Positions 1-64,000 of a stretch of DNA of 64,000 bases are shown here, piece by piece (position 1 is the first letter of the stretch; the number at the start of each line of letters is the position of its first letter). The position numbers and the translations under genes were made by a program. The notes below the pieces were generated by a model. It was not told the origin of the DNA. It ran no database searches and saw only the letters and a list, made by a program, of their open reading frames with translations. This stretch comes from a bacterium BMS3Abin02 (lineage in GTDB: Bacteria; Actinomycetota; Acidimicrobiia; Spongiisociales; UBA4744), in the NCBI GenBank assembly GCA_002897675.1, contig BDSU01000026.1:1-64000 (forward strand), read 5' to 3'.

Positions 1-538
1 GACGGTTGTTCCGACCTCGAGCCCATTGATCTTGGGTAAGGCTCGTTGCTGCATCACATCGGGCGGCGGTTCTTGGCACACCCACTCCTGTGCCCAAGGT
101 TACCGGGCGAGTAGTACCGTCCTATCGAGAGGCCATCCACGATCACCGGCACGGACTGTCGTGGGTTTCTCCATCGCGCGTCCATCGCGCGAGACGGTGG
201 GATGGGACGGGAAATGGCGAGAAACGTTGAGAGGCGAAAACCCAATAGCCACAAGGGTTTCGGGCATTCCCCCAGGTCAGCGAAGCCACCGTTTTCGGGT
301 TCATAACCCGAAGGTCGCGGGTTCAAATCCCGCCCCCGCTACGAACGAGAGCTTTTCGCACGCCCCGGCGGCGCCACAATGAGTCCACCAGCGCCCATGG
401 GAGGAGCGGCGGTGGAGGCTCGCCGCTGTGGGTTTGATCGCGTCTGATCTGCACGCGATCGCGGTCAATCGTCGAGCGTGTCGCAGGATGCGGGTTCGCC
501 GGCAATCGGCGGCCACCTCTGAAGGTCACAGCCGCGGG
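1..538. other. No intact gene; tRNA fragment only
   Basis: Apart from the tRNA 3' fragment at 295-342 I see no supportable gene here. Short open frames exist on both strands, but none shows a recognisable domain or a convincing ribosome binding site. The stretch before the tRNA fragment reads like scrambled remnant DNA. Confidence 0.5.
295..342 (+). tRNA. 3' fragment of tRNA-Met(CAT), possible att site
   Basis: The anticodon arm is intact: stem TCGGG/CCCGA closes the loop TTCATAA (300-306), giving anticodon CAT. It is followed by an AGGTC variable loop, a perfect 5-bp T stem (GCGGG/CCCGC) around TTCAAAT, and the acceptor strand CCCCGCT-A. The D arm and the matching 5' acceptor strand are absent upstream, so this is a half tRNA and not a functional gene. 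Leftover 3' halves are typical of integrase attachment sites in tRNA genes (established knowledge). A related copy lies at 7660-7694. That an element integrated here is an inference. Confidence 0.7.
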
Positions 539-757
539 TCATCTGGGGGCCGGGAGCCGTTCGACGCGTTCTGGGGGTAGCGGTACGCGATCGCCGCGGA
601 TCCCAACGGCAGCGTGGCAGACCTCGACACCGATCGTTGAACCGGGCGGCACGGGTGCCCCGGACGAACGAGCGGTCATCACGAGTCCATACACCCCGAC
701 CCACTCGACGGTGACGCCTCGGGAAGCGGAGAAAGCGGGGACACGGATGATGACCAC
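539..757 (-). CDS. Small hypothetical protein
   Basis: A GTG-started frame of 72 residues lies just downstream of the glycosyltransferase on the same strand, about 60 bases after its stop. The protein is rich in Val, Gly and Arg and looks like beta-strand sequence, with no membrane segment and no motif I recognise. The upstream region has only a weak GGGA. It could be a small co-transcribed protein or a chance frame in GC-rich DNA. Confidence 0.3.
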   Translation of the reverse strand: MVIIRVPAFSASRGVTVEWVGVYGLVMTARSSGAPVPPGSTIGVEVCHAAVGIRGDRVPLPPERVERLPAPR

Positions 758-817
758 CGCGCGGTCCCACCGTGTCCGTTGTGACGGAGGCCGTTGCAGG
801 CGACCCGGAAGACCGTG

Positions 818-2089
818 TCAGGCTCCACCGGCGGGATGTCCGAGGAACCGTCCGATGGCGGCGGCTGCCTGCCCGGCGCCGTCCTCCGCGCCGATGCGTT
901 CACCGATCTCGGCGGCGCGGTGGCGGTACTGCGGAGAGAGAGCTCGGTCGAGCGCGTCCGCCAGCCGTTCATCGTCGAGGTGACGAGGCCGGATGGGTGG
1001 TGGGGCAACGCCGAGGCGGCGCATCTTCTCGGCCCAGAAGGGTTGGTCCGCGAAGTGGGGGATCACCACTTGGGGCCGCCCGGCCCGCAGCGCGGCGGCC
1101 GTCGTCCCCGCGCCCCCATGGTGGACGATCGCAGCGACCCGAGGGAACAGGCGCGCATGAGGCACCTCGTCGACGACGAGCACGTCGGAAGCGACGTCGT
1201 CGAGGCCGAGGCCGCCCCAGCCCCGCAGGAGGATCACCCGTTTCCCGACGCGGCGGACGCCGCCGATGAGCGCCCTGGCTGTCGCGGCGGGATCCTTCGT
1301 CGGGAGGCTGCCGAACCCGATGTACACCGGAGGCGGCCCGTCGGCGAGGAAGGCCTCGACCGGAGGCAGGAGCTTCTCGGTGGCATCGAGGAACCAGAGC
1401 CCGGTGAGCACATGCCACGGTGGCCAGTCGTCCGGCCGCCGGAACACGGACGGACTGATGCCGTAGAAGAAAGGGAATCGCTCATCCGCATAGATGGTGC
1501 CGTAGGGACCGGACCGGGGGAACGGATCCGACCCGATCACCTTCCGGATCCCGGCGGCGACGGCGCCTCGAACGGCGACCCAGTGGAGCAGCTCGTCGAC
1601 GTGGTGGGTCGCCAGGTTGAAAGCGCCGCCGAAGCGGCTCCAGGTCTGGGGCACGGTGAGGCTCGGGTAGGCGCGCGAACGGGTGATCGGCTGGAGCGGG
1701 ACGGCCAGTCGCGGGATGCCGCGAGCGTCGGCGAGCGGGTAGGCCATGATCGTCAACGTGCCGAAGGCGACAGCGTCGGTGTCCTCCAGTGCCTCCCAGA
1801 TGTTCCCCAGCAGCCGGCCGTAGACAGCTTCGACGACACGCCGGTGCCGTCGGAGGAAGTTGACGATGTTGCGTCCCGACCGCATCGACCGGATGCCGGT
1901 CTCCTCGATGAATCGGAGCGGGTCACCGCCCATCGGCGCGAACTCGAGGCCCTCTTTCTGCACCAACGAGCGGAACGTTTCGAGAGCAACGATGCGTGCC
2001 GTGAAGCCGGCCGACTGTAGGCCTCGTCCGAGGGCAACGAGGGGCTGTACGTCGCCCCGGGACCCGGCGGCGATCAGGGTGACATGCAT
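818..2089 (-). CDS. GT1-family glycosyltransferase (UDP-glycosyl/sterol type)
   Basis: Predicted to transfer a sugar from an NDP-sugar to a lipid or small-molecule acceptor in the cytosol. The 423-residue protein opens with the GT-B N-terminal motif GSRGDVQP near residue 8. It carries the C-terminal donor-binding signature HHGGAGTT near residue 325, followed by the P-x-x-x-DQ-like HFADQPFWA, as in MGT and sterol 3-beta-glucosyltransferase families. I chose the ATG at 2089 because GGGAGG sits 8 bases upstream; a longer frame has no such site. It stands alone: downstream is only a small doubtful frame and upstream is an IS1380 remnant. The acceptor cannot be told from sequence. Confidence 0.85.
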   Translation of the reverse strand: MHVTLIAAGSRGDVQPLVALGRGLQSAGFTARIVALETFRSLVQKEGLEFAPMGGDPLRFIEETGIRSMRSGRNIVNFLRRHRRVVEAVYGRLLGNIWEALEDTDAVAFGTLTIMAYPLADARGIPRLAVPLQPITRSRAYPSLTVPQTWSRFGGAFNLATHHVDELLHWVAVRGAVAAGIRKVIGSDPFPRSGPYGTIYADERFPFFYGISPSVFRRPDDWPPWHVLTGLWFLDATEKLLPPVEAFLADGPPPVYIGFGSLPTKDPAATARALIGGVRRVGKRVILLRGWGGLGLDDVASDVLVVDEVPHARLFPRVAAIVHHGGAGTTAAALRAGRPQVVIPHFADQPFWAEKMRRLGVAPPPIRPRHLDDERLADALDRALSPQYRHRAAEIGERIGAEDGAGQAAAAIGRFLGHPAGGA

Positions 2090-2159
2090 GCCACTGTCCT
2101 CCCATGGTTTCCTCACCCGAGACCACGATGGTACTCCTGCGACGCGGAGTCCATGCCTC

Positions 2160-2790
2160 CCTCGAGGACATGGGATACCGGATTGCCGATCGGTGGCGGC
2201 GGATGATCACTTGGGTGCGGTCGGGCCACCCCGTCAGGTCCACAAGGTCGGTGACTTCACACACGGCTGCGGTCGGGCCACCGTCGGTGGGTTCAGCCTC
2301 AATGCCGTCCTGGTCGATAGCGGTCTCTCACCGTGTCGGGTCCTCGTTCGCTACCTTGATCGCCGCCGATATCGTCGTCTGGGTGCGGGCAACGACCTGA
2401 AACCCGATATTGCGTCTGCACAACCCGTTGGTGAACGCTTTGGTGCCGCCCGCCGAATCGGAACGCACCACGACGTCACGGTTGACGCCGGCGGCGGCGT
2501 CGCCGGGCTGGTGCCCGGCCGTCACATCGGGAGGGAGTGGGTGATGGCGTCATCGACGACGGTGAGGAGATCCACCATGTCGTTCGCAGCCGCGTTCCCC
2601 ACACGCCCCATCTCCGACAGGGAGCCGCCGGTGGCATCCGCGAAACAGAACAACCGGTGGAACCCGAATCCGCCCTTGTAATTCGGAGCCGTGCCGGCCT
2701 TGCTCTCGGAAACTGACGTCTTCTCAACCTCAGTATCCCTTACCAGGAGGGCGTTTTCGCGCACCCCCAACACCAAACCCGCCACACCCG
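2160..2790 (-). pseudogene. IS1380-family transposase remnant, frameshifted
   Basis: Three consecutive minus-strand pieces read as the middle of an IS1380 transposase. The first (about 2785-2522) has the KGGFGFHRLFCFAD and VGNAAANDMVDLL type segments. The second (2525-2328) has RSDSAGGTKAFTNGL, matching the conserved DSAG core. The third (about 2264-2165) has the EVTDLVDLTGWP segment. They lie in different frames, so at least two frameshifts separate them, and both protein ends are missing. No terminal repeats were found. The element is dead. It ends about 20 bases before the start of the alpha/beta hydrolase gene, so it may mark an old rearrangement edge. Confidence 0.75.
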
Positions 2791-2807
2791 ATCAGCTATC
2801 GGGGCTA

Positions 2808-3602
2808 ATGTCGTCTACCGTGTCGAAACCGTTGCCTACGTCGCTATTGACCGTTGCCGGCTGCCGGCTGGATTATCGTGTCATGAACGAGTCCGGCCTG
2901 CGGCCGACGGTCGTGTTCCTGCACGACGGGCTCGGCAGTATCGAGCTGTGGCGTACATTTCCCGACGACGTCGTGAAGGCAACCGACCATCGCGGCCTCG
3001 TCTACAGCCGGTATGGGCATGGCTGGTCCGACCCGGCCACCGAACCACGGCCGATCGACTTCGTCGAACGCGAGGCGCTCGTTGTCTTGCCGTCGGTGCT
3101 CGAGCAACTCGACGCTTGTGTCCCGGTGCTCATCGGGCACTCAGACGGCGGGTCGATCTCGCTCGTATACGCCGCCCACCATCCGGTCGCGGCGCTGGTC
3201 CTGCTGGCCCCTCATGTCTTCGTCGAGGCCGTCGGCCTCGACACGATCGCGACCCTGGGGCAACAGTTCGCCGATGGTGAATTGGCCGGGAAGATGGCGA
3301 AGTACCACCGTGACCCGGTCGCCACGTTCCGGGCATGGAATGACGTCTGGCTCGACCGACGCTTCGCCAGTTGGAACATCGAGTACCTGCTCAACCGGAT
3401 CGAGTGTCCTGTGCTTCTGATACAGGGCAGGGATGACGAGTATGGGACGATGGCCCAGATCGACGCCATCGAGCGGCAGATCGCCGGGCCGGTGGAGCGC
3501 GTGGAGCTGAACGAATGCGGCCACGCACCGCACCTGTCCCAGCCGGCATTGACACTCGAGGCCACAGTCGATTTCGTTCGCAACGCCTGCGGAAGAGCGT
3601 GA
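2808..3602 (+). CDS. Alpha/beta-hydrolase
   Basis: Cytosolic serine hydrolase of the alpha/beta fold, 264 residues. Visible elements are the oxyanion region LHDGLGS (about 38-44), the nucleophile elbow GHSDGG with Ser112, a late acid in GRDDEYG, and the catalytic His in the NECGHAPH segment. The product overlaps the next gene as TGATG, so the two are translationally coupled. With the downstream thioesterase and aryl-CoA ligase this suggests turnover of an aromatic or acyl ester or thioester, though the substrate is not shown. The ATG at 2808 follows a weak GGGG; the ATG at 2883 is an alternative that would cut the N-terminus. Confidence 0.8.
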   Translation: MSSTVSKPLPTSLLTVAGCRLDYRVMNESGLRPTVVFLHDGLGSIELWRTFPDDVVKATDHRGLVYSRYGHGWSDPATEPRPIDFVEREALVVLPSVLEQLDACVPVLIGHSDGGSISLVYAAHHPVAALVLLAPHVFVEAVGLDTIATLGQQFADGELAGKMAKYHRDPVATFRAWNDVWLDRRFASWNIEYLLNRIECPVLLIQGRDDEYGTMAQIDAIERQIAGPVERVELNECGHAPHLSQPALTLEATVDFVRNACGRA

Positions 3603-3994
3603 TGGGTGCATCGACGACGATTCAACGGCGGCTCGAGTGGATCGATACGGATGCCGCGGGCATATGGCACTACTCCACGGTCATCCGATACGCCGAGGCC
3701 GCCGAGGCCATCCTCCACCGTGAGCTGGGTATCGTCGAGTTCACGTTCGGAGCGCTGCCCCGGGTCCACGTGGAGTTCGACTTCGTGCGCCCGGTCTTCT
3801 TCGATGAGGTCGTCTGTATCACGCTGACAGTGGGCGAGGTCGGGGACAGCTCGTTGACCTATCACGTCGAACTGTCCGTGGATGGGCAGCAGGTGACAAC
3901 CGGCAAGGTCGTCGCGGTCCTCATAGATCGACAGACCGAGCAGGCAACAACGTGGCCAGAAGATATCCGCGCCAAGCTGGCGGGTACGTGGTAA
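3602..3994 (+). CDS. Acyl-CoA thioesterase, hotdog (4HBT/YbgC-like)
   Basis: A 130-residue single-hotdog protein. The N-terminal signature DTDAAGIWHYSTVIRY matches the 4-hydroxybenzoyl-CoA thioesterase/YbgC pattern, in which the Asp activates water to hydrolyse an acyl-CoA. The start codon overlaps the hydrolase stop (TGATG), and the ligase follows 160 bases later. The pairing of a CoA ligase and a CoA thioesterase in one cluster is common in aromatic-acid pathways, where the thioesterase releases stalled CoA. Its exact substrate is inferred from context only. Confidence 0.8.
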   Translation: MGASTTIQRRLEWIDTDAAGIWHYSTVIRYAEAAEAILHRELGIVEFTFGALPRVHVEFDFVRPVFFDEVVCITLTVGEVGDSSLTYHVELSVDGQQVTTGKVVAVLIDRQTEQATTWPEDIRAKLAGTW

Positions 3995-4155
3995 CAGCCC
4001 GTCTGGCGATGTCTCCCGGCGCTCTTGCATGGTTCGGTGTGGTCCGGAGGGATCCATGAGAGTCCTCTCTCGCCCGACCCCGACGGCCGACCTTCCGGAT
4101 GGGTACGATGGCATCCACGAATTGTGCGGGCCGGGCAGATGGAGGGAGTGTGATC

Positions 4156-5721
4156 GTGAAGGACCACACCGTGACCGTGACTCCGGAACTCACCCTATCG
4201 TCGACGTTCAACGTCGCTGTCCCCTTCGTCGATCGGCACCTGGAGGAGGGACGCGCCGACAAGCTCGCCATCAGGACGAACCGCGGGGCCGAGGTCACTT
4301 ACGGGGAGCTGGCGGAGCGGGTGAACCGGGCAGGGAATGCACTGCTCGGCCTGGGCCTGGCTCGCGGGGACCGCGTCCTGATGGTGGTGAAGGACGACCC
4401 TGCCTTCTTTTATGTCTTTTGGGGCGCCATCAAAGCCGGGCTCGTCCCCGTCCCATTCAATACGTTGCTGCGGGCCAAAGGCTACGAGTTCGTCATCGCC
4501 GACTCGCAGGCGGCTGCAGTCATCTGGTCTCCTGAGTACGACGAGGCGGTGGTTCCGGCCCTCGACGTCGTCACTCCCGGCCCTCCCCACCGGATCCGCA
4601 CCGAAGGGGAGGGCACGACGCTGCGATCCCTTCTGGAGGCGGCTTCCCCCGACCTCGAGCCTGTCGCCACGTCTCCCCTCGATGACTGCTTCTGGCTGTA
4701 CTCCTCAGGGTCGACCGGTAACCCGAAGGGTGCGATCCACCGTCACCGGGACATGGTGGTCACGTCACAGCACTATGGCGTGGAGATCCTCGGCGCCCGG
4801 GAGGACGACGTGTTCTTCTCCGCCGCGAAACTGTTCTTCGCCTACGGCTTGGGCAACGCTATGACCTTCCCCCTGTGGGTGGGTGGCACCGCCGTCCTCT
4901 TCGACGGCCGCCCCACCGCCGAATCGACATTCGATGTGATCGGTCGATTCCGGCCCACGCTCTACTTCGGGGTTCCGACCCTGTACGCGGCGCAGCTCGC
5001 CGCCTATGACACCCTGACGCCCGATACCTCGTCGGTACGGCGGTGCGTCTCCGCCGGGGAAGCGCTTCCACCGGACATCCTCCGGAGGTGGAAAGAGCGT
5101 ACCGGGCTCGACATCCTCGACGGTATCGGGTCGACGGAGTTGCTGCACATCTTCATCTCCAACCGGCCCGGGGACATTCGGCCCGGCTCCACCGGCAAGT
5201 CCGTCCCGAGCTACACGGCCCGGATCGTCGATGACGACGGCAACGACGTACCGGCCGGTACGGCAGGGCGTCTTCTCGATCGCGGCCATTCTGCCGCCAG
5301 GGCATACTGGAACGACCCGGAGAAGACCGCGGCGACGATGTTCGGCGACGACTGGCTCGATACCGGCGACACCTACTTGTGCGACGAGGACGGCTACTTC
5401 TACTACCAGGGTCGTAGCGACGACATGCTGAAGGTAGGCGGGATCTGGGTCTCACCGTTCGAGATCGAGGCGAAGCTCATGGAGCATCCCCTCGTTCTCG
5501 AGGCGGCCGTCGTGGGCCGCCGAGACGACGCCGGCCTGGTGAAACCGGCCGCATCCGTTGTCCTCATCGACCCCAATGGCGCCGGTGAGGAGTTGGCGGC
5601 GGAGCTGCGAGCCCTGTGCCGGGAGGGCCTTGCCCCCTACAAGTACCCCCGCTGGATCGAGTTCGTCGGCGACCTGCCGAAGACCGCGACCGGCAAGATC
5701 CAGCGGTTCAAGCTGCGTTAG
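4156..5721 (+). CDS. Benzoate-CoA ligase-family AMP-forming ligase
   Basis: Activates an aromatic (benzoate-like) acid to its CoA thioester via an acyl-AMP. The 521-residue protein has the adenylate-forming core motifs in order: P-loop SSGSTGNPKGAIH, the STELLH segment, the TGD motif, the hinge GRSDDMLKVGGIWVSP and the C-terminal catalytic lysine in PKTATGKIQR. The KVGGIWVSPFEIE stretch is characteristic of benzoate-CoA ligases. I chose the GTG at 4156, 9 bases after GGAGGG; an upstream GTG at 4150 is too close to that site. It closes a three-gene aromatic-acid operon with the hydrolase and thioesterase. No ring-reducing or ring-cleaving genes are in view. Confidence 0.85.
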   Translation: MKDHTVTVTPELTLSSTFNVAVPFVDRHLEEGRADKLAIRTNRGAEVTYGELAERVNRAGNALLGLGLARGDRVLMVVKDDPAFFYVFWGAIKAGLVPVPFNTLLRAKGYEFVIADSQAAAVIWSPEYDEAVVPALDVVTPGPPHRIRTEGEGTTLRSLLEAASPDLEPVATSPLDDCFWLYSSGSTGNPKGAIHRHRDMVVTSQHYGVEILGAREDDVFFSAAKLFFAYGLGNAMTFPLWVGGTAVLFDGRPTAESTFDVIGRFRPTLYFGVPTLYAAQLAAYDTLTPDTSSVRRCVSAGEALPPDILRRWKERTGLDILDGIGSTELLHIFISNRPGDIRPGSTGKSVPSYTARIVDDDGNDVPAGTAGRLLDRGHSAARAYWNDPEKTAATMFGDDWLDTGDTYLCDEDGYFYYQGRSDDMLKVGGIWVSPFEIEAKLMEHPLVLEAAVVGRRDDAGLVKPAASVVLIDPNGAGEELAAELRALCREGLAPYKYPRWIEFVGDLPKTATGKIQRFKLR

Positions 5722-5777
5722 CCCAAGCACCGTTCAGTTGGGGCTACAGCGTGTGTATTGGGGATGCCACGTCCAGG

Positions 5778-6240
5778 ATGGAGAAAGGCGACGTCGCTGA
5801 GAAGTGGGGTCGGCGGTGGGTCACCATCGACACCTCGCGTGTTGCGCTCGCTCTTGCTCGAACTCGCCTGATGTCGGCGCGCTTCCCCTACTCCCTCCTC
5901 TCCGACTCCGCCGAGGCCCGCCTCACGGAGTCGGAGCTGAGCCGTGTGCCTCTTTCGGACGGCCCGGTCGGCCACGATGTAGAGATGGGCTTGGTCTACC
6001 AGCGGGTTCCACACATTACGCTGAAGTCGATCGCCAACAACCCCGGCATCCGCGAGGGCATGACCCGGGAGGAGATCGACGAGGTAATCCGCCGTCATTC
6101 CGATCAGGAGCTGTTGTACGACCGGCCGTACGAGGACAAGAAACGGGTCAGGGTTACCGGCCGGTTCACGGTCGAAAGCCTTTCTCCGCATCGGGTACTC
6201 GACCCCGACGAGGAACGGCCGGCCACCGAAGTCGCCGCCG
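5778..6240 (+). pseudogene. DNA methyltransferase (type III Mod-like) internal fragment
   Basis: The frame begins inside a conserved block. DVAEKWGRRWVTIDTSR and ALALARTRLMSARFPY are typical of site-specific DNA methyltransferases just after their SAM-binding GSGTT motif. Further along are YQRVPHITLKSIANNPGI and GRFTVESLSPHRV. The catalytic and SAM motifs that should precede are gone, and the frame leaves homology near 6235, where it meets the tcmP fragment on the other strand. This is a truncated C-terminal-half remnant of a restriction-modification enzyme and is not expected to be functional. Confidence 0.75.
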
Positions 6241-6445
6241 GGATCGATTCCAACGCCGAGGGCTTCGTTCCTACCTCCTCGCCCTTGCTGTAGACGCCAG
6301 GCCCCGCGTACCTCTCGAAGACCGATAGGCGGGGAGATGTGTGGAGCATGATTGCGTACCAGACATCGAAGTACTTGCTCAGGACGCGGTGTTTCGCCTC
6401 CGTGTGCGGATCCCGTTCCAAGATCGTTGATTCGGGGACAGCCAT
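6240..6445 (-). pseudogene. TcmP (three-Cys-motif partner) N-terminal fragment
   Basis: The first 65 or so residues match TcmP: DPHTEAKHRVLSKYFDVWY, then RLSVFERYAGPGVYSKGE and the KPSAL stretch. The rest of the protein (normally over 250 residues) is missing, and the reading runs into antisense of the methyltransferase fragment. Its ATG overlaps the stop of a preceding 20-residue tail (WWHPARGFMDEADLFAGVI) as TGATG, so it was once second in an operon. TcmP proteins often sit near phage-type three-Cys-motif and defence genes (established knowledge). The fragment is inactive. Confidence 0.7.
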
Positions 6446-6521
6446 CAGATCACGCCGGCGAAGAGGTCCGCTTCATCCATGAACCCTCGCGCAGGGTGCC
6501 ACCAGGCAGGCGTGTCGGCTG

Positions 6522-6853
6522 TCAGCGTGTGGGCGGGCGCTGCAGCACGGGCCGGACCGGTTCGTCGGTCGCGGTGTCGACGGTTGGGCCGGCAGGGGCG
6601 CGTTCCAATGATGTGAGCAGTTCGAGGACTGCAGAGGTTTCGAAGATGCGGTACCGGTGTTTGCCGATGTCTCGTTGTGTCAGGATTCCCGCGTCGACGA
6701 GGCGGTTGATGGCTGCTCCGGTGGCGACGTCGGAGCGGCCGATGAGCCCGGCGGCTGATTTCACGGTGAGGAGGGGGACTCCGGGGAGAACGTCGACGAG
6801 TAGGTCCAGAGCCGATCCCCTTCGGACGGTGCCGAGGTTCGACCGCCACTGGT
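6522..6853 (-). pseudogene. Fic-family protein C-terminal fragment
   Basis: About 110 residues remain: a linker, then a winged-helix tail with LLTVKSAAGLIGRSDVA, GAAINRLVDAGIL and HRYRIFETSAVLELLTSLER. This is the C-terminal HTH typical of large bacterial Fic/DOC proteins. The catalytic HxFx(D/E)GNGR motif is absent because the gene is cut near 6850, exactly where the AbiEii-like frame starts on the other strand. The stop codon is in place. It is a non-catalytic remnant. Confidence 0.7.
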
Positions 6854-7508
6854 GGACCAGCTCGTGTTCCGAGGGGGCACCTGTTTGCACAAGCTCCATG
6901 CACCTGAACCACTCCGCTACAGCGAGGACCTCGACTACATCCGCAGCACCGGCGGCGGGATCCGAGAACTCACCCGGGCGGTCAGCCAGATCGGGGACCG
7001 GCTCGGCATGGAGGTGCGGACGAGGATCACCGAGCACCCCAAGATGTTCCTGCGCGCCCCCTACGAGACGGGTGGAGGCCAGATGAGGGTCAAGATTGAG
7101 GTCAACACGTTCGAGCGTTCGCCGGCCAGCCCACCCATCAGGATCCCGTTCCACGTCGAGTCCTCCTGGTTCGGCGGCAGTGCCGATGTGCTCACGTTCA
7201 CGCTCGATGAGGTAGCGGCCACGAAGATCCGAGCCTTGTTCCAGCAATCGAAGGGGCGCGATCTGTTTGATCTTTCGCTGGCCCTCACCCAGCTCGGCGC
7301 AACACCGTCCTCGATTGTCGAGGCCTTCGCCCCGTACCGCCCCGATGGGTACACCGGGCGCCGTGCCGAGCTGAACCTGCGCGAGAAACTGAAGCGATCG
7401 GCGTTCCGCGAAGACATCCGTGCGCTGGTGACGGCCTGGCCGGAGGGATACGACATCGACGCCGCGGCCGAGTTCGTTATCGCCGATGTGCTCGCCCTCG
7501 TCGAGTAG
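6852..7508 (+). pseudogene. AbiEii/AbiGii-type nucleotidyltransferase toxin, N-terminally truncated
   Basis: The 218-residue frame starts directly at the conserved core LVFRGGTCLHKLH, followed by PLRYSEDLDYIR with the metal-binding acidic residues. It then shows LTFTLDEVAATKIRALFQQ and GRDLFDLSLAL typical of AbiEii nucleotidyltransferases. Full family members normally have about 50-60 residues before this core, and these are missing. The junction with the Fic fragment lies at about 6850. A GTG at 6852 could still allow translation, so residual activity cannot be excluded. No AbiEi-type antitoxin is adjacent, which fits decay. Confidence 0.75.
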
Positions 7509-7659
7509 GTGGGCACCGATTCTTCTAGCGGATGGGGCGTCACGAGGGGTAATCCATGGGTACCAGCCATCACGCCGATTCCGCGAAACCCCAGGTAGCA
7601 GGCACTATTGAGCAACAACGAGAACTGGTGAGAGACCTGGGCAAGCAACTCGTAGCTCG

Positions 7660-7694
7660 AAGGTCGGATGTGCGAATCCTCCCGCCGCTACGAA
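7660..7694 (+). repeat. Degenerate tRNA 3'-end repeat, partner of 311-345
   Basis: This 35-base segment matches 27 of 35 bases of 311-345, including AAGGTCG at the start and CGCTACGAA at the end. It shows a T loop (TGCGAAT) with 4 of 5 T-stem pairs, then CGCCGCT-A. No clean anticodon arm precedes it. Two such ends about 7.35 kb apart could be the left and right ends of an integrated island, or leftovers of separate events. No integrase gene lies between them. Confidence 0.5.
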
Positions 7695-7821
7695 GAGCCT
7701 CACATAGCCTCCCGGTGCCGAGTGTCACACACCACGTCCGTCAACGCAGCTTTTCGGGTCCGTCGTCGGTAGGATTTTCCCGTGGAGGTAGTCGGGTCGG
7801 GCACCGGGACGAGGTGGCGGG

Positions 7822-9186
7822 TTGACGGCATATGGTGGGTGGCCGCCATGCGATGATTGTGGTGCTCCCGGCGCGCGTGTGACGCTGGGGGAGGACATCC
7901 TGTGTGATCGGTGTTTGAACGATCGCGTCAGTGCCCGTACGGGCTGGCCGAGGTTGCCGGACCCGCCTGGTCGGGAGGAGATCGTGGCGGGTGACGGGCG
8001 TCGGTTGTGGTTCGGGTACCGGCTGACGTGGGCACTGTCGGGTGTGGTGTGTGCCGAGGCGGAGCAGGTGGGTGTCGAGCCTGGTGACGGGTACCGGTTC
8101 ATGGTGTTGGGGGATGGCGATGAGGATCCGGCTGTGGTGGTGGGTCGGCTTCGTGCGAAGGTCCGTCGGGAGGTCGCTCGGGTGTACTTGGAGCCGTCCG
8201 ACGCGGCGCCGGGATGGCACGTCGCCGATCTCGACGTGGCGGGGCGGGTGGTCTGGTCGGGTGACTCGTCGGTGCCCGAGCCGTCGGTGGTGATCGACGG
8301 TCGCCGGTTCGACTGGGCGGCCTTTGGTGCGATGGTGGCTGTGTTTGAGGGTTGGGAGTTCAGCATGCGGTTCAGCGACGGATCCGGTGAGGACACAGGC
8401 GCTGGGGTGGGCGGGTCGGTTGACGCGACGGATGGTGACGCCAAGGTCATACCGCTGCGCCTCGTTGGTGGGCTGGATGACGATGGGCTCCGGCGGCAGG
8501 GCCGGTCGATCGACACGGTGCTGGCCGAGTTCCTCGCCGAGCAGCGTCAGCGGCTGGCGGTGTCGACGTACCGGCGGTACGGGCGGATCGTGGAGCTGCT
8601 GCGTATGTGCCTCAACAACTACTGCTACCAGTCACTCACCGGAGCCGAGGCCGAGCGGTGGCGTTCGGCGTACGATGCAGGCGACGAGGAGGCGTTCACG
8701 CGGCTGTGCGGCCCGCAGCAGATCGTTGAGAACTACGGCGAGTTCCTTGGCTATTTCATGATCCGCAAGGTGGCTGCGTCACAAGAGGAGCTGAGAGCGG
8801 CGGCGACGGTCACCAAGAGACTGGCCCGCTGGCTGGCGCGACACGGCTACGTCGACGAGGATGCCGCCGACGCCGCCCACGGCCGGGCGACGGAAGCGGG
8901 GCGCGACCTTCCACGTGCGGACAAGCTCGGCGAGTACTTGTACCGCCTCGCCAGACAGACCCATCTGCCTGTTGATCCCGACGACTTCGCCGACGAGAAC
9001 TGGGTGGAGGATTACCTGTCGATCACGCGGGTGGAGGATGGCCGACTCTGGTTTGGCGAGGTGGGGCCTGTGGCAGTGTCCAAGCAGGCCAGCGATCTGG
9101 CGGAGGTCGGATGGGATGTCTACGTGGTTCTCGCCCGGGTTGGTGGCAACTGGCGGCTCGTCGAGACCGGCATGGTCTACCCGTGA
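7822..9186 (+). CDS. DUF7713-like domain fused to SWIM-partner region
   Basis: A 454-residue protein of unknown function. The N-terminus (about 1-165) has a CDDCGAPGARVTLGEDILC zinc-ribbon-like start with a second Cys pair, then a GYRFMVLGDGD segment, as in DUF7713-type proteins. An acidic-Gly linker (about 190-210) joins a helical C-terminal half whose start (VLAEFLAEQRQRLAVSTYRR) resembles the core-binding arm of tyrosine recombinases, but no catalytic R-H-R-Y set follows. The start appears to be TTG. Its stop overlaps the GTG of the SWIM gene, so the two are coupled. The family names come from memory and the recombinase resemblance is only suggestive. Confidence 0.6.
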   Translation: MTAYGGWPPCDDCGAPGARVTLGEDILCDRCLNDRVSARTGWPRLPDPPGREEIVAGDGRRLWFGYRLTWALSGVVCAEAEQVGVEPGDGYRFMVLGDGDEDPAVVVGRLRAKVRREVARVYLEPSDAAPGWHVADLDVAGRVVWSGDSSVPEPSVVIDGRRFDWAAFGAMVAVFEGWEFSMRFSDGSGEDTGAGVGGSVDATDGDAKVIPLRLVGGLDDDGLRRQGRSIDTVLAEFLAEQRQRLAVSTYRRYGRIVELLRMCLNNYCYQSLTGAEAERWRSAYDAGDEEAFTRLCGPQQIVENYGEFLGYFMIRKVAASQEELRAAATVTKRLARWLARHGYVDEDAADAAHGRATEAGRDLPRADKLGEYLYRLARQTHLPVDPDDFADENWVEDYLSITRVEDGRLWFGEVGPVAVSKQASDLAEVGWDVYVVLARVGGNWRLVETGMVYP

Positions 9187-10970
9187 CGATCCGTATCCGA
9201 CTGCAGGCCGGTGCCGGAGGCGGAGTGTTGGCCGATGTTCTGGGTCGGGACCTGCTGGCCTCGCAAGCCGGATGGCGGATCTTCGAACGTGGCCTCGGCT
9301 ACGTCGCCCACGGGTGTGTGACCGGACTCGAGGCGACCGACGCCAAGGCCACGGCCACGGTTGTCGGAACTCGTCCTTACGAGGTCTCGATCGAGTTGGA
9401 CGCCACCGCACTGACCTTCGACTGCACGTGCCCGATGGGCCAGGACGAGGAGTTCTGTAAGCACTTGGTGGCGGTGGGCCTCACGGTGGCGGGCGTCGAC
9501 GACGCGAGGGACGACGATGTCGTCCCGGCAGAGTCCGATGGTCTCGGTCCGGTGCGTGAATGGCTGAAAGACCAGCCGGCTGAACGGCTCCGCGATCTGC
9601 TGGTCGACCAAGCCGCACGTGATCCCGAGGCGCATCGTCGTCTGTCGGTGCTCGCCGCGGCGGAGGGGGGAGGTCCGATCGACCTTGACCCCTATCGGGC
9701 GGCGATCGCCGTCGCGTTCTCCGTCGGCGATTTCGACCGCTACGGGCACGTGGACTACCGCGATGCCTGGGAGTGGCGCAAGGGGGTGGAGGCGGTGATC
9801 AACGACCTCGAAGAGCTGCTGGCTGCCGGGTTCGGCGCCGAGACGGTCGACCTCGCCGAGGAGGTGCTACGCGAGCTCAATGACGGCGTCGAGTACGTCG
9901 ACGACTCGGACGGATACCTCTACGAGTTGTTCGAGCAGACCATGGAACTGCACCTGGCTGCCTGCCACCAAGCGCGCCCCGACCCGGTTGCGCTTGCCGG
10001 GCGACTGTTCGACTGGGCGTCGTGTTGGGAGCTGGACCGGTTCCTGGACGCGGTGGCCGACTATGCGCAGGTGCTCGGCGAGGAGGGGCTGGCCGCCTAC
10101 CGCCGACTGGCCGAGCAGCGGTGGCGGACGGTGCCCGCCCTCGGTCCCCGCGACGATTCGCATGCCGGATTCAGCGAACGGTACCGCATCACCAGGATCA
10201 TGGAGAGCCTGGCCGAGACGACGGGCGGTCTGGATGAGCTGCTGGAGGTCATGCAGCACGACCAGGCGTCGGGCTACGCCTTCGTTCGGATGGCCGAGGC
10301 CTGCCGCCGTCACCGTCGCGATGACCTGGCCCTCGAGTGGGCCCAGCGCGGCTTCGAGATGTTCCCGGGCGAGTGGCGTCTCGCCGAGCTGATCTGCGAT
10401 CTTCACGCCGACGCGGGCCGGAACGCCGAGGCGCTGTCGATCGCACGGGACCTGTTTGCCCACGGGCCCTCACTGGCGCGCTACCAGCGGCTGCAGGCCC
10501 TCGCCGAGGCGGCCGATGAGTGGCCTGCCGAACGCGAACCTGCCCTGGCGGCGGTGCGGGGAGGAATCGAAGCGCACCGACGGGACGCGGCGCCACGTCG
10601 CTTCCCAAGGCAGGGTGACGACGGGTCGGTGCTGGTGGAGATCCTGCTGTGGGAGAACGACGCGGACGTCGCCTGGGAGGCAGCCCAGACCTACGGGTGC
10701 AACGAGCAGTTCTGGTTGCACCTGGCCGCCGCTCGCGGCGAGCGACACCCCGCGGATGCCCTCGAGGTGTACCGGCGCTACCTCGACGTGGCGCTTCAGA
10801 CCGCAAAGAACCGAGCGTACGACGAGGTCGTCAGGCTCCTCGAGACCATGCGGCCCCTGTACGTTGCTGTGGGCCGCGACGACAAGTTCGATGCGCTGGT
10901 CGTCGAGATCCGCAGGGACTACAAGCGGCGCCGCAACCTGATCGAACGCCTCGACCGGGCGCGCCTGTGA
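9183..10970 (+). CDS. SWIM zinc-finger family protein
   Basis: A 595-residue cytosolic protein. The SWIM signature C-x-C-x(n)-C-x-H is seen as DCTCPMGQDEEFCKHLVAV near residues 80-98. The remainder is long, helical and repeat-like, resembling TPR/HEAT-like arrays (for example QHDQASGYAFVRMAEACRRH and ALEWAQRGFEMFPGEWRLAE), with a basic KRRRNLIERLDRARL end. SWIM fingers bind DNA or protein partners (established knowledge); the role here is unknown. GTG at 9183 overlaps the upstream stop (GTGA). The pairing with the DUF7713-like partner and an ORF-3-like gene suggests one functional unit. Confidence 0.7.
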   Translation: MTIRIRLQAGAGGGVLADVLGRDLLASQAGWRIFERGLGYVAHGCVTGLEATDAKATATVVGTRPYEVSIELDATALTFDCTCPMGQDEEFCKHLVAVGLTVAGVDDARDDDVVPAESDGLGPVREWLKDQPAERLRDLLVDQAARDPEAHRRLSVLAAAEGGGPIDLDPYRAAIAVAFSVGDFDRYGHVDYRDAWEWRKGVEAVINDLEELLAAGFGAETVDLAEEVLRELNDGVEYVDDSDGYLYELFEQTMELHLAACHQARPDPVALAGRLFDWASCWELDRFLDAVADYAQVLGEEGLAAYRRLAEQRWRTVPALGPRDDSHAGFSERYRITRIMESLAETTGGLDELLEVMQHDQASGYAFVRMAEACRRHRRDDLALEWAQRGFEMFPGEWRLAELICDLHADAGRNAEALSIARDLFAHGPSLARYQRLQALAEAADEWPAEREPALAAVRGGIEAHRRDAAPRRFPRQGDDGSVLVEILLWENDADVAWEAAQTYGCNEQFWLHLAAARGERHPADALEVYRRYLDVALQTAKNRAYDEVVRLLETMRPLYVAVGRDDKFDALVVEIRRDYKRRRNLIERLDRARL

Positions 10971-11138
10971 CATCGGCTCGGCGCTGCTTCCGGTGCGTCG
11001 CCTCGCCGGCCACGCCCTGTCCGACTGGAACGATTCTCCAGAAGGCCGCCCCAGCAGTGTTTCGGCCGTCGCCGCTCGGACTCGTCGGCATACTGCCTGT
11101 CGTGGGCCGGTCCGGTAGGGCATCGCCGAGGAAGCATC

Positions 11139-11517
11139 ATGACAACCGTTCATCAGCTCAAGGTGACGCTTCGTACCGTGAGGCCTCCGGTCTGGCGGCG
11201 GATCGTGGTGCGGTCGGACATGACACTCGGGGGAGTTCGCCCCAGTGCTCGAGGCGGCGATGGGTTGGCTGGGCGGTCACGTCCACCTCTTCGACGTCGA
11301 TGGAACCCGCTATGGCATGCCGGACCCGGATTGGGACACCGGCGACCTCGACGAGAAGCGGTTCCGGCTGGGTGACATCCTTTCCACGGTCGGGTCGCAG
11401 ATGCGTTGGGACTACGACTTCGGCCGGCGTACCGGCGACGAACGGAACCATGTTGGAGGCGGCGACGATCACCACTCGTGTCGTTTCCTCACCTCTCGAA
11501 CTGAACCGGTCTTCTGA
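11139..11517 (+). pseudogene. Plasmid pRiA4b ORF-3-like protein, frameshifted
   Basis: The start MTTVHQLKVTLRTVRPPVWRR is typical of the pRiA4b ORF-3 (IS1096 TnpR-like) family. Near 11230 a run of five G shifts the frame; reading on in the next frame gives VLEAAMGWLGGHVHLFDVDG and PDWDTGDLDEKRFRLGDIL, the correct continuation. A second disruption follows the RWDYDFG motif near 11420, since the expected DGWEH block is scrambled. It is therefore a pseudogene unless the shifts are assembly errors. It lies 168 bases after the SWIM gene on the same strand. Confidence 0.65.
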
Positions 11518-11642
11518 GCGATTCTCGCTTGGCATGCGCTGAAGGCACCGCCCTCGGCATCGCGCGTCCGCAGTTGGAGTGCTCGTCCGGAGTGAGACGA
11601 AGCGCACCGGTAGGTGAGGGGGAGGCCGGGTACCATCCGGTG

Positions 11643-12305
11643 ATGGTCGACGATTCGGATCCGATGGGCATGGTCATGCGTGGGTATGACCGGTTGGCTC
11701 AGCGGTGGGATCGATGGGCCGACGAGGTGAATCCGCCGTTGCGGGGCCGATATGTCGACTGGTTGGAGGATCGTCTCGATTCCGGCTCGTCTGTCCTCGA
11801 ACTCGGAAGCGGGACGGGTCGTCCTGTCGCAGAGAGGCTCGCCTCCCGCTATCGCTACCTGGGAGTCGACGTGTCCGCCAAGATGGTGATCGTGGCCCGG
11901 CGCAACGTTCCATCCGGCCGGTTCCTGGCCGCTGACATGCGGTACGTCGACTTGCCGGTGGGTGGGTTCGACGCCGTCGTCGCCTTCTACTCAATCATCC
12001 ATGTGCCCAGGTCCGATCATCCGGGTCTGTTGTCGCAGGTCCATGCATGGCTGCGGCCCGGCGGGTACTTCGTTGCGTGCTTTTCGTCGGGAGATCTTGT
12101 GACCGGCGTGGATGAGGACTGGTTGGGTGCGGGTCCGATGTACTGGAGTGGGTACGACGCCGACACGAACCTTCGGATGCTCGTCGATGCCGGGTTTGAG
12201 GTAATCCACGCCGAGGTTGTTCCACAGATGGAAGGCGACGACGAGGTTCAATTCCTGTGGTGCACCGCTCGACGCCCGGTGTCGCAAGCAGCCCCACCTG
12301 GCTGA
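11643..12305 (+). CDS. Class I SAM-dependent methyltransferase
   Basis: A 220-residue cytosolic methyltransferase. Motif I (SVLELGSGTGRPVAERLA, about 51-68) binds SAM, followed by the acidic YLGVDVSAKMV strand, a DMRYVDLPVGGFDAVVAFYS motif and the LRPGGYFVACF beta-4/5 region. The substrate is not evident. The ATG at 11643 is chosen because conserved sequence begins a few residues later; the longer frame upstream lacks homology. It is a single gene with no operon partner, in a zone of assorted accessory genes. Confidence 0.8.
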   Translation: MVDDSDPMGMVMRGYDRLAQRWDRWADEVNPPLRGRYVDWLEDRLDSGSSVLELGSGTGRPVAERLASRYRYLGVDVSAKMVIVARRNVPSGRFLAADMRYVDLPVGGFDAVVAFYSIIHVPRSDHPGLLSQVHAWLRPGGYFVACFSSGDLVTGVDEDWLGAGPMYWSGYDADTNLRMLVDAGFEVIHAEVVPQMEGDDEVQFLWCTARRPVSQAAPPG

Positions 12306-12558
12306 CAAGGACACGAAGCTTTCCGCTGCGACGGTCTGTTGCCGGACGTCCGCTCGCGTGTTGAGGTGCTGTGATAGGCGAGGAGACGTTCACGGCGCAC
12401 CGGATCGACCCGTACGCGCCCGCCCACGGCAGATCTCTCTACCCGGACGGGCTCGGGCGACCTGATCCGAAACGACTGCGCGTGGCGTGCAGATCCCAGG
12501 TTGCTACAGGAGCGGGACTTGGCCGTGTCGGCCGTAGACCGCCGGCGCAACCGGATTC

Positions 12559-12768
12559 CTACTCGTCGACTCCGTGGCTTCCCTCCGGTTTGGGCAGCGA
12601 CTCGTAGTAGGTGAGGGTGCTGTCGGCGACGGGATCTTCAACGAGTGTCGTGCCCAGACTTGCGAGCGCTTCGAGGATGTCCGCGTACGAGAGCTCGTCG
12701 TAGTCGAGGACGTTGTCGTTGAGGTAGCCGGCAAGGTCCTGTGCGTGAGTCTGGAGGGATTCGGCCAT
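12559..12768 (-). CDS. Small hypothetical acidic protein
   Basis: A 69-residue acidic protein with helical patterning (MAESLQTHAQDLAGYLNDN, then EALASLGTTLVEDP). A ribosome binding site GGGAG lies 7 bases before the ATG, which supports this start over the longer frame. No domain is recognised. It is divergent from the phosphoesterase at 12884. Confidence 0.5.
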   Translation of the reverse strand: MAESLQTHAQDLAGYLNDNVLDYDELSYADILEALASLGTTLVEDPVADSTLTYYESLPKPEGSHGVDE

Positions 12769-12883
12769 AGTTGGTCTCCCGATGAGCTTGCCACGCATAT
12801 CGTACGCTGAGCACAGCCGACTCCGCTCGTCAGTCTCTGATCTTCTGCACGCAGGATCTCGGCGACCGTGGGATCATGCGGAC

Positions 12884-13633
12884 ATGCGGGTCGGCTTGGT
12901 CTCGGATGTCCATGGCAACACGGTGGCGCTCGACGCCGTCCTCGACGAGATCGCTCGGCGTGGCGTCGATGTGATCGTGTGTCTGGGGGACCTCGCAGCG
13001 AACGGTCCTGACCCTGCCGGTTCGGTGGAGCGGATCGCCGCACTGGCGTGCCCCGTGGTGATGGGCAACACCGACGCCGACATGGTGAACATGCCGGACT
13101 GGTGGCATGACCCCAATGCGGTTGGCGCCCCGGAGCCCGCCCGGCGGATCGCCGAGATCAGCCTGTGGTGCTCGGAGCGGCTCACAGACGAGCACCGGCG
13201 ATTCCTCGCCGGACTCCCAAAGACTATCGAGGTCGACCTCGGTGCGGCCGGTCGGCTCCTCGGGTTCCACGGGTCACCGAGGTCCGCGACCGACGTCATC
13301 ACGGCCACGACTCCTTCGGATGAGCTTGATGAGATGCTCACCGGCGCCGACCAGGCGGTATTGGCCGGCGGGCACACCCATGTGTCGATGGTGCGCCGTC
13401 ATCACACCCAGACGATCATCAACCCCGGCAGCGTTGGGTTGCCGTTCGTCGCCTATGGCCACGCCGGCCAGGTAGCTGTCCTCGACCATGCCGCGTACGC
13501 GCTGGTCACAGCCGACGAACTCGAGGTGGGTATCGAACTTCGGCAAGTCCCCGTGGACCGGGAGCAGCTGTCCCGTCAGGTCGAGGCGAGCGGGATGCCG
13601 CACAGTGCCTGGTGGGTTGCACTTCGACGTTGA
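12884..13633 (+). CDS. Metallophosphoesterase (YfcE/calcineurin-like)
   Basis: A 249-residue binuclear metal phosphoesterase. It carries the ordered family motifs DVHGN (residues 8-12), GDLAANGPDP (45 on), GNTDAD (the GNHD equivalent), a mid HGSPRS and the C-terminal GGHTHVSM with NPGSVGLP. These supply the Asp, Asn and His metal ligands. Its role is probably a cytosolic phosphodiesterase or phosphatase; the substrate is unknown. The ATG at 12884 starts directly at the conserved MRVGLVSD strand. Confidence 0.85.
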   Translation: MRVGLVSDVHGNTVALDAVLDEIARRGVDVIVCLGDLAANGPDPAGSVERIAALACPVVMGNTDADMVNMPDWWHDPNAVGAPEPARRIAEISLWCSERLTDEHRRFLAGLPKTIEVDLGAAGRLLGFHGSPRSATDVITATTPSDELDEMLTGADQAVLAGGHTHVSMVRRHHTQTIINPGSVGLPFVAYGHAGQVAVLDHAAYALVTADELEVGIELRQVPVDREQLSRQVEASGMPHSAWWVALRR

Positions 13634-13673
13634 CACCACCGACTTGTGATCGCGGCCCGGTAGGGTCGACCTT

Positions 13674-14081
13674 GTGATCGATCACCGTCTTGTTGCGGGG
13701 CTGTTCCGGGCAGGCGATGGGGTCCTTCTCTGCCATCGCCGATCCGACCGGCGTTGGTACCCCGACGTGTGGGATCTCCCCGGAGGCCACGTCGACGACG
13801 GTGAGAACCCGCGACGCGCGCTTGTGCGTGAGCTGCGAGAGGAACTCGGTGTGCACGTCGATGTGCCCACCGAAGGACCGGATACGGTCATCCGGGATCG
13901 GGACGCGCGAATTGAGCTGTCTATCTGGCTCATCGACTCCTGGCGCGGCGAGATCGTGAACGTAGCCCCGGACGAACACGATGACATTCGCTGGTTCGCT
14001 GCCGGCGACATCGCCTCGCTGAGCCTTGCCCATCCGCGCTACCCCGAGCTGTTGCGGCGTGCCCTGGGAGACGTTCTGTAG
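13674..14081 (+). CDS. Nudix hydrolase
   Basis: A 135-residue Nudix pyrophosphohydrolase. The Nudix box G-x5-E-x7-R-E-x2-E-E is complete as GHVDDGENPRRALVRELREE followed by LGV. The VLLCHRRSDRRWYPDVWDLPGG lead-in is of the MutT/NTP-pyrophosphatase type, so it may clean up NTPs or a nucleoside-diphosphate derivative. It starts with GTG 40 bases after the phosphoesterase and is probably co-transcribed. Confidence 0.85.
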   Translation: MIDHRLVAGLFRAGDGVLLCHRRSDRRWYPDVWDLPGGHVDDGENPRRALVRELREELGVHVDVPTEGPDTVIRDRDARIELSIWLIDSWRGEIVNVAPDEHDDIRWFAAGDIASLSLAHPRYPELLRRALGDVL

Positions 14082-14166
14082 CGGTCGGACCGGTTCCGAC
14101 TCGTCTCCTGTCCTGTGCGTTGCGGTCATGCTCGCTTGCGGTGAGACGCGCTGGGATACTTGGCGC

Positions 14167-14952
14167 ATGGACGACTGGGACAGATCTGCGGAGATGAATC
14201 GGCGGGCATGGGATGAGATCGCCGGACCGCGGCACGCGTGGAGGTTGGCACAAGGCTACGACGCGGGGTTCTTTGCTCGCGGTGGGGTGTGTCTGCCGGA
14301 TCCTGTCCGTGACGCGCTGGGGAATGTGGCGGGAAAGTCGCTCCTGCATCTGCAGTGTGCTACCGGGGAGGAGACGTTGTCGTGGGCGGTGTTAGGGGCG
14401 CAAGTGACGGCGGTGGACATCTCCGAGCTTCAGATCGGGATCGCCCACCGGACTGCGGCGGATGCCGGTGTAGAGGTGGAGTTCGTCACCGCCGATGTTG
14501 GCGAGCTTCCGAGTGTGCTGAATGGTCGGACGTTCCATGTGGTGTACACGGCCACAGGAGTGCTCACCTGGATCCCCGATCTATGGCGGTGGGCGAGGAT
14601 CGTCGCGTCGCTGGTCACGACTGAAGGCCGATTCATGTTGTTCGAGGAGCATCCGGTCGCCTCGTGTCTGTGGGGCGGGGAGGACGGGATCGAGGTGGCC
14701 GACTACTACTTCGCCCGTGGCCGGCCGCTTCCGGGGATCGGGTGGAGTCACTTCCCGGGTGGCGACGATGCCCGGGAGGAGAAAGTCGAATTCCACTGGC
14801 CGCTCGGCGACGTGGTTACCGCCCTGGTCGACTCCGGGCTGCGGATCGTCCGCCTGGAGGAGTTCCCAGCCGCCCCCGAATGGAGATTCGGGCCTCAGCG
14901 GGCGCGGGTGGCGCAGTTGCCGGGTCTCTTTCTGCTGGTCGCCAGTCGTTGA
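14167..14952 (+). CDS. SAM-dependent methyltransferase
   Basis: A 261-residue methyltransferase-fold protein. Motif I is LLHLQCATGEETLSWA, an LQC-x-G variant found in a broad family of unassigned class I methyltransferases. Further motifs are VTAVDISELQIGIA, VEFVTADVGELP and EGRFMLFEEHPV. The start MDDWDRSAEMNRRAWDEIA resembles the usual N-terminal helix of this family and supports the ATG at 14167. The substrate is unknown. It stands alone. Confidence 0.75.
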   Translation: MDDWDRSAEMNRRAWDEIAGPRHAWRLAQGYDAGFFARGGVCLPDPVRDALGNVAGKSLLHLQCATGEETLSWAVLGAQVTAVDISELQIGIAHRTAADAGVEVEFVTADVGELPSVLNGRTFHVVYTATGVLTWIPDLWRWARIVASLVTTEGRFMLFEEHPVASCLWGGEDGIEVADYYFARGRPLPGIGWSHFPGGDDAREEKVEFHWPLGDVVTALVDSGLRIVRLEEFPAAPEWRFGPQRARVAQLPGLFLLVASR

Positions 14953-15397
14953 TCCGTTTTCTCCTGATCCTGCACACTTCGAAATCTGGTGACCCCAGCC
15001 GTCACCTTTTCGATTGACTGATGTTTGGTCGGCGGTCTGCGTAGCCGCCGCGATCATGTCGATGATCTGTCTGGAGGGACTGCATGATTGAGAAGAAGAC
15101 CGGACCGCGGCGACCGCGAGCTGTCGCGGAGCCTTCTCTTCCTGGCAATGCGACCATATGGCCACATGAACGTCATGTGATATGTGGGGGATCTGACGAG
15201 GCGACCTGGCGTTCTTCGTCGAGAAGGGTCGACGCCGGCGTGTCTGCGGTCGAACAGCACCTTTGCCGTGGCACTGTCGTGGCGGACCGCATCGGCGATG
15301 AGGACGATACATCCGCCGGTTCGGGGATCTCATGCGCAGTGTCCGACCCATCTGCTCTCTCGCACAGGCCTGGCACCCGAAGCGAACATGAGTGGGG
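14953..15397. other. Gene-poor interval before the toxin-antitoxin pair
   Basis: No recognised gene. A plus-strand frame from 15084 (ATG, with GGAGGG 5 bases before it) runs to 15401, giving 105 residues of no known family and reaching into the antitoxin promoter, so I do not call it. The interval holds the 17-base palindrome at 15163-15179. Confidence 0.5.
15163..15179. promoter_or_regulatory. 17-bp perfect palindrome, possible operator
   Basis: CACATGA-ACG-TCATGTG is a perfect 7-bp inverted repeat with a 3-base centre. It resembles an operator for a dimeric regulator and is too short and loop-poor for a terminator. It is over 200 bases from the antitoxin promoter, so its target is uncertain. 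Confidence 0.4.
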
Positions 15398-15426
15398 TTG
15401 ACGAAAGGCTGCGATTGACATATGGT
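15398..15426 (+). promoter_or_regulatory. Leaderless promoter of the toxin-antitoxin pair
   Basis: TTGACG (15398-15403), a 17-base spacer and TATGGT (15421-15426) form a good sigma-70-type promoter. The antitoxin ATG begins 7 bases after the -10 box, exactly where transcription should start. There is no Shine-Dalgarno sequence, so the transcript is predicted to be leaderless, which is common in actinomycetes. Confidence 0.65.
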
Positions 15427-15432
15427 TGCACC

Positions 15433-15864
15433 ATGATGATCACCGATCTTTCGCCCGCCGACGCGGCCGAGCGCATCCTCGAAGAGGCCGACGAGGATTG
15501 GGCGCGCCGGTTCGTCGCCGCCTTCGACCGTCGGCTGCGTACCGGGCCCCTGGACCGTTTCCTCGAGCTGTGGGATCTCTCCCAGTCGGCCGCGGCCCGT
15601 ATCTTTGGTGTCTCCCGGCAGGCGTTCTCGAAGTGGCTGACCGGGAGTCCGCCGGCGAGTCGCGCCGCAGCCATCGCCGACCTCGCAGCGGCGACCGAAA
15701 TCCTCGACCGATATGTGAAACGGGAGCGAATCCCGGCGGTGGTCCGCCGTCCCGCCCCTGTCCTGGGTGACCGCTCGCTTCTGGAGCTGGCCTCGGACGG
15801 CCAGACGCGCGACGTTCTCGAGGCGGTACGGGCCATGTTCGACCTGCGGCGCGTCCAGCCGTGA
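15433..15864 (+). CDS. Xre/MbcA/ParS-family antitoxin
   Basis: A 143-residue antitoxin with a DNA-binding helical region (FLELWDLSQSAAARIFGVSR, then QAFSKWLTG) of the Xre type and a C-terminal part resembling the MbcA/ParS toxin-binding domain. It should bind and neutralise the RES toxin encoded next and repress its own promoter. The ATG at 15433 fits the leaderless promoter; an in-frame ATG directly follows at 15436. Its stop overlaps the toxin start (GTGA). Family membership is by motif and by context with the RES protein. Confidence 0.75.
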   Translation: MMITDLSPADAAERILEEADEDWARRFVAAFDRRLRTGPLDRFLELWDLSQSAAARIFGVSRQAFSKWLTGSPPASRAAAIADLAAATEILDRYVKRERIPAVVRRPAPVLGDRSLLELASDGQTRDVLEAVRAMFDLRRVQP

Positions 15865-16397
15865 TCACCGAGCGCCTCCGAGATGGCCGTCAGTGGCTGC
15901 GCGTTGCCGATGAGGCGTGGTCCGACCCGCTCGACCCGACCTATGCGGAGACGCACGGCGGCCGCTGGAACCCACCCCGTTCGTTTCCGGTCCTCTACCT
16001 GAACGAAGACATCGATACGGCCCGCTCCCAGATCCACCTCATGCTGGAGGGACAGCCAGTCGACCCGGAGGATCTCGACCCGCCGTTCGTGCTCGTCACC
16101 GCGACGCTCCCTCGCGCCCAGGTCGTTGCCGACGCCGTTACCGACGTCGGTCTCGAGGCCGTCGGTCTGCCGAGGACGTATCCGGTAGACGAATCGAGAG
16201 CGCGTATTCCTCGAGAACACTGCCAAGCGATCGGCGTCGCGATGCACGACGCCGGCCTGCGCGGTGTCCACTGCCGGTCGGCAGCTACGCTCGACGGCAG
16301 TGGGCGTGAGCTGGCCTGGTTTCCGGCACGCCCGTCTTCGAAGGCCCGCCAGGTCGGCGATTCGGTCCCATTCCCCGAGTGGTGGGGGAGCGAGTAG
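15861..16397 (+). CDS. RES-domain toxin (MbcT-like)
   Basis: A 178-residue RES-domain protein. The hallmark stretch is GGRWNPPRSFPVLYLNEDID, with the conserved Arg, Glu and Ser that name the family spread along the protein. Characterised RES toxins such as MbcT degrade NAD+ by phosphorolysis (established knowledge). The GTG start overlaps the antitoxin stop by 4 bases, so expression is coupled and antitoxin comes first. Full length, no frameshift; apparently a live module. Confidence 0.8.
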   Translation: MITERLRDGRQWLRVADEAWSDPLDPTYAETHGGRWNPPRSFPVLYLNEDIDTARSQIHLMLEGQPVDPEDLDPPFVLVTATLPRAQVVADAVTDVGLEAVGLPRTYPVDESRARIPREHCQAIGVAMHDAGLRGVHCRSAATLDGSGRELAWFPARPSSKARQVGDSVPFPEWWGSE

Positions 16398-17454
16398 CCC
16401 GCGACGCCATCCCCTTGCGGGTAGCGGCGCCGCTTCGACCGTCCGATCGATGGACGCCGATGAGATACGCGCACATTCCCCTTCGGCACACACACACTGA
16501 CACACACCGACACACTTCGTGGGCTCGTCCATGCCGATCGGACTGTCGCCATCAGGGAGCCGGCTCGTGATCCGGCTGTTGCGCCCAAATGCCAAGGCTC
16601 GGGGGAACGATCGCAAGTGCAACTGCAGCGACACCGAGCATGTGAGACTCCGTTACCGATACCGGGGTCGACTGCGCGAACCGGAACCCAGATCTCGGCT
16701 GCCAGTTCCCCAGAGGCGTCGATCTGAACGGCTCGGCGACCCGCGGGTCTTGCGTGTGGACGACCTCGAAGCACTGCTACCCGTCGTGGAGTACGAACTG
16801 GAGATCCTGTACGAGCGCTCAGTTCGACGTGAACCCCTCGCGCCGGTTCGAGGATCTTCGCAGATCATCGAGAAACTCGACCTGGTGCCGTTCACCGCGA
16901 TCGTGCATCACTTGCCTGATCCCGCGTCGACGACCACTCGGCCTTCGTGTCGCCGCCGGGATCATCGGACCGTTCCAGGCAGTCCCGGGTGCGACCTTTG
17001 AAGAGATCGACGGCACGATCCCCCGTTCAGGCGGTATCGAACGCGTCGAATGAGCCGAACCGTCAATCGGCCGCATCTACCTCGCCGCCGCCCCCACTGT
17101 GCCAAACGTCCCTGTCGTCCCCCAGCCTGTGACCGACTCGATGCCGACCATGCGGTCCTCTTCGACATCGGCAAGGGCACGGTCCGTATCCTCGGCGTCG
17201 AACAAGCCGAGCGACTCGTCGACCAACTTGCTCGCGAGATCCCCCGGGTCCCGAAGAAGGCGAAGGGCCCGAACCCGGCGCCCAACCCTGAGAACCCATG
17301 CCCGGGTCGGAGGGCAGGCCGGCGAAGGACTCGATCGCAACCTGTGACGTCAACGTCTCGAAGTGTCGGATTCGGAGATGGCTGTCGTCGAGTGACGTCT
17401 GGGCGGGGACTCTCAGTCCTCAACCGTCGGCGCGTATCAGCCGATGCTGAAGGC
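16398..17454. other. Decayed or non-coding interval
   Basis: No gene can be supported in this 1.06 kb. Open frames on both strands overlap and switch in protein-like character, as expected from broken ancestral genes: a frame near 16740-16900 reads DDLEALLPVVEYELEILYER, and one near 17170 reads LFDIGKGTVRILGVEQAERL, but neither is long or recognisable. A short CA-rich stretch of about 30 bases lies at 16489-16518. Confidence 0.5.
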
Positions 17455-17823
17455 ATGAAGCTCAAGTGCCTTGTCTTGCTGCTGGCCATGGTGATGGCCG
17501 CTTGTTCGACGCCCACATCTACGCCGACGACTTTCGGAGTGGACGGTGCACCACAACTGCTCAAGGACACCTTCCTGACCGTGACTCGCCAAGCCGCCAC
17601 CCTGGCCGGCTACGACGCGACGAACGACCAGTGGATGGAATTCGCTCGAGAGGTATGCAGCTCCGGCTTCGACAGCCCGGAAGACCTGGCAGACTTCGTA
17701 CATGAGAAGGCCGGTGCCAAAGCCAACCAGGATATGCGGCAGATGTGGTCGACGGCTGCCAAAGCGGCCACGAGCGCGTTCTGTCCCATCGGGGGCGAGC
17801 ATGAGGCACTCATACCCGGTTGA
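17455..17823 (+). CDS. Small secreted lipoprotein (DUF732-like)
   Basis: A 122-residue lipoprotein. The N-terminus MKLKCLVLLLAMVMAACS is a lipoprotein signal with lipobox MAAC, so Cys17 would be lipidated and the protein anchored outside the membrane. A Thr/Pro-rich linker precedes a helical domain with two cysteines (EVCSSG and AFCPIG) spaced as in mycobacterial DUF732 proteins. The ATG at 17455 is preferred because the signal peptide starts there. Function unknown. Confidence 0.65.
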   Translation: MKLKCLVLLLAMVMAACSTPTSTPTTFGVDGAPQLLKDTFLTVTRQAATLAGYDATNDQWMEFAREVCSSGFDSPEDLADFVHEKAGAKANQDMRQMWSTAAKAATSAFCPIGGEHEALIPG

Positions 17824-17879
17824 GAGCCGAACTGTGGAAGCGGTTGCAGAGAGGCCATAAGCCGCCGCCTCGAGGGAGG

Positions 17880-19460
17880 TCACGTTCCGGGACGGGCGGA
17901 CCCTTGGCGCCGCAGCAACCCGACGATCAGGCCTTCGGTAAGAGCGTCCCACGAGGCTTCGATGATGTTCTCGTGGACTCCGATCGTTCCCCACGTTTCG
18001 TCTCCGTCGGATGTTTCGAGGAGCACTCGCACCATCGCTTCGGTCCCGTAGGAGGAATCCAGCACCCTCACCCGGTAGTCGGTCAGCCGGAGCCGGTCGA
18101 TGTCCGGATAGAAGGTTCTCAGCGCGGCACGAAGCGCCTGATCCAGGGCATGCACCGGACCCACTCCCTCCCCGGTCGTGACGACCCGTTCGCCCTTGAC
18201 CATGACTTTCACGGTCGCCTCGGCGACGATCTCCTCATCGGCCCGCCGGTCGGTGAACACCCGGAAGGATTCCAGCTCGAAGAAGTCCTGTTCCCACCCG
18301 AGCGTCCTGCGCATGAGCAGTTCAAAGGATCCGTCGGCCGCCTCGAAGTGATAACCGTTGTGCTCGAGGTCCTTGACTTGTTCGAGGATGCGTGCAGCCG
18401 TTTCGGCGTCGACGTCGAGACCAAGTTTCGTCGCTTCGGTCAGGACGCTCGCCCGGCCGGCCAGCTCCGAAACGACCATGCGGGTGCGGTTCCCGACCCG
18501 GGACGGGTCCTCGTGCTCGTACGCGTCGGGCCGGCGAGCCAGGGCCGAGGTGTGGAGCCCGGCTTTGTGAGTGAAGGCGGACGTCCCGACATAGGGGTGA
18601 TGGGGATCGAGGGAGATGTTGACGACTTCGGCAATGTGGTGCGCGACGGGGCCGAGGAGCTCCAGCCTCCCTTCGGGGAGTACCGAAAGGCCCATCTTGA
18701 GGGCGAGGTCGGGGATGAGCGTCGAGAGGTCGGCATTGCCGGTCCGTTCCCCATAGCCGTTGACGCAACCCTGCACCTGCCGGACGCCGGCATCGATCGC
18801 CGCCAGCGAACTGGCCACGGCGCATCCGACGTCGTTGTGGAAGTGGACGCCCAGCTGACTCTCGGGGAGAGCCTCTTGTATCCGGTCGATCGTGTGCAGG
18901 ATCGGAGAGGGGAGGGTTCCGCCGTTGGTGTCGCACAGCACCAATCGTTCTGCTCCGGCTGCTGTGGCCGCCTGCAACACACGGAGCGCAAACTCCGGAT
19001 TGGCCCGGAAGCCGTCGAAGAAATGTTCGGCATCGAAGAACACCCGCCGGTCATGATTGCGCAGGTACTCGATCGACTCGGTGACCATGCGTACGCCCTC
19101 GTCGAGATCGGTTCGGAGCACTTCGCGCACGTGGTAGTCCGACGACTTGCCGACGATGCAGATGACCTCGGTTTCGGCGGCGAGCAGCGCCTGCAATTGA
19201 GGATCGTCGGTTACGGTGCCCCGTGGTCGTCGGGTCGACCCAAAGGCCACCAGTGTCGCCGTTCCGAAATCCAGCTCGTTCCGCGCCCGGCGAAAGAACT
19301 CGTCATCTTTGGGGTTGGCGCCCGGCCACCCACCCTCCACGTAATCGATCCCCAACTCGTCGAGCAAGGTGGCGATCCGCAGTTTGTCGCCGACGGTCAG
19401 CGAGATGCCCTCCTGCTGAGAGCCGTCTCGCAATGTGGTGTCATAGATCTCGGTCTTCAT
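17880..19460 (-). CDS. cimA: (R)-citramalate synthase
   Basis: Condenses acetyl-CoA with pyruvate to (R)-citramalate, the entry to the threonine-independent isoleucine route, in the cytosol. At 526 residues it has the usual CimA length. It opens with YDTTLRDGSQQEGISLTVGD (metal and catalytic DTTLRDG), has HFHNDVGCAVA (the HxH metal site) and GYGERTGNADLS, then a C-terminal regulatory LeuA-dimer-type domain. The QQEGIS variant and the overall layout fit CimA better than 2-isopropylmalate synthase. GGGAG lies 6 bases before the ATG. The gene follows an Ile leader peptide and attenuator. Confidence 0.9.
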   Translation of the reverse strand: MKTEIYDTTLRDGSQQEGISLTVGDKLRIATLLDELGIDYVEGGWPGANPKDDEFFRRARNELDFGTATLVAFGSTRRPRGTVTDDPQLQALLAAETEVICIVGKSSDYHVREVLRTDLDEGVRMVTESIEYLRNHDRRVFFDAEHFFDGFRANPEFALRVLQAATAAGAERLVLCDTNGGTLPSPILHTIDRIQEALPESQLGVHFHNDVGCAVASSLAAIDAGVRQVQGCVNGYGERTGNADLSTLIPDLALKMGLSVLPEGRLELLGPVAHHIAEVVNISLDPHHPYVGTSAFTHKAGLHTSALARRPDAYEHEDPSRVGNRTRMVVSELAGRASVLTEATKLGLDVDAETAARILEQVKDLEHNGYHFEAADGSFELLMRRTLGWEQDFFELESFRVFTDRRADEEIVAEATVKVMVKGERVVTTGEGVGPVHALDQALRAALRTFYPDIDRLRLTDYRVRVLDSSYGTEAMVRVLLETSDGDETWGTIGVHENIIEASWDALTEGLIVGLLRRQGSARPGT

Positions 19461-19477
19461 GGTGAACTCCCGGGCAT

Positions 19478-19531
19478 CAGAAAACCCTTCGCCGGGCGAA
19501 GGGTTGGGCGCACACGATCAGCCGTATGCGC
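19478..19531 (-). terminator. cimA attenuator: pause hairpin plus terminator
   Basis: Two stem-loops lie between the leader peptide and cimA. The first (19508-19531) pairs GCGCATACG with CGTGTGCGC (9 bp, one G-U) around GCTGAT and starts at the leader stop codon. The second (19483-19505) is a perfect 11-bp inverted repeat AACCCTTCGCC/GGCGAAGGGTT followed by TTTT, an intrinsic terminator 23 bases before the cimA start. No minus-strand gene ends upstream, so this can only act on cimA. A clear antiterminator pairing was not found by eye. Confidence 0.75.
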
Positions 19532-19566
19532 TAGTCGATAATGATGATGGTGGTCGGCTGGAACAT
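19531..19566 (-). CDS. Isoleucine leader peptide of cimA
   Basis: An 11-residue frame, MFQPTTIIIID, with four consecutive isoleucine codons (ATC ATC ATT ATC) and two threonine codons just before the stop. It lies directly upstream of the hairpin pair and cimA. Classical attenuator peptides such as ilvL carry runs of codons for the regulated end product; here that product is isoleucine, which CimA feeds. The ATG is only 9 bases past the -10 box, so the message is almost leaderless. Too short for ordinary gene calling. Translation itself is inferred. Confidence 0.75.
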   Translation of the reverse strand: MFQPTTIIIID

Positions 19567-19575
19567 CTGGCGGGC

Positions 19576-19604
19576 AGTATGGCGGATCGGACCCGGGCCG
19601 TCAA
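19576..19604 (-). promoter_or_regulatory. cimA leader promoter
   Basis: On the minus strand, TTGACG (19604-19599), 17 bases, then CATACT (19581-19576). The predicted start point is 3-4 bases before the leader-peptide ATG. Confidence 0.6.
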
Positions 19605-20122
19605 CAGGTGCAGGGATCTCGGACCTCGCTCAAAGGCACGGAGGAGGGCTCACGCCCTGACAACGGCTTCTGGAGGCGGGCGACCAGGTGACCGATGTGT
19701 TTCGACGTCCCGTGGTACTGGCAGCGCATCCACCGTGTACGCCACTCGGATTGAGCTGCTCAGGTAGTGATGTCGCCCAGGTTCAGAAAGCCGCTGCCCG
19801 GGGTCGGCTACGACTCGGGCGAGGTCGATGGTGTATGTGGTCCTGTGACCTTCTCCCGGTCGAATCCGCCGAGGCCATGAGAACCCGGCAGTCGCCCAAG
19901 ACGCCGTGAGGCAGAGTCGGTGATATGGGACAGGGGAGGCCGAGGTGGACGAGGTTGGTCCCAACCCTCGCACCCGGGTGGAGGTCGGCATCGCCGTAAC
20001 CGATTCGTAACAAGCTGGTCGCAGGTTGGTAATGGCGCCGCAATCGGCATGGAACATGGGTCGTCTTGGATGGATCTGCATGGGCGCATCGCCGGTCTGT
20101 GTGTGAGGGAGGAGATCAATAC
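19605..20122. other. Intergenic region between cimA and amt
   Basis: No gene is supported in these 518 bases; the open frames present are short and lack recognisable features. The stretch holds the GlnR-like box at 19996-20033 and must contain the amt promoter. Confidence 0.55.
19996..20033 (+). promoter_or_regulatory. GlnR-like nitrogen-control box upstream of amt
   Basis: Four 5-mers recur at exact 11-base steps: GTAAC (19996), GTAAC (20007), GTCGC (20018) and GTAAT (20029). This matches the GlnR operator layout of GTnAC and GaAAC elements separated by 6 bases known from streptomycetes, with the third and fourth elements weaker. The last element ends about 90 bases before the amt start, a natural place for an activator of nitrogen uptake. 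Confidence 0.55.
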
Positions 20123-21541
20123 ATGAAGCCCGTGTTCAAATCGTGGTTGCACCAGAGACGTTTGTGGGTCGCACTCGTTCTGTTGTTGATCGGGCTTGTC
20201 CCGGCCGGAGTTGCCCGTGCGGCCGATCCGACGGGAGCCTCGATCATCGACCTGGAGGGCGCCCCAGGGATTGCGGCGGTAGTCGCGGTCAACTACGCAT
20301 GGACGCTGATCGCAGCCTTCCTCGTCTTCTTCATGCAGGCAGGTTTCGCGCTGCTGGAGGCGGGGTCGACACGGATGCGGAACGCCGGTTCGGTGTTCAT
20401 GAAGAACTTCATCGACTTCTGCATGTGCGGTCTCGCATTCTGGGCGTTCGGTTTCGCTCTCATGTTCGGGGGCTCCGCGTTGGTGTCGGGGCTCGGTGAC
20501 GGGAACGCGTTCGTCGGGTTCTCAGGGTTCTTCCTGAGTGGTGAGGCGAACGATGTCGGGACGGCGGCTTTCTGGTTCTTCCAGATGGTGTTCGCGGCGA
20601 CCGCGGCCACCATCGTGTCCGGTGCGATGGCCGAGCGCACGAGGCTCGACGCGTACATGGCCTATAGCTTCCTCATCTCCGCGTTGATCTACCCGATCTA
20701 CGGCCATTGGGTGTGGGGCGGAGGATGGCTCTCCACGTTGCCGTTCGGCGCTGGTGCGAAGGACTTCGCCGGATCAGGTGTCGTCCACGCCGTCGGTGGG
20801 ATTGCCGCATTGGTCGGGGCGCTGATGGTGGGTCCAAGACGTGGCAAGTTCGATTCCGACGGGCGACCTCGGTCGATCCCGGGACACAACATGGGCTATG
20901 TCGTCATCGGGGCGATGATCCTGTTCTTTGGCTGGTTCGGTTTCAACCCCGGCAGCACCCTCGCGGCCACCGACCTCCGCATCTCGGTCATCGCGGTGAA
21001 CACGTTCCTGGCGGGGATCAGTGGAGCGATCGTCGCCTACTACATTCGTCTGGTTCGGACGGGGAAGGCCGACATTCCGGTGACCGTCAGTGGAGCCATC
21101 GGAGGGCTCGTGGCGATCACTGCCCCGGTTGCCTACGTCGATCCATGGGCGGCAGTCGTCATCGGTGGGATCGCCGGCGCACTCGTGATCGGCGTTGCCG
21201 GGTTCCTGGAGCGGCGGCTGCATCTCGACGATCCCGTGTGGGCGGTCGCCTGCCACGGCGGTGCGGGCTTGTGGGGGCTCATCGCCGTCGGCATCTTCGC
21301 GAACGGTGTTTATGGCGGGGTCTCCGGGCTCATCGTCGGCGACAAGAGTCAGATCATCGCCCAGCTGATCAGCGTTGTGGCGGTAGTCCTCTGGACTGCC
21401 GTTACCTCCGCCATCGTCTTCGGTCTCATCAAGGTGGGGATCGGGCTCAGGGTCTCGGAAGCCGATGAGATCATCGGCATCGACGCCACCGAGTTCACCC
21501 AGATGGGCTACGTGATGGATGACATCGTGGGCCCATCGTGA
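20123..21541 (+). CDS. amt: Ammonium transporter
   Basis: Amt/MEP/Rh channel that moves ammonium across the cytoplasmic membrane. The 472-residue protein starts with a cleavable signal (LVLLLIGLVPAGVARA, about 16-32) and has about eleven membrane helices. The twin pore histidines are seen in VVHAVGGIAALVGAL and ACHGGAGLWGLIAVG, and the DAYMAYSFLISALIYPIYGHWVW helix is canonical. GGAGGAG lies about 9 bases before the ATG at 20123. A GlnR-like box upstream suggests nitrogen control. No GlnK gene follows; a 33-residue membrane miniprotein does. Confidence 0.93.
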   Translation: MKPVFKSWLHQRRLWVALVLLLIGLVPAGVARAADPTGASIIDLEGAPGIAAVVAVNYAWTLIAAFLVFFMQAGFALLEAGSTRMRNAGSVFMKNFIDFCMCGLAFWAFGFALMFGGSALVSGLGDGNAFVGFSGFFLSGEANDVGTAAFWFFQMVFAATAATIVSGAMAERTRLDAYMAYSFLISALIYPIYGHWVWGGGWLSTLPFGAGAKDFAGSGVVHAVGGIAALVGALMVGPRRGKFDSDGRPRSIPGHNMGYVVIGAMILFFGWFGFNPGSTLAATDLRISVIAVNTFLAGISGAIVAYYIRLVRTGKADIPVTVSGAIGGLVAITAPVAYVDPWAAVVIGGIAGALVIGVAGFLERRLHLDDPVWAVACHGGAGLWGLIAVGIFANGVYGGVSGLIVGDKSQIIAQLISVVAVVLWTAVTSAIVFGLIKVGIGLRVSEADEIIGIDATEFTQMGYVMDDIVGPS

Positions 21542-21611
21542 TGAGAGCGGCCCAGCCACGCATTTGGGAGGGACCAAGGACCGTCCGAGTGCTCAGATCC
21601 AAGAAAGGGAC

Positions 21612-21713
21612 ATGAATATGGAAGTAGTTGCTGCCGTCGGAGCTTTCGTCGTGTTGTTCACCGCCTTCGTGGTGGTTCCGAGACGACTCGTTCGACGGGA
21701 AGAAGAGGACTGA
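21612..21713 (+). CDS. 33-residue single-pass membrane miniprotein
   Basis: The frame MNMEVVAAVGAFVVLFTAFV continues to a basic-acidic tail RRLVRREEED. One hydrophobic helix with a positive cytoplasmic flank predicts a single-pass membrane microprotein. It lies 70 bases after amt on the same strand with AAAGGGA just before the ATG. It could be a small accessory of the transporter, but no family is recognised and there is no direct support for function. Confidence 0.5.
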   Translation: MNMEVVAAVGAFVVLFTAFVVVPRRLVRREEED

Positions 21714-21918
21714 GGCAGGGGCGACCCCCACGGCTGCCGGAGGCCTGTGACGGGTCATCGCGCGGCGGTGGTAGCGGCTTTCGCCGATCATCCCTGCTTG
21801 TGGGATGCCGGCCTGTCGCAATCGGATTCGATCGTCATCTCATCGAAGAGATGGCGGCCCGAATCGATGTGAGACTCCTGCCTTGCATATCGCCGAGCGG
21901 GCTGCGCCGGCCGCCGGT

Positions 21919-22683
21919 TCAAGCTTCGACGGACACGGCCGCCAGGTCGGTGACCACGACGTCTGCTCCCGCAGCCCGTAGCCCGGCCGCGTTGTCATGG
22001 CGAGCCACGCCGATCACAAGGCCGAACCCACCGGTGTGGCCGGCGGCGACTCCGGAGATGGCATCCTCGACGACCACTGCCCGCTCGGGATCCACGCCGA
22101 GATCCTCGACTGCAGCGAGGAAGACTGCCGGTGATGGCTTGCCCGCCAGTCCTCGTTGCGCGGCGACCTCGCCGTCGACGATCACATCGAAGACGTCGTG
22201 AACTCCTGCGGCGTCAAGAACGATGCGAGCGTTTCGGCTGGATGTGATGAGTCCCGTGCGGAGGCCCGCCTGGCGAAACGCGTCGAGGAGGCTCAGCGTC
22301 GACGCGTAGGCATCGGCACCTTGTTCGGCGATGTGGGAGAGAAACTCGGCGTTCTTCCGGTTGCCGAGCCCGTGCACCGTGTCGGCATGTGGTGGGTCCG
22401 ATTGCGATCCTTCGGCGATCGTGATCTCACGCGAGGCAAGAAAACTGCGAACGCCGTCGTATCGAGGCTTGCCGTCCACGTATCGGAGGTAGTCGACCGA
22501 AGCGTCGAACGGTTTGGCGCCGGGTCCAACATGCCGCGTGAGGAACTCGTCGAACACGCTCTTCCACGCTTCGGTGTGGGCTCTCGTCGTGTCGGTGACC
22601 ACGCCGTCCATGTCGAAGACGACTGCATCGAACTCGGCCGCCCGGATGACGATCGTCTGCTCGCTCACGTCTCGTCTAGCCAT
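21919..22683 (-). CDS. Beta-phosphoglucomutase family HAD phosphatase
   Basis: A 254-residue HAD enzyme converting beta-glucose 1-phosphate to glucose 6-phosphate. Motif I is FDMDGVVTDT (nucleophile Asp plus general acid Asp), motif II ITSSRN, motif III KPSPAVF and motif IV VVEDAISGV; the cap helix holds the TRAHTEAW segment. It is the last gene of the disaccharide operon, where the upstream GH65 phosphorylase would supply its substrate. The start is uncertain by a few residues because no strong binding site precedes it. Confidence 0.85.
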   Translation of the reverse strand: MARRDVSEQTIVIRAAEFDAVVFDMDGVVTDTTRAHTEAWKSVFDEFLTRHVGPGAKPFDASVDYLRYVDGKPRYDGVRSFLASREITIAEGSQSDPPHADTVHGLGNRKNAEFLSHIAEQGADAYASTLSLLDAFRQAGLRTGLITSSRNARIVLDAAGVHDVFDVIVDGEVAAQRGLAGKPSPAVFLAAVEDLGVDPERAVVVEDAISGVAAGHTGGFGLVIGVARHDNAAGLRAAGADVVVTDLAAVSVEA

Positions 22684-22728
22684 GAGCCGCGCCGCACGAA
22701 CCGAACCGTGTCGTCAGATGCGCGGTGC

Positions 22729-23601
22729 TCATCCCTTGGTGCCCGAGGCTGCGAGGCCCTGTACGAAATACCGCTGGAAGATGAAGAAGATGATGGCGAT
22801 CGGGATCGTCGCGAGGATCGTGCCGGCGAGGATCGTATTCCACGGCTGGGCCCGCCCAAAGGCGGCTCTGATGTTCGCAAGCCCGAGCGGCAGCGTCTGA
22901 AGGTCCGGGTTGCCCGGCACGGCGATCAGCGGGTGCATGAAGTCGTTCCACACGCCCGCCGTCGACAGGATGGTCAGAGCGATGAGAGCCGGCGCAGCCA
23001 AGGGCAGTGCCACTTTGGTGAAGGTCTGCCATGTCGTCGCTCCATCGATGGCCGCCGCCTCGAGCATCTCGTTCGGCAGTTGCTCGAAGAACTGCTTCAT
23101 CAGGAACACGCCGAACGCGTCGAACATCAGAGGCAGGATCAGGCCCGCATACGTGTTGAGTATCCCGAGCTCCTTCATGATGAGGAATTTCGGAATCAGC
23201 AGTACGACACCGGGTACGGCCAGAACCACGATCACAAAGCCGAAAAGCGCCTGCCGGCCCCGGAACCGCATCTTCGCCAATGCGAATCCGGCGATCGAGT
23301 CGAAGAACAGCCTGCCGGCAACGACCGAGACGGTGACGACGACAGAGTTGAACGCCCATCTCGGCAATCGAACGTTGCTCGTGTTGAGCCCACGGATCCC
23401 GTCGAGTGTCCAGCCGTATTTCGGATCGGCCCACAGCTGGACCGGATTCTGCTGAATGTCCGGCAACGTCTTGAACGCCGTGACGATGGTGAGCACGAAG
23501 GGCAGGATGAACACGAGAGCGAAGAACACGAGAGCCGCGTAACCCAAGAAACGTTTCACGGATGCCTTCGTGGTCTTGTCGCGTGCCATCGTGGCCGTCA
23601 T
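22729..23601 (-). CDS. Carbohydrate ABC transporter permease (MalG type)
   Basis: A 290-residue inner-membrane permease with six predicted helices. The EAA loop EAAAIDGATTWQTFTKVALPL contacts the ATPase. It is MalG-like: shorter than its partner, with a C-terminal FFIFQRYFVQGLAASGTKG end typical of the family. It follows the MalF-type gene by 1 base. No ATP-binding subunit is encoded in the window, so a shared MsmK/UgpC-type ATPase encoded elsewhere probably drives it. Confidence 0.9.
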   Translation of the reverse strand: MTATMARDKTTKASVKRFLGYAALVFFALVFILPFVLTIVTAFKTLPDIQQNPVQLWADPKYGWTLDGIRGLNTSNVRLPRWAFNSVVVTVSVVAGRLFFDSIAGFALAKMRFRGRQALFGFVIVVLAVPGVVLLIPKFLIMKELGILNTYAGLILPLMFDAFGVFLMKQFFEQLPNEMLEAAAIDGATTWQTFTKVALPLAAPALIALTILSTAGVWNDFMHPLIAVPGNPDLQTLPLGLANIRAAFGRAQPWNTILAGTILATIPIAIIFFIFQRYFVQGLAASGTKG

Positions 23602-23602
23602 C

Positions 23603-24685
23603 TCACAACTCCCCGCTCGACTTGATGATGCACCGCTGCAGGAAGGCGAAAATCATGATGATCCCGAACAGAAGGATCGCGATCGCCGCGCCCAGTCCGG
23701 CCTCGGAATTGCGGAAGGACTGGAAGTAGATCCAGAAGGCCGGCGTGATGGTGGTCTTTCGAGGGCCTCCGAAGTTGGTGGCGAATATCTGATCGAACAC
23801 CTGCCAGGTGCCGATGAGGCCCAGCATGACCACGAAGTAGATCGTCGGGCGCATCATCGGGATGGTTACTCGCCAGAACATCTGAAATGGACCGGCACCG
23901 TCAACCGTCGCGGCTTCTTCGACCGATGGCGGGATGCTCTGAAGCCCTGCGAGGAAGATGAGCATCATCGTGCCGGTGGTGGTCCAGGTGACGAGCATCA
24001 TGATGGCGAACATCGCCACGCTGGGGCCGGCGAACCACTCCCAAAGGCTGAGCCCCATGAATTCGACACTGGCGGCCCACACGGGTGGCTGATGCACTCC
24101 GATCACGCCGAGAGCGTTGTGGATCAGTCCGTTTGCGTTGTCGAGCCAGTTGATGTTGCCGAATGGCAGGACGGCATTGATCGCTCCTTGCGTTTGGAAC
24201 ATGAAGACGAAGATCAACGTCACCGCGATGGAACTCGTGATGGAGGGAAAGTAGTACGCGGTTCGGAAGAAGCCCTTCCCCTTCAGGGCGGTCTTGTTGA
24301 GGATGACGGCGATGACGAGTGCAATGGTCGTCTGCATTGGGACGACGCCGATCACGTAGTAGAAGTTGTTGCGAATCGACCGAGCGAAATCCGTCTGGCG
24401 GATGCCGGCTTCGAAGAGCAGCTTGCTGTAGTTCTCGAACCCGATGTAGGGAGTGTCGAACGGCGAAACGAAGCCGTTCCAGTCACGGAAGCTCACCCAG
24501 ACCGTGAGGATGATCGGGACCGCCACGAACAAGATGAGACCGAACACGACAGGTCCGGTGAAGATCCAGCCGAGGAGGTTCTCGCTCTTCGAAGCAGACC
24601 GTGAGCGGGACCGCCTGCCGGCCAACAGGGAACGGCCTCGACGCGGCCTGCGGGTCTCGGTCGACCCTTCGTCCTTGACGGCCAT
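23603..24685 (-). CDS. Carbohydrate ABC transporter permease (MalF type)
   Basis: A 360-residue permease with an Arg/Ser-rich cytosolic N-terminus (about 1-35) followed by six or more helices. The EAA loop is VEEAATVDGAGPFQMFWRVT, and FRTAYYFPSITSSIAV is a typical sugar-permease segment. It forms the channel with the MalG-type protein encoded next. It follows the binding-protein gene across a strong hairpin, which may lower permease expression relative to the binding protein. Confidence 0.9.
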   Translation of the reverse strand: MAVKDEGSTETRRPRRGRSLLAGRRSRSRSASKSENLLGWIFTGPVVFGLILFVAVPIILTVWVSFRDWNGFVSPFDTPYIGFENYSKLLFEAGIRQTDFARSIRNNFYYVIGVVPMQTTIALVIAVILNKTALKGKGFFRTAYYFPSITSSIAVTLIFVFMFQTQGAINAVLPFGNINWLDNANGLIHNALGVIGVHQPPVWAASVEFMGLSLWEWFAGPSVAMFAIMMLVTWTTTGTMMLIFLAGLQSIPPSVEEAATVDGAGPFQMFWRVTIPMMRPTIYFVVMLGLIGTWQVFDQIFATNFGGPRKTTITPAFWIYFQSFRNSEAGLGAAIAILLFGIIMIFAFLQRCIIKSSGEL

Positions 24686-24712
24686 CCCTCGTGCTCCTTC
24701 TGTGAAAACCCG

Positions 24713-24743
24713 AAGGGGGGTCGCCCTGTGGGCGACCCCCCTT
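24713..24743 (-). terminator. Intra-operon 14-bp hairpin (partial terminator)
   Basis: A perfect 14-bp stem AAGGGGGGTCGCCC/GGGCGACCCCCCTT with a 3-base loop lies between the binding protein and its permeases. On the minus strand it is followed by CGGGTTTTC, a weak T tract. Such hairpins commonly stabilise the upstream binding-protein message and cut read-through (established knowledge). Confidence 0.7.
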
Positions 24744-24750
24744 CCTTCGG

Positions 24751-26100
24751 TCAGTGGAGAACGTCCTCCCCTGCCTGCGTGACCTTGGTGATGAGGTCGT
24801 CGACAGAAGCGCTCCCGTCAACGATTCCCTCTGCATTCTCGTTGAACACGCCGACCACGTCATTGAAGCCGGGAACGAAGCCCCAGCGATGTGCGTACGC
24901 GGAACCGGCAACGAACGCATTCAGGTCGGGATGCGAAGCGATCCAGTCGGCGGACACCGACTTGCGGGCCGGCATCACGTTGAACGCATTCGTCCATGCA
25001 AGCGATCCCTTTGCATTGGTCAAGTATTCGACGAACGCCCACGAGGCATCGGGGTTCTTGGCACCTTCGGCAACACCGTAACAAACTGTGAATGCGAACG
25101 TGCCCATTCCCGCAGGGCCGGCAGGGAGCTCCGCAACGGCGAAGTTCTTGTCCGGGAAGGCGTCTTGCAGGTATCCGACGATCCAGTTGCCCTCGATCGT
25201 CATGGCTGCCTTGCCTTGCCCAAAGGCCTCACCGGCCCATCCGGCATCGACGGCCTGGGGCTTGATGAAGGACCCGGCGGCATACTGGTCGGCGACGAAC
25301 TGGAGCGCAGTGCGCGCCGCATCGTTGTCCAGTGTGATCTTCGTCACGGCGTCGTCGGTGAGAGCCACTCCGGCCTGGAACAAGAACACGCCCCAGCGCG
25401 GGTACTCGACCCCCATGGTGAGTCCGGCCTGCGCATCGCCGGCGGCTATCGCTGCGACGTCACCGGTGGTGAGTGTGGCTGCCGCAGCCTCGAGTTCGTC
25501 CCACGTGGTCGGCACGTCGACACCGGCTGCTGCCAGCACGTCAGGGTCGTACACGAGGGCGAGGGTCGAGAAGTCCTTCGGTGGGCAATACCACGTACCG
25601 TTGAACGTGAATGCGTTACGCAACGACGGGTAGATGTCGTCCGGATCGCTCAACGCTCCATCCGGCACAGGAGCCAACACACCGGCATCGGCAAGGTCCG
25701 GCAGCTTGAAGCTGTCCACGTAGAAGACATCGGGTGGAGCGCCCGAGGCCAACGCTGCCTGAAGTGCGACATCGAACTCCGCCTGCGCCTGGAACTCGGC
25801 GTTCGCTCCGGTGTCAGCCGAGAACTGGGCGACGAGGTCCGACAGCGCGGAGTTCTCCGCATCAGACGATGACCATCCCCATAGGGTGAGATCAACACCC
25901 TCGAGGGAAGGTTTCGGCGTTGCCTCCGTAGTCGAAGAAGCTCCAGACCCGGCGGCAGTCGTCGTCGTCGCCTGCGTAGTCGAAGAAGCTCCAGACCCGG
26001 TGGCAGTCGTGGTCGTCGCCTCGCTTCCGCTAGTGCTGCTGCACGCCGCGGCTGTCAGGGCCAAGACGAGCAGGAACATGATCCATTTGGATCGTTTCAT
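24751..26100 (-). CDS. Sugar ABC transporter substrate-binding lipoprotein
   Basis: Family-1-type extracellular solute-binding protein anchored as a lipoprotein. The signal MKRSKWIMFLLVLALTAAAC has the lipobox TAAAC. A Thr/Ser/Gly linker holds two near-identical units (TTTTATGSGASSTT and TTTTAAGSGASSTT), then the LTLWGWSSSDAEN lobe and MTIEGNWIVGYLQD. I use the ATG at 26100, 7 bases after GAGGAG; the longer frame adds 13 residues before the signal. It binds the disaccharide fed to the GH65 enzyme; the exact sugar is unknown. Confidence 0.9.
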   Translation of the reverse strand: MKRSKWIMFLLVLALTAAACSSTSGSEATTTTATGSGASSTTQATTTTAAGSGASSTTEATPKPSLEGVDLTLWGWSSSDAENSALSDLVAQFSADTGANAEFQAQAEFDVALQAALASGAPPDVFYVDSFKLPDLADAGVLAPVPDGALSDPDDIYPSLRNAFTFNGTWYCPPKDFSTLALVYDPDVLAAAGVDVPTTWDELEAAAATLTTGDVAAIAAGDAQAGLTMGVEYPRWGVFLFQAGVALTDDAVTKITLDNDAARTALQFVADQYAAGSFIKPQAVDAGWAGEAFGQGKAAMTIEGNWIVGYLQDAFPDKNFAVAELPAGPAGMGTFAFTVCYGVAEGAKNPDASWAFVEYLTNAKGSLAWTNAFNVMPARKSVSADWIASHPDLNAFVAGSAYAHRWGFVPGFNDVVGVFNENAEGIVDGSASVDDLITKVTQAGEDVLH

Positions 26101-26151
26101 GCCATTTCTCCTCTCCTTTTCCACCTCGGTGGCTTCCACCTTGGCGGCGGG

Positions 26152-28293
26152 TTACTCCGGCCGAGAACCCTGTGTGAGCAATCGCTCGTGACGCACGTTG
26201 TGATGTATGAACGAGAAACCCAGTGAATCCCAGTGATCAGGCAGTCGGGCGGATGTCATAGGCGTGTCGCCATCGAGACACAACCCACCGAACCCGAACA
26301 GGGCGGCTTGGAGAACTCCACCCTGTGTCGCGGCATGGATGCCCTGAGCGCCATGGACCATCGCATCGTCGTGATCGATCGCGACCGCCCGGACGAAGTA
26401 GTCATATGCAGTCCCGGGACGACCGATCCGAGATGCCACCAACGAGTGCATGGCCAGGCTGAGCGACGATCCGTGATCAGTGATCGGCGCGTAGAAGTCG
26501 AAGGCGGCCGCGAGAGCACCGGGAACGGTGCCGTGCTCGTCGAGAAGTGCGAGTGCCATGAGCACGTCGGCCTGCTTGACCAACTGGATCTCCTGCGCAC
26601 GCTTGTCGCCGAACAGTTCGTACAGGGACTGGCGGCTCGGATGAAAGGCCGCGACGTCCACGACGTCCAGGTTGAAGAAACCCTCGTGCTCCTCCCATAC
26701 GCCCGCATCGTCTCTTCGAAGCACGAGGAGGTCCGCCAGATCTCCGTATCGGGCCAGGTCCTCGCCTTCGATCGACAGAGCCTGGAGCAGCGTCCGCAAC
26801 TTCGCGGGATCCGCGTCATCGAGCCAGGCGGCTGTGGCGGGCGTCTGCCGAAGCTGCCATGCCGCCATTGCGTTCGTGAAGAAGGAGTCGTTGACGTGCT
26901 CGTGATACTCGTTGGGACCGATCACGTTGCGGATATGGGCGCCGTCCGATCCGATCTCGAGTCGACTGGCCCAGTATTTGGCGCCGTCGAGGATCATCTC
27001 GGTGCCGTACTGCACCATGAACGCGTCGTCACCCGACCACCGGTGATAGTGATTGGCAGCCCATGCAACGCAGGCGGTGATGTGCTCCTCGAGCTCGCCG
27101 GTCCAGATGCGAATCCGTTCCCCATCCTCCTTTCGACCCCACTCAGGAGTGACTTCGTCGCCGGTGCCTGCGGCTTCCCACGCATAGAACGCTCCCTGGC
27201 GTCCCAATCGGGCTGCCTTCTGCCGGGCGCTCGTGAGGCCTCTGTGCCGGTAGCGCAGATGTGTGGCCGCCAGATCGGGTTGAGCGATCGTGAGGTAGGG
27301 CACGACGTATATGTCTGTATCCCAGAACACATGATGGCGATAGCCGTATCCCGAAAGCAGCCGGGCGCCGATACTGCCCCGAGTGTCTTTTGGTGGCGCG
27401 GCCGCGATCAGATGGAATGCAGCGAATCGAAGTGCGCGTTCGGCTTGGGGGTCGCCTCCGACGTCGATCCGGCTGCTCTCCCAGCGTCGCGACCAGTGGG
27501 GGGTCGAGGCCGCGACCACGGCGTCGAAGCCGGTACCGGGCGCCGCCACCCTGCCGTCCGGTCGGCCCGGGGCTGCGTAGCGGGCCATCTTCGTGAGCGT
27601 GCGGGAGCCGCCCGGCTTCAGCGTGAAGGTCCCCCGTAATCTGGGATGGGAAGCGTCACCCAACAGGCCGAGACCATCCAGGCCGGTCAGTCGGCATTGC
27701 ACGGTGAGGTCATGTGCACCGTCGACACTTCGAGCTGACAGCGACAGCGATTCGGTGTCGATCCGATCCCAACCGGTCGCATCCCAGAGTGCTCCGAAGG
27801 GGCCGGTCACCGAGGCATCGATTCCCGACTCGATGGTGATCGTCACCGGTTCCGTCAGTGCCGTGAAGGTCGCGTCGAGCGCCACGAGGCCCGGATCGTC
27901 CATGGAGGCGGTGCGGCGGAAGACGACTTTCACGACTCCGGTGTCGGCGCCTTTCCAGACCACCGTGCGGGTCACCACCCCGGTCCGCATGTCGAGGCGC
28001 CGTTCGAACCCGGCGGGAGGACGTCGGTCGAGCCGGAACGGCTCGCCATCGATCGTGATGATGATCCCGGTCCAATCGGGCACGGCCCCGAGCACCGGCA
28101 GGTCCCCTGGAGGAGTCACGAACAGACCATGAATGAACGTCGCAGGCTCCTGTCCTTCGAACCCTTCTTCGAAGGTGCCGACCGTGCCGAGGTACCCGTT
28201 GCCGACGGTGAAGAGGGAGGCTCTCCAGGGCACCATCTCGGGCACGAGGCGATCGTCGACGTACTCCCACGTGGACGAGCGGTGGTGCAGCAT
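26152..28293 (-). CDS. GH65 disaccharide phosphorylase
   Basis: Inverting phosphorylase of the maltose/kojibiose/trehalose phosphorylase family, 713 residues. The (alpha/alpha)6 core has FWDTDIYVVPYLTIAQPD, ITACVAWAANHY, the catalytic acid Glu near residue 462 in VIGPNEYHEHVNDSF, and the phosphate-site HPSRQS and HGAQGIHAA segments. It would split an alpha-glucosyl disaccharide with phosphate to beta-glucose 1-phosphate, which the beta-phosphoglucomutase then uses. The ATG at 28293 overlaps the LacI stop (TGATG). The linkage specificity cannot be read from sequence. Confidence 0.9.
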   Translation of the reverse strand: MLHHRSSTWEYVDDRLVPEMVPWRASLFTVGNGYLGTVGTFEEGFEGQEPATFIHGLFVTPPGDLPVLGAVPDWTGIIITIDGEPFRLDRRPPAGFERRLDMRTGVVTRTVVWKGADTGVVKVVFRRTASMDDPGLVALDATFTALTEPVTITIESGIDASVTGPFGALWDATGWDRIDTESLSLSARSVDGAHDLTVQCRLTGLDGLGLLGDASHPRLRGTFTLKPGGSRTLTKMARYAAPGRPDGRVAAPGTGFDAVVAASTPHWSRRWESSRIDVGGDPQAERALRFAAFHLIAAAPPKDTRGSIGARLLSGYGYRHHVFWDTDIYVVPYLTIAQPDLAATHLRYRHRGLTSARQKAARLGRQGAFYAWEAAGTGDEVTPEWGRKEDGERIRIWTGELEEHITACVAWAANHYHRWSGDDAFMVQYGTEMILDGAKYWASRLEIGSDGAHIRNVIGPNEYHEHVNDSFFTNAMAAWQLRQTPATAAWLDDADPAKLRTLLQALSIEGEDLARYGDLADLLVLRRDDAGVWEEHEGFFNLDVVDVAAFHPSRQSLYELFGDKRAQEIQLVKQADVLMALALLDEHGTVPGALAAAFDFYAPITDHGSSLSLAMHSLVASRIGRPGTAYDYFVRAVAIDHDDAMVHGAQGIHAATQGGVLQAALFGFGGLCLDGDTPMTSARLPDHWDSLGFSFIHHNVRHERLLTQGSRPE

Positions 28294-29315
28294 CAACGAT
28301 CCGACTGCATGGCCGGATTGGTGCTGGCACGTACGATGAGTTCAGGTACCAAGGTTCCCGAGCGACGTGACGCGTCGGCAGCCTTGTCGAGACACTCGAC
28401 CAGCATCTCGATGACCAGTACACCGACTGATTCCATCGGCTGGCGGATGCTGCTGAGTGGTGGAGCGGAAAAGGCCGCACTCGGGATGTCGTCGAAGCCG
28501 ACCACCGCCACATCGCCACCGACCTCCAGACCGGCGTCGCGGATCGCGCTCATCGCGCCGAGCGCGAGGGCGTCCTGGACCGCAACCACCGCAGTCGGAG
28601 GTTTGTCGAGGCGCAGGAGTTGCTCCATCGCTTCGGTGCCTGGTGCAACTCCGTTCTCGGCGCGCACGGTGAGTTCGTCACGGGCAGCGATCCCCGCGTC
28701 TTTCAGACCAAGGTGGTATCCGGCTGCTCGTTCGTCACCGGTGATGGATCCTTCGGGCCACCCGATCAGGGCGATGTCGTGATGGCCCGTCTCAACGAGG
28801 TGAGCCACCGCCTGTCGCACGCCCGCGCGCCCATCCACGTCGACCCACGGGTGCTCGTCGGGAAAGTCGGTGCGGCCGAACGTAACGAAGGGAAACGTGA
28901 CGTCGAGGAGATATGTGATCCGGTCGTCGTTGCGGCCGGTGCCCGATATCACGAAGCCGTCGACGGCACCGCGGCGAATCATCTCCCGGTAGGCGTCGAC
29001 CTGGGTCTGGCCGGGTCTGGGCGCGAACAGCACGATGTCCAGATCCGCTTTTCCGGCCCGCTCGACCATACGGTGGAGAAAGACGTCCAGAGCGAACCCG
29101 TCGGTCACTCCAGGTATCTCGTATCCGATCGAGAACGTGCGCTGCTGCTGGAGGGCCCTGGCGGCACGGCTGGGTTCATATCCGAGCTGCGCGATCACGG
29201 CGGTAACGCGTTCACGTGTGTCTGGGGCCACTACATCCGGAGAATTCAACACATTGGAGACTGTGGCGGCGGACACTCCGGCTGCCCTGCCGACGTCCTT
29301 GATCGTGACCCGCAT
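28293..29315 (-). CDS. LacI-family repressor of the disaccharide operon
   Basis: A 340-residue regulator: an N-terminal LacI HTH (VTIKDVGRAAGVSAATVSNV, about 3-22), hinge, then a periplasmic-binding-type sensor domain. It is the first gene of the minus-strand operon and overlaps the GH65 start. I chose the ATG at 29315, preceded by AGGGGA; the longer frame would begin inside the operator. It probably represses its own operon through the paired AAACGTTT sites at 29325-29355 and is relieved by the sugar. Confidence 0.9.
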   Translation of the reverse strand: MRVTIKDVGRAAGVSAATVSNVLNSPDVVAPDTRERVTAVIAQLGYEPSRAARALQQQRTFSIGYEIPGVTDGFALDVFLHRMVERAGKADLDIVLFAPRPGQTQVDAYREMIRRGAVDGFVISGTGRNDDRITYLLDVTFPFVTFGRTDFPDEHPWVDVDGRAGVRQAVAHLVETGHHDIALIGWPEGSITGDERAAGYHLGLKDAGIAARDELTVRAENGVAPGTEAMEQLLRLDKPPTAVVAVQDALALGAMSAIRDAGLEVGGDVAVVGFDDIPSAAFSAPPLSSIRQPMESVGVLVIEMLVECLDKAADASRRSGTLVPELIVRASTNPAMQSDR

Positions 29316-29324
29316 GTGTCCCCT

Positions 29325-29355
29325 AAAACGTTTCAAGCGATACTTGAAACGTTTT
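29325..29355. promoter_or_regulatory. Double LacI-type operator
   Basis: A perfect 13-bp inverted repeat, AAAACGTTTCAAG (29325-29337), CGATA, CTTGAAACGTTTT (29343-29355). Each arm itself holds the palindromic AAACGTTT core of LacI/MalR operators, so this may be two tandem operator sites. It overlaps the -10 box and the predicted start point. Confidence 0.8.
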
Positions 29356-29380
29356 TAGTCGACAATCGTCACGGTGTCAA
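29352..29380 (-). promoter_or_regulatory. Disaccharide operon promoter
   Basis: Minus strand: TTGACA (29380-29375), a 17-base spacer, then TAAAAA (29357-29352). The -35 box is perfect. The -10 box lies inside the LacI operator, so repressor binding would block polymerase. Confidence 0.65.
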
Positions 29381-29539
29381 ACAAGTTCTTCGGAAATGAG
29401 CGGCGTCTGGTGATCGATGGGATGTGACAGGGACCCTGCCAATCCGGCCGCGTACCACGTCTTCACAACGGAGAGCGTCTGTCTGTGGGAACGAGCCTCG
29501 TCCACGTGGGTGAGCTGCTCGTGGGGCCGCTGTTGTCAA

Positions 29540-29877
29540 CGTTTCGGGTGTTGACGCCGGTGGTCTGGACGCGCCGTCGCGGATCCATGTCGAGAGCCGA
29601 GGCTGGTGGCCATGCCACCCAGTGGTGTATGAGTGATACCGCGGCGGTCTCGCAGTCTGCTTTTCAGCCGATTGCCGGTTCGAGTTGGGGTCACCTCCTC
29701 GGGGAGCTCGTCTGGCTTGTTGTCGATGGGCCGGATGCGGGCTTGGGTGAGCGTGCCGAGGCGCATGTGTCTGCGGGCGATGGCCCATTCGTCGTGTTGT
29801 TCGGCGAGGAGGGCTCCGACGAGGCGGATGATCGAGGGCCGGATGGGTTGAGTTCCAGCGTCGCCAACGCACCGCAT
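29540..29877 (-). pseudogene. IS256-family transposase C-terminal remnant
   Basis: The frame reads PSIIRLVGALLAEQHDEWAI then ARRHMRLGTL, which is the conserved C-terminal end of IS256/mutator transposases (SVIRLVGA-LxEQxDEWxxxRRY). Everything upstream, including the DDE core, is missing. No inverted repeats are clear. A dead fragment between the LacI operon and the membrane-protein gene. Confidence 0.65.
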
Positions 29878-29987
29878 TTCAACATCCGGTTCGAACTCTC
29901 ACTGCTGGAACTCAAGGTTTTGTCATGTCGAGCAACGGACTCGGCGTCGAGAGGGAGACTCACGGCTGACCATCGGAGTTCAGGTCT

Positions 29988-30917
29988 ATGATTCGGAACG
30001 TGACATTGAGGATGGCGTCGGTGCAGGGGGAAGACGAGAGCCATTTGACACGTCGGCTCGGGGTGGTGTTGTTCGCTCTCGGAATCGGCGTTGCGGCGGC
30101 GACGTTGCTTGGCCCGCTCGTGTTCGACCTGATCCGTTATCACGTGGTCGATGAGGTTCTCAACCAGGTAGTCGGCAGCGACGCCATCGGGCTCCTCCTG
30201 GTGGTACCGGCGGCGCTGGCGGCCGGAATGCTCACCCTGCGGGGCCATCCCGCCGGCCCGGTCATGGCTCTTGCCCCCGCCGGCTATGCCGTCTACGTCT
30301 ACACGCAGCTCGCCATTGGTGGAGAGTTCGCATCCCAGCCGGGAAACAGCGAACGGTTCTTCCCTCTCTTCCTCGCCATCTTCCTTCTCGGGGGAGCGGC
30401 AATCGTCATGGCCTGGAAGACGGTCGACGATCGGCAACTGCCCGAGCCGTCCGCTGGAATGCGACGGACGGCGTCGACGGTGCTGTTCCTCCTGGCGACA
30501 TTCATGACGCTCGGCTTGCACCTCCCTGGCCTGGTCGACGTGATCGGCGGTAAGCCCTACGGCATCGAATACACGCAGAGCCCGGCCGTGTTCTGGATCG
30601 TCAAGTTGATGGACCTCGGCATCGTCGTACCTGTCGCACTCATCACCGGCATCGGCGTACTGCGCGGAGTCACATGGGCGAACAAGCTCATGTACGCGGT
30701 GATCGGATGGGGCGCGCTTCTCGGCACCGCTGTTGCCGGTATGGGAGTGGTCATGGTCGTCAACGGTGATCCAGCCGCATCATTGGTAGGTACGGCCGTG
30801 TTCATCGGTTTCAGCCTTGCACTCCTGGCTCTTGCCGTGTGGCTGTTCATGCCCTTGTTCGCCGTGCCTGAAACAACCATCTCAGAGGAGCGACCGGGCT
30901 CTTCGGAGGTGCCATGA
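29988..30917 (+). CDS. Multi-pass membrane protein of unknown function
   Basis: A 309-residue protein with roughly eight hydrophobic helices (for example LGVVLFALGIGVAAATLLGP, LFLAIFLLGGAAIVMAWKT and WAGVVL-like C-terminal repeats), a cytosolic N-terminus with acidic residues and a short charged tail. No catalytic or transport motif is recognised. It has its own start (ATG 29988, GGAG about 12 bases before) and is not in an obvious operon; it is flanked by IS256 and IS3 remnants. Confidence 0.6.
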   Translation: MIRNVTLRMASVQGEDESHLTRRLGVVLFALGIGVAAATLLGPLVFDLIRYHVVDEVLNQVVGSDAIGLLLVVPAALAAGMLTLRGHPAGPVMALAPAGYAVYVYTQLAIGGEFASQPGNSERFFPLFLAIFLLGGAAIVMAWKTVDDRQLPEPSAGMRRTASTVLFLLATFMTLGLHLPGLVDVIGGKPYGIEYTQSPAVFWIVKLMDLGIVVPVALITGIGVLRGVTWANKLMYAVIGWGALLGTAVAGMGVVMVVNGDPAASLVGTAVFIGFSLALLALAVWLFMPLFAVPETTISEERPGSSEVP

Positions 30918-31031
30918 CTGAGCGAACGGCCGCGACCCGGGTGTGATGACCCCCTCTGTGTCAACCTTTGGTGAGACAGGTCGTGGATGTGAATTACTGT
31001 CTTGGGAGGGCGACGAGAGGAGAGATGCTGG

Positions 31032-31466
31032 ATGTCTGTTGCTGCAGAGGATCGGCCGGTTGGCCCTGTGGGCCGGGTGGCCGATCCGGATCCTGAGGTT
31101 GTGGAGCGGGCGAAGCGCCGGTCGTATTCGGCGAGGTACAAGTTGGAGATCCTCGCCGAGTATGAGGGTTTGGATCGTGACGCCAAGGGTGCCCTGTTGC
31201 GCAGGGAGGGTTTGTATACGTCGTTGATCTCGGAGTGGCGTAAGCAACGCGACCGGGGGGCGCTCGCGGCGTTGGCTGCGAAACCGGGACGGGTACCGGT
31301 CGGTCCGGTCGAGCGGGAGAACGTCCGGTTGCGCCGTCGTGTCGGGCGGCTCGAGGAAGAGTTGGGGACGGCCCGTCGGGTGATCGAGGTGCAGGGAGGG
31401 CTCTCAGCGCTGTTGGGCGAGCTCGCCACCGACAGCGCTCACAAGATTGGCGGCGAGGCGAAGTGA
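31032..31466 (+). CDS. IS3-family transposase OrfA
   Basis: A 144-residue HTH protein. [20 protein letters not shown] then [20 protein letters not shown] is the typical OrfA helix-turn-helix, followed by a leucine-rich coiled coil ([20 protein letters not shown]). The stop overlaps the orfB GTG, where IS3 elements often make a fused OrfAB. It is intact but has no functional orfB partner. Confidence 0.75.
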
Positions 31467-31690
31467 TCGACGACGCGATCGGCGAGTTGGCCCCGATGGT
31501 GGGTGTCAGCGCGGCGTGTGTGGCGCTGGGGCGTCCCCGAGCTACCCATTATCGCCGGCATCGCAAAAGCCCCCTGCCTGCGAAACGCGAACGGGTTGCG
31601 GCACCACAGTCTCGGGCACTTGACGATGTTGAACGCAAAGAGATACTGCGGGTCCTTCACGAACCCGACCATGTCGACGAGGCGCCGGGC
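31463..31690 (+). pseudogene. IS3-family transposase OrfB, truncated
   Basis: Only about 75 residues of real OrfB remain: IGELAPMVGVSAACVALGRP, then RATHYRRHRKSPLP and RKEILRVLHEPDHVDEAP. After that the reading no longer matches transposases, and the DDE integrase core is absent. The frame stays open to 32056 but its sequence is unrelated. Confidence 0.7.
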
Positions 31691-32280
31691 GTTGCAGGCT
31701 CTGGTGCTCCGATCCCGAGCGTGATGTTTCCCATGAGCGGCACTACAGGGAACAGTTCGAGCAAACGTGCTCCTGCCACGTGGAGCGAGCGGAATTGGTG
31801 GGCCGGGGACATTCGCCATGTGGACATTTCCCGTGCGCCGGCGTGCGACAAGACGGAGCGCGACGCGCTGGACGAGGGCGGATCTCGAGAGCCCGGCTTC
31901 CATCCATGGCAGGGACTTTCGTTTTCGCATTGCAGTCTCGGCCGCGATCAGGTCAGCCTTCGAACGGGTTCGGGTTCACCGACAGGAGGGCTCCGGCTGG
32001 TGACATGGCGGCGTCGACGGGTCCTGAAAGAGCGGTCAGGCCATCCGACCCCATGATCGCGATACGTGGGAGCAGGCCGGCTCTGACGGCGGCGAAGACC
32101 GTTCATACCCTCGTCTGGTCCAGTGTCGAGGCGGCAGTCGGTTACCTGCTCGTCGGCTGACAGGGTGCGGTGGCGACCATGGCGGTGAGTTTTGTTCGAG
32201 TGATCCCCCGATGAGGTCACAGGTCCAGCTGCCGTCGTCGGTTCGCCAGGCATGAAACCCGCCCGTGCTACCTTTTGGGC
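31691..32280. other. Decayed interval after the IS3 fragment
   Basis: No gene is supported. Frames on both strands overlap without recognisable domains. One plus-strand run (about 31740-31850) reads HYREQFEQTCSCHVERAEL then GRGHSPCGHF across frames, suggesting a broken gene of unknown type. Confidence 0.45.
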
Positions 32281-33045
32281 ATGGTCGTGCGTGTCGAGGA
32301 TACTGGTGGACTGGGGCCCGTCGAGGTGGAGATCGCCGCCGGCGGGGGACCGGTCACGCCGGCGAGCCGGGTGATGGTACGGGCCGTTGGTCGCTGTCGC
32401 GGGCTCCTTTCCGGCGTCGGCATCGACTGGGGCACCGGTACCGGACTCCTCTCGATCGCCGCGGCTCGCATCCCGGCGGTGACCTCCATCGTCGCCATCG
32501 AACGGGATCCCGAGGCGGTGGCGAACGCCCGTCGGAACGTCGATCGCAACGGTGTCGCCAACCGGGTCGTCGTCGTCCAGGCCGACCTCTTTACCGCCTA
32601 CGATCCCGACGACCGGGATCTCCTCGAACGGCTCATCGGCCGCGTCGACTTCCTCATCGCCAACCCGCCGGCCTCCGATGACGGGGACGGGCTGGAGTGG
32701 CGCCGCCGGGTCCTCGACGGCGCCCGGCCGCTCCTCGAGCCCGGTGCCGTCATCCTCCTTCAGGTGTCGTCTCACTACGGAGACGAGCGGATCCGGGGCC
32801 TCGCCGACGTCGGTGGCTACCGGTTCGTCGAGACGGTGGAGCGTTCTCCGCGAACACCGTTCGACCTCTCTCGCGACGATCTGCGTCGGGCTCTCGACGT
32901 CTACGTCGCCGAAGAGCGCCGAGGCGGCCGACCGTACCGGTTCTATCTCGCCGATGGGTCCGTCGTCGATGCCCGGCAAGTCGCCGCCGGGGCGGGCCCT
33001 CCACTCACGAGCTGGCAGGCCCACCGTTTCGAACGTACCGACTGA
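32281..33045 (+). CDS. SAM-dependent methyltransferase (RsmC/PrmC-like)
   Basis: A 254-residue class I methyltransferase. SAM-binding motif I is GIDWGTGTGLLSIAA, acidic motif II is VAIERDPEAVANARRN, and motif IV is FLIANPPASD. The NPP[A/Y] tetrad is typical of enzymes that methylate exocyclic amines of bases or glutamine. The target is not evident; small-molecule, rRNA or protein targets are possible. ATG at 32281. It stands alone. Confidence 0.75.
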   Translation: MVVRVEDTGGLGPVEVEIAAGGGPVTPASRVMVRAVGRCRGLLSGVGIDWGTGTGLLSIAAARIPAVTSIVAIERDPEAVANARRNVDRNGVANRVVVVQADLFTAYDPDDRDLLERLIGRVDFLIANPPASDDGDGLEWRRRVLDGARPLLEPGAVILLQVSSHYGDERIRGLADVGGYRFVETVERSPRTPFDLSRDDLRRALDVYVAEERRGGRPYRFYLADGSVVDARQVAAGAGPPLTSWQAHRFERTD

Positions 33046-33262
33046 AGGCCGTCGCGACCTGACGTCTCTGCCGGAACAGGTGGCCGCCAGGAGCCGATAT
33101 CGCGCCGGACCACGAGCCGGGATGATTCCGCTCGCAAGTCGGCTGCTTCGGTGGCGCTTCGCGCGTATCTTCTCCGGCTCCGGCATCGCAGTCACCGGAC
33201 AAAGCGCCGTGCCGGATGTGACCGGGTCGCCGTCGCGAGGCTCGATGCCGCCGGGCACCCCG

Positions 33263-34483
33263 TCAGACGATTACGTCTCCCACTGCTCGACGGGGGCTTG
33301 GGCGGGCCTCACGGTTGGAGTATCCGACACGAAACGCGACCAGGGGCTGTAGCGCGTCGCCTCCCGAGAGTTCTTCGAGGGCATCGCCGAAGGTGGGGGA
33401 GAGGCCAAGCTGAAGTTCGCGGTCGGCGCGTTCGGTGATCTGGTTCATGTGTTGGAGAGCGATGCCGTTCGCGGTGGCGGCGAGGTGGATGCGTTGAAGG
33501 GTGCGACCGCCGATCAGCCGCGACTCGGCCGCGGCACTGTCGGGTACCAGGACGATCCCGTAGGCGGCAGCGGTGGCAACCTGAGTGTCGCGCAGCGCCA
33601 TGAGCCAGTAGTTGTCGTTTCGCTCTCGCGAGCCGGCGGGAAGCATCTTGGCGATGGCCGTTCGCAGGATGGACATTCCTTGGGCATCGAGGGTGATGCC
33701 ATCTCGCCGAGCCTGGATCTCGTCCCATGAGTGCCGGAACCATTCGGCGGAGGCTGCGGACTGCTCCGGGTCGGCGATGAGCGTCTCGGTGGCCGCCACG
33801 AGGAGCTCTCCGTAGCGGTCGGCATCGGAGCCCATCAGCCATCGGACCTTCACACCGTCGAGTTCGCCGAGGCCGGCGATGTCTTCGAGCAGCCCAGGAT
33901 CGATTCTTGTACTCGTGTATCCGGATCGGTTGGTGTGACGGTCCGGGATCATTCGGTAGAGATCGGATCGGTCGGCAGGCGCCGCCACGAGCGTGATGCG
34001 GGCAGCCCAATCAGGTTGAGATCGATCGGGTTGGTAGGTGAGCTGTGGTGCGAAGCCTTCGGCCCGGGCGGTCAACGCCAGGTTCTCGATCGCACAGCCC
34101 AGGCTCACGACCGATTCCCGGGTGAGAGGGTCGATGGCGCCGAGCAACCGAGAGCGATCGGCGATGACGTCGATCCGGTCTGGCTGTACATCAAAAGACC
34201 AGGGTTGGCTGTTGTGGGCGTTGGCAGCCAGGATGGCTCCGGCGACGAGAGCTTCGAGTCCGCTGCGATCGGCGAAATCGGCCCACGGCGCATATGCCGT
34301 TCCCGTGCCGGTGGCGAACACACCCTGATCGACGGCTCGGTATCCGAGTGTGGCCGCTCCCAGCGCCGCGCCGGTACCACCCACCCGAGCCAGGAACGCT
34401 CTGCGGGGCATCCCGGGACGCTCCTCGTCGGTGTCGCCGAAATCCGGCGGGGCGCCGTTGGGCTCGGCGTCGAACGGTGTCAC
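33263..34483 (-). CDS. Acg-family nitroreductase-like flavoprotein, Tat-exported
   Basis: A 406-residue FMN-binding nitroreductase-fold protein of the Acg type. It has a twin-arginine-like signal (PRRAFLARVGGTGAALGAAT, about 26-45). The core shows AAILAANAHNSQPW (phosphate and flavin contact), RHTNRSGY and a late GIALQHMNQ segment. Acg proteins are long nitroreductase homologues that may sequester flavin (known for mycobacteria). The GTG start overlaps the TetR stop by 4 bases, so the regulator likely controls it. Substrate unknown. Confidence 0.8.
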   Translation of the reverse strand: MTPFDAEPNGAPPDFGDTDEERPGMPRRAFLARVGGTGAALGAATLGYRAVDQGVFATGTGTAYAPWADFADRSGLEALVAGAILAANAHNSQPWSFDVQPDRIDVIADRSRLLGAIDPLTRESVVSLGCAIENLALTARAEGFAPQLTYQPDRSQPDWAARITLVAAPADRSDLYRMIPDRHTNRSGYTSTRIDPGLLEDIAGLGELDGVKVRWLMGSDADRYGELLVAATETLIADPEQSAASAEWFRHSWDEIQARRDGITLDAQGMSILRTAIAKMLPAGSRERNDNYWLMALRDTQVATAAAYGIVLVPDSAAAESRLIGGRTLQRIHLAATANGIALQHMNQITERADRELQLGLSPTFGDALEELSGGDALQPLVAFRVGYSNREARPSPRRAVGDVIV

Positions 34484-35106
34484 GGGTTTGGTCCTTCCTG
34501 GCTGTGGTCGGCGAAGAACTCGTCGCTCAGATGCGGATCCAACACGGCGACGATGACCCGGATACCACGGCGAACCTGTGCGGGATCGCTTGGGTCACCG
34601 ACGATCTCCAGGTGCCCCATCCAATGCTCGCCGATGATCCAGAGACCCTCGAGGAGTCCCGTGAACCACGACTCGATCGACGAACGGATCACCCCTGCAG
34701 CGGCGAGCGATTCGGCGAACACGGTGAACTCTTCGAGGCGTTGCCGGTACACGGCACGGTACCGATCTCGCAGCTGCGGATCTCGGGTCAACAAAGCGAG
34801 GAGTTCCCGCTGGAAGAACCGGTAGCGCCAGTGCAGTTCGAACGTTCGCTCGAGGGTCCGGGCGAGATCACTCGCCGTGGGAGCCCGTCCTGGTGGGAGC
34901 TGCCACACCGTGTCCCAATCGCCGACCATGCGGTCGAAGACGGCGCGGACGATCTCTTCTTTGTTGCGGTAGTGGTAGTAGAGATTGCCGGGGCTGATTC
35001 CGATTTCCCGGGCGATGTGATTCGTTGAGACAGCGGCCACCGTGTCCTTGTTGAACAGATCGAGCGCCGCCTCGACGATCGCATCTCGTGTGTTGCGTGT
35101 CCCCAT
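34480..35106 (-). CDS. TetR-family regulator
   Basis: A 208-residue TetR repressor. The N-terminal HTH is DAIVEAALDLFNKDTVAAVS then ISPGNLYYHYRNKEEIVRAV, with the conserved LYYHYRNKEE recognition end. The C-terminal ligand domain is unassigned. It is encoded immediately before the nitroreductase-like gene with a 4-base overlap. No clear operator was picked out by eye. Confidence 0.88.
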   Translation of the reverse strand: MGTRNTRDAIVEAALDLFNKDTVAAVSTNHIAREIGISPGNLYYHYRNKEEIVRAVFDRMVGDWDTVWQLPPGRAPTASDLARTLERTFELHWRYRFFQRELLALLTRDPQLRDRYRAVYRQRLEEFTVFAESLAAAGVIRSSIESWFTGLLEGLWIIGEHWMGHLEIVGDPSDPAQVRRGIRVIVAVLDPHLSDEFFADHSQEGPNP

Positions 35107-35253
35107 AGAGCAGTTCCTCTACGCACTGCGGCTGCGAACGGTCAGGGGCGCGTCGGCGTCGATGACGGTTCTTCTCGGGGAAGACCCCCTGCACGATCAC
35201 GTGTTGTCGCGCATCTGTAGGCTCGACGGTGTGCCGAAGGGAACGGAAACGCC

Positions 35254-35412
35254 ATGGGACTCGTGATGCTTCTTGCGACGGCGACCCTGATCGTGCTGCT
35301 CGGCTGGTGGATCAGGCGACGCGGCCGCGACGTGGATGACTACTTCGTGCGCGATTTCAGGGATCCACCGGTGTTCGATGCGGTCGACCGGCTCGGCGGT
35401 GGCAAGCTGTAG
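35254..35412 (+). CDS. 52-residue membrane-anchored small protein
   Basis: MGLVMLLATATLIVLLGWWI forms one membrane helix, followed by an Arg-rich stop-transfer and an acidic tail (DVDDYFVRDFRDPP, then GGGKL). The ATG follows AAGGGAAC at a loose distance. It lies between the divergent TetR and the convergent helicase genes. The clear helix-plus-charged-tail design makes it a plausible small membrane protein. No family recognised. Confidence 0.5.
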   Translation: MGLVMLLATATLIVLLGWWIRRRGRDVDDYFVRDFRDPPVFDAVDRLGGGKL

Positions 35413-35542
35413 CAGTCGTGGCCGTACGACTCGTGGCCTTGCTGCCGGCAGCGGAGATCGCAGCGCCGCCGAGCTCATCTACCACGAAGCCGGCAGACGA
35501 TGACATCGACCCTGCTCGTCCGACAGTGGCCGAGCAGGAGGC

Positions 35543-37030
35543 TCAGTCGTGCCGGTGTTTGGGCCGGGCGAGACGGACGGTGAGGTCCCGGCCGCCCAGT
35601 GTCGACCCGTGCAGCGCTTCGATCGCGGTCCGGGCGGCCGGCTGGGGCATGTCGACGAAGCCGAACCCTTTGGAGCGTCCTGTCCGCCGGTCGGTGATGA
35701 TGGTGGTTTGGCGGACCTCGCCGTAGCGTGCGAACAGCGTCTGCACGTCGTCGACGGTGGCTCCCCACGGCAGGTTTGCGACGTAGACACTCTGCCCGCC
35801 GTCGCCCGTATGATGCGGTCGTGCTTGCGAACGTGCAGCCGGCCGCACGATTGGAGCTTTTCGCCTTGGCCGCTCGGGGGCAGGCTCACCGATCCGGTGC
35901 CCACCGTGGTGGAGTGCGTCGAGTCGAGGCGCCTCGATGGGTGCTTGCAGGTCGAGATCTCGTTGCATGCGGCGAACGTTTCGCTGCTGGTCGCCGGTCA
36001 CGAGGCTGATCACCGTTCCGGTGGCGCCGGCTCGGGCTGTGCGTCCCGAGCGATGCAGGTAGTCCTTGGCGTCACCGGGCGGATCGAAGTGGATCACGGA
36101 TGCGACCGCGTCGATGTGGATGCCTCTTGCGGCGACGTCGGTGGCGATCAGCGCCTGGGCGCGACCGGACGAGAACGCCTGGAGGGCCCTGGTCCGCTGG
36201 TTCTGGGAGCGTCCACCGTGCATGGCGACCGCACTGACCCCCAGCTTGGTGAGCTGCTTGACGAGCCGGTCGGCGCCGTGACGGGTACGGGTGAAAACGA
36301 TGGAGCGGCCTGCCGCATCGACCAGGTCCGCAGTGTGTTGCACTCGATCGTGGTGTTGCACAAGCCAGAAGTGGTGCCGGGCGTCGACCGTTTCGGGTTC
36401 CACCGTCCCCGCCTCGTGACGGACAGGATCCCGCTGGTAGTCGCGACTCAGCACCGCCACATCCCCATCGAGTGTCGCCGAGAACAACAGGGTCTGTCGA
36501 TGCCGCGACGTCTGATCGAGAATACGTCGCACGGCAGGGAAGAACCCCATGTCGGCCATTCGGTCCGCCTCGTCGACCACGACGATATCGACCTGGCGCA
36601 GGTTCACGGATCCTTGTTCGATGAGGTCCTCGAGTCTTCCGGGGGTGGCCACCAGAACGTCGACACCGCGGCGCAACGCGCCCTTCTGGGGACCGTATCC
36701 CACACCCCCGTATATGGCGAACACACGACGGTCGACGGCCTGGGCGAGTGGGGCCAGCTCGCGTTTGATCTGCTCGGCGAGTTCTCGCGTGGGAGCCAGG
36801 ATCAGCGATCGGGGCCGGTGCGCGTTTGCCCGACCGACCTTGGTGAGCAGAGGAAGGCCGAAAGCGAGGGTCTTGCCGGAGCCGGTCGGTGCCCTGCCGG
36901 ACACGTCCCTGCCGGCGAGGACGTCGGGGATGGTGACTGATTGAACGGGGAAAGGCTCGACGATGTCGTGCTTGGCGAGTGCGCGAACGAGCGGGTCGGG
37001 CAGCCCAAGGTGGGCGAACGTGGTTGTCAT
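35543..37030 (-). CDS. DEAD-box RNA helicase with C-terminal RRM
   Basis: An RhlE-type ATP-dependent RNA helicase, 495 residues. The helicase core shows the Q motif (PFPVQS), APTGSGKT, PTRELAEQ, DEAD, SAT and HRSGRTARAG in order. After a basic linker (about 375-410) comes a canonical RRM (about 414-490) with RNP2 VYVANL and RNP1 KGFGFVDM. This differs from the divergent DbpA-type RNA-binding domain usual in bacteria. Start ATG 37030 with AGGAG 5-6 bases before. It probably unwinds structured RNA in ribosome assembly or cold response. No operon partner. Confidence 0.88.
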   Translation of the reverse strand: MTTTFAHLGLPDPLVRALAKHDIVEPFPVQSVTIPDVLAGRDVSGRAPTGSGKTLAFGLPLLTKVGRANAHRPRSLILAPTRELAEQIKRELAPLAQAVDRRVFAIYGGVGYGPQKGALRRGVDVLVATPGRLEDLIEQGSVNLRQVDIVVVDEADRMADMGFFPAVRRILDQTSRHRQTLLFSATLDGDVAVLSRDYQRDPVRHEAGTVEPETVDARHHFWLVQHHDRVQHTADLVDAAGRSIVFTRTRHGADRLVKQLTKLGVSAVAMHGGRSQNQRTRALQAFSSGRAQALIATDVAARGIHIDAVASVIHFDPPGDAKDYLHRSGRTARAGATGTVISLVTGDQQRNVRRMQRDLDLQAPIEAPRLDALHHGGHRIGEPAPERPRRKAPIVRPAARSQARPHHTGDGGQSVYVANLPWGATVDDVQTLFARYGEVRQTTIITDRRTGRSKGFGFVDMPQPAARTAIEALHGSTLGGRDLTVRLARPKHRHD

Positions 37031-37707
37031 GATGACTCCTGGTCCCGGATGGGGAAGATAGGTGAATGTGCCGGTCTCTCGCTCGACCGCGCGGCGCCCA
37101 TCGCCTACAGGATCGAAAGTCGGCCGAAGAGGCAGTCCAACCGGATGAGAACCAAGCCGTGTAATCACCGGGGAAGCGACTGTACGCTGGCCTCCACCCG
37201 GTGCGGCCTGTGCAACGATAGCAGAGATGCGGGGTTGCACGGCCGCGTATCGTGTTCGGGGCCGAACGAGGGTTCGGTGAACCGTACGTGCAAGCGGCGA
37301 CAACCGAGCTATTCGAGGGATCGAAGCAGATCGACCATGTGATCAACGTCGCCGGCCCGTGCTCACCGATCGGAGACAGCCAGGCGTCGACCAACGCCGA
37401 GAGCGCAGGAAAGACCGCCTCTGTCCGGCTCGTCCCGGAGGCCGGAACCACCACCGACGACGGTGCCGGGATTGCTCGAAGATGCAGCGGCCGACGGGCG
37501 TTGCCACCGAGGCCCGGGGAAATCTGGCATGAACGCGATGGTCGCCTCCGTGGAGAGGCGACCATCGGCTTCTCGAGCGGTTTAACGTCCTGCTCAGGAC
37601 CCGGTTCTGCAGCCGTCCGAACAGTGGGCTACGCGAGGTACCGTGAAACGCTTCATGCGGTCTCTCCTTTCTTGGTCATCATCATTGATTATTCCACATT
37701 ATAGGCG
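37031..37707. other. Gene-free interval between helicase and merA
   Basis: No gene can be supported in 677 bases. A plus-strand frame from 37252 to 37704 (150 codons) has no recognisable motif or binding site. A 9-bp perfect stem GGTCGCCTC/GAGGCGACC with a 6-base loop (37540-37563) may terminate merA transcription, although no T tract follows. Confidence 0.5.
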
Positions 37708-39354
37708 TCATGCAGCACAACAGGACAGGTTCTTGACGTCCTTGTCGAAGGTCTGGGCGGCGAGTTTGAGCGCCTCGGCCATCGTCAGGTACGGGTGGAA
37801 CATCCCGGTGATCTCGTCGATCGTTGCGTGGTAGTGCATCGCCACGACTGCCGCCTGGATGACATCACCGGCTCCCTCGGCCAGCATGTGTGCGCCCAGC
37901 AGCTCTCCGGTCGATTCATCGGCGACGAGCTTGACCACTCCGGCGGTGTCGCGGTTCACCAGCGCCCGCGGCACGGAATCGAGGGGAAGGATCGACGTCA
38001 CAACCGGGCGCCCGGTTTCCCGTGCCGCCTCTTCGGTGAGACCGACCGAGGCAATCGGGGGGCTGGTGAACGTGACTCGCGGCATCGTTCGGAGGTCGAT
38101 CGCGCGTCCTGCTCCGCGCAGAGCGTTCTCTGCAGCGATATTGCCGGAGGCAGCGGCGACGTACACGAACTGTGGGGTGGTGGTGACATCGCCGGCCGCC
38201 CAGACTGCCGGGTTCGACGTGGCGAGACCCTCATCGACGATCACTGCGCCGAGGTGGTCGGTGTCAACGCCGGCGAGGTCGAGCCCCAGGTTCGCCGTAT
38301 TGGCCCGGCGGCCGGTGGCGATCAGGAGCCGGTCGGCTTCCAGACGCTTGCCGGCGCTGCCGGTCTCGATTTCGAGCCACACCCGCTCTCCGTCCCTGCC
38401 GGTGCGACGGGCCATGGCCTTTTCATACACCTGTCCGCCATCGCTGAAGAGGTGCTCGCGTAGCAGGTCCGAGATCTCGGGCTCTTCGAACGGGGCGATC
38501 CGGTCCAGCGCTTCGACCCAGGTGACCTTCGACCCCAGATGCGCGAAGAATTGCCCGAGTTCGAGACCGATGGCATTGGCACCCACGACGATCAGTTCCT
38601 CCGGCAGTTCCGTCAGCTCGAGAGCGGTCGTCGACGTCAGATAGTCCGTGTCGTCGAGACCTTCGATCGGTGGCACCCACGGGGAGGCTCCGGTCGCGAT
38701 GAGATAGCGACTGGCTGTGATCGATCGTCCGCCTATCTCGACGGCATTCGGGCCGGTGAAGCGGGCCGTTCCCCGGATCAGCTCGATGCCGTAGACGTCG
38801 AGCAGGTTGACGTACTTTTCCTGTCGAAGGGCTCCGACGAGTTCGTCCTTGGATGCGACGAGGACGCCCAGATCGAGGTCCCCGGCGGACGTGTCGACTC
38901 CCGCGAACGGGGAGTGGCCGGCCTGGTGATAGAGCTCCGCAGGTCGAAGCAACGCCTTGGACGGCACGCAACCGATGTTCACGCACGTGCCGCCGATGGT
39001 GCCCTTCTCAACGATGCCGACGGACGCTCCGAGGTCCCTCGCCTTGATCGCTGCGGCGAACGCCGCGGAGCCCGAGCCGATGATCAGCAGGTCGTAGTCG
39101 TCGTCGCCCGAGGTGGTGATGTCCGTCGGTTCGTCGTCGGACGTGGAGACGGAGACGATCTCGTAGTTGGTCCCCTCCAGCGCATCGGTCGCCTTTGTCA
39201 GATCGAACGAACCGGGATCGATTCCGGTGGCGAGCCCACGGTGCCAATCGACCTCGAGATCCGTCAGGCCGGCGGAGGCAAGTGCGTCCCCGACGTGGTG
39301 TTCACAGCTGTCGCAGGTCATTCCCTTGAGGTCCAGGGTGATCTTGGTGCTCAT
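37708..39354 (-). CDS. merA: Mercuric reductase
   Basis: FAD- and NADPH-dependent reductase of Hg(II) to Hg(0) in the cytosol, 548 residues. It has an N-terminal heavy-metal domain (GMTCDSC, 11-17), the FAD fold with IIGSGSAAFAAA (91-102), the redox pair in GGTCVNIGCVPSK (Cys124, Cys129) and the C-terminal vicinal Cys545-Cys546 that hand mercury to the active site. All Hg-specific features are present. It ends the sigma-ArsR-merA group and follows the ArsR gene by 55 bases. No merB is visible. Confidence 0.93.
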   Translation of the reverse strand: MSTKITLDLKGMTCDSCEHHVGDALASAGLTDLEVDWHRGLATGIDPGSFDLTKATDALEGTNYEIVSVSTSDDEPTDITTSGDDDYDLLIIGSGSAAFAAAIKARDLGASVGIVEKGTIGGTCVNIGCVPSKALLRPAELYHQAGHSPFAGVDTSAGDLDLGVLVASKDELVGALRQEKYVNLLDVYGIELIRGTARFTGPNAVEIGGRSITASRYLIATGASPWVPPIEGLDDTDYLTSTTALELTELPEELIVVGANAIGLELGQFFAHLGSKVTWVEALDRIAPFEEPEISDLLREHLFSDGGQVYEKAMARRTGRDGERVWLEIETGSAGKRLEADRLLIATGRRANTANLGLDLAGVDTDHLGAVIVDEGLATSNPAVWAAGDVTTTPQFVYVAAASGNIAAENALRGAGRAIDLRTMPRVTFTSPPIASVGLTEEAARETGRPVVTSILPLDSVPRALVNRDTAGVVKLVADESTGELLGAHMLAEGAGDVIQAAVVAMHYHATIDEITGMFHPYLTMAEALKLAAQTFDKDVKNLSCCAA

Positions 39355-39409
39355 CGTCGTCTCCGCTGTCGGTGGTGGGACAGGGTACTCACGTATGGTG
39401 TTAATGCAA

Positions 39410-39784
39410 TCAGTCCAGGTTCATGGATTGCCCATTCATGACAATCCGGCACGACCCGATGTCGCCGCTGGTCGTGTCGAGGAATCCGCTGCCCAGATCG
39501 AGCAGCGCGACGACCCGGGCGTTTGCGATCCGGTATTTGACGACACGGCCATGACGCTCGCTTTCGAGGTATCCGCACCACTCGAGGCACGCCAGATGTT
39601 GTGAGACGCGTCCCTGGGAGAGGCCGACCTCTTCGACGATCTCTTTTTGATTCCGAGGGCCTTCGAGGAGCAGTCGAAGAATCCGGATCCGGGTTGCGTC
39701 GCCGAGCCCTCGGAAGATACGGGCGATGAGTTCCTCATCGGGGAGCGGAACCGGGGTCGCTTCGATGATGGCTGGTCGTCCCAT
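39410..39784 (-). CDS. ArsR/SmtB metal sensor (CmtR-like)
   Basis: A 124-residue winged-helix repressor. The HTH is LGDATRIRILRLLL then EIVEEVGLSQGRVSQHLACL. Cys66 and Cys70 (CLEWC) plus Cys112 match the three ligands that bind Cd/Pb in CmtR. In actinomycetes ArsR-type proteins, rather than MerR, often control mer genes (established knowledge), so this probably senses Hg(II). It has its own promoter with a TATCG-A-CGATA operator and lies directly before merA. Confidence 0.88.
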   Translation of the reverse strand: MGRPAIIEATPVPLPDEELIARIFRGLGDATRIRILRLLLEGPRNQKEIVEEVGLSQGRVSQHLACLEWCGYLESERHGRVVKYRIANARVVALLDLGSGFLDTTSGDIGSCRIVMNGQSMNLD

Positions 39785-39813
39785 GACGTCTCCGATCGGT
39801 GTTGCCGGCGAGA

Positions 39814-39854
39814 TATCGACGATAGTGCATACGTTGTTGGGAGAACAGGCTCAA
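39814..39854 (-). promoter_or_regulatory. arsR-merA promoter and operator
   Basis: Minus strand: TTGAGC (39854-39849), a 17-base spacer, TATGCA (39831-39826). A perfect palindrome TATCGTCGATA (39824-39814) lies at the predicted start point, ideal for ArsR repression. The -35 box overlaps the last codons of the sigma gene. Confidence 0.6.
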
Positions 39855-40468
39855 ACGACCGTGCTGCCGGTGACGGCGTACGTGCCCGGTCCACATCGTG
39901 GGCATGCGATCTGCTGGGCGAGGGCTGACCGTAGTCGTCGGCGGGCACGATGAAGCCTCGCTTTTACTGCGTCTTCAGTGATCCCGAGCTGCGTCGCGGT
40001 CTCGGTGGTCGAGAGGCCCTGGTCGAGACGAAGAACGACGACGCCGGCCTGTCCCTCGGGCAGTTCATGGATGGCCAAGGAGGTCCGACATGCCAGTATC
40101 GAAGTATCGAAGGCATCTGCTGGACGGCTCGTGCCGGGGATGCTGTCGAGGACGACGTCGGATGAATAGGCCGGAGGCTTCCTTCTGCGCCTGATGTCGA
40201 GGCAGGTATTGCGTGCCACCGCGAAGATCCATGTACCGATTGCAGAGTCGCCTCGGAATCGAGGGAGGCCTTTGAGGATGCGTTCTTTGATCTCCTGGGT
40301 GGCGTCCTCGACCTCTCCGGGCGCCAGCATTCGGTGTGCACAACCGAACAGCCGGCCCTCGTAGCGGTCGAACAGCTCGCCGAGCCACTGCGGATCGTCG
40401 TAGAGCGCTGTCGCCATGAGTTCCTCATCCGTGAGTGTGGTCCAGTTCGGTCTGGGGGTTCTCATCAT
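39851..40468 (-). CDS. ECF sigma-70 factor with C-terminal Cys motif
   Basis: A 205-residue ECF sigma factor. Region 2 includes RMLAPGEVEDATQEIKERIL and FAVARNTCLDIRRRRKPP; region 4 includes GLSTTETATQLGITEDAVKA then RLHRARRRLR. A CPRCGPG tail (about 189-195) adds a metal- or redox-type Cys pair. No anti-sigma gene adjoins, so the tail might sense thiol stress or metal itself. It precedes arsR-merA on the same strand and diverges from the small CC-motif membrane protein, placing it between two metal/thiol operons. Confidence 0.8.
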   Translation of the reverse strand: MMRTPRPNWTTLTDEELMATALYDDPQWLGELFDRYEGRLFGCAHRMLAPGEVEDATQEIKERILKGLPRFRGDSAIGTWIFAVARNTCLDIRRRRKPPAYSSDVVLDSIPGTSRPADAFDTSILACRTSLAIHELPEGQAGVVVLRLDQGLSTTETATQLGITEDAVKARLHRARRRLRSALAQQIACPRCGPGTYAVTGSTVV

Positions 40469-40566
40469 TGCGATCTTTGGCCCTGGTTTCTCGCCGTTGT
40501 GTCACTCGTATTGTAGTGAGCAAATGTTATATTGTCGGAGCTCGATGAGATACGGAGGTCGTTCCG

Positions 40567-40839
40567 GTGACGAACACGTCCTCGTCCCGGCTGCGTTCAA
40601 GGCGGGACGCGGCGACGAGAGCCGGCGGTGTCGGCGGGGCGATCGCTTTGGCGTTGTGCTGTGGGGGTGCTCTGGCGGCCGCAGCATTGGGACTCGGAAC
40701 GGTCGCTGCGTTTCTCATCGATCCCTGGTTCATCATTCCTGTGGTCCTCTTGGCCGCAGGGATCTCCTACCGACGTTCGGCGAGACGGAAGCCAACGTGT
40801 GAAGTTCGACCGACTGCTCAGGAAAGGAAGCGACGATGA
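40567..40839 (+). CDS. Small two-helix membrane protein with CC motif (MerT-like)
   Basis: A 90-residue protein with two membrane helices (about 22-42 and 45-63). The first helix ends in a vicinal pair Cys31-Cys32 (IALALCCGGALAAA), the arrangement used by MerT/MerE-type mercury carriers to pass Hg(II) across the membrane. It lacks the rest of a full MerT. GTG start with GGAGG 8 bases before. The stop overlaps the TlpA gene (ATGA). The mercury role is inferred from the Cys pair and neighbours. Confidence 0.6.
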   Translation: MTNTSSSRLRSRRDAATRAGGVGGAIALALCCGGALAAAALGLGTVAAFLIDPWFIIPVVLLAAGISYRRSARRKPTCEVRPTAQERKRR

Positions 40840-41486
40840 GTTCAAAGCAGAAGGTTCGGCGGCCACGCCGTCGCGCCGAACGAGCCGGCAGCGGTAGTGG
40901 AGCGAATCGGAGATGGTGGAAAGTCGGCGGTATCGGTGTCGTCGTGCTCGTAGTGGTGTTTGTGGCGTTCGCGTTGTCCCGGAGTCCGCAGGCGTCGACA
41001 GGGACGGGTGCGCAGGCGTCGACGGGGACGGGTGCGCAGGCGTCGACAGGGACGGCTCCGCAGGCGTCGACAGGGCCGAGTGCGGCGGCCGACGTGGTGT
41101 TGCAGGACTTCGATGGCAACCCTGTGACCATATCGAGTCTGGAGGGCCGGCCTCTCGTCATCAATTTCTGGGCCTCTTGGTGTCCGGCCTGCTTCTCTGA
41201 GATGCCGAGTCTCGAGAAGGTGTACCAGACCCACCGCGATTCGGTCCAGTTCCTCGGCATCAATCTTGGCAAGGACATCGAAGCGGCCCTGAGCGTCGTC
41301 GAGCAGACCGGTGTCACCTATCCACTGGCGAGGGATCCACAAGGTGAAACGTTTGCCGCGTTCGCAGGCTATGGGATGCCGACAACGGTCTTCCTGGATC
41401 GTGACGGGCGCGTGATCGAGCTCTACACCGGTGAGCTCACTGTCGATGAACTCGAAACCCGGATCGTCAAGTACTTCGAGAGCTGA
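40836..41486 (+). CDS. TlpA/ResA-type membrane-anchored thioredoxin
   Basis: A 216-residue redox protein: basic cytosolic N-terminus, one helix (about 31-47), a repetitive QASTGTGA linker (52-80), then a thioredoxin domain with WCPAC (Cys116, Cys119) and the cis-Pro YGMPTTVFLD. It works outside the membrane, reducing disulfides with electrons from the CcdA encoded next. The linker is four near-copies of an 8-residue unit. It overlaps the genes on both sides. Confidence 0.85.
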   Translation: MSSKQKVRRPRRRAERAGSGSGANRRWWKVGGIGVVVLVVVFVAFALSRSPQASTGTGAQASTGTGAQASTGTAPQASTGPSAAADVVLQDFDGNPVTISSLEGRPLVINFWASWCPACFSEMPSLEKVYQTHRDSVQFLGINLGKDIEAALSVVEQTGVTYPLARDPQGETFAAFAGYGMPTTVFLDRDGRVIELYTGELTVDELETRIVKYFES

Positions 41487-42352
41487 TGATCCTCACCACA
41501 GCACTTCTGTTCGCGTTTGTTGCCGGCATGGTCGCCACGGTCAACCCGTGCGGATTCGCGATGCTGCCCGCGTACGTGTCCATGTTCCTCGGTGGCAACG
41601 AAGGCGACGACGCTTCTCCCGGCGTTGTCACGGGACTGCGAGTCGGCGTTTCGGTCACCATCGGCTTCTTGGTGTTGTTCAGTGCCGTCGGCCTTCTCGT
41701 ATCGCTTGGTCTCCAGTGGATGCTCAACTTCGTGCCGTGGGTTGCATTGGTGATCGGCGCACTGCTTCTCGGGCTCGGCGTCGCGGTGATAAGGGGGTAT
41801 CACCTCACCGCTCGAGTCATCAGCATGAAGAAGAAGAAAGGGCGATCGTTCCTGGCCATGACAGGATTCGGTGTTGCATTTGGAACGGCGTCGATCTCGT
41901 GCACGCTTCCGATCTTCCTTGCAGTCGTCGGCCTTTCGGCGAGAACTTCGAATCTGGTCTACGGTTGGTCGGTGTTCGTTGCCTACGCCGTGGGCATGGG
42001 TGTCGTGCTGGCAGCCATCGCTGTGGCCCTCGCGACGTCCCGGCAGGTTCTCCTGACGCGTATGCGGAAGATCCTTCCGTACGTTGAACGAATCGGAGGA
42101 TGGCTACTCGTCGCATCGGGTCTGTTCATCATGTACTACTGGGCGATCTCGCTGTTCGTCAAGCCCGGTCAGGATTCGATCCTCTACCGGCCGATCTTCT
42201 ACGTGGGAGGAGCCTCGGCGTGGTTTGCGAACAGCATCGGGAATGCGCCGATACGCTGGGCCGGCGGCTTCGTCGCCGTGATCGTCGCGATCGGCGTCGC
42301 CGAGGCCATCCGCGTTCGGCGGCACCGTCGAGCCAAGGAGATCGCATCGTGA
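41486..42352 (+). CDS. CcdA-type thiol-disulfide electron carrier
   Basis: A 288-residue membrane protein of the CcdA/DsbD-beta family that moves reducing power from the cytosol to extracytoplasmic thioredoxins. The paired redox cysteines are Cys22 (NPCGFAMLP) and Cys139 (SISCTLPIF) in helices 1 and 4. About seven helices are predicted, slightly longer than usual. ATG overlaps the TlpA stop (TGATG), and its stop overlaps the flavoprotein GTG. The four-gene overlap argues for a single machine. Confidence 0.88.
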   Translation: MILTTALLFAFVAGMVATVNPCGFAMLPAYVSMFLGGNEGDDASPGVVTGLRVGVSVTIGFLVLFSAVGLLVSLGLQWMLNFVPWVALVIGALLLGLGVAVIRGYHLTARVISMKKKKGRSFLAMTGFGVAFGTASISCTLPIFLAVVGLSARTSNLVYGWSVFVAYAVGMGVVLAAIAVALATSRQVLLTRMRKILPYVERIGGWLLVASGLFIMYYWAISLFVKPGQDSILYRPIFYVGGASAWFANSIGNAPIRWAGGFVAVIVAIGVAEAIRVRRHRRAKEIAS

Positions 42353-43719
42353 CCGAATCCGCAGACGTCGACACGATCGTCATCGGCGGTGGAATGGCCG
42401 GTCTTCCTTTCGCGTTGCGCGCCGCTCGGCGGGGTTCGACGGTGCTCATCGAAGGTGACCTCCTCGGAGGTACCTGTCTGAACCGGGGATGTATCCCGAC
42501 CAAGACGATGATCCACTCTGCCAAGGTCGCCCATGTGGCTCGGCGCGCCGGCGAATTCGGGATCGACGTGGGGTCCGTTTCTGTCGACCTGGGACGGATC
42601 GTCGACCGCAAGGATGCGATCGTCGAAGCAGTCAGGAATGGGTCGTATCGGGCGGCTGAGCGAGCGACGAATCTCACGCTTGTCGAGAACTGGGCCCGGT
42701 TCGTGGGGCCCCACGCCGTCGAAGCCGGGGGGGCCGTGTACCGGGCCGTCCGGATCGTGATCAACACGGGCGCTCGTCCAACCGTGCCTGATCTGCCGGG
42801 GATCGGCGAGGTGCCGATTCTCGACTCGACTTCCGCGTTGGATCTTCGTGAGGTGCCGGAACATCTGATCGTGATGGGCGGCGGCTATGTGGGCTGTGAG
42901 TTTGCCCAGATGTACCGCAGATTCGGATCACAAGTGACGGTTGTGCATCGGCGGTCCCGCCTGCTGCCGGCCGAGGATCCGGAAGCCTCCGAAGTCATCG
43001 AGCGTGTGTTCGCGCGTGAGGGCATCGAATTGCTGCTCGGTGAGGAACCCACCGCAGTTCGCGCGGCGAACGGTCGTATCGATCTGTCCGTCGGCGGACG
43101 TGATGTCGAGGCGTCGCATCTCCTCCTGGCGGTCGGGAGAACACCGAATACGTCACGGCTCGGCCTCGAGATACCGGGTGTGGCAGTCGATGAGAGGGGA
43201 TTCATCGTTGCTTCCGAACGGTTCGAAACGTCGGCGGCCGGCATCCACGCAATCGGCGATGTGATCGGACCACCACTCTTCACGCACTCGGCGAGAGACG
43301 ACGCAGCGCTCCTCGCACGACATCTGTTCAGGGGAGAGGACATCACGACGTCGACGCGGCTGGTCCCACATGCCGTGTTCACCGACCCCGAGGTTGCCAC
43401 ATTCGGGATGACCGCCGGCGAAGCCGAGACACGGTACGGCGAATCGGTAGTGGGGGTCGAGAACTTCCGTGGCGTGGCCAGAGCGAAGGCGATCGGTGAG
43501 ACGGACGGGTTCGTCAAGATCGTCACCAGACCTGATCGAGTGATCGTCGGAGCCACGATCGTCGGACCCGATGCCGGAAACCTCATCCACGAACTCGTCG
43601 TCGCCGCGTACGCGGAACTCACCGTCGATCGGGTGCGCAATGCGATCCACATCCATCCCACCTTGGCGGAAGCGGTGAACGCCGCCGCCGGAGGGGTCCA
43701 CCGGCCAACAACGGCGTGA
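42349..43719 (+). CDS. MerA-like pyridine nucleotide-disulfide oxidoreductase
   Basis: A 456-residue FAD/NAD(P)H disulfide oxidoreductase. FAD fold IVIGGGMAGLPFALRAA, redox pair GGTCLNRGCIPTK (Cys43, Cys48), NAD(P) fold VMGGGYVGCEFAQ and C-terminal IHIHPTLAEAV, as in dihydrolipoamide and mercuric reductases. It lacks the N-terminal metal domain and the C-terminal Cys pair of true MerA, so Hg(II) reduction is doubtful. GTG start overlaps the ccdA stop. It may feed electrons to CcdA-TlpA or act on a low-molecular-weight disulfide. Confidence 0.8.
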   Translation: MTESADVDTIVIGGGMAGLPFALRAARRGSTVLIEGDLLGGTCLNRGCIPTKTMIHSAKVAHVARRAGEFGIDVGSVSVDLGRIVDRKDAIVEAVRNGSYRAAERATNLTLVENWARFVGPHAVEAGGAVYRAVRIVINTGARPTVPDLPGIGEVPILDSTSALDLREVPEHLIVMGGGYVGCEFAQMYRRFGSQVTVVHRRSRLLPAEDPEASEVIERVFAREGIELLLGEEPTAVRAANGRIDLSVGGRDVEASHLLLAVGRTPNTSRLGLEIPGVAVDERGFIVASERFETSAAGIHAIGDVIGPPLFTHSARDDAALLARHLFRGEDITTSTRLVPHAVFTDPEVATFGMTAGEAETRYGESVVGVENFRGVARAKAIGETDGFVKIVTRPDRVIVGATIVGPDAGNLIHELVVAAYAELTVDRVRNAIHIHPTLAEAVNAAAGGVHRPTTA

Positions 43720-43883
43720 TGGCCGATCGGCGAACCCGCCACGGCAACCGGGTCCGGTGACTCGGATTCTTCCGGCAGGGAGACCAAGGCGTCTGGTGGG
43801 TCGGTGGGATTCGAGTGATCCGGTGACACCTTTGAGGGGCGGGATCGACTCAATGCACGAGCCGATCCTTTCGGAGGTATCCG

Positions 43884-44738
43884 TTGAACATGCCGGCGTC
43901 GGGAAGCTCCGCACTCGTTCTCACCGGCGGGGGCAACCGTGGTGCGATCCAGGCGGGGGCACTGTTGGCCCTGTTCGAGCAGGGATATCGGCCCGACCTC
44001 ATCATCGGCGTCTCGGTGGGTGCAATCAATGGCGTGATGCTGTCCTTCTACCCGACCGCCGGCGGTGTGCAGCGGGTGCTCGAGATCTGGCGCGCCCTCG
44101 ACGGGGCGCACCTGTTCGGAACAGTGTCACCGGTGTGGCGGGGCTTGGCCACCTTCCTCCTTCGTCGAACGGCCACCTACTCGAATCATGGTCTTCGCGA
44201 TCTCCTCATCCGACATTTGCCGTCACACCGGTTTTCCGACACCGTCGTTCCCTTTGTCACCGTGGCCACGAATCTCGAGACGGGCAGGGCGGTGCACATC
44301 GCCGACGGGGATCTGGTCGAAGCGGTTCTTGCGTCCGCGGCGGTTCCCGTACATCTCCCTCCCGTGAAGGTTGGAGGAGAACTGCTCGTGGATGGGGCGA
44401 TCGCCGACCCGGTGCCGGTAGACGTGGCGTTGGCGGCTGGAGCTGCACACATCGTCGTGGTCGAGCCAGGTCACGCATGCGACTGCCCCAAGGTGTACGA
44501 CAACGCCGCGTCCATATTCTCGCAATCGATGGCGATCATGGCTCGGGGGAGGCTCGCTGCGGATCTCGACGCGGCAGCCGGGCACGCCGACATCGTTCAT
44601 CTTGGGCTGACGTGTCATGCGGACATCCCTATGACCGATCTGTCCCGGACACCCGAGATGATCGACTCGGGCTATCGAGAAGCGTCGCGTTGGCTCGAGA
44701 GCCACGGCCGGGTGTGGACGAGGTCGGGTGTGTCGTGA
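43884..44738 (+). CDS. Patatin-like phospholipase
   Basis: A 284-residue patatin. Oxyanion loop GGGNRGAIQAGAL (about 15-27), nucleophile GVSVGAING (Ser near residue 44) and catalytic Asp in the DGAIADPVPVD stretch. It hydrolyses acyl esters of lipids in the cytosol or at the membrane. The start is TTG at 43884, 6 bases after GGAGG; an ATG lies two codons later. No operon partner. Confidence 0.85.
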   Translation: MNMPASGSSALVLTGGGNRGAIQAGALLALFEQGYRPDLIIGVSVGAINGVMLSFYPTAGGVQRVLEIWRALDGAHLFGTVSPVWRGLATFLLRRTATYSNHGLRDLLIRHLPSHRFSDTVVPFVTVATNLETGRAVHIADGDLVEAVLASAAVPVHLPPVKVGGELLVDGAIADPVPVDVALAAGAAHIVVVEPGHACDCPKVYDNAASIFSQSMAIMARGRLAADLDAAAGHADIVHLGLTCHADIPMTDLSRTPEMIDSGYREASRWLESHGRVWTRSGVS

Positions 44739-45048
44739 TCTCGATGCTTTCGTCGACGCGGCGCCCGCCATGACCCTTCGGCGAGGAACGTGAGGATGCA
44801 GGGTGTATCGGTGTGGAGCCGCATCTCCTGGGCCTCCTTCGGATCAGCCCGCCCCCCGGTTCATCTCCGTTCGTCCTCAGGTGAATCAACCCGACCGGGG
44901 GCCGGGCCCAGGCGCCGGCTCGGATCAACTTCTCCGGCGTGGTCGATGAAATGTCGGAGAGTGAACAGAATTGTGTCGTCCGGAGCGACACGTTTCCGCC
45001 CGACCTTCGACTCAATCCTTGGGACGACAGACACAAGGAGATGGCCCC
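44739..45048. other. Intergenic, no feature recognised
   Basis: 310 bases with no supportable gene or clear promoter. It presumably contains the promoter of the 45049-46918 operon. Confidence 0.5.
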
Positions 45049-45516
45049 ATGAGTTGGTTGAAGAAGAACACCAAGACCGAGCGGAAAGCATCGGCTCCTG
45101 CCTCCGCATCCCAGGGCGGACAAGCCGGCATGGACCAGATGGTTCGAATGCTGGCTGCTGCACCGGAGGATCAGCGGACAAGGATGCTCGGCGATCGCCT
45201 CACGGTATTCGCCGGCCAGGACGAGGCGTCTCGCGAACGCGCCATGAAGGGGATGCTCGCCGCTGCGTTGCAGCTTCCCGAAGATGACTACCAGAAGATC
45301 GCCGCGGCGCGCTTCAACGCGTTGAACGGGCTCGATGCCGATACCCGGATGATGCTGATGAAGTCGCACGCCGCCGTGGTCAAGTCGTTGCCGGCCGACC
45401 AGCGGCAGAGGGAGATGAAGGCCATGAAGCAGATCGTCTCCGCGCTGCCCGAAGACGAGCGCGGTCAGGTGATGACCATGATGCAGAACCTCGGGTTGAT
45501 GGGAGAGGCGGGATGA
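45049..45516 (+). CDS. Met-rich helical protein of unknown function
   Basis: A 155-residue soluble helical protein. It has three or four repeats of a unit built like RMLAAAPEDQRTRML, GMLAAALQLPEDDY, SHAAVVKSLPADQR and QIVSALPEDERGQV, each ending in P-[ED]-[DE]-[QR], so an internal repeat domain of about 30-35 residues is likely. The tail is Met-rich. Good context for the ATG (AAGGAGA about 7 bases before). First gene of a three-gene operon with two membrane proteins. Confidence 0.6.
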   Translation: MSWLKKNTKTERKASAPASASQGGQAGMDQMVRMLAAAPEDQRTRMLGDRLTVFAGQDEASRERAMKGMLAAALQLPEDDYQKIAAARFNALNGLDADTRMMLMKSHAAVVKSLPADQRQREMKAMKQIVSALPEDERGQVMTMMQNLGLMGEAG

Positions 45517-45704
45517 GCAAGCCGGCGAAGTTCGTCGCCACCTATCTCGGAGTCCTCATCTTGATGCTGACCTGGTGGTCGACGCTCAGGGCGTCCGGGT
45601 CGGTCGGGCAGATTTGGCTCGTCGCGGCAGCGTACGGTGTGCTGCTCGCCGTGTGGGGTGTCTTGCTGTTGTGGGGACGATCGCAGGAAAAGGGGACGAG
45701 GTGA
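45513..45704 (+). CDS. Small two-helix membrane protein
   Basis: 63 residues with two hydrophobic helices (FVATYLGVLILMLTWWS and VAAAYGVLLAVWGVLLLWG), probably both spanning the membrane. It overlaps both neighbours by 4 bases, so it is translated with them. No family recognised. Confidence 0.6.
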   Translation: MSKPAKFVATYLGVLILMLTWWSTLRASGSVGQIWLVAAAYGVLLAVWGVLLLWGRSQEKGTR

Positions 45705-46918
45705 CCATCGACTGGCCGGCGATCGTCGGTGTGAGCCTCATCAGCGTCGTTTTGACACTCATGCTCTTCCCGTTCGCCGAACGGAAGGACTACCTGAAGA
45801 GCCGGCCGGCGTCGTTCATCGCCGGGGTGCTGTTCATGCCGCTGTTCGTGGCGATTGCCGTCATGCTGCAAACGGGCTGGGCCGATGCGGCCAAAGCAAC
45901 GGTTCTGGTCGTTCTCTTCCTCGGGTTCTGGGCATCGGCCGCATGGCTGGTGCGCACCCCGATCGAGGGTTCCTATGTTCGTGGCCTCGAGTTCGGGCCG
46001 GGTCTGAACTTCCGGCCTGATCTCATCCTGCCCGGCGGGGTGATGTTGGTGAAGGGCATCATCCTCACCGGGGTGGGGACGTTGATCGCCGTTCAGGGTG
46101 TCTTCGGGCTGCCGAAATGGAGCTGGTCGGGGTTCATCCTTGCGTTCTTCGGCATCATCACCATCATCCCCATCCGGGGAATGGCCAAGATGATCGCTCG
46201 AAGAGAGCGGTTCCTCGGCAACGACCCACGGTGGCAGGCGCCGGTGCGGTGGGCGCTGCTGGTCGGTGGCCTCGCGGTCCTGCTCTACGGTTTTCTGAGC
46301 GCGTTCATGGGAGGGACACCCTTCGTCGACCTCCTCCCGAAGGCCGAGCTTGCCTGGCTCTCGGTCATCCTCCTCGTTGGCTCGTCCGCGTCGCTGTGGA
46401 TCCGGGAAGTGCGGAAGGCGAATCTTCTCGAGGGAACCGAGACCATGGCACAGCGGTTCGCATCGAACCTGTGGCTCTACATATCCATCCTCGCCTACAT
46501 GTATGGATTCATCGTGCTCTTCATGGGCACGTATATGTACCCACACCCGGGAACGAATCCGTGGGGCGTCGTGCTCGGAGCCGGGTTGTTCACGGCCGGG
46601 CTATCGCTGATGATCGGGTTCCGGCCGTTCGCGCTCAGGAATGAGCTGAGCGGGACGATCGGCATCATGGTCGGAATGCTCTCGGCCCTCGAAAAGGAGG
46701 CTCGATGGAAGATGATGATGAGCCGTATCCGTACCATCGCCGCGTATCCGGCCATCCAGTGCACCTGGCATGTGGGAGCGATGTCCTCGGCTCTCGATGG
46801 GTTGTCGACGGTCGACCGGGAACGTGTCGAGACGACTCGTAACGAGGTGATGATGTCTCTCTCGAGTCAGGAGCGGCAGGCACTGATGATGGCCATGGAT
46901 CAACTTCGGGTTGCCTGA
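45701..46918 (+). CDS. Large multi-pass membrane protein of unknown function
   Basis: A 405-residue protein with about ten hydrophobic segments and a C-terminal soluble tail (about 330-405). The tail again has the P/S-x2-[ER]-R-Q unit (MMSLSSQERQALMMAMDQLR) like the repeats of the first gene, so the two proteins may interact or share ancestry. GTG start overlaps the upstream stop. No transporter or enzyme signature seen. Last gene of the operon. Confidence 0.6.
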   Translation: MTIDWPAIVGVSLISVVLTLMLFPFAERKDYLKSRPASFIAGVLFMPLFVAIAVMLQTGWADAAKATVLVVLFLGFWASAAWLVRTPIEGSYVRGLEFGPGLNFRPDLILPGGVMLVKGIILTGVGTLIAVQGVFGLPKWSWSGFILAFFGIITIIPIRGMAKMIARRERFLGNDPRWQAPVRWALLVGGLAVLLYGFLSAFMGGTPFVDLLPKAELAWLSVILLVGSSASLWIREVRKANLLEGTETMAQRFASNLWLYISILAYMYGFIVLFMGTYMYPHPGTNPWGVVLGAGLFTAGLSLMIGFRPFALRNELSGTIGIMVGMLSALEKEARWKMMMSRIRTIAAYPAIQCTWHVGAMSSALDGLSTVDRERVETTRNEVMMSLSSQERQALMMAMDQLRVA

Positions 46919-47186
46919 GGCCGCGTGCTGCCACTCGTGACGGATGTTCGGCGAAATCCGGATGAGATTCGGATGCCGAGTCGGTGTCGAGCGAACGATG
47001 CGGAAGCAGCCACTGCTCATCACTGACCCGATCCTCCACAGACTGACACAGGGGGCGATCGCCCGTGTCGCAACCGATACCGTGCAGCTTCTGAAGCCGG
47101 AGTGTGGTGCCCGATGGGTGACACGGGTGTCCTTACTCACAGACGGGTGCGTTGCGCCGGACTGATTCGTTCTTCTGGGAATGCTC

Positions 47187-47217
47187 TTGACCTTCAAGTT
47201 GCTGGAGGGTGTACGGT
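47187..47217 (+). promoter_or_regulatory. MerR-type promoter with 19-bp spacer
   Basis: TTGACC (47187-47192), a 19-base spacer and TACGGT (47212-47217). The spacer carries an imperfect dyad (ACCTTCAAG / TGGAGGGT). Overlong 19-bp spacers with a central dyad are the hallmark of promoters activated by MerR-family DNA distortion. It lies 66 bases before the MerR gene, so the operon is probably self-induced by metal. Confidence 0.75.
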
Positions 47218-47282
47218 CGGCGTTGCCGGCGCGAACCGACAGGAGATGCGGCCGAGGAGTCGGGATGGTAGGTGGTGGTGAG

Positions 47283-47693
47283 ATGAGGATCGGCGAGCTT
47301 GGGAATGCGGTGGGGGTCGGTCCGTCGACGATCCGCTACTACGAGTCGGTCGGGGTACTGCCGGAGCCGGGGCGGATCGCGTCGGGGTATCGCTCGTACT
47401 CGGCGGCCGATGTGGAGCGATTGCGGTTTGTGACCTTGGCGAGGTCGTTGGGCATCGGGTTGGACGATATCCGCGAGATTCTGGGTTTGCGGGACCGGGG
47501 TGAGGCTCCCTGCGGGTATGTGCGTGGGGTGTTGGATCGTCAGGTGGATGCCGTCGCGGAACGAATCCGCAGGCTCGAGGCCTTGTCCGAGGAGCTTCGC
47601 CGGTTACAGGGGCTGGCTCGGACACTGCCCGACATCGGCTCGGAGGATCCGTGCGTGTGTCACATCCTCCACCCTGCCGGGGCACGGCACTGA
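47283..47693 (+). CDS. MerR-family metal sensor
   Basis: A 136-residue MerR activator. N-terminal winged helix MRIGELGNAVGVGPSTIRYY, then coiled-coil dimer helix, with Cys77, Cys124 and Cys126 (CVC near the C-terminus) as the metal ligands. The ligand pattern is closer to Zn/Cd/Pb/Hg sensors than to CueR, whose two Cys are in a CxxGDxxC-type loop. It leads the operon with the heavy-metal chaperone and P-type ATPase. ATG at 47283 starts exactly at the conserved HTH. Confidence 0.82.
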   Translation: MRIGELGNAVGVGPSTIRYYESVGVLPEPGRIASGYRSYSAADVERLRFVTLARSLGIGLDDIREILGLRDRGEAPCGYVRGVLDRQVDAVAERIRRLEALSEELRRLQGLARTLPDIGSEDPCVCHILHPAGARH

Positions 47694-47737
47694 CCGTGGA
47701 ACGATGGCTTCTTCGACGCCTTGGACGTGATGGGTAG

Positions 47738-47953
47738 ATGGCGACTGCAACATCGATGACGTTCACGGTGCAGGGGCTGCACTGCACGGGATGTGCAGAC
47801 ACCCTCGGGTCTGCGCTGCGCAACCTGGATGGCGTGATCCGGGCCCGGGTCGACTACGAGACGGGCCAGATGGAAGTGCGCTTTGACCCCGACCGAGTGT
47901 CGGAAGACGACGTTCGGGAACGGATCCGCGACTCGGGTTTCGAACCCGACTGA
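47738..47953 (+). CDS. Heavy-metal-associated chaperone (CopZ-like)
   Basis: A 71-residue single HMA domain with the metal-binding GLHCTGC (Cys16, Cys19). The ferredoxin-like fold would deliver a soft metal to the P-type ATPase encoded 9 bases later. The LHCTGC variant differs from the usual MTCxxC by His before the first Cys. Which metal it carries is unknown. Confidence 0.85.
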   Translation: MATATSMTFTVQGLHCTGCADTLGSALRNLDGVIRARVDYETGQMEVRFDPDRVSEDDVRERIRDSGFEPD

Positions 47954-47962
47954 ACGGACGAG

Positions 47963-50413
47963 ATGACCGAGATGGCCAACGATTCCACTGACCGCAACAC
48001 CGATATCGAGAACACGCAGGCTGCGTTTCGGATGAAGATCGGTGGCATGTCGTGCTCGTTCTGTGCCTCGACGATCCACAAGGCCTACACGCGGATCGAC
48101 GGTGTCTATGAGGTGGGCGTGTCGTTGGCGCATGAGGAGGGACTCGTCAGATACGACCCTTCCAAGGTGACGCCGGAGAAGTTGCGCCGCACGCTGGAGG
48201 AACTGGGCTACACGTATCGGGATCCGGAGAAGGTGCGCAGCTTCGACGAGGACGCCGCCGAGCTTCGCCGTGAGCGAGGCCGGTTGATCGCCGCGGGGAG
48301 TTTCACCGTGGCGACACTGCTGCTCATGTTGTTCGGTCGATGGCTCGATCTGGTCGAGATCCCGTTGATGCCCTGGCTGTTGTTGGCGTTGGCGCTGAAC
48401 ACGATGTTCGCCACGGGCTGGTTCATCAAGAAGATGGCATGGGCGTCCCTGCGCCGTGGCATTCTCAACCAGCACGTGCTGTTGGAGTTCGCTGCGTTCG
48501 CCGGGATCACGGGTGGCTTGCTGGGTCTGTTCGTGCTGAACGACTTCCCGGTCGGTGACTTCTTCGCCGCCGCCACTCTGGTCACGACCTATCACATTCT
48601 GTCGCACTATTCGTCGCTGGTCGTGCGCACCCGCGCATCGCAGGCGGTGCGTCGTCTCATGGCGCTACGTCCCGATACCGCCCGGGTGATCCGCAACGGT
48701 GAAGAGATCGAGACACCGATCGACGGCGTGGTCTCCGGTGACCATGTCCGCATCCGACCGGGTGAGTCGATCCCGGTAGACGGAATCGTCGTTGACGGGC
48801 TGTCGGCGGTGGACGAGGCGCTCGTGACCGGCGAGTCGATCCCTACCGAGAAGAGTCCCGGTGACGAGGTGATCGGCGGGTCCATCAACCAGACGGGCAC
48901 GCTCGTCGTGGAGGTGACCCGGGTCGGAGACGACGCATTCCTCTCTCGGGTGGGGCGTTTCATCGACGAGGCCCGCAGTCTACGTCCCGGCGTGCTGCAG
49001 ATCGTCGACGTCGTACTCCGCTATTTCGCGCCGACCGTGCTCATCTTCGCGGCCGCCGGATTCGTGATCTGGACCGTCGCGCCGGTGCTTGTCGGAGATG
49101 GACCGAACTGGAACCGCGCTCTTCTTGCCGGGCTCGCCACTTTGGTGATGGGGTACCCGTGCGCGTTGGGGATGGCCACACCGCTGGCGACCATTCGAGG
49201 TGGTGGCGAAGCCGCCCAACAGGGCATCCTGATGCGATCGGGCGAAGCGTTCCAGGTGATGGGCGACATCGCCGTCGTCGTATTCGACAAGACCGGCACG
49301 ATCACTCGAGGAGAGCCCACCGTCCGGAACGTCATCCCAGTCGGCGATCTCGACGAAGAAGCGGTGCTACGGATGGCCGCCTCGGTCGAAGTCAACAGTG
49401 AACATCCTCTCGCTCGCGCCGTCGAAGACGCCGCCGAGAAGCTGCATCTCCCCCTCGCCAAAAGCGATGCTTTCGAGGCCCACACCGGTCACGGTGTGGA
49501 AGCCATGGTCGAAGGCGCGTGCGTTCTCGTTGGGAAACCGACCTGGCTCATCACAGAAGGCATCGATCTCACGCAACTCGGCGCCGCCCGGGGTCGTCTC
49601 GAGGAGAATGGCCAGACCATTGTCGCTGTTGCCCGCAACGGGCGACTGCTTGGATTCATCGGCATCGCCGACAGCGTCAAAGACGATGCTCGCCAGACGA
49701 TCCAACGTATCAAGGACGCCGGCATCACTCCGGTCATGATCACCGGTGACGACCATCGCACCGCGCGAGCCGTATCCACCCAGGTCGGAATCGACGAAGT
49801 GCTTGCGGAGGTCCTGCCCGACGAGAAGGCTGTCGACATCCGCCGGCTACAGAACGGCGGGACACGTGTGATGATGGTCGGCGACGGCATCAATGACGCT
49901 CCCGCCCTCACCCAGGCCGACATCGGCGTCGCGATCGGTGCCGGAACCGACATCGCCATCGAGTCCGCGGACATCGTCATCATGAGTGACCGGCTCGGTT
50001 CCGTGATGGACGCCCACCGGATCGGCGTGTCCTCCTACCGCAAGACCAAACAGAACCTGGCACTCGCGTTCAGCTTCAACGGGATCGGAATCGTCGCAGC
50101 GGTCACCGGCCTCGTCAGTCCCGTCTGGGCAATGATCGCCATGATCTCATCGGTCACCGCGGTGCTCGCCAACTCGTTCGGGGGCCGACTTCTTCGTGGC
50201 GAGGCGCTCAACACGCAATACCAATCCTTCAGTCGAGACAACCACCATCAGAGTGTCGACCAGCCGGATACGACCGAGGATGACGCAACCGACACCTCCG
50301 ACCACGTGAGCCTGCACGACTTGCGCCTGGACGGGAAGACGGTTCGCTTCTGGGGCACACTCGCCATAGCGATTACCGCGGTCACCCTTCTCGTCGGTGT
50401 CTGGTTGACCTGA
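47963..50413 (+). CDS. Heavy-metal P-type ATPase with YPC motif
   Basis: A P1B-type metal-exporting ATPase, 816 residues. It has an N-terminal HMA-like domain with GGMSCSFCAS (Cys31, Cys34), the TGES loop, phosphorylation DKTGT (Asp442), the SEHPLARAV motif, GDGINDAPAL and MVGDG. The membrane metal motif reads GYPCALGMATP, with Tyr398 where most P1B pumps have the first Cys of CPC. The family with YPC exists but its metal specificity is unclear. A C-terminal helix beyond residue 780 is unusual. Encoded with the MerR sensor and CopZ-like chaperone. Confidence 0.9.
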   Translation: MTEMANDSTDRNTDIENTQAAFRMKIGGMSCSFCASTIHKAYTRIDGVYEVGVSLAHEEGLVRYDPSKVTPEKLRRTLEELGYTYRDPEKVRSFDEDAAELRRERGRLIAAGSFTVATLLLMLFGRWLDLVEIPLMPWLLLALALNTMFATGWFIKKMAWASLRRGILNQHVLLEFAAFAGITGGLLGLFVLNDFPVGDFFAAATLVTTYHILSHYSSLVVRTRASQAVRRLMALRPDTARVIRNGEEIETPIDGVVSGDHVRIRPGESIPVDGIVVDGLSAVDEALVTGESIPTEKSPGDEVIGGSINQTGTLVVEVTRVGDDAFLSRVGRFIDEARSLRPGVLQIVDVVLRYFAPTVLIFAAAGFVIWTVAPVLVGDGPNWNRALLAGLATLVMGYPCALGMATPLATIRGGGEAAQQGILMRSGEAFQVMGDIAVVVFDKTGTITRGEPTVRNVIPVGDLDEEAVLRMAASVEVNSEHPLARAVEDAAEKLHLPLAKSDAFEAHTGHGVEAMVEGACVLVGKPTWLITEGIDLTQLGAARGRLEENGQTIVAVARNGRLLGFIGIADSVKDDARQTIQRIKDAGITPVMITGDDHRTARAVSTQVGIDEVLAEVLPDEKAVDIRRLQNGGTRVMMVGDGINDAPALTQADIGVAIGAGTDIAIESADIVIMSDRLGSVMDAHRIGVSSYRKTKQNLALAFSFNGIGIVAAVTGLVSPVWAMIAMISSVTAVLANSFGGRLLRGEALNTQYQSFSRDNHHQSVDQPDTTEDDATDTSDHVSLHDLRLDGKTVRFWGTLAIAITAVTLLVGVWLT

Positions 50414-50435
50414 GCCGGCGTCTCCGATCGCCGGC
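50414..50435 (+). terminator. Hairpin after the P-type ATPase gene
   Basis: Perfect 7-bp stem GCCGGCG/CGCCGGC with an 8-base loop, one base past the stop. No T run follows, which is usual for actinomycete terminators. Confidence 0.45.
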
Positions 50436-50827
50436 CTGTCCCAGGTGCAACGGCGCGAGACGGGATCCGACACGATCCGAGGTCGCAATGCGGCGCAGGA
50501 TGATCCTGGTCCGTTTCGGCGCTGCACGCGAAGCCCGATCAAGGTGATGTGCTGCGACACGACGAGCGTTCTGCAAGTGCCCGTCGCTCTGCTCCTCGCC
50601 ACCGAGACGAGTGGATCCGCCGTATCAGCCTCGCCTTTCCTCCCAACCGCCGCATCCGGCTCACGGACGCTGCACCGACAAGGGGAGCCGGGGACGAGAT
50701 GGAGACGGTGGGGCTGGAACCAATCGGTCGAAACGACAGCAACGACGTCGACACGGCATCATCCACACTTCACGCTGCTGGACGAAACCCTACTGTGGCC
50801 GAAGGATCGAGATGAGGGGAGATCGTG
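50436..50827. other. Intergenic, nothing recognised
   Basis: About 390 bases without a supportable gene. Short frames here are low-complexity and lack binding sites. Confidence 0.5.
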
Positions 50828-51430
50828 ATGTGGCTCTACATAGGCCTGGGTGTGTCCATCGGCTTGTGGATAGCGTTGGGAAGATACGTCTTTCCTGAGA
50901 TCAAGACGACCTACGAGGCGAAGGGCACGTTTTCGAACAAACTTCTCTACTCGTGGTATGCCATGTGGGCGTTTCATCACATTCCAGTGGTCTTGGCGTC
51001 CTGGTTCGCCGTCTGGCTGATACCGGTCGACAGGACGCTTGCTCAGATTGGCGGCTTGGTCCTGTTCGTGGTTGGGCTTGTCCTCTTGCCGCTGGGGATG
51101 ATCGAGTTTCGTTCGTTGCGGAGATCCACCGGGCAGGATATTTCGAAGCTCACCACCACCGGGATCTACCGATGGAGCAGGAATCCACAGTTCGTCGGCT
51201 GGTCGCTGATGCTGCTGGGAGTATCGATCGCCGGGCGGTCGGCGTTTGCCCTGGCGCTCACGTTCGTGTTCATGGTCGTTCTTCATCTGTACACCGTCCG
51301 GTTGGCAGAGCCGTATCTCGAGAACGTGTACGGAGACGAGTACCGCCGGTATCTATCGAATGCTCCGCGATACATCGGGATACCGAAAGAACCCGGGAGA
51401 TCACCTGATCGGGCAATCGGGGGCCGGTGA
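50828..51430 (+). CDS. Isoprenylcysteine/phospholipid-type methyltransferase family membrane protein
   Basis: A 200-residue integral membrane methyltransferase of the ICMT/PEMT family. About four or five helices, with the conserved C-terminal RWSRNPQFVGW and AEPYLENVYGDEYRRYLSNA plus PRYIG, where SAM binds. Bacterial members methylate small molecules or lipids; no substrate is indicated. ATG at 50828 follows GAGGGGAG. No operon partner. Confidence 0.75.
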   Translation: MWLYIGLGVSIGLWIALGRYVFPEIKTTYEAKGTFSNKLLYSWYAMWAFHHIPVVLASWFAVWLIPVDRTLAQIGGLVLFVVGLVLLPLGMIEFRSLRRSTGQDISKLTTTGIYRWSRNPQFVGWSLMLLGVSIAGRSAFALALTFVFMVVLHLYTVRLAEPYLENVYGDEYRRYLSNAPRYIGIPKEPGRSPDRAIGGR

Positions 51431-51676
51431 CCTGCCTCTCCGGAACACAGTGGGCTGTTTGGGGTCGGCGATGCGTTAGGGCGCCCTGCCGCATGATCTG
51501 AGCGAGCACACATGAGGTTGCGGACACGGAACCAGGACGTGGTCCCGACGATCCGGGAGACGATGTCGCGTGTCGACGGCGCGTTCGTCATCGCCGTCGG
51601 CAGGCGCCCGGGGCGGCCGGCTCTGCGGGTTCGCATACGGGGCGGCATCGTGGCGATGTCTGCGCAGTGCCTCGCC

Positions 51677-52492
51677 TCAGGATCGCCTCGCTGCCCGGTA
51701 GGTGCCGAGGATGTGGAGATCGTCGATCGAGTGCGGAGGCGGATCCAGGATCCGTGCCAGTCCGGCCGGCCCCGGCTCGTGCAGCAGATCCACGTAGAAG
51801 CGATAGGACCAGGCGGTCCTTCCCGGCCTGGACTCGATGCGGGTCAGGTTGGCGCCGCGCAACCCCAGTTCGGTGAGTGCCAGTGCCAGCGCACCCGGGC
51901 TGTGGGCAGTCGAGAACGAGATCGAGCTCTTGTTGTCGTCGGGCCCGGCGCAGGGAGGGCCGGGGGCGAGGGCCACGAACCGGGTGGCGTTGTGGTCACG
52001 GTCGACAACGTCGGAGAGCAGGACCTTCAGCCCGTAGCGCCGGCGCGCGTCGGGAGGGGCGAGGGCGGCCTGCGTCGGGTCGTGGTCCTCCGCGACGAGG
52101 CGTACCGCGCCGGCAGTGTCCGGCACGGCGACCGGCTCCCATCCACGGACGGTCAGCGTTTCGTGAGCTTGAGCCAGCGCCTCGGGATGCGACAGCACCC
52201 GCCGGATATCGGCCGGTTTCGCGCTGGGAAGACCGAGGAGGGCGTGGCGTATCCGCCCGTAGTGTTCAGCCACGATCGATGCGTCTGCGGTGGCGAGTCC
52301 TTTGAGGACTTCGAGGATGCTGCCTGTCGTCGAGTTCTCGATGGGGACGACCAGCAGGTCGACGCTGCCGTCGGCAAGAGCGGTGAAGGCCTCGGCGAAC
52401 CCGTGCAGTCCCACTGCCTCGGCCTTCGGATACAGGTCCGTCACGGCCTGGTGGCTGTAGGAGCGTTCCTCTCCCTGGTATCCGACCTTCAT
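51677..52492 (-). CDS. pheA: Prephenate dehydratase
   Basis: Converts prephenate to phenylpyruvate in phenylalanine synthesis. 271 residues: catalytic domain with GYQGEERSYSHQA and the NATRF active-site motif, then a C-terminal ACT domain with GALALALTELGLRGANLTRI and ESRP, which binds phenylalanine for feedback control. No chorismate mutase domain. It overlaps the upstream prephenate dehydrogenase gene by 4 bases and is the last gene of the Phe/Tyr operon. Confidence 0.92.
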   Translation of the reverse strand: MKVGYQGEERSYSHQAVTDLYPKAEAVGLHGFAEAFTALADGSVDLLVVPIENSTTGSILEVLKGLATADASIVAEHYGRIRHALLGLPSAKPADIRRVLSHPEALAQAHETLTVRGWEPVAVPDTAGAVRLVAEDHDPTQAALAPPDARRRYGLKVLLSDVVDRDHNATRFVALAPGPPCAGPDDNKSSISFSTAHSPGALALALTELGLRGANLTRIESRPGRTAWSYRFYVDLLHEPGPAGLARILDPPPHSIDDLHILGTYRAARRS

Positions 52493-53538
52493 CGCTCGTC
52501 GCCTCTGATTCGTGCCACGGTCAACGCTTCGGCATTCAACGCCTGGCAGAGAGCCGGAATGTCGCCGTTTCGCACGAACACCTGCAGCAGGCCGCCGCCA
52601 CCGTGAGGCGAGTGGCGAAGCTGCAGGTCACGCACGTCCACTTGGCTGTGGTCCAGCGCCCGGCCGACCGCGGCGAGTTCGCCCGGTCGGTCCAGCAACG
52701 AGACCTCGACCGTGCCCACCGCCGGATGGAGGTCTTCTTGGAGACGGCCCGCCTCGGCCAGTGCCGCGGCGACCTCCGCATGTGCCTCGACTTCGAGGAG
52801 ATCCGCCCATCGTTGCAGCCTGCAACCGAACCGTTCGATGGTCTCGACCACCAACGGCCGGTTGGCAGCCAGCAGCTCGGACCACAGATCGGCATCGGAG
52901 GCGGCCACACGGGTGAGGTCGCGAAAGCCGCCACCGACGAGGGAGAGGTCTCCAAGCTCTGTCGCGGCTTCCGCGATCAACGTGGAAGCCAGCAGCTGCG
53001 GCAGATGACTCACGACGGCGACCGCCCGATCGTGCTCGCCTGCGGACATCCGCACCGGGTTGGCTCCGAGCTGTCGCACGATTTCCTCGACCTGCTCGAT
53101 ATCGTCGGAATCGGCCCCGTCTGTGATGAGGATCCAGGTCGCTCCACGAAACAACACAGGCGTGGCGGCCTCTGGGCCGCTCACCTCCCGTCCTGCCATC
53201 GGATGACCGGGCACAAAGTGGGCGAGATGGGCTCCAGCGGCAATCACGGGGGCTTTGACGCCGGTGACATCGGTCACGAGCACGTCGGTCGAGAGCCTTC
53301 GCAGTGTCACAGGGACCGGTTTCGGCGGGCCGGCCAGGACGAGCAGATCCAGATCCTCGGAGATGAGATCGTCTTCGGAGGTGGCGATTCGGGCTACGGC
53401 GCCTCGCTGGTGCGCCACACGCAGTGACGCAAGGTCCGGGTCCCAGCCGACCAGGTCCCATCCCGCTGCGGCCAGCCCGAGGCCGATCGACGCGCCGATC
53501 AGCCCGGTTCCGAGGATTCCCGCCTTGCCCTCACGCAC
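52489..53538 (-). CDS. tyrA: Prephenate dehydrogenase
   Basis: NAD(P)-dependent oxidation of prephenate to 4-hydroxyphenylpyruvate for tyrosine, 349 residues. Rossmann [17 protein letters not shown] (10-26), the prephenate site HPMAG (152-156 region) and a C-terminal ACT domain ([19 protein letters not shown]) that suggests tyrosine feedback. GTG start overlaps the DAHP synthase stop by 8 bases. Middle gene of the operon. Confidence 0.9.
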
Positions 53539-54625
53539 CAGCCCGGCTCCTGCCGGCCGCCGCCACGAGCGGTGTCAGGGCGCGATGTTGCGCTCTACGG
53601 GATTGGTGCAGAATGGTCTCGAACAGTGCCTGCACCACCTGGGGGTCGAGCCCGGAGCCTTCCGCCTCCGCCGCCAGACCGGCCAGGATCTCGGCTTCAC
53701 GGCCGGGACTGTGCAGCGGCAGGCCGCGCGCCGTCTTGGCCTGGCCGATCTCGACCGAACGTGAGAGTCGCTGGGCGAGGAGTCGAAGGATCTGGCGGTC
53801 GATCCGATCGATGTCCTCACGAACCGAGACAATGCCGAGCGCCTCCATGAGCCGCTCGAATCCGGCGCCGTCGAGCTGCTGTGGACCGTCGGAGAGGGCC
53901 CGGTCCGGCTCCGGATGCACCTCGACCATCATGCCGTCGGCTCCGACGGCGCGCCCGGCGAGCGCGAGCGGAGCAATCAAATCTCTGCGACCCGAAGCAT
54001 GGCTGGGATCGATGATCACCGGCAGGTGACTGAGCGCTTTCACGACGGGGACCGCCCCTATGTCGAGGGTATTCCGGGTGCTGGTCTCAAACGTCCGTAT
54101 GCCGCGTTCACACAGCACGACCTGGGCATTGCCGCCGTCCAGGATGTATTCGGCGGCGAGCAGCCACTCATCGACGGTGGCGGCCAGACCTCGCTTGAGG
54201 AGGACCGGCTTGTCCGAACGTGCAACCGCGCGCAACAGAGCGAAGTTCTGCATGTTGCGGGAGCCGATCTGGAGCATGTCGACGTGGCCTGCCACGAGGT
54301 CGACGTCGGCCGGTTCCATCACCTCCGAGATCGTCGGAAGGCCCGTCCTCCTCCCGGCCTTTCCGAGGATGCGGAGGCCTTCCGGACCGAGACCCTGGAA
54401 CGAGTACGGGGAGGTTCTCGGCTTGTAGGCCCCACCGCGCAGCATCGAAGCGCCGTTGCGGGCGACGATCCCGGCAGCTCGCATCATCTGCGCGTCGCTT
54501 TCGATGGCGCAGGGACCGGCGATCACCGGGTAGGAGCCGTTGCCGAACTGCACCGGGCCGACCCGAACCACGGTCGTGGTCGAGCCTTTGCTGCGATGAC
54601 TCTTCAATGTTGGCTGGCTGCTCAT
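53531..54625 (-). CDS. aroG: DAHP synthase-chorismate mutase fusion
   Basis: First enzyme of the shikimate pathway fused to chorismate mutase, 364 residues. The type Iβ-like DAHP synthase part (about 25-260) has [35 protein letters not shown] and [12 protein letters not shown]. The C-terminal AroQ chorismate mutase (about 270-355) is [20 protein letters not shown]. The CM domain is usual at the N-terminus in some Bacilli; here it is at the C-terminus. First gene of the operon, directly behind the Phe/Tyr attenuator. Confidence 0.9.
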
Positions 54626-54664
54626 GGTGTCCGATCCTCTCTCGAGACCAGGACTCCGGGAACG

Positions 54665-54690
54665 AAAAACCCGGAGCCGTCGGCTCCGGG
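54665..54690 (-). terminator. Phe/Tyr operon attenuator terminator
   Basis: Perfect 10-bp stem CCCGGAGCCG/CGGCTCCGGG with a 1-base centre (effective loop larger), followed on the minus strand by TTTTT. It lies between the leader peptide and the DAHP synthase start. Its 5' arm (CCCGGAGCC) can instead pair with the leader segment GGCTCGGG (8 bp, one bulge), an antiterminator; that segment can also pair with the earlier CCCG. This is the full classical attenuator set. Confidence 0.85.
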
Positions 54691-54716
54691 CTGAAGGGGT
54701 TGTGTCGTGTGCCTGC

Positions 54717-54788
54717 CTACTGGCGCGTTCCCTTCACCCGAGCCTCGGGCCCGGCGTAAAAGAACGTAAAGACGTAGGCGGTTCTCAT
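54717..54788 (-). CDS. Phe/Tyr leader peptide
   Basis: A 23-residue frame, [13 protein letters not shown] then [10 protein letters not shown]. Residues 5-11 hold two Tyr and three Phe, the end products of the operon. The Phe/Tyr cluster lies just before the CCCGAGGCTCGGG pairing segment, so a ribosome stalled for charged Phe or Tyr tRNA would free the antiterminator. ATG lies 9 bases past the -10 box and no Shine-Dalgarno is seen, so it is nearly leaderless. Translation is inferred. Confidence 0.82.
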
Positions 54789-54797
54789 CTGACGAGG

Positions 54798-54826
54798 AGC
54801 ATAGCCACGTCGTGGGGGAGAGCCAA
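54798..54826 (-). promoter_or_regulatory. Phe/Tyr operon promoter
   Basis: Minus strand: TTGGCT (54826-54821), a 17-base spacer and TATGCT (54803-54798). The predicted start is 2-4 bases before the leader-peptide ATG. Confidence 0.7.
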
Positions 54827-55156
54827 GGAGTTCTTGTCGCGACGCTCCGATGTCGAGACGGACGTTCTGTGGCCACCGAGGACATTCCCGATCGCCGTGC
54901 CACGTGTGTTCCGGCGGCTGCGACAGGGCGATGGGGAAGCCGACCCTCCGTCGGGTCGGTGGGTTGGCTGCTCGATCAGGTAGTTTTGCAGGTAGCAGAC
55001 GAATCAGATGGGAGAAGACGAAGGGTGAGCGCGGGCCATGACCGCAGATTCACCGGCGTTGGGTGAGCAAGGGGTTCTACAGGAGAGTGTGGCTCGTCAA
55101 GGTGTTGCCGAGCGGCCGGCCGGATTCGAAGTGCACCAAGAATGAGGAGGCTTTCA

Positions 55157-56299
55157 GTGGACATCATCAACAGAGGTATGTTCGACGCTCTGGTCGACTC
55201 GACGGCATCGCCCGCGGTGTCGATCTACATGCCCACACATCGTTTCGGGCCGGAGATTCAGCAAGATTCGATCCGTTTGAAGAACCTGCTCCAAGCGGCC
55301 CATCGGAGCCTCGTGAGTGATGGTGTGCGGGCGCCGGAGGCAGAGACACTGCTTCGTCCCGCTTCTGAACTGAGTGATGATCCCAGCTTCTGGCAGCATC
55401 AGGAAGACGGATTGGCCCTGTTCCTCGCACCGGACCGGTTCGACTCATACCGACTCCCCGTGGCGTTCAAGGAATTGGTGGTGGTGGGTGAGACGTTCCA
55501 CGTCAAGCCTCTGCTACGGGTGATGAGCCGGGGCGAGCGCTTCTATGTGCTGGGTCTCAGCCAGCAGCGGGTGCGGCTGCTGCGGGCAACGAGATACCGG
55601 GTGGGTGAGGTCGATATCAAGGATGAGGTCCCGGAGAGTCTGGCCGAAGCGCTCTGGTTCGAGGATCCCGAACGGCAGTTGCAGTTCCATCAGTCGGCAC
55701 GACAAGGAGAAGGAAGGCTGACGGCTACGTTCCATGGTCACGGGATGGGAAAGGAGACGTCGTACAAGCGACTCGAGCGGTTCTTCCGGGCCGTCGATGA
55801 AGGGATCGGCCAGCTCGTCGAAACCGATGCTCCTCTTGTGCTGGCCGGTGTGGAGTACCTGCTTCCGATCTATCGTCGTGTGAGCGAGCATCCCACGATC
55901 CTCGATGGCGAGATCACCGGAAACCCCGAGGACCTCACTGCCGAGGAACTCCACGAACGGGCGTGGAGTATCGCCGAACCGTTCTTTCGAAAGGAACGAG
56001 ATGCAGTCGCGGCATCGTTCGCGACCGGTGCTCGCCCTACCGAAACCACCATCGAGGCCATTCTGCCCGCTGCTTTTCAAGGGCGAGTGGCGACCCTGTT
56101 CGTTGCAGAAGACACGATCGAGTGGGGAGTGGTGAAACTTCCGACATCCGTGGAACGGCACGAAGAACGTGAGCCTGGAGATCGCGATCTGCTCGATCTC
56201 GCCGTCGCGGAGACATGGCGGCACCGAGGATCCGTCTATCTGGAACCGGCCTCGGAGGTCCCGGGCGGCGGGGTGGTTGCCGCCGTGCTCAGATACTGA
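55157..56299 (+). CDS. baeRF-family protein (archaeo-eukaryotic release factor-like)
   Basis: A 380-residue protein resembling bacterial members of the eRF1-like (baeRF3-type) superfamily. Recognisable segments are SIYMPTHRFGPEIQQDSIRL, the mid FHVKPLLRVMSRGERFYVLG and the C-terminal GRVATLFVAEDTIEWGV. Predicted to act near ribosomes in rescue or stress, but no bacterial member has a firmly shown role (established family knowledge). I chose the GTG at 55157, 6 bases after AGGAGG, over the ATG at 55142. Confidence 0.78.
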   Translation: MDIINRGMFDALVDSTASPAVSIYMPTHRFGPEIQQDSIRLKNLLQAAHRSLVSDGVRAPEAETLLRPASELSDDPSFWQHQEDGLALFLAPDRFDSYRLPVAFKELVVVGETFHVKPLLRVMSRGERFYVLGLSQQRVRLLRATRYRVGEVDIKDEVPESLAEALWFEDPERQLQFHQSARQGEGRLTATFHGHGMGKETSYKRLERFFRAVDEGIGQLVETDAPLVLAGVEYLLPIYRRVSEHPTILDGEITGNPEDLTAEELHERAWSIAEPFFRKERDAVAASFATGARPTETTIEAILPAAFQGRVATLFVAEDTIEWGVVKLPTSVERHEEREPGDRDLLDLAVAETWRHRGSVYLEPASEVPGGGVVAAVLRY

Positions 56300-56338
56300 G
56301 ACCGGCTTCGCCCGTCGACCCCTTCCGGGCCTCGCCCG

Positions 56339-57721
56339 TCACGACTCGCAGGGCACGCCGGCATCTCGGAGTGCCTGACGCCCTCGGGCTTGCGCAAGCG
56401 TGAAACTACGCCAGTCGCCCGACTCCTCCACCATCTCACAGAGGATCCAGGGGTCGAGATGGCCGATGAGTGAGGGGACGGCGTCCGCGCTCAGTGAGGA
56501 GAGGTAGCCGACATCCACCGGATACTTCGTCACGTTTGTGCGGGCCATGACGCCGTCGGGGTTGACGGCGGCGGTCCCGATGAGCAGCACGATTCCCGTC
56601 ACGAACGCAGCGAGCGCGAACCGTGAACGTTGCCCGCGCAGCAGCATCGCGGCAACGAGCACGAGCACGACGCCGGCCCAGATCAGGAACACTGCTGCGT
56701 AGAAGCGGGCGTCGGTCAGGCCATACGCGGCCACGTACGAGCGGAGGCGGACAACTGCGCTGGCGAGCACGACGAGCGTCTCCGCGACGAGCACGGTGAG
56801 AAGGGCATCCACGACGCGAGAGCGTTCGATGCCCTGCACGAGGCGGTCGACGGCAAGCGAGAGTGCCACGATGAGCGCACCGACGGTCACGAGTTCGAAG
56901 AAACCTCGCCGCGCATACTCCGCGTAGGTCAGGCCGGTGTTCGTATCGAGCCCACCGAACAGGTAGGCGAACTGAATCGCCACGAATACGGCGAATAACG
57001 CCGCGACGGCGACGAGGCCGGCGGTCGCTTCGACCACCAGGCGCGGGCAAGGGTCCGGATGGGGAGCCGACGTCTCCACGCGCAGTGCGTGCCGGAGCAT
57101 GCCGATCCCCGCCCAGGTCAGGGCTGCAACTGTCAACGTGTGGGCCAGGAAACGTCCCAGATCGATACTGACGATGTCGTCGAGCAGGCGGGAGAAGACG
57201 GCGTCCGCGCCGGCGAACAGGACGATGAACACGATAAGGACCGGCAGCACGACGAGCAATCCGACCAGGACTCGCCCGACCCGACCGCCGGCACGGCCGA
57301 AGGAGATGTCCTCGGTCAGGAAGGTGAAGGTTTCGACGACCGCGGCGAGTACCGATGTGCCGAGCGCTCTTGCGTACCGTCCGACCGTCCACGTACGAAG
57401 GTCGTCGTGTGCGAGCACTCGGATGCACACAATGCCGAGGCCGAGAATGGCGATGACGGTGAAAGTGGTGAGTGGCGGTGCAGTCCTGAACGTCGGGATC
57501 CAGGCGATGGCTGCGAGGACGAGTGCAAGGATTCGTGCCGTCGACGTGGGCCGGATGGAGAGAGTCCACTCGCCGAACCACACGACGGCTGCGAACAGGA
57601 AGCCGGCCGGCCCCAGTCCGATTCCCACCGGATGCTGGAACACCAGCACGTCGAATGCGATGGCCATCAACGTGACGACGGCGGCCGTACGGGTCGGTCT
57701 TGTGACGACTCTCGTGTCCAT
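56339..57721 (-). CDS. DUF4173/DUF4153-like multi-pass membrane protein
   Basis: A 460-residue protein with about 11 membrane helices and a cytoplasmic or lumenal C-terminal domain. The NPDGVMARTNV segment and a helix-dense N-terminal half match the DUF4173 type. Function is unknown. It is divergent from the glutamine-synthetase-like gene and lies convergent with the baeRF-like gene. Confidence 0.7.
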   Translation of the reverse strand: MDTRVVTRPTRTAAVVTLMAIAFDVLVFQHPVGIGLGPAGFLFAAVVWFGEWTLSIRPTSTARILALVLAAIAWIPTFRTAPPLTTFTVIAILGLGIVCIRVLAHDDLRTWTVGRYARALGTSVLAAVVETFTFLTEDISFGRAGGRVGRVLVGLLVVLPVLIVFIVLFAGADAVFSRLLDDIVSIDLGRFLAHTLTVAALTWAGIGMLRHALRVETSAPHPDPCPRLVVEATAGLVAVAALFAVFVAIQFAYLFGGLDTNTGLTYAEYARRGFFELVTVGALIVALSLAVDRLVQGIERSRVVDALLTVLVAETLVVLASAVVRLRSYVAAYGLTDARFYAAVFLIWAGVVLVLVAAMLLRGQRSRFALAAFVTGIVLLIGTAAVNPDGVMARTNVTKYPVDVGYLSSLSADAVPSLIGHLDPWILCEMVEESGDWRSFTLAQARGRQALRDAGVPCES

Positions 57722-57884
57722 ACGCAGGCAACGATAGGTGTGACGCAGCGCCAGGAGACATCAGGCGGCGGCGAGCGCCGCTCGCACTGGCGGTGGTCTC
57801 GATGTTGTTGTGGACTCGGAGAGTCGGCGACGCACCCCGACGTCTAGGATTCACCGACGAGTGGCGGCGACTGAAGGACACCGG

Positions 57885-59258
57885 ATGGAACGGGGCATGC
57901 TCGGCATCGACGACCTTCGAGCCAGGGTGGAAGCCGGCGAGATCGACACCGTCGTCGTCGCATTCACCGACCATTATGGGAGGGTGCACGGCAAGCGTGT
58001 CGATGGTCGGTTCTTCGTCGACGAGGTGTACGAGCACGGCACACACGCCTGCAACTATCTGCTGACTGCCGACATGGAGATGGAACCGGTCCCAGGGTTT
58101 CGGTACGCGAGCTGGGAGTTCGGCTACGGCGACTTCCACATGGTGCCGGACTCATCGACGCTTCGCGTTGCCGACTGGCTTCCCGGCAGCGCGATCGTAC
58201 TGTGCGATCTCGAGGACACCACGACCGGCGAGTTGGTGCCCGTCGCACCGCGTTCGATGCTGCGGCGTCAGATCGACCGTGCCGCCGAGATGGGGTACGC
58301 GGCCAAGGCGGCTTCGGAGATCGAGTACTTCCTGTACGAGACGAGCTACCGCGAGGCCGCCGAGCATCGCTACCAGAACCTCACTCCTGCCGGCTGGTAC
58401 GTCGAGGACTACCACCTGCTCCAAGGCACACGTGAAGAGCACTACAACGGCGCGGTGCGTCGTCACCTGAGCGGGTCCGGCATCCCCGTCGAGAACTCCA
58501 AGGGCGAGTGGGGACGCGGGCAACACGAGATGAACATCCGCTACGCGGACATGCTCGAGATGGCCGACCGGCACACGATCATGAAACTGGCGATGAAGGA
58601 CATCGCCGAGCAGAAGGGCGTCAGTGTCACCTTCATGGCCAAACCCGACGCCGCCGAAGCAGGATCGAGCTGTCACGTGCACCTGAGTTTGTGGCGGGAC
58701 GGCGCCAACGTCTTCCCCGGCGACACGCAGATGGGTCCGATCTCGGGCTCCGACGAGTTCCGGTGGTTCCTTGGAGGCTGGATGGCCCACGTTTCCGAGG
58801 CGATGGTCGCCTATGCGCCGACGATCAACTCCTACAAGCGCTATCAGGAAAAGTCATGGGCGCCGACCCGCATCGCCTGGAGCTACGACAACCGCACCGC
58901 AGGGTTTCGGGTCGTTGGCCACGATGAGGGTCTGCGTATCGAATGCCGAATTCCCGGGGCGGACGCAAACCCATACCTCGTCTATGCGGCCGCCCTTGCC
59001 TCGGGACTGGACGGCATCGCCAACCAGATCGAGCCGCCTGAGATCTTCGAAGGTGACGTGTACGCGGCGCGAGAACTGCCTCGTGTTGCACGCACACTGC
59101 GCGATGCGACCGACGGTTTTGAAGAGAGCGCCTTCATGCGGGAAGCGTTGGGTCCTGACGTACACGAGCATTACCTGCACTTCTTCCGGACCGAACAGGA
59201 TGCCTATGACAATGCCGTGACCGACTGGGAGAAGTGGCGTTACTTCGAACGTATCTGA
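57885..59258 (+). CDS. Glutamine-synthetase-like ligase (gamma-glutamylpolyamine type)
   Basis: A 457-residue GS-fold ligase. It has the N-terminal beta-grasp GDFHMVPD strand, catalytic GEWGRGQHEMNIRY, ATP site GSSCHVHLSLW and IECRIPGADANPYL. The layout fits PuuA/GlnA3-type enzymes that attach glutamate to an amine rather than to ammonia. It heads an operon-like group with SDR, aldehyde dehydrogenase and class I amidotransferase, the gene set of the Puu polyamine route. GAAGGA lies 6 bases before the ATG. The amine substrate is unproven. Confidence 0.82.
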   Translation: MERGMLGIDDLRARVEAGEIDTVVVAFTDHYGRVHGKRVDGRFFVDEVYEHGTHACNYLLTADMEMEPVPGFRYASWEFGYGDFHMVPDSSTLRVADWLPGSAIVLCDLEDTTTGELVPVAPRSMLRRQIDRAAEMGYAAKAASEIEYFLYETSYREAAEHRYQNLTPAGWYVEDYHLLQGTREEHYNGAVRRHLSGSGIPVENSKGEWGRGQHEMNIRYADMLEMADRHTIMKLAMKDIAEQKGVSVTFMAKPDAAEAGSSCHVHLSLWRDGANVFPGDTQMGPISGSDEFRWFLGGWMAHVSEAMVAYAPTINSYKRYQEKSWAPTRIAWSYDNRTAGFRVVGHDEGLRIECRIPGADANPYLVYAAALASGLDGIANQIEPPEIFEGDVYAARELPRVARTLRDATDGFEESAFMREALGPDVHEHYLHFFRTEQDAYDNAVTDWEKWRYFERI

Positions 59259-59266
59259 GGAGAACC

Positions 59267-60043
59267 ATGAACAGACTCGACGGGAAGGCTGCGTTGATCA
59301 CCGGAGCGGGGAGCGGCATCGGTCGCGAAACGGCCCTGCTGTTCTCCGCAGAGGGTGCGGCGGTCGCGGCCGTCGACATCGATCTCGATGCGGTGACGGC
59401 GACGGTCACCGAGATCGATGACGCAGGCGGCAGGGCGGCGGCGATTCGCGCCGACGTCTCGAACGTGGCCGACAACGAGGCAATGGTGGCCGCCGCGGAG
59501 GAGGCGTTCGGGCGACTCGATGTGCTCTTTCTCAATGCCGGCATCATGCACTCGGCCGACGGCGATGCGGTCGGCACCGACGAGGCCGTGTGGGATCTGA
59601 CGATGGACGTCAACGCCAAGGGTGTCTTCCTCGGCTGCAAGTACGGGATCCCCGCCCTGCGTCGCGCCGGTGGCGGATCCGTCATCAACACTGCTTCGTT
59701 CGTGGCCGTCATGGGTGCCGCCACTCCGCAGATCGCGTACACGGCGTCGAAAGGGGCGGTCCTTGCGATGACCCGTGAGCTGGCGGTCGTGCATGCGAAG
59801 GAGAACATCAGGGTCAACGCGCTCTGTCCGGGGCCGCTGCACACCGAGCTGTTGATGAAGTTTCTCGACACGCCCGAAAAGAAGCAGCGACGTCTCGTGC
59901 ATCTGCCGATGGGACGGTTCGGAGAGGCCGAAGAGATGGCGAGGGCGGCCCTGTTCCTCGCCTCCGACGAGTCGTCGTACGTGACGGGAACCGACTTCAT
60001 GGTCGACGGTGGGCTCTCCGCCGCCTACGTGACCGCGGAGTAG
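59267..60043 (+). CDS. Short-chain dehydrogenase/reductase
   Basis: A 258-residue classical SDR. Cofactor motif TGAGSGIG (14-21), NAG motif (LFLNAGI), catalytic YTASK and the PGPLHTEL region. It oxidises or reduces an alcohol or carbonyl with NAD(P). GAGGAG lies 4 bases before the ATG, 8 bases after the ligase stop. In the Puu-like cluster it may replace the usual amine oxidase or act on a side product; this is inferred. Confidence 0.85.
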   Translation: MNRLDGKAALITGAGSGIGRETALLFSAEGAAVAAVDIDLDAVTATVTEIDDAGGRAAAIRADVSNVADNEAMVAAAEEAFGRLDVLFLNAGIMHSADGDAVGTDEAVWDLTMDVNAKGVFLGCKYGIPALRRAGGGSVINTASFVAVMGAATPQIAYTASKGAVLAMTRELAVVHAKENIRVNALCPGPLHTELLMKFLDTPEKKQRRLVHLPMGRFGEAEEMARAALFLASDESSYVTGTDFMVDGGLSAAYVTAE

Positions 60044-60046
60044 GAA

Positions 60047-61477
60047 ATGAAAGGCATGTTCGTCGACGGGACCGCCGTCGAAAGCGCAGACGGGACCACC
60101 AGCACCATCGTCGATCCTGCGAACGGCCGGGCCCTCGCAGACGTCGCCCGTTCGACCCCGTCCGATGTCGATCGGGCCGTTCAGGTGGCACACGAGCGTT
60201 TCGGGGCCTGGCGCAAGACGTCCCCGGGCGAGCGGCGCGACATCCTGCGACGGCTCGCGGGACTGATCCGTCGGGACCAGGAGCGCCTGGCGAGAATCGA
60301 GTCCTCCAACGTCGGCAAACCGATTTCGGCTGCCCGCGGCGAAGTCGGGGCAGTCGCCGCCACCTTCGACTACTACGCAGGAGCCGTCGACAAGATCCAC
60401 GGGCAGACGATCCCGACCGGTGCGCCGGGAACGCTGCTCACGTTCCGTGAGCCGCTTGGCGTGTGCGGCCTGATCGTGCCGTGGAACTTCCCGATGCTCA
60501 TCCTGTCGTGGAAGACGGCACCGGCTCTCGCCATGGGGAACACGATCGTTGCGAAGCCCGCCGAAGTTACGCCGCTGTCGGCGCTGGCGCTCGCCGAACT
60601 CGCCGTCGAGGCAGGAGTGCCGGCGGGTGTGCTCAACGTCGTGCCCGGCAGGGGATCGATCGCAGGTGAAGCCCTCGTGCACCATCCGCTGGTCCGCAAG
60701 CTGTCGTTCACCGGCTCGACCGAAGTCGGTGCCCAGGTCATGCAAGGTGCAGCCGAAGGCATCAAGCGCGTGTCGCTGGAGCTCGGCGGCAAGTCGGCAA
60801 GCGTGGTGTTCGCCGACGCGGACATGGAGCCATGTGTCGAATCATCGATCTGGGCCGTGTACGACAACGCCGGACAGGACTGCTGTTCCCGCAGCCGGAT
60901 CCTCGTGGAGCAGGTGATCTTCGACGCGTTCGTGGAGCGCTTCTCCGCCAGAGCATCGACGATCAAACTCGGAGACCCCGCCGACGAAGCCACGCAGATG
61001 GGACCGCTGATCACCTCCGCCCATCGCGAACTCGTCGAGGGATACCTCGAGATCGGTGATGCCGGCGGAGCGACCAGAGTGTGTGGGGGCGAACGCCCAG
61101 GCGGCGTCCTCGGCGAAGGCAACTACCTCACCCCGGTCGTGTATGTCGATGTCAGGCCGGAGATGACCATCATGCAGGAGGAGATCTTCGGTCCGGTCGT
61201 CGCCATCATGTCCTTCGAAGGCGAGGAGGAGGCGGTTCGACTCGCCAACGACAGCGACTACGGGCTCTCGGGCTCGGTGTGGACCCGTGACATCGGCCGT
61301 GCACTGCGGTTCGTGCGCGAGTTCGAGACGGGGATGATCTCGGTGAACTCGAGTTCCAGCGTCCACATCGAGGCACCGTTCGGCGGGATGAAGAAGAGCG
61401 GCATCGGCCGAGAACAGGGCATGGTCGCACTCGATCACTACAGCGACTACAAATCCGTGTTCATCGCAGACAACTGA
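60047..61477 (+). CDS. Aldehyde dehydrogenase (PuuC-like)
   Basis: A 476-residue NAD(P)-dependent aldehyde dehydrogenase. Motifs are PWNFPMLI, the catalytic Glu in LELGGKSASVVF, the catalytic Cys in NAGQDCCSRSR (one of two adjacent Cys) and EEIFGPVV. It would oxidise gamma-glutamyl-aminobutyraldehyde or a similar aldehyde. It starts 3 bases after the SDR stop and overlaps the amidotransferase (TGATG). Confidence 0.88.
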   Translation: MKGMFVDGTAVESADGTTSTIVDPANGRALADVARSTPSDVDRAVQVAHERFGAWRKTSPGERRDILRRLAGLIRRDQERLARIESSNVGKPISAARGEVGAVAATFDYYAGAVDKIHGQTIPTGAPGTLLTFREPLGVCGLIVPWNFPMLILSWKTAPALAMGNTIVAKPAEVTPLSALALAELAVEAGVPAGVLNVVPGRGSIAGEALVHHPLVRKLSFTGSTEVGAQVMQGAAEGIKRVSLELGGKSASVVFADADMEPCVESSIWAVYDNAGQDCCSRSRILVEQVIFDAFVERFSARASTIKLGDPADEATQMGPLITSAHRELVEGYLEIGDAGGATRVCGGERPGGVLGEGNYLTPVVYVDVRPEMTIMQEEIFGPVVAIMSFEGEEEAVRLANDSDYGLSGSVWTRDIGRALRFVREFETGMISVNSSSSVHIEAPFGGMKKSGIGREQGMVALDHYSDYKSVFIADN

Positions 61478-62181
61478 TGAACGTCGGGATCCTCATCTGC
61501 GACCACGTGTCGGACCGGTTCCGGTCGATCTCGGGCGACTTCCCGGACATGTTCCGGCATCTCTTCGACCAGACGGCATCCGACGTACGGCTCAGGTTCT
61601 ATGACCTGGCCGGCGGTGAAGAACCCGTCTCGCTCAACGAGTGCGACCTCTGGCTGGCCACCGGAGCAAGGGCTTCGGTCTACGATCCGGTGCCGATCGT
61701 GGCGAGACTCGAGCGCCTGGTCGTCGGCATCTACGAAGGTGGCCATCGATTCTTCGGGATCTGTTTCGGTCACCAGATGATCGCACAGGCGCTCGGCGGA
61801 CGAGTCGGAAAATCGACCCGCGGATGGGGGGTCGGAGTCCACGTCGCCGAGATCGTCGACAGGGCCGTGTGGATGCGGCCGCCCGCCCGACGGCTACGCC
61901 TTCTGATGACCCACCAGGATCAGATCGAGGAGCTACCACCAGGTGGACGAACGCTCGCGTCGAGTGAACACTGCCCCATCTGGATGCTATCCGTCGATGA
62001 CCACATGGTCGGGGTGCAAGGGCACCCCGAGTTCACACCCGCCTTTGCAGGAGCCTTGCTGTCGGAACGGAGAGATGACATCGGTGCTGCCGCTGCCGAT
62101 GCCGCACGGGCCACCCTGCACGATCCGACCGATGAGGCGTTGCTGGCCCACTGGATCATCGAGTTCGCCCGCGCCGAGTAG
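61477..62181 (+). CDS. Class I glutamine amidotransferase-like (PuuD-like)
   Basis: A 234-residue class I amidotransferase domain with the nucleophile elbow FGICFGHQMIAQALGG (Cys near 96) and HPEFTP with catalytic His and Glu. In Puu pathways such an enzyme hydrolyses gamma-glutamyl-aminobutyrate. It could also be a GMP-synthetase-like stand-alone glutaminase. Its start overlaps the aldehyde dehydrogenase stop. Last gene of the cluster. Confidence 0.82.
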   Translation: MNVGILICDHVSDRFRSISGDFPDMFRHLFDQTASDVRLRFYDLAGGEEPVSLNECDLWLATGARASVYDPVPIVARLERLVVGIYEGGHRFFGICFGHQMIAQALGGRVGKSTRGWGVGVHVAEIVDRAVWMRPPARRLRLLMTHQDQIEELPPGGRTLASSEHCPIWMLSVDDHMVGVQGHPEFTPAFAGALLSERRDDIGAAAADAARATLHDPTDEALLAHWIIEFARAE

Positions 62182-62652
62182 TCGGCCCATTCGCGATCGG
62201 GTGCTCGTTCGCGGTACTTCGTACCGTGACCCGGCAGAGATGCAGGACCGCGGGGAGAGGTGTGTATTGGCCCCCCGAGGAGCGAAGCGACCTACTCCTC
62301 CCCGCGGGGAGCGAAACAGTTGTTCTTGGGGGATCGACATTCAAGCGCCCCCTCCGGCCCTGGCGGGCCACCTCCCCCAATGTCGGCCTGGCGGCCTCCT
62401 GGGGGAGGAAATGGTGGGTTCGACATTTCTCCCCCCGGCGAGGGCTTCGACGAGCGCTGGGGGAGCACGGCGAAGCCGGGAGCGGGGCCGGCGCCGGCCG
62501 GAAACGGGGAAAGTAGCCGGCAGCCCTGCGGAAGTACGTGTGCGATCGAGTGCTCGACGGGTTCCAAGGAGGTGTTTGGCGATATGCTGCTCGGGCACCG
62601 GCGGAGATCGCCGGCCGCGGAACTCTGGGATGATCCGCGTGAGGGAAGAGGA
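62182..62652. repeat. GC-rich intergenic region with hairpin and gagcgaag motifs
   Basis: No gene. The stretch is built of GC-rich hairpin-prone motifs: CCTCCCCCA (62371-62379) pairs perfectly with TGGGGGAGG (62400-62408). GAGCGAAGCGAC, GAGCGAAAC and GAAGCCGGGAGCG units recur. This is the look of a dispersed REP-like repeat, though copies elsewhere in the genome cannot be seen here. The upstream part may also contain the molybdoprotein promoter. Confidence 0.5.
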
Positions 62653-64000
62653 ATGTCGACACGAACCATCCAACGAACATGCCCGCTCTGCGAGGCAACC
62701 TGTGGACTCGAGATCTCGATCGACGGTGACGAAGTGATGAGGATCCGCGGTGATCGTGACGACGTGTTCAGCCACGGGTTCATCTGTCCGAAGGGGTCTT
62801 CCCTGAAACAGCTCCACGCCGACCCCGACCGGCTTCGAGCGCCGTTGATCAGGCGCGGTGGCGGCTTCGAGGTGGCGACGTGGGAAGAGGCGTTCGCGCA
62901 CGTCGCTGCGGGCCTGCGGCCGATCCTCGCCGACCACGGCCCTGATGCCGTGGCCATCTACTTGGGAAATCCAAACGCCCACAACATGAGCGGCCCCATC
63001 TACAGCCGGGTACTCATCAAGGCTTTGGGGACCAAGAACGTCTTCACGGCCTCCACCGTGGACCAGATGCCGAAGCACCTGTCGTCCGGGCTCATGTTTG
63101 GCCATCCCGACCTGATCCCGGTGCCGGATCTGGATCGCACGGACTATCTGCTCATACTCGGCGCGAACCCCTACGCCTCCAACGGCAGCCTTGCGACCGC
63201 TCCCGACTGGCCGGGACGCCTCGAGGGCGTTCGTCGGCGTGGAGGCAAAGTCGTCGTCATCGACCCCCGGCGGACCCGAACCGCCGAGTTCGCCGACGAA
63301 CATCTGTTCATTCGTCCCGGCACCGACGCCTTGTGGCTGTTCGCCATGGTGCACACGCTCATCGAGGAGGACCTCGTCACACTCGGGCGTCTCGCGAGCT
63401 TCTGCACGGGCTTCGACGAAGTTGCACGAGCCGCCGCTCGGTTCAGCCCCGAACGAGTCGAGATGAGATGCGGAATCGACGCCGAGGCGACTCGCCGTAT
63501 CGTCCGTGAACTGGTCCTGGCCGAGACAGCTGTGGTGTACGGGAGGATCGGCACACACACGACGGAGTTCGGATCCCTCGCCGCCTGGCTCGTCGACGTG
63601 ATCAATGCCCTGACCGGGAACCTCGACGAAGTCGGTGGAGCGATGTTCGCCCACGCTGCTCATGAGCGACCTCGGAAACGAGGAGGCTTTCGGACCGGTC
63701 GCTGGCACAGCCGCGTCAAGGAACTGCCGGAAGTGCGCGGCGAGCTCCCTGTGGCAACACTCGTTGACGAGATCGAGACGGGCGGCGAAGGACAAGTCCG
63801 GGCGCTGATCACCGTCGGCGGCAATCCCGTCCTCTCCGTACCGGAGAGTTCGCGTTTCGATGCTGCACTCTCCCGGCTCGATTTCATGGTGAGCGTCGAC
63901 CTCTACCGAAACGAGACCACGTGTCACGCCGATGTGATCTTTCCCGCACCGTCACCGCTGAACCGGGCCCACTACGATTTCGCGTTTCTCGGATTCGCGG
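62653..64000 (+). CDS. Molybdopterin oxidoreductase, N-terminal part (window-truncated)
   Basis: Mo/W-bis-MGD enzyme of the DMSO-reductase family; 449 residues are seen and the frame runs off the end. The N-terminal 4Fe-4S motif C-P-L-C-E-A-T-C (Cys10, 13, 17) plus CPKGSS (about 45) is complete. Then come GPIYSRV, the cofactor site, VVVIDPRRTRTAEFAD and VGGNPVLSVPESSRF. It has no Tat signal, so it is cytosolic, like some formate dehydrogenase or thiosulfate-reductase-like enzymes. ATG at 62653 follows GAGGGAAGAGGA. Substrate unknown. Confidence 0.88.
   Translation, partial: MSTRTIQRTCPLCEATCGLEISIDGDEVMRIRGDRDDVFSHGFICPKGSSLKQLHADPDRLRAPLIRRGGGFEVATWEEAFAHVAAGLRPILADHGPDAVAIYLGNPNAHNMSGPIYSRVLIKALGTKNVFTASTVDQMPKHLSSGLMFGHPDLIPVPDLDRTDYLLILGANPYASNGSLATAPDWPGRLEGVRRRGGKVVVIDPRRTRTAEFADEHLFIRPGTDALWLFAMVHTLIEEDLVTLGRLASFCTGFDEVARAAARFSPERVEMRCGIDAEATRRIVRELVLAETAVVYGRIGTHTTEFGSLAAWLVDVINALTGNLDEVGGAMFAHAAHERPRKRGGFRTGRWHSRVKELPEVRGELPVATLVDEIETGGEGQVRALITVGGNPVLSVPESSRFDAALSRLDFMVSVDLYRNETTCHADVIFPAPSPLNRAHYDFAFLGFA

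Follow-up and report, generated by a model that had tools for sequence, protein, structure and literature searches.

The aroG-tyrA-pheA operon is very probably preceded by a ribosome-mediated transcription attenuator for phenylalanine and tyrosine, in which a short leader peptide senses the supply of charged tRNA-Phe and tRNA-Tyr. On this reading of the sequence, the element would serve as a switch that turns on the Phe/Tyr biosynthesis genes of an uncultured actinobacterium when Phe/Tyr run low. A Phe/Tyr leader-peptide attenuator had already been proposed in the initial annotation, and both its structure and its class of mechanism appear well supported by the comparison with relatives described below, whereas we infer the start site, the translation of the leader, the switching and the response to each amino acid. 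Beyond the initial annotation go the probable leaderlessness of the peptide, Phe-only copies in front of pheS in one family, and Trp/Phe/Tyr versions in front of other DAHP synthases. All coordinates refer to the window, the whole 64,000-nt stretch of DNA that was analysed, in which all parts of the attenuator lie on the minus strand between positions 54826 and 54665.

The leader locus and the operon

The controlled genes are aroG (53531–54625, minus strand), encoding a type I-beta DAHP synthase with a C-terminal chorismate mutase fusion (PF00793, 1.3e-75; PF01817, 3.5e-22; also NCBIfam), tyrA (52489–53538, minus strand), a prephenate dehydrogenase gene that overlaps aroG (PF02153, PF20463), and pheA (51677–52492, minus strand), a prephenate dehydratase gene that overlaps tyrA (PF00800, 2e-49). 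The Pfam domains DAHP_synth_1 and CM_2, PDH and PDT, together with the overlapping genes, agree with the operon as first named. The Shine-Dalgarno sequence of aroG, AGAGGA, lies at 54635–54640 (minus strand). A gene for a baeRF-family (archaeo-eukaryotic release factor-like) protein is encoded divergently from the operon at 55142–56299 on the plus strand. Elsewhere in the window, positions 279–341 of the plus strand give an Rfam tRNA match barely over threshold (30.9 bits) that is not seen by ARAGORN and is possibly a tRNA remnant; the genome of the window has six WhiB genes, by which it was assigned to Actinomycetota.

Upstream of the leader, a -35-like hexamer TTGGCT (54821–54826, minus strand; 4/6 to consensus) and a -10-like hexamer TATGCT (54798–54803, minus strand) are separated by a 17-nt spacer, and the leader ATG at 54788 follows nine bases past the -10. 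The -10 and its distance to the start codon are conserved in relatives, but the description of this site as a good promoter overstates its strength, as it matches the sigma-70 consensus at 8/12 positions and was not called by the promoter scan. The leader ORF (54717–54788) comprises 23 codons with Tyr at positions 5 and 11 and Phe at positions 7, 9 and 10, which confirms the two Tyr and three Phe reported for residues 5–11 and places them on the minus strand, which had not been given. None of the other start-to-stop ORFs of 12–40 amino acids in the window (1372 in all, this one included) packs at least five Phe/Tyr into seven residues. The last control codons, TTC TTT TAC (Phe9, Phe10 and Tyr11; 54756–54764, minus strand), end on Tyr11, and they mark the modelled stall position deduced from the ribosome footprint.

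The control codons are followed by a predicted protector or pause hairpin, CCGGGCC/GGCTCGG (54754–54748 / 54744–54738), whose arm 1 is CCGGGCC (54748–54754, minus strand) and whose 1:2 helix is 98.7% paired across 26 sequences; the CCCG/CGGG pause pairing claimed for this place corresponds to a conserved hairpin at 54754–54738. Arm 2, GGCTCGGG (54737–54744, minus strand), can pair either with arm 1 or with the 5' arm of the terminator. The latter pairing had been recognised, but its continuation had been missed: the extension TGAAGGG (54730–54736, minus strand) pairs with CCCTTCA (54692–54698, minus strand), giving an antiterminator duplex of about 15 bp. The intrinsic terminator formed by arms 3 and 4, AGCCCGGAGCC-GAC-GGCTCCGGGTT (54668–54692, minus strand), precedes aroG and has a T5 tail that runs to 54665; the T5 terminator of the initial annotation was found, at 54692–54665, and a terminator scan of 54000–55300 gave no second terminator-like site. 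Its helix is 98.4% paired, and in 2 of the 26 sequences a G-C pair is replaced by A-U through a double change. The 138-nt leader RNA folds more stably than its dinucleotide shuffles (z-score -3.5).

In the proposed mechanism, transcription would start at the leader ATG or immediately beside it, and a ribosome would load on the leaderless end. With ample Phe and Tyr, it would run through to the stop codon and there cover the segment beside arm 2 and/or permit 1:2 pairing, leaving the 5' arm of the terminator free, so that the terminator would form and transcription would end upstream of aroG. If Phe or Tyr is scarce, the ribosome would wait at the last Phe/Tyr codons (Phe10 or Tyr11) and cover arm 1; arm 2 and its extension could then pair with the terminator 5' arm while the 3' arm has yet to be transcribed, and with the antiterminator formed, RNA polymerase would continue into aroG-tyrA-pheA. 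A ribosome at the stop codon would cover the extension of the antiterminator or, in leaders that end within arm 2, this arm, and such coverage may account for the location of the extension within the leader ORF.

Equilibrium folding without a ribosome fails to separate the two states, and the unmasked sequence of the window folds the terminator regardless. Masking a ribosome in silico at the final Phe/Tyr codon let the antiterminator form at the decision point in 30/30 leaders, whereas placing it at the stop codon blocked this duplex in 26/30. In the four exceptions, which all belong to one genus (g6), the amino acid-replete model still favours the antiterminator. The masking result did not change across leading edges of 10 to 13 nt.

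Conservation in relatives and distribution

The search for the fused gene covered 59 genomes, most of which belong to the same order, and 30 loci were extracted from them for close comparison. All 30, from several families, have at the same position a short ORF containing Phe and Tyr codons; a hairpin CCGGG..CCCGG follows it, and behind that stands a terminator, either CCCGGAGC..GCTCCGGG or a variant with compensating changes. Phe and Tyr make up 21% of the leader residues, as opposed to 3% in the aroG proteins. A TAnnnT box is located 6–11 nt upstream of the leader start in 29/30 relatives, which is the spacing expected under leaderless translation, and the leader peptide is therefore probably leaderless, its transcript beginning at the start codon or close to it. 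In 27/30 leaders, UUU serves as the final Phe codon ahead of the hairpin, while within the aroG genes UUU accounts for only 20 of 224 Phe codons; either codon sensitivity or a constraint on the RNA could be the cause of this bias (54761–54759 in the window).

The flanks of the antiterminator differ by lineage. The window pairs GGGTGAAGGG with CCCTTCAGCCC, and elsewhere the pairs are GGGTTG/CAACCC, GGGTCGG/CCGACCC, GGGTAG/CTACCC and GGGCC/GGCCC. The classical covariation count on the nested 1:2 + 3:4 structure is weak in 26 sequences, since the core CGGG/CCCG is nearly invariant and pair counting has little power where bases hardly vary; for this reason, cognate and non-cognate partners were swapped instead. 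The duplex of arms 2 and 3 has a mean of -23.5 kcal/mol with the cognate partner and -19.2 kcal/mol with that of other species, a preference reached in 0/10,000 shuffles (30 relatives). With one species per lineage (13), 0/20,000 shuffles matched the cognate preference, and for the flanks alone 8/20,000 reached the cognate value. Since the 1:2 and 3:4 pairings are 98–99% paired and the 2:3 pairing covaries, the mutually exclusive set of helices is present. Loss of the Phe/Tyr codons or of the antiterminator pairing in relatives had been named in advance as the observation that would speak against the attenuator; the codons are kept at 30/30 loci, and the pairing covaries as described.

A covariance model built on 26 leaders matches 85 of the 138 genomes of the order. 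Across the class, 58/296 genomes match it, every one of them from the same order, and a phylum-wide draw gave 9/396, seven of them weakly. Weak phylum-wide matches (L169–L173) were treated as chance, and these loci contain no aromatic leader. In 40 genomes of another order of the class, the matches to the protein cover its chorismate mutase part only, and this explains the restriction of the leader. Within the order, the fused-gene leader is degraded in the genus g7, and the genome G033 has none. The predicted attenuator is conserved in most families of its order.

Control codons and the downstream gene

Some of the model matches in the family f2 are additional and precede pheS (NCBIfam TIGR00468), where Phe-only leader peptides are followed by a hairpin and a terminator (L148–L154, L156–L158, L162, L164, L166, L167, L255–L261). 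These peptides are predicted to be leaderless, and Tyr occurs in 0/21 of them. In the 18 genomes that have both leaders, Tyr is found in 18/18 aroG leaders and 0/18 pheS leaders, and Phe in all 36. Applied to 17 of the pheS leaders, the swap of partners gave no significant result (810/10,000 shuffles). In the genome of the window itself, pheS (L205) and the two other DAHP synthase copies have no leader by the pattern used.

Leaders with a third amino acid are found in front of other DAHP synthases. In the genus g7 (L161, L231–L233), a type I-alpha DAHP synthase gene (TIGR00034) stands behind leaders that combine Trp, Phe and Tyr, for instance MNIAWFSADYFFGPSGSK, and it is in these same genomes that the fused-gene leader is degraded; in one of the four g7 leaders read, that of G029, Trp is lost. 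Eight loci from a different class of the phylum have leaders of the form M..FGDWFFYGG.SPA, e.g. MRHVFGDWFFYGGRGPA, upstream of an unfused type I-beta DAHP synthase gene (L168, L174, L265, L267, L268, L269, L271, L273). The downstream gene was read in frame at most of these loci and could be made out only out of frame at the others; in two of the eight, Trp lies outside the Phe run. Two fused-gene leaders of the family f5 (L234, L235) also contain Trp, and the rule that codons follow the gene is therefore not absolute. Overall, the Phe, Phe+Tyr and Trp+Phe+Tyr leaders fit enzymes that serve one, two and three aromatic amino acids, respectively, as far as sequence can tell. Tentatively, we propose a single leaderless module in Actinomycetota that is set before different aromatic genes with its control codons retuned, i.e. 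Phe for pheS, Phe+Tyr for the fused operon and Trp+Phe+Tyr for the DAHP synthases feeding all three pathways, a proposal that we regard as plausible and just short of probable. If it is true, the Trp+Phe+Tyr version would be an attenuator sensing all three aromatic amino acids.

These codon patterns also bear on whether Tyr is read at all. The leader may sense Phe only, with Tyr codons that are tolerated or aid pausing, as reported for aroR of Corynebacterium glutamicum, which according to a review responds to Phe and not to Tyr (PMC11802643). Every leader has Phe, including those of pheS, and the last Phe codon is a fixed element directly before the hairpin (the UUU noted above). However, idle Tyr codons hardly explain the presence of Tyr in 18/18 aroG leaders and its absence from all 21 pheS leaders, and the last control codon in the window is Tyr11. 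Sensing of Phe alone is thus possible but unlikely.

It is very unlikely that control runs through the peptide itself instead of through tRNA supply, be it by peptide-induced arrest in response to free Phe/Tyr or by action in trans. The terminal FTGP.AR of the peptide shows good conservation, and leader peptides that act in trans exist, such as peTrpL of Sinorhizobium (PMC7298713). But the conserved residues are encoded by conserved hairpin bases, so that a constraint on the RNA explains them, and the endpoints of the peptide vary widely among relatives. A chance ORF at an intrinsic terminator, or a fixed 5' UTR terminator that tunes expression without sensing amino acids, would agree with the strength of the terminator and with its formation in the unmasked window sequence, yet it leaves unexplained why all 30 relatives retain Phe/Tyr codons although the flanks change, why leader codons switch with the downstream gene and why the antiterminator covaries, and it is highly improbable. 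T-boxes control aromatic genes in other Gram-positives, but a T-box or riboswitch binding tRNA or a metabolite and governing the terminator without translation has a negligible probability here, as the ORF and the attenuator arms fill the 162-nt leader and an Rfam scan of the window and the leader region gave no leader family, including Phe_leader, at gathering level, and nothing beyond chance-level matches at E up to 10. Attenuation by a ribosome that reads Phe and Tyr codons remains the preferred explanation.

Comparison with known attenuators

The kind of system is known, but this member, its order-wide spread and the retuning of its codons were not found described in the open literature searched. 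In a comparative survey from 2005, the Phe and Tyr operons of Actinobacteria yielded no RNA element (PMC1262725), and since then C. glutamicum aroR is the sole reported case as far as our search reached, so that the present leaders fill a gap. The series of Phe, Phe+Tyr and Trp+Phe+Tyr leaders, alike in layout and with two kinds in the same genomes, offers a ready-made test of how the choice of codons determines the amino acid that is read, and could also test whether one leader reads several amino acids.

The nearest described case is aroR/aroF of C. glutamicum, where a leader with Phe-Tyr-Phe precedes aroF and is reported to respond to Phe, not Tyr (Neshat 2014, via PMC11802643; PMC4046766). 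It shares with the present system the phylum Actinomycetota, a Phe-Tyr-Phe leader before a DAHP synthase and, as predicted for the present leader, ribosome stalling that raises transcription. It differs in its reported control by Phe only; here a single leader precedes aroG, tyrA and pheA, and the DAHP synthase is fused to chorismate mutase.

The attenuators pheL/pheA and pheM/pheST of Escherichia coli, of the Rfam Phe_leader type, resemble the present leaders in their Phe codons, in the alternative antiterminator and terminator, and in the placement of attenuators on biosynthetic and synthetase genes alike. Unlike pheL and pheM, the leader described here has both Phe and Tyr codons and no Rfam match. 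The E. coli pheL and pheM leaders start from a Shine-Dalgarno sequence.

Leaderless leader peptides are known from trpL, leuL and ilvL in Streptomyces and Corynebacterium (PMC8079986, PMC1262725) and from cysteine leaders in mycobacteria (Canestrari 2020, cited in PMC13236596). Those leaders serve other amino acids, but the one before aroG-tyrA-pheA is predicted to resemble them in that its transcript would begin at the start codon or close to it.
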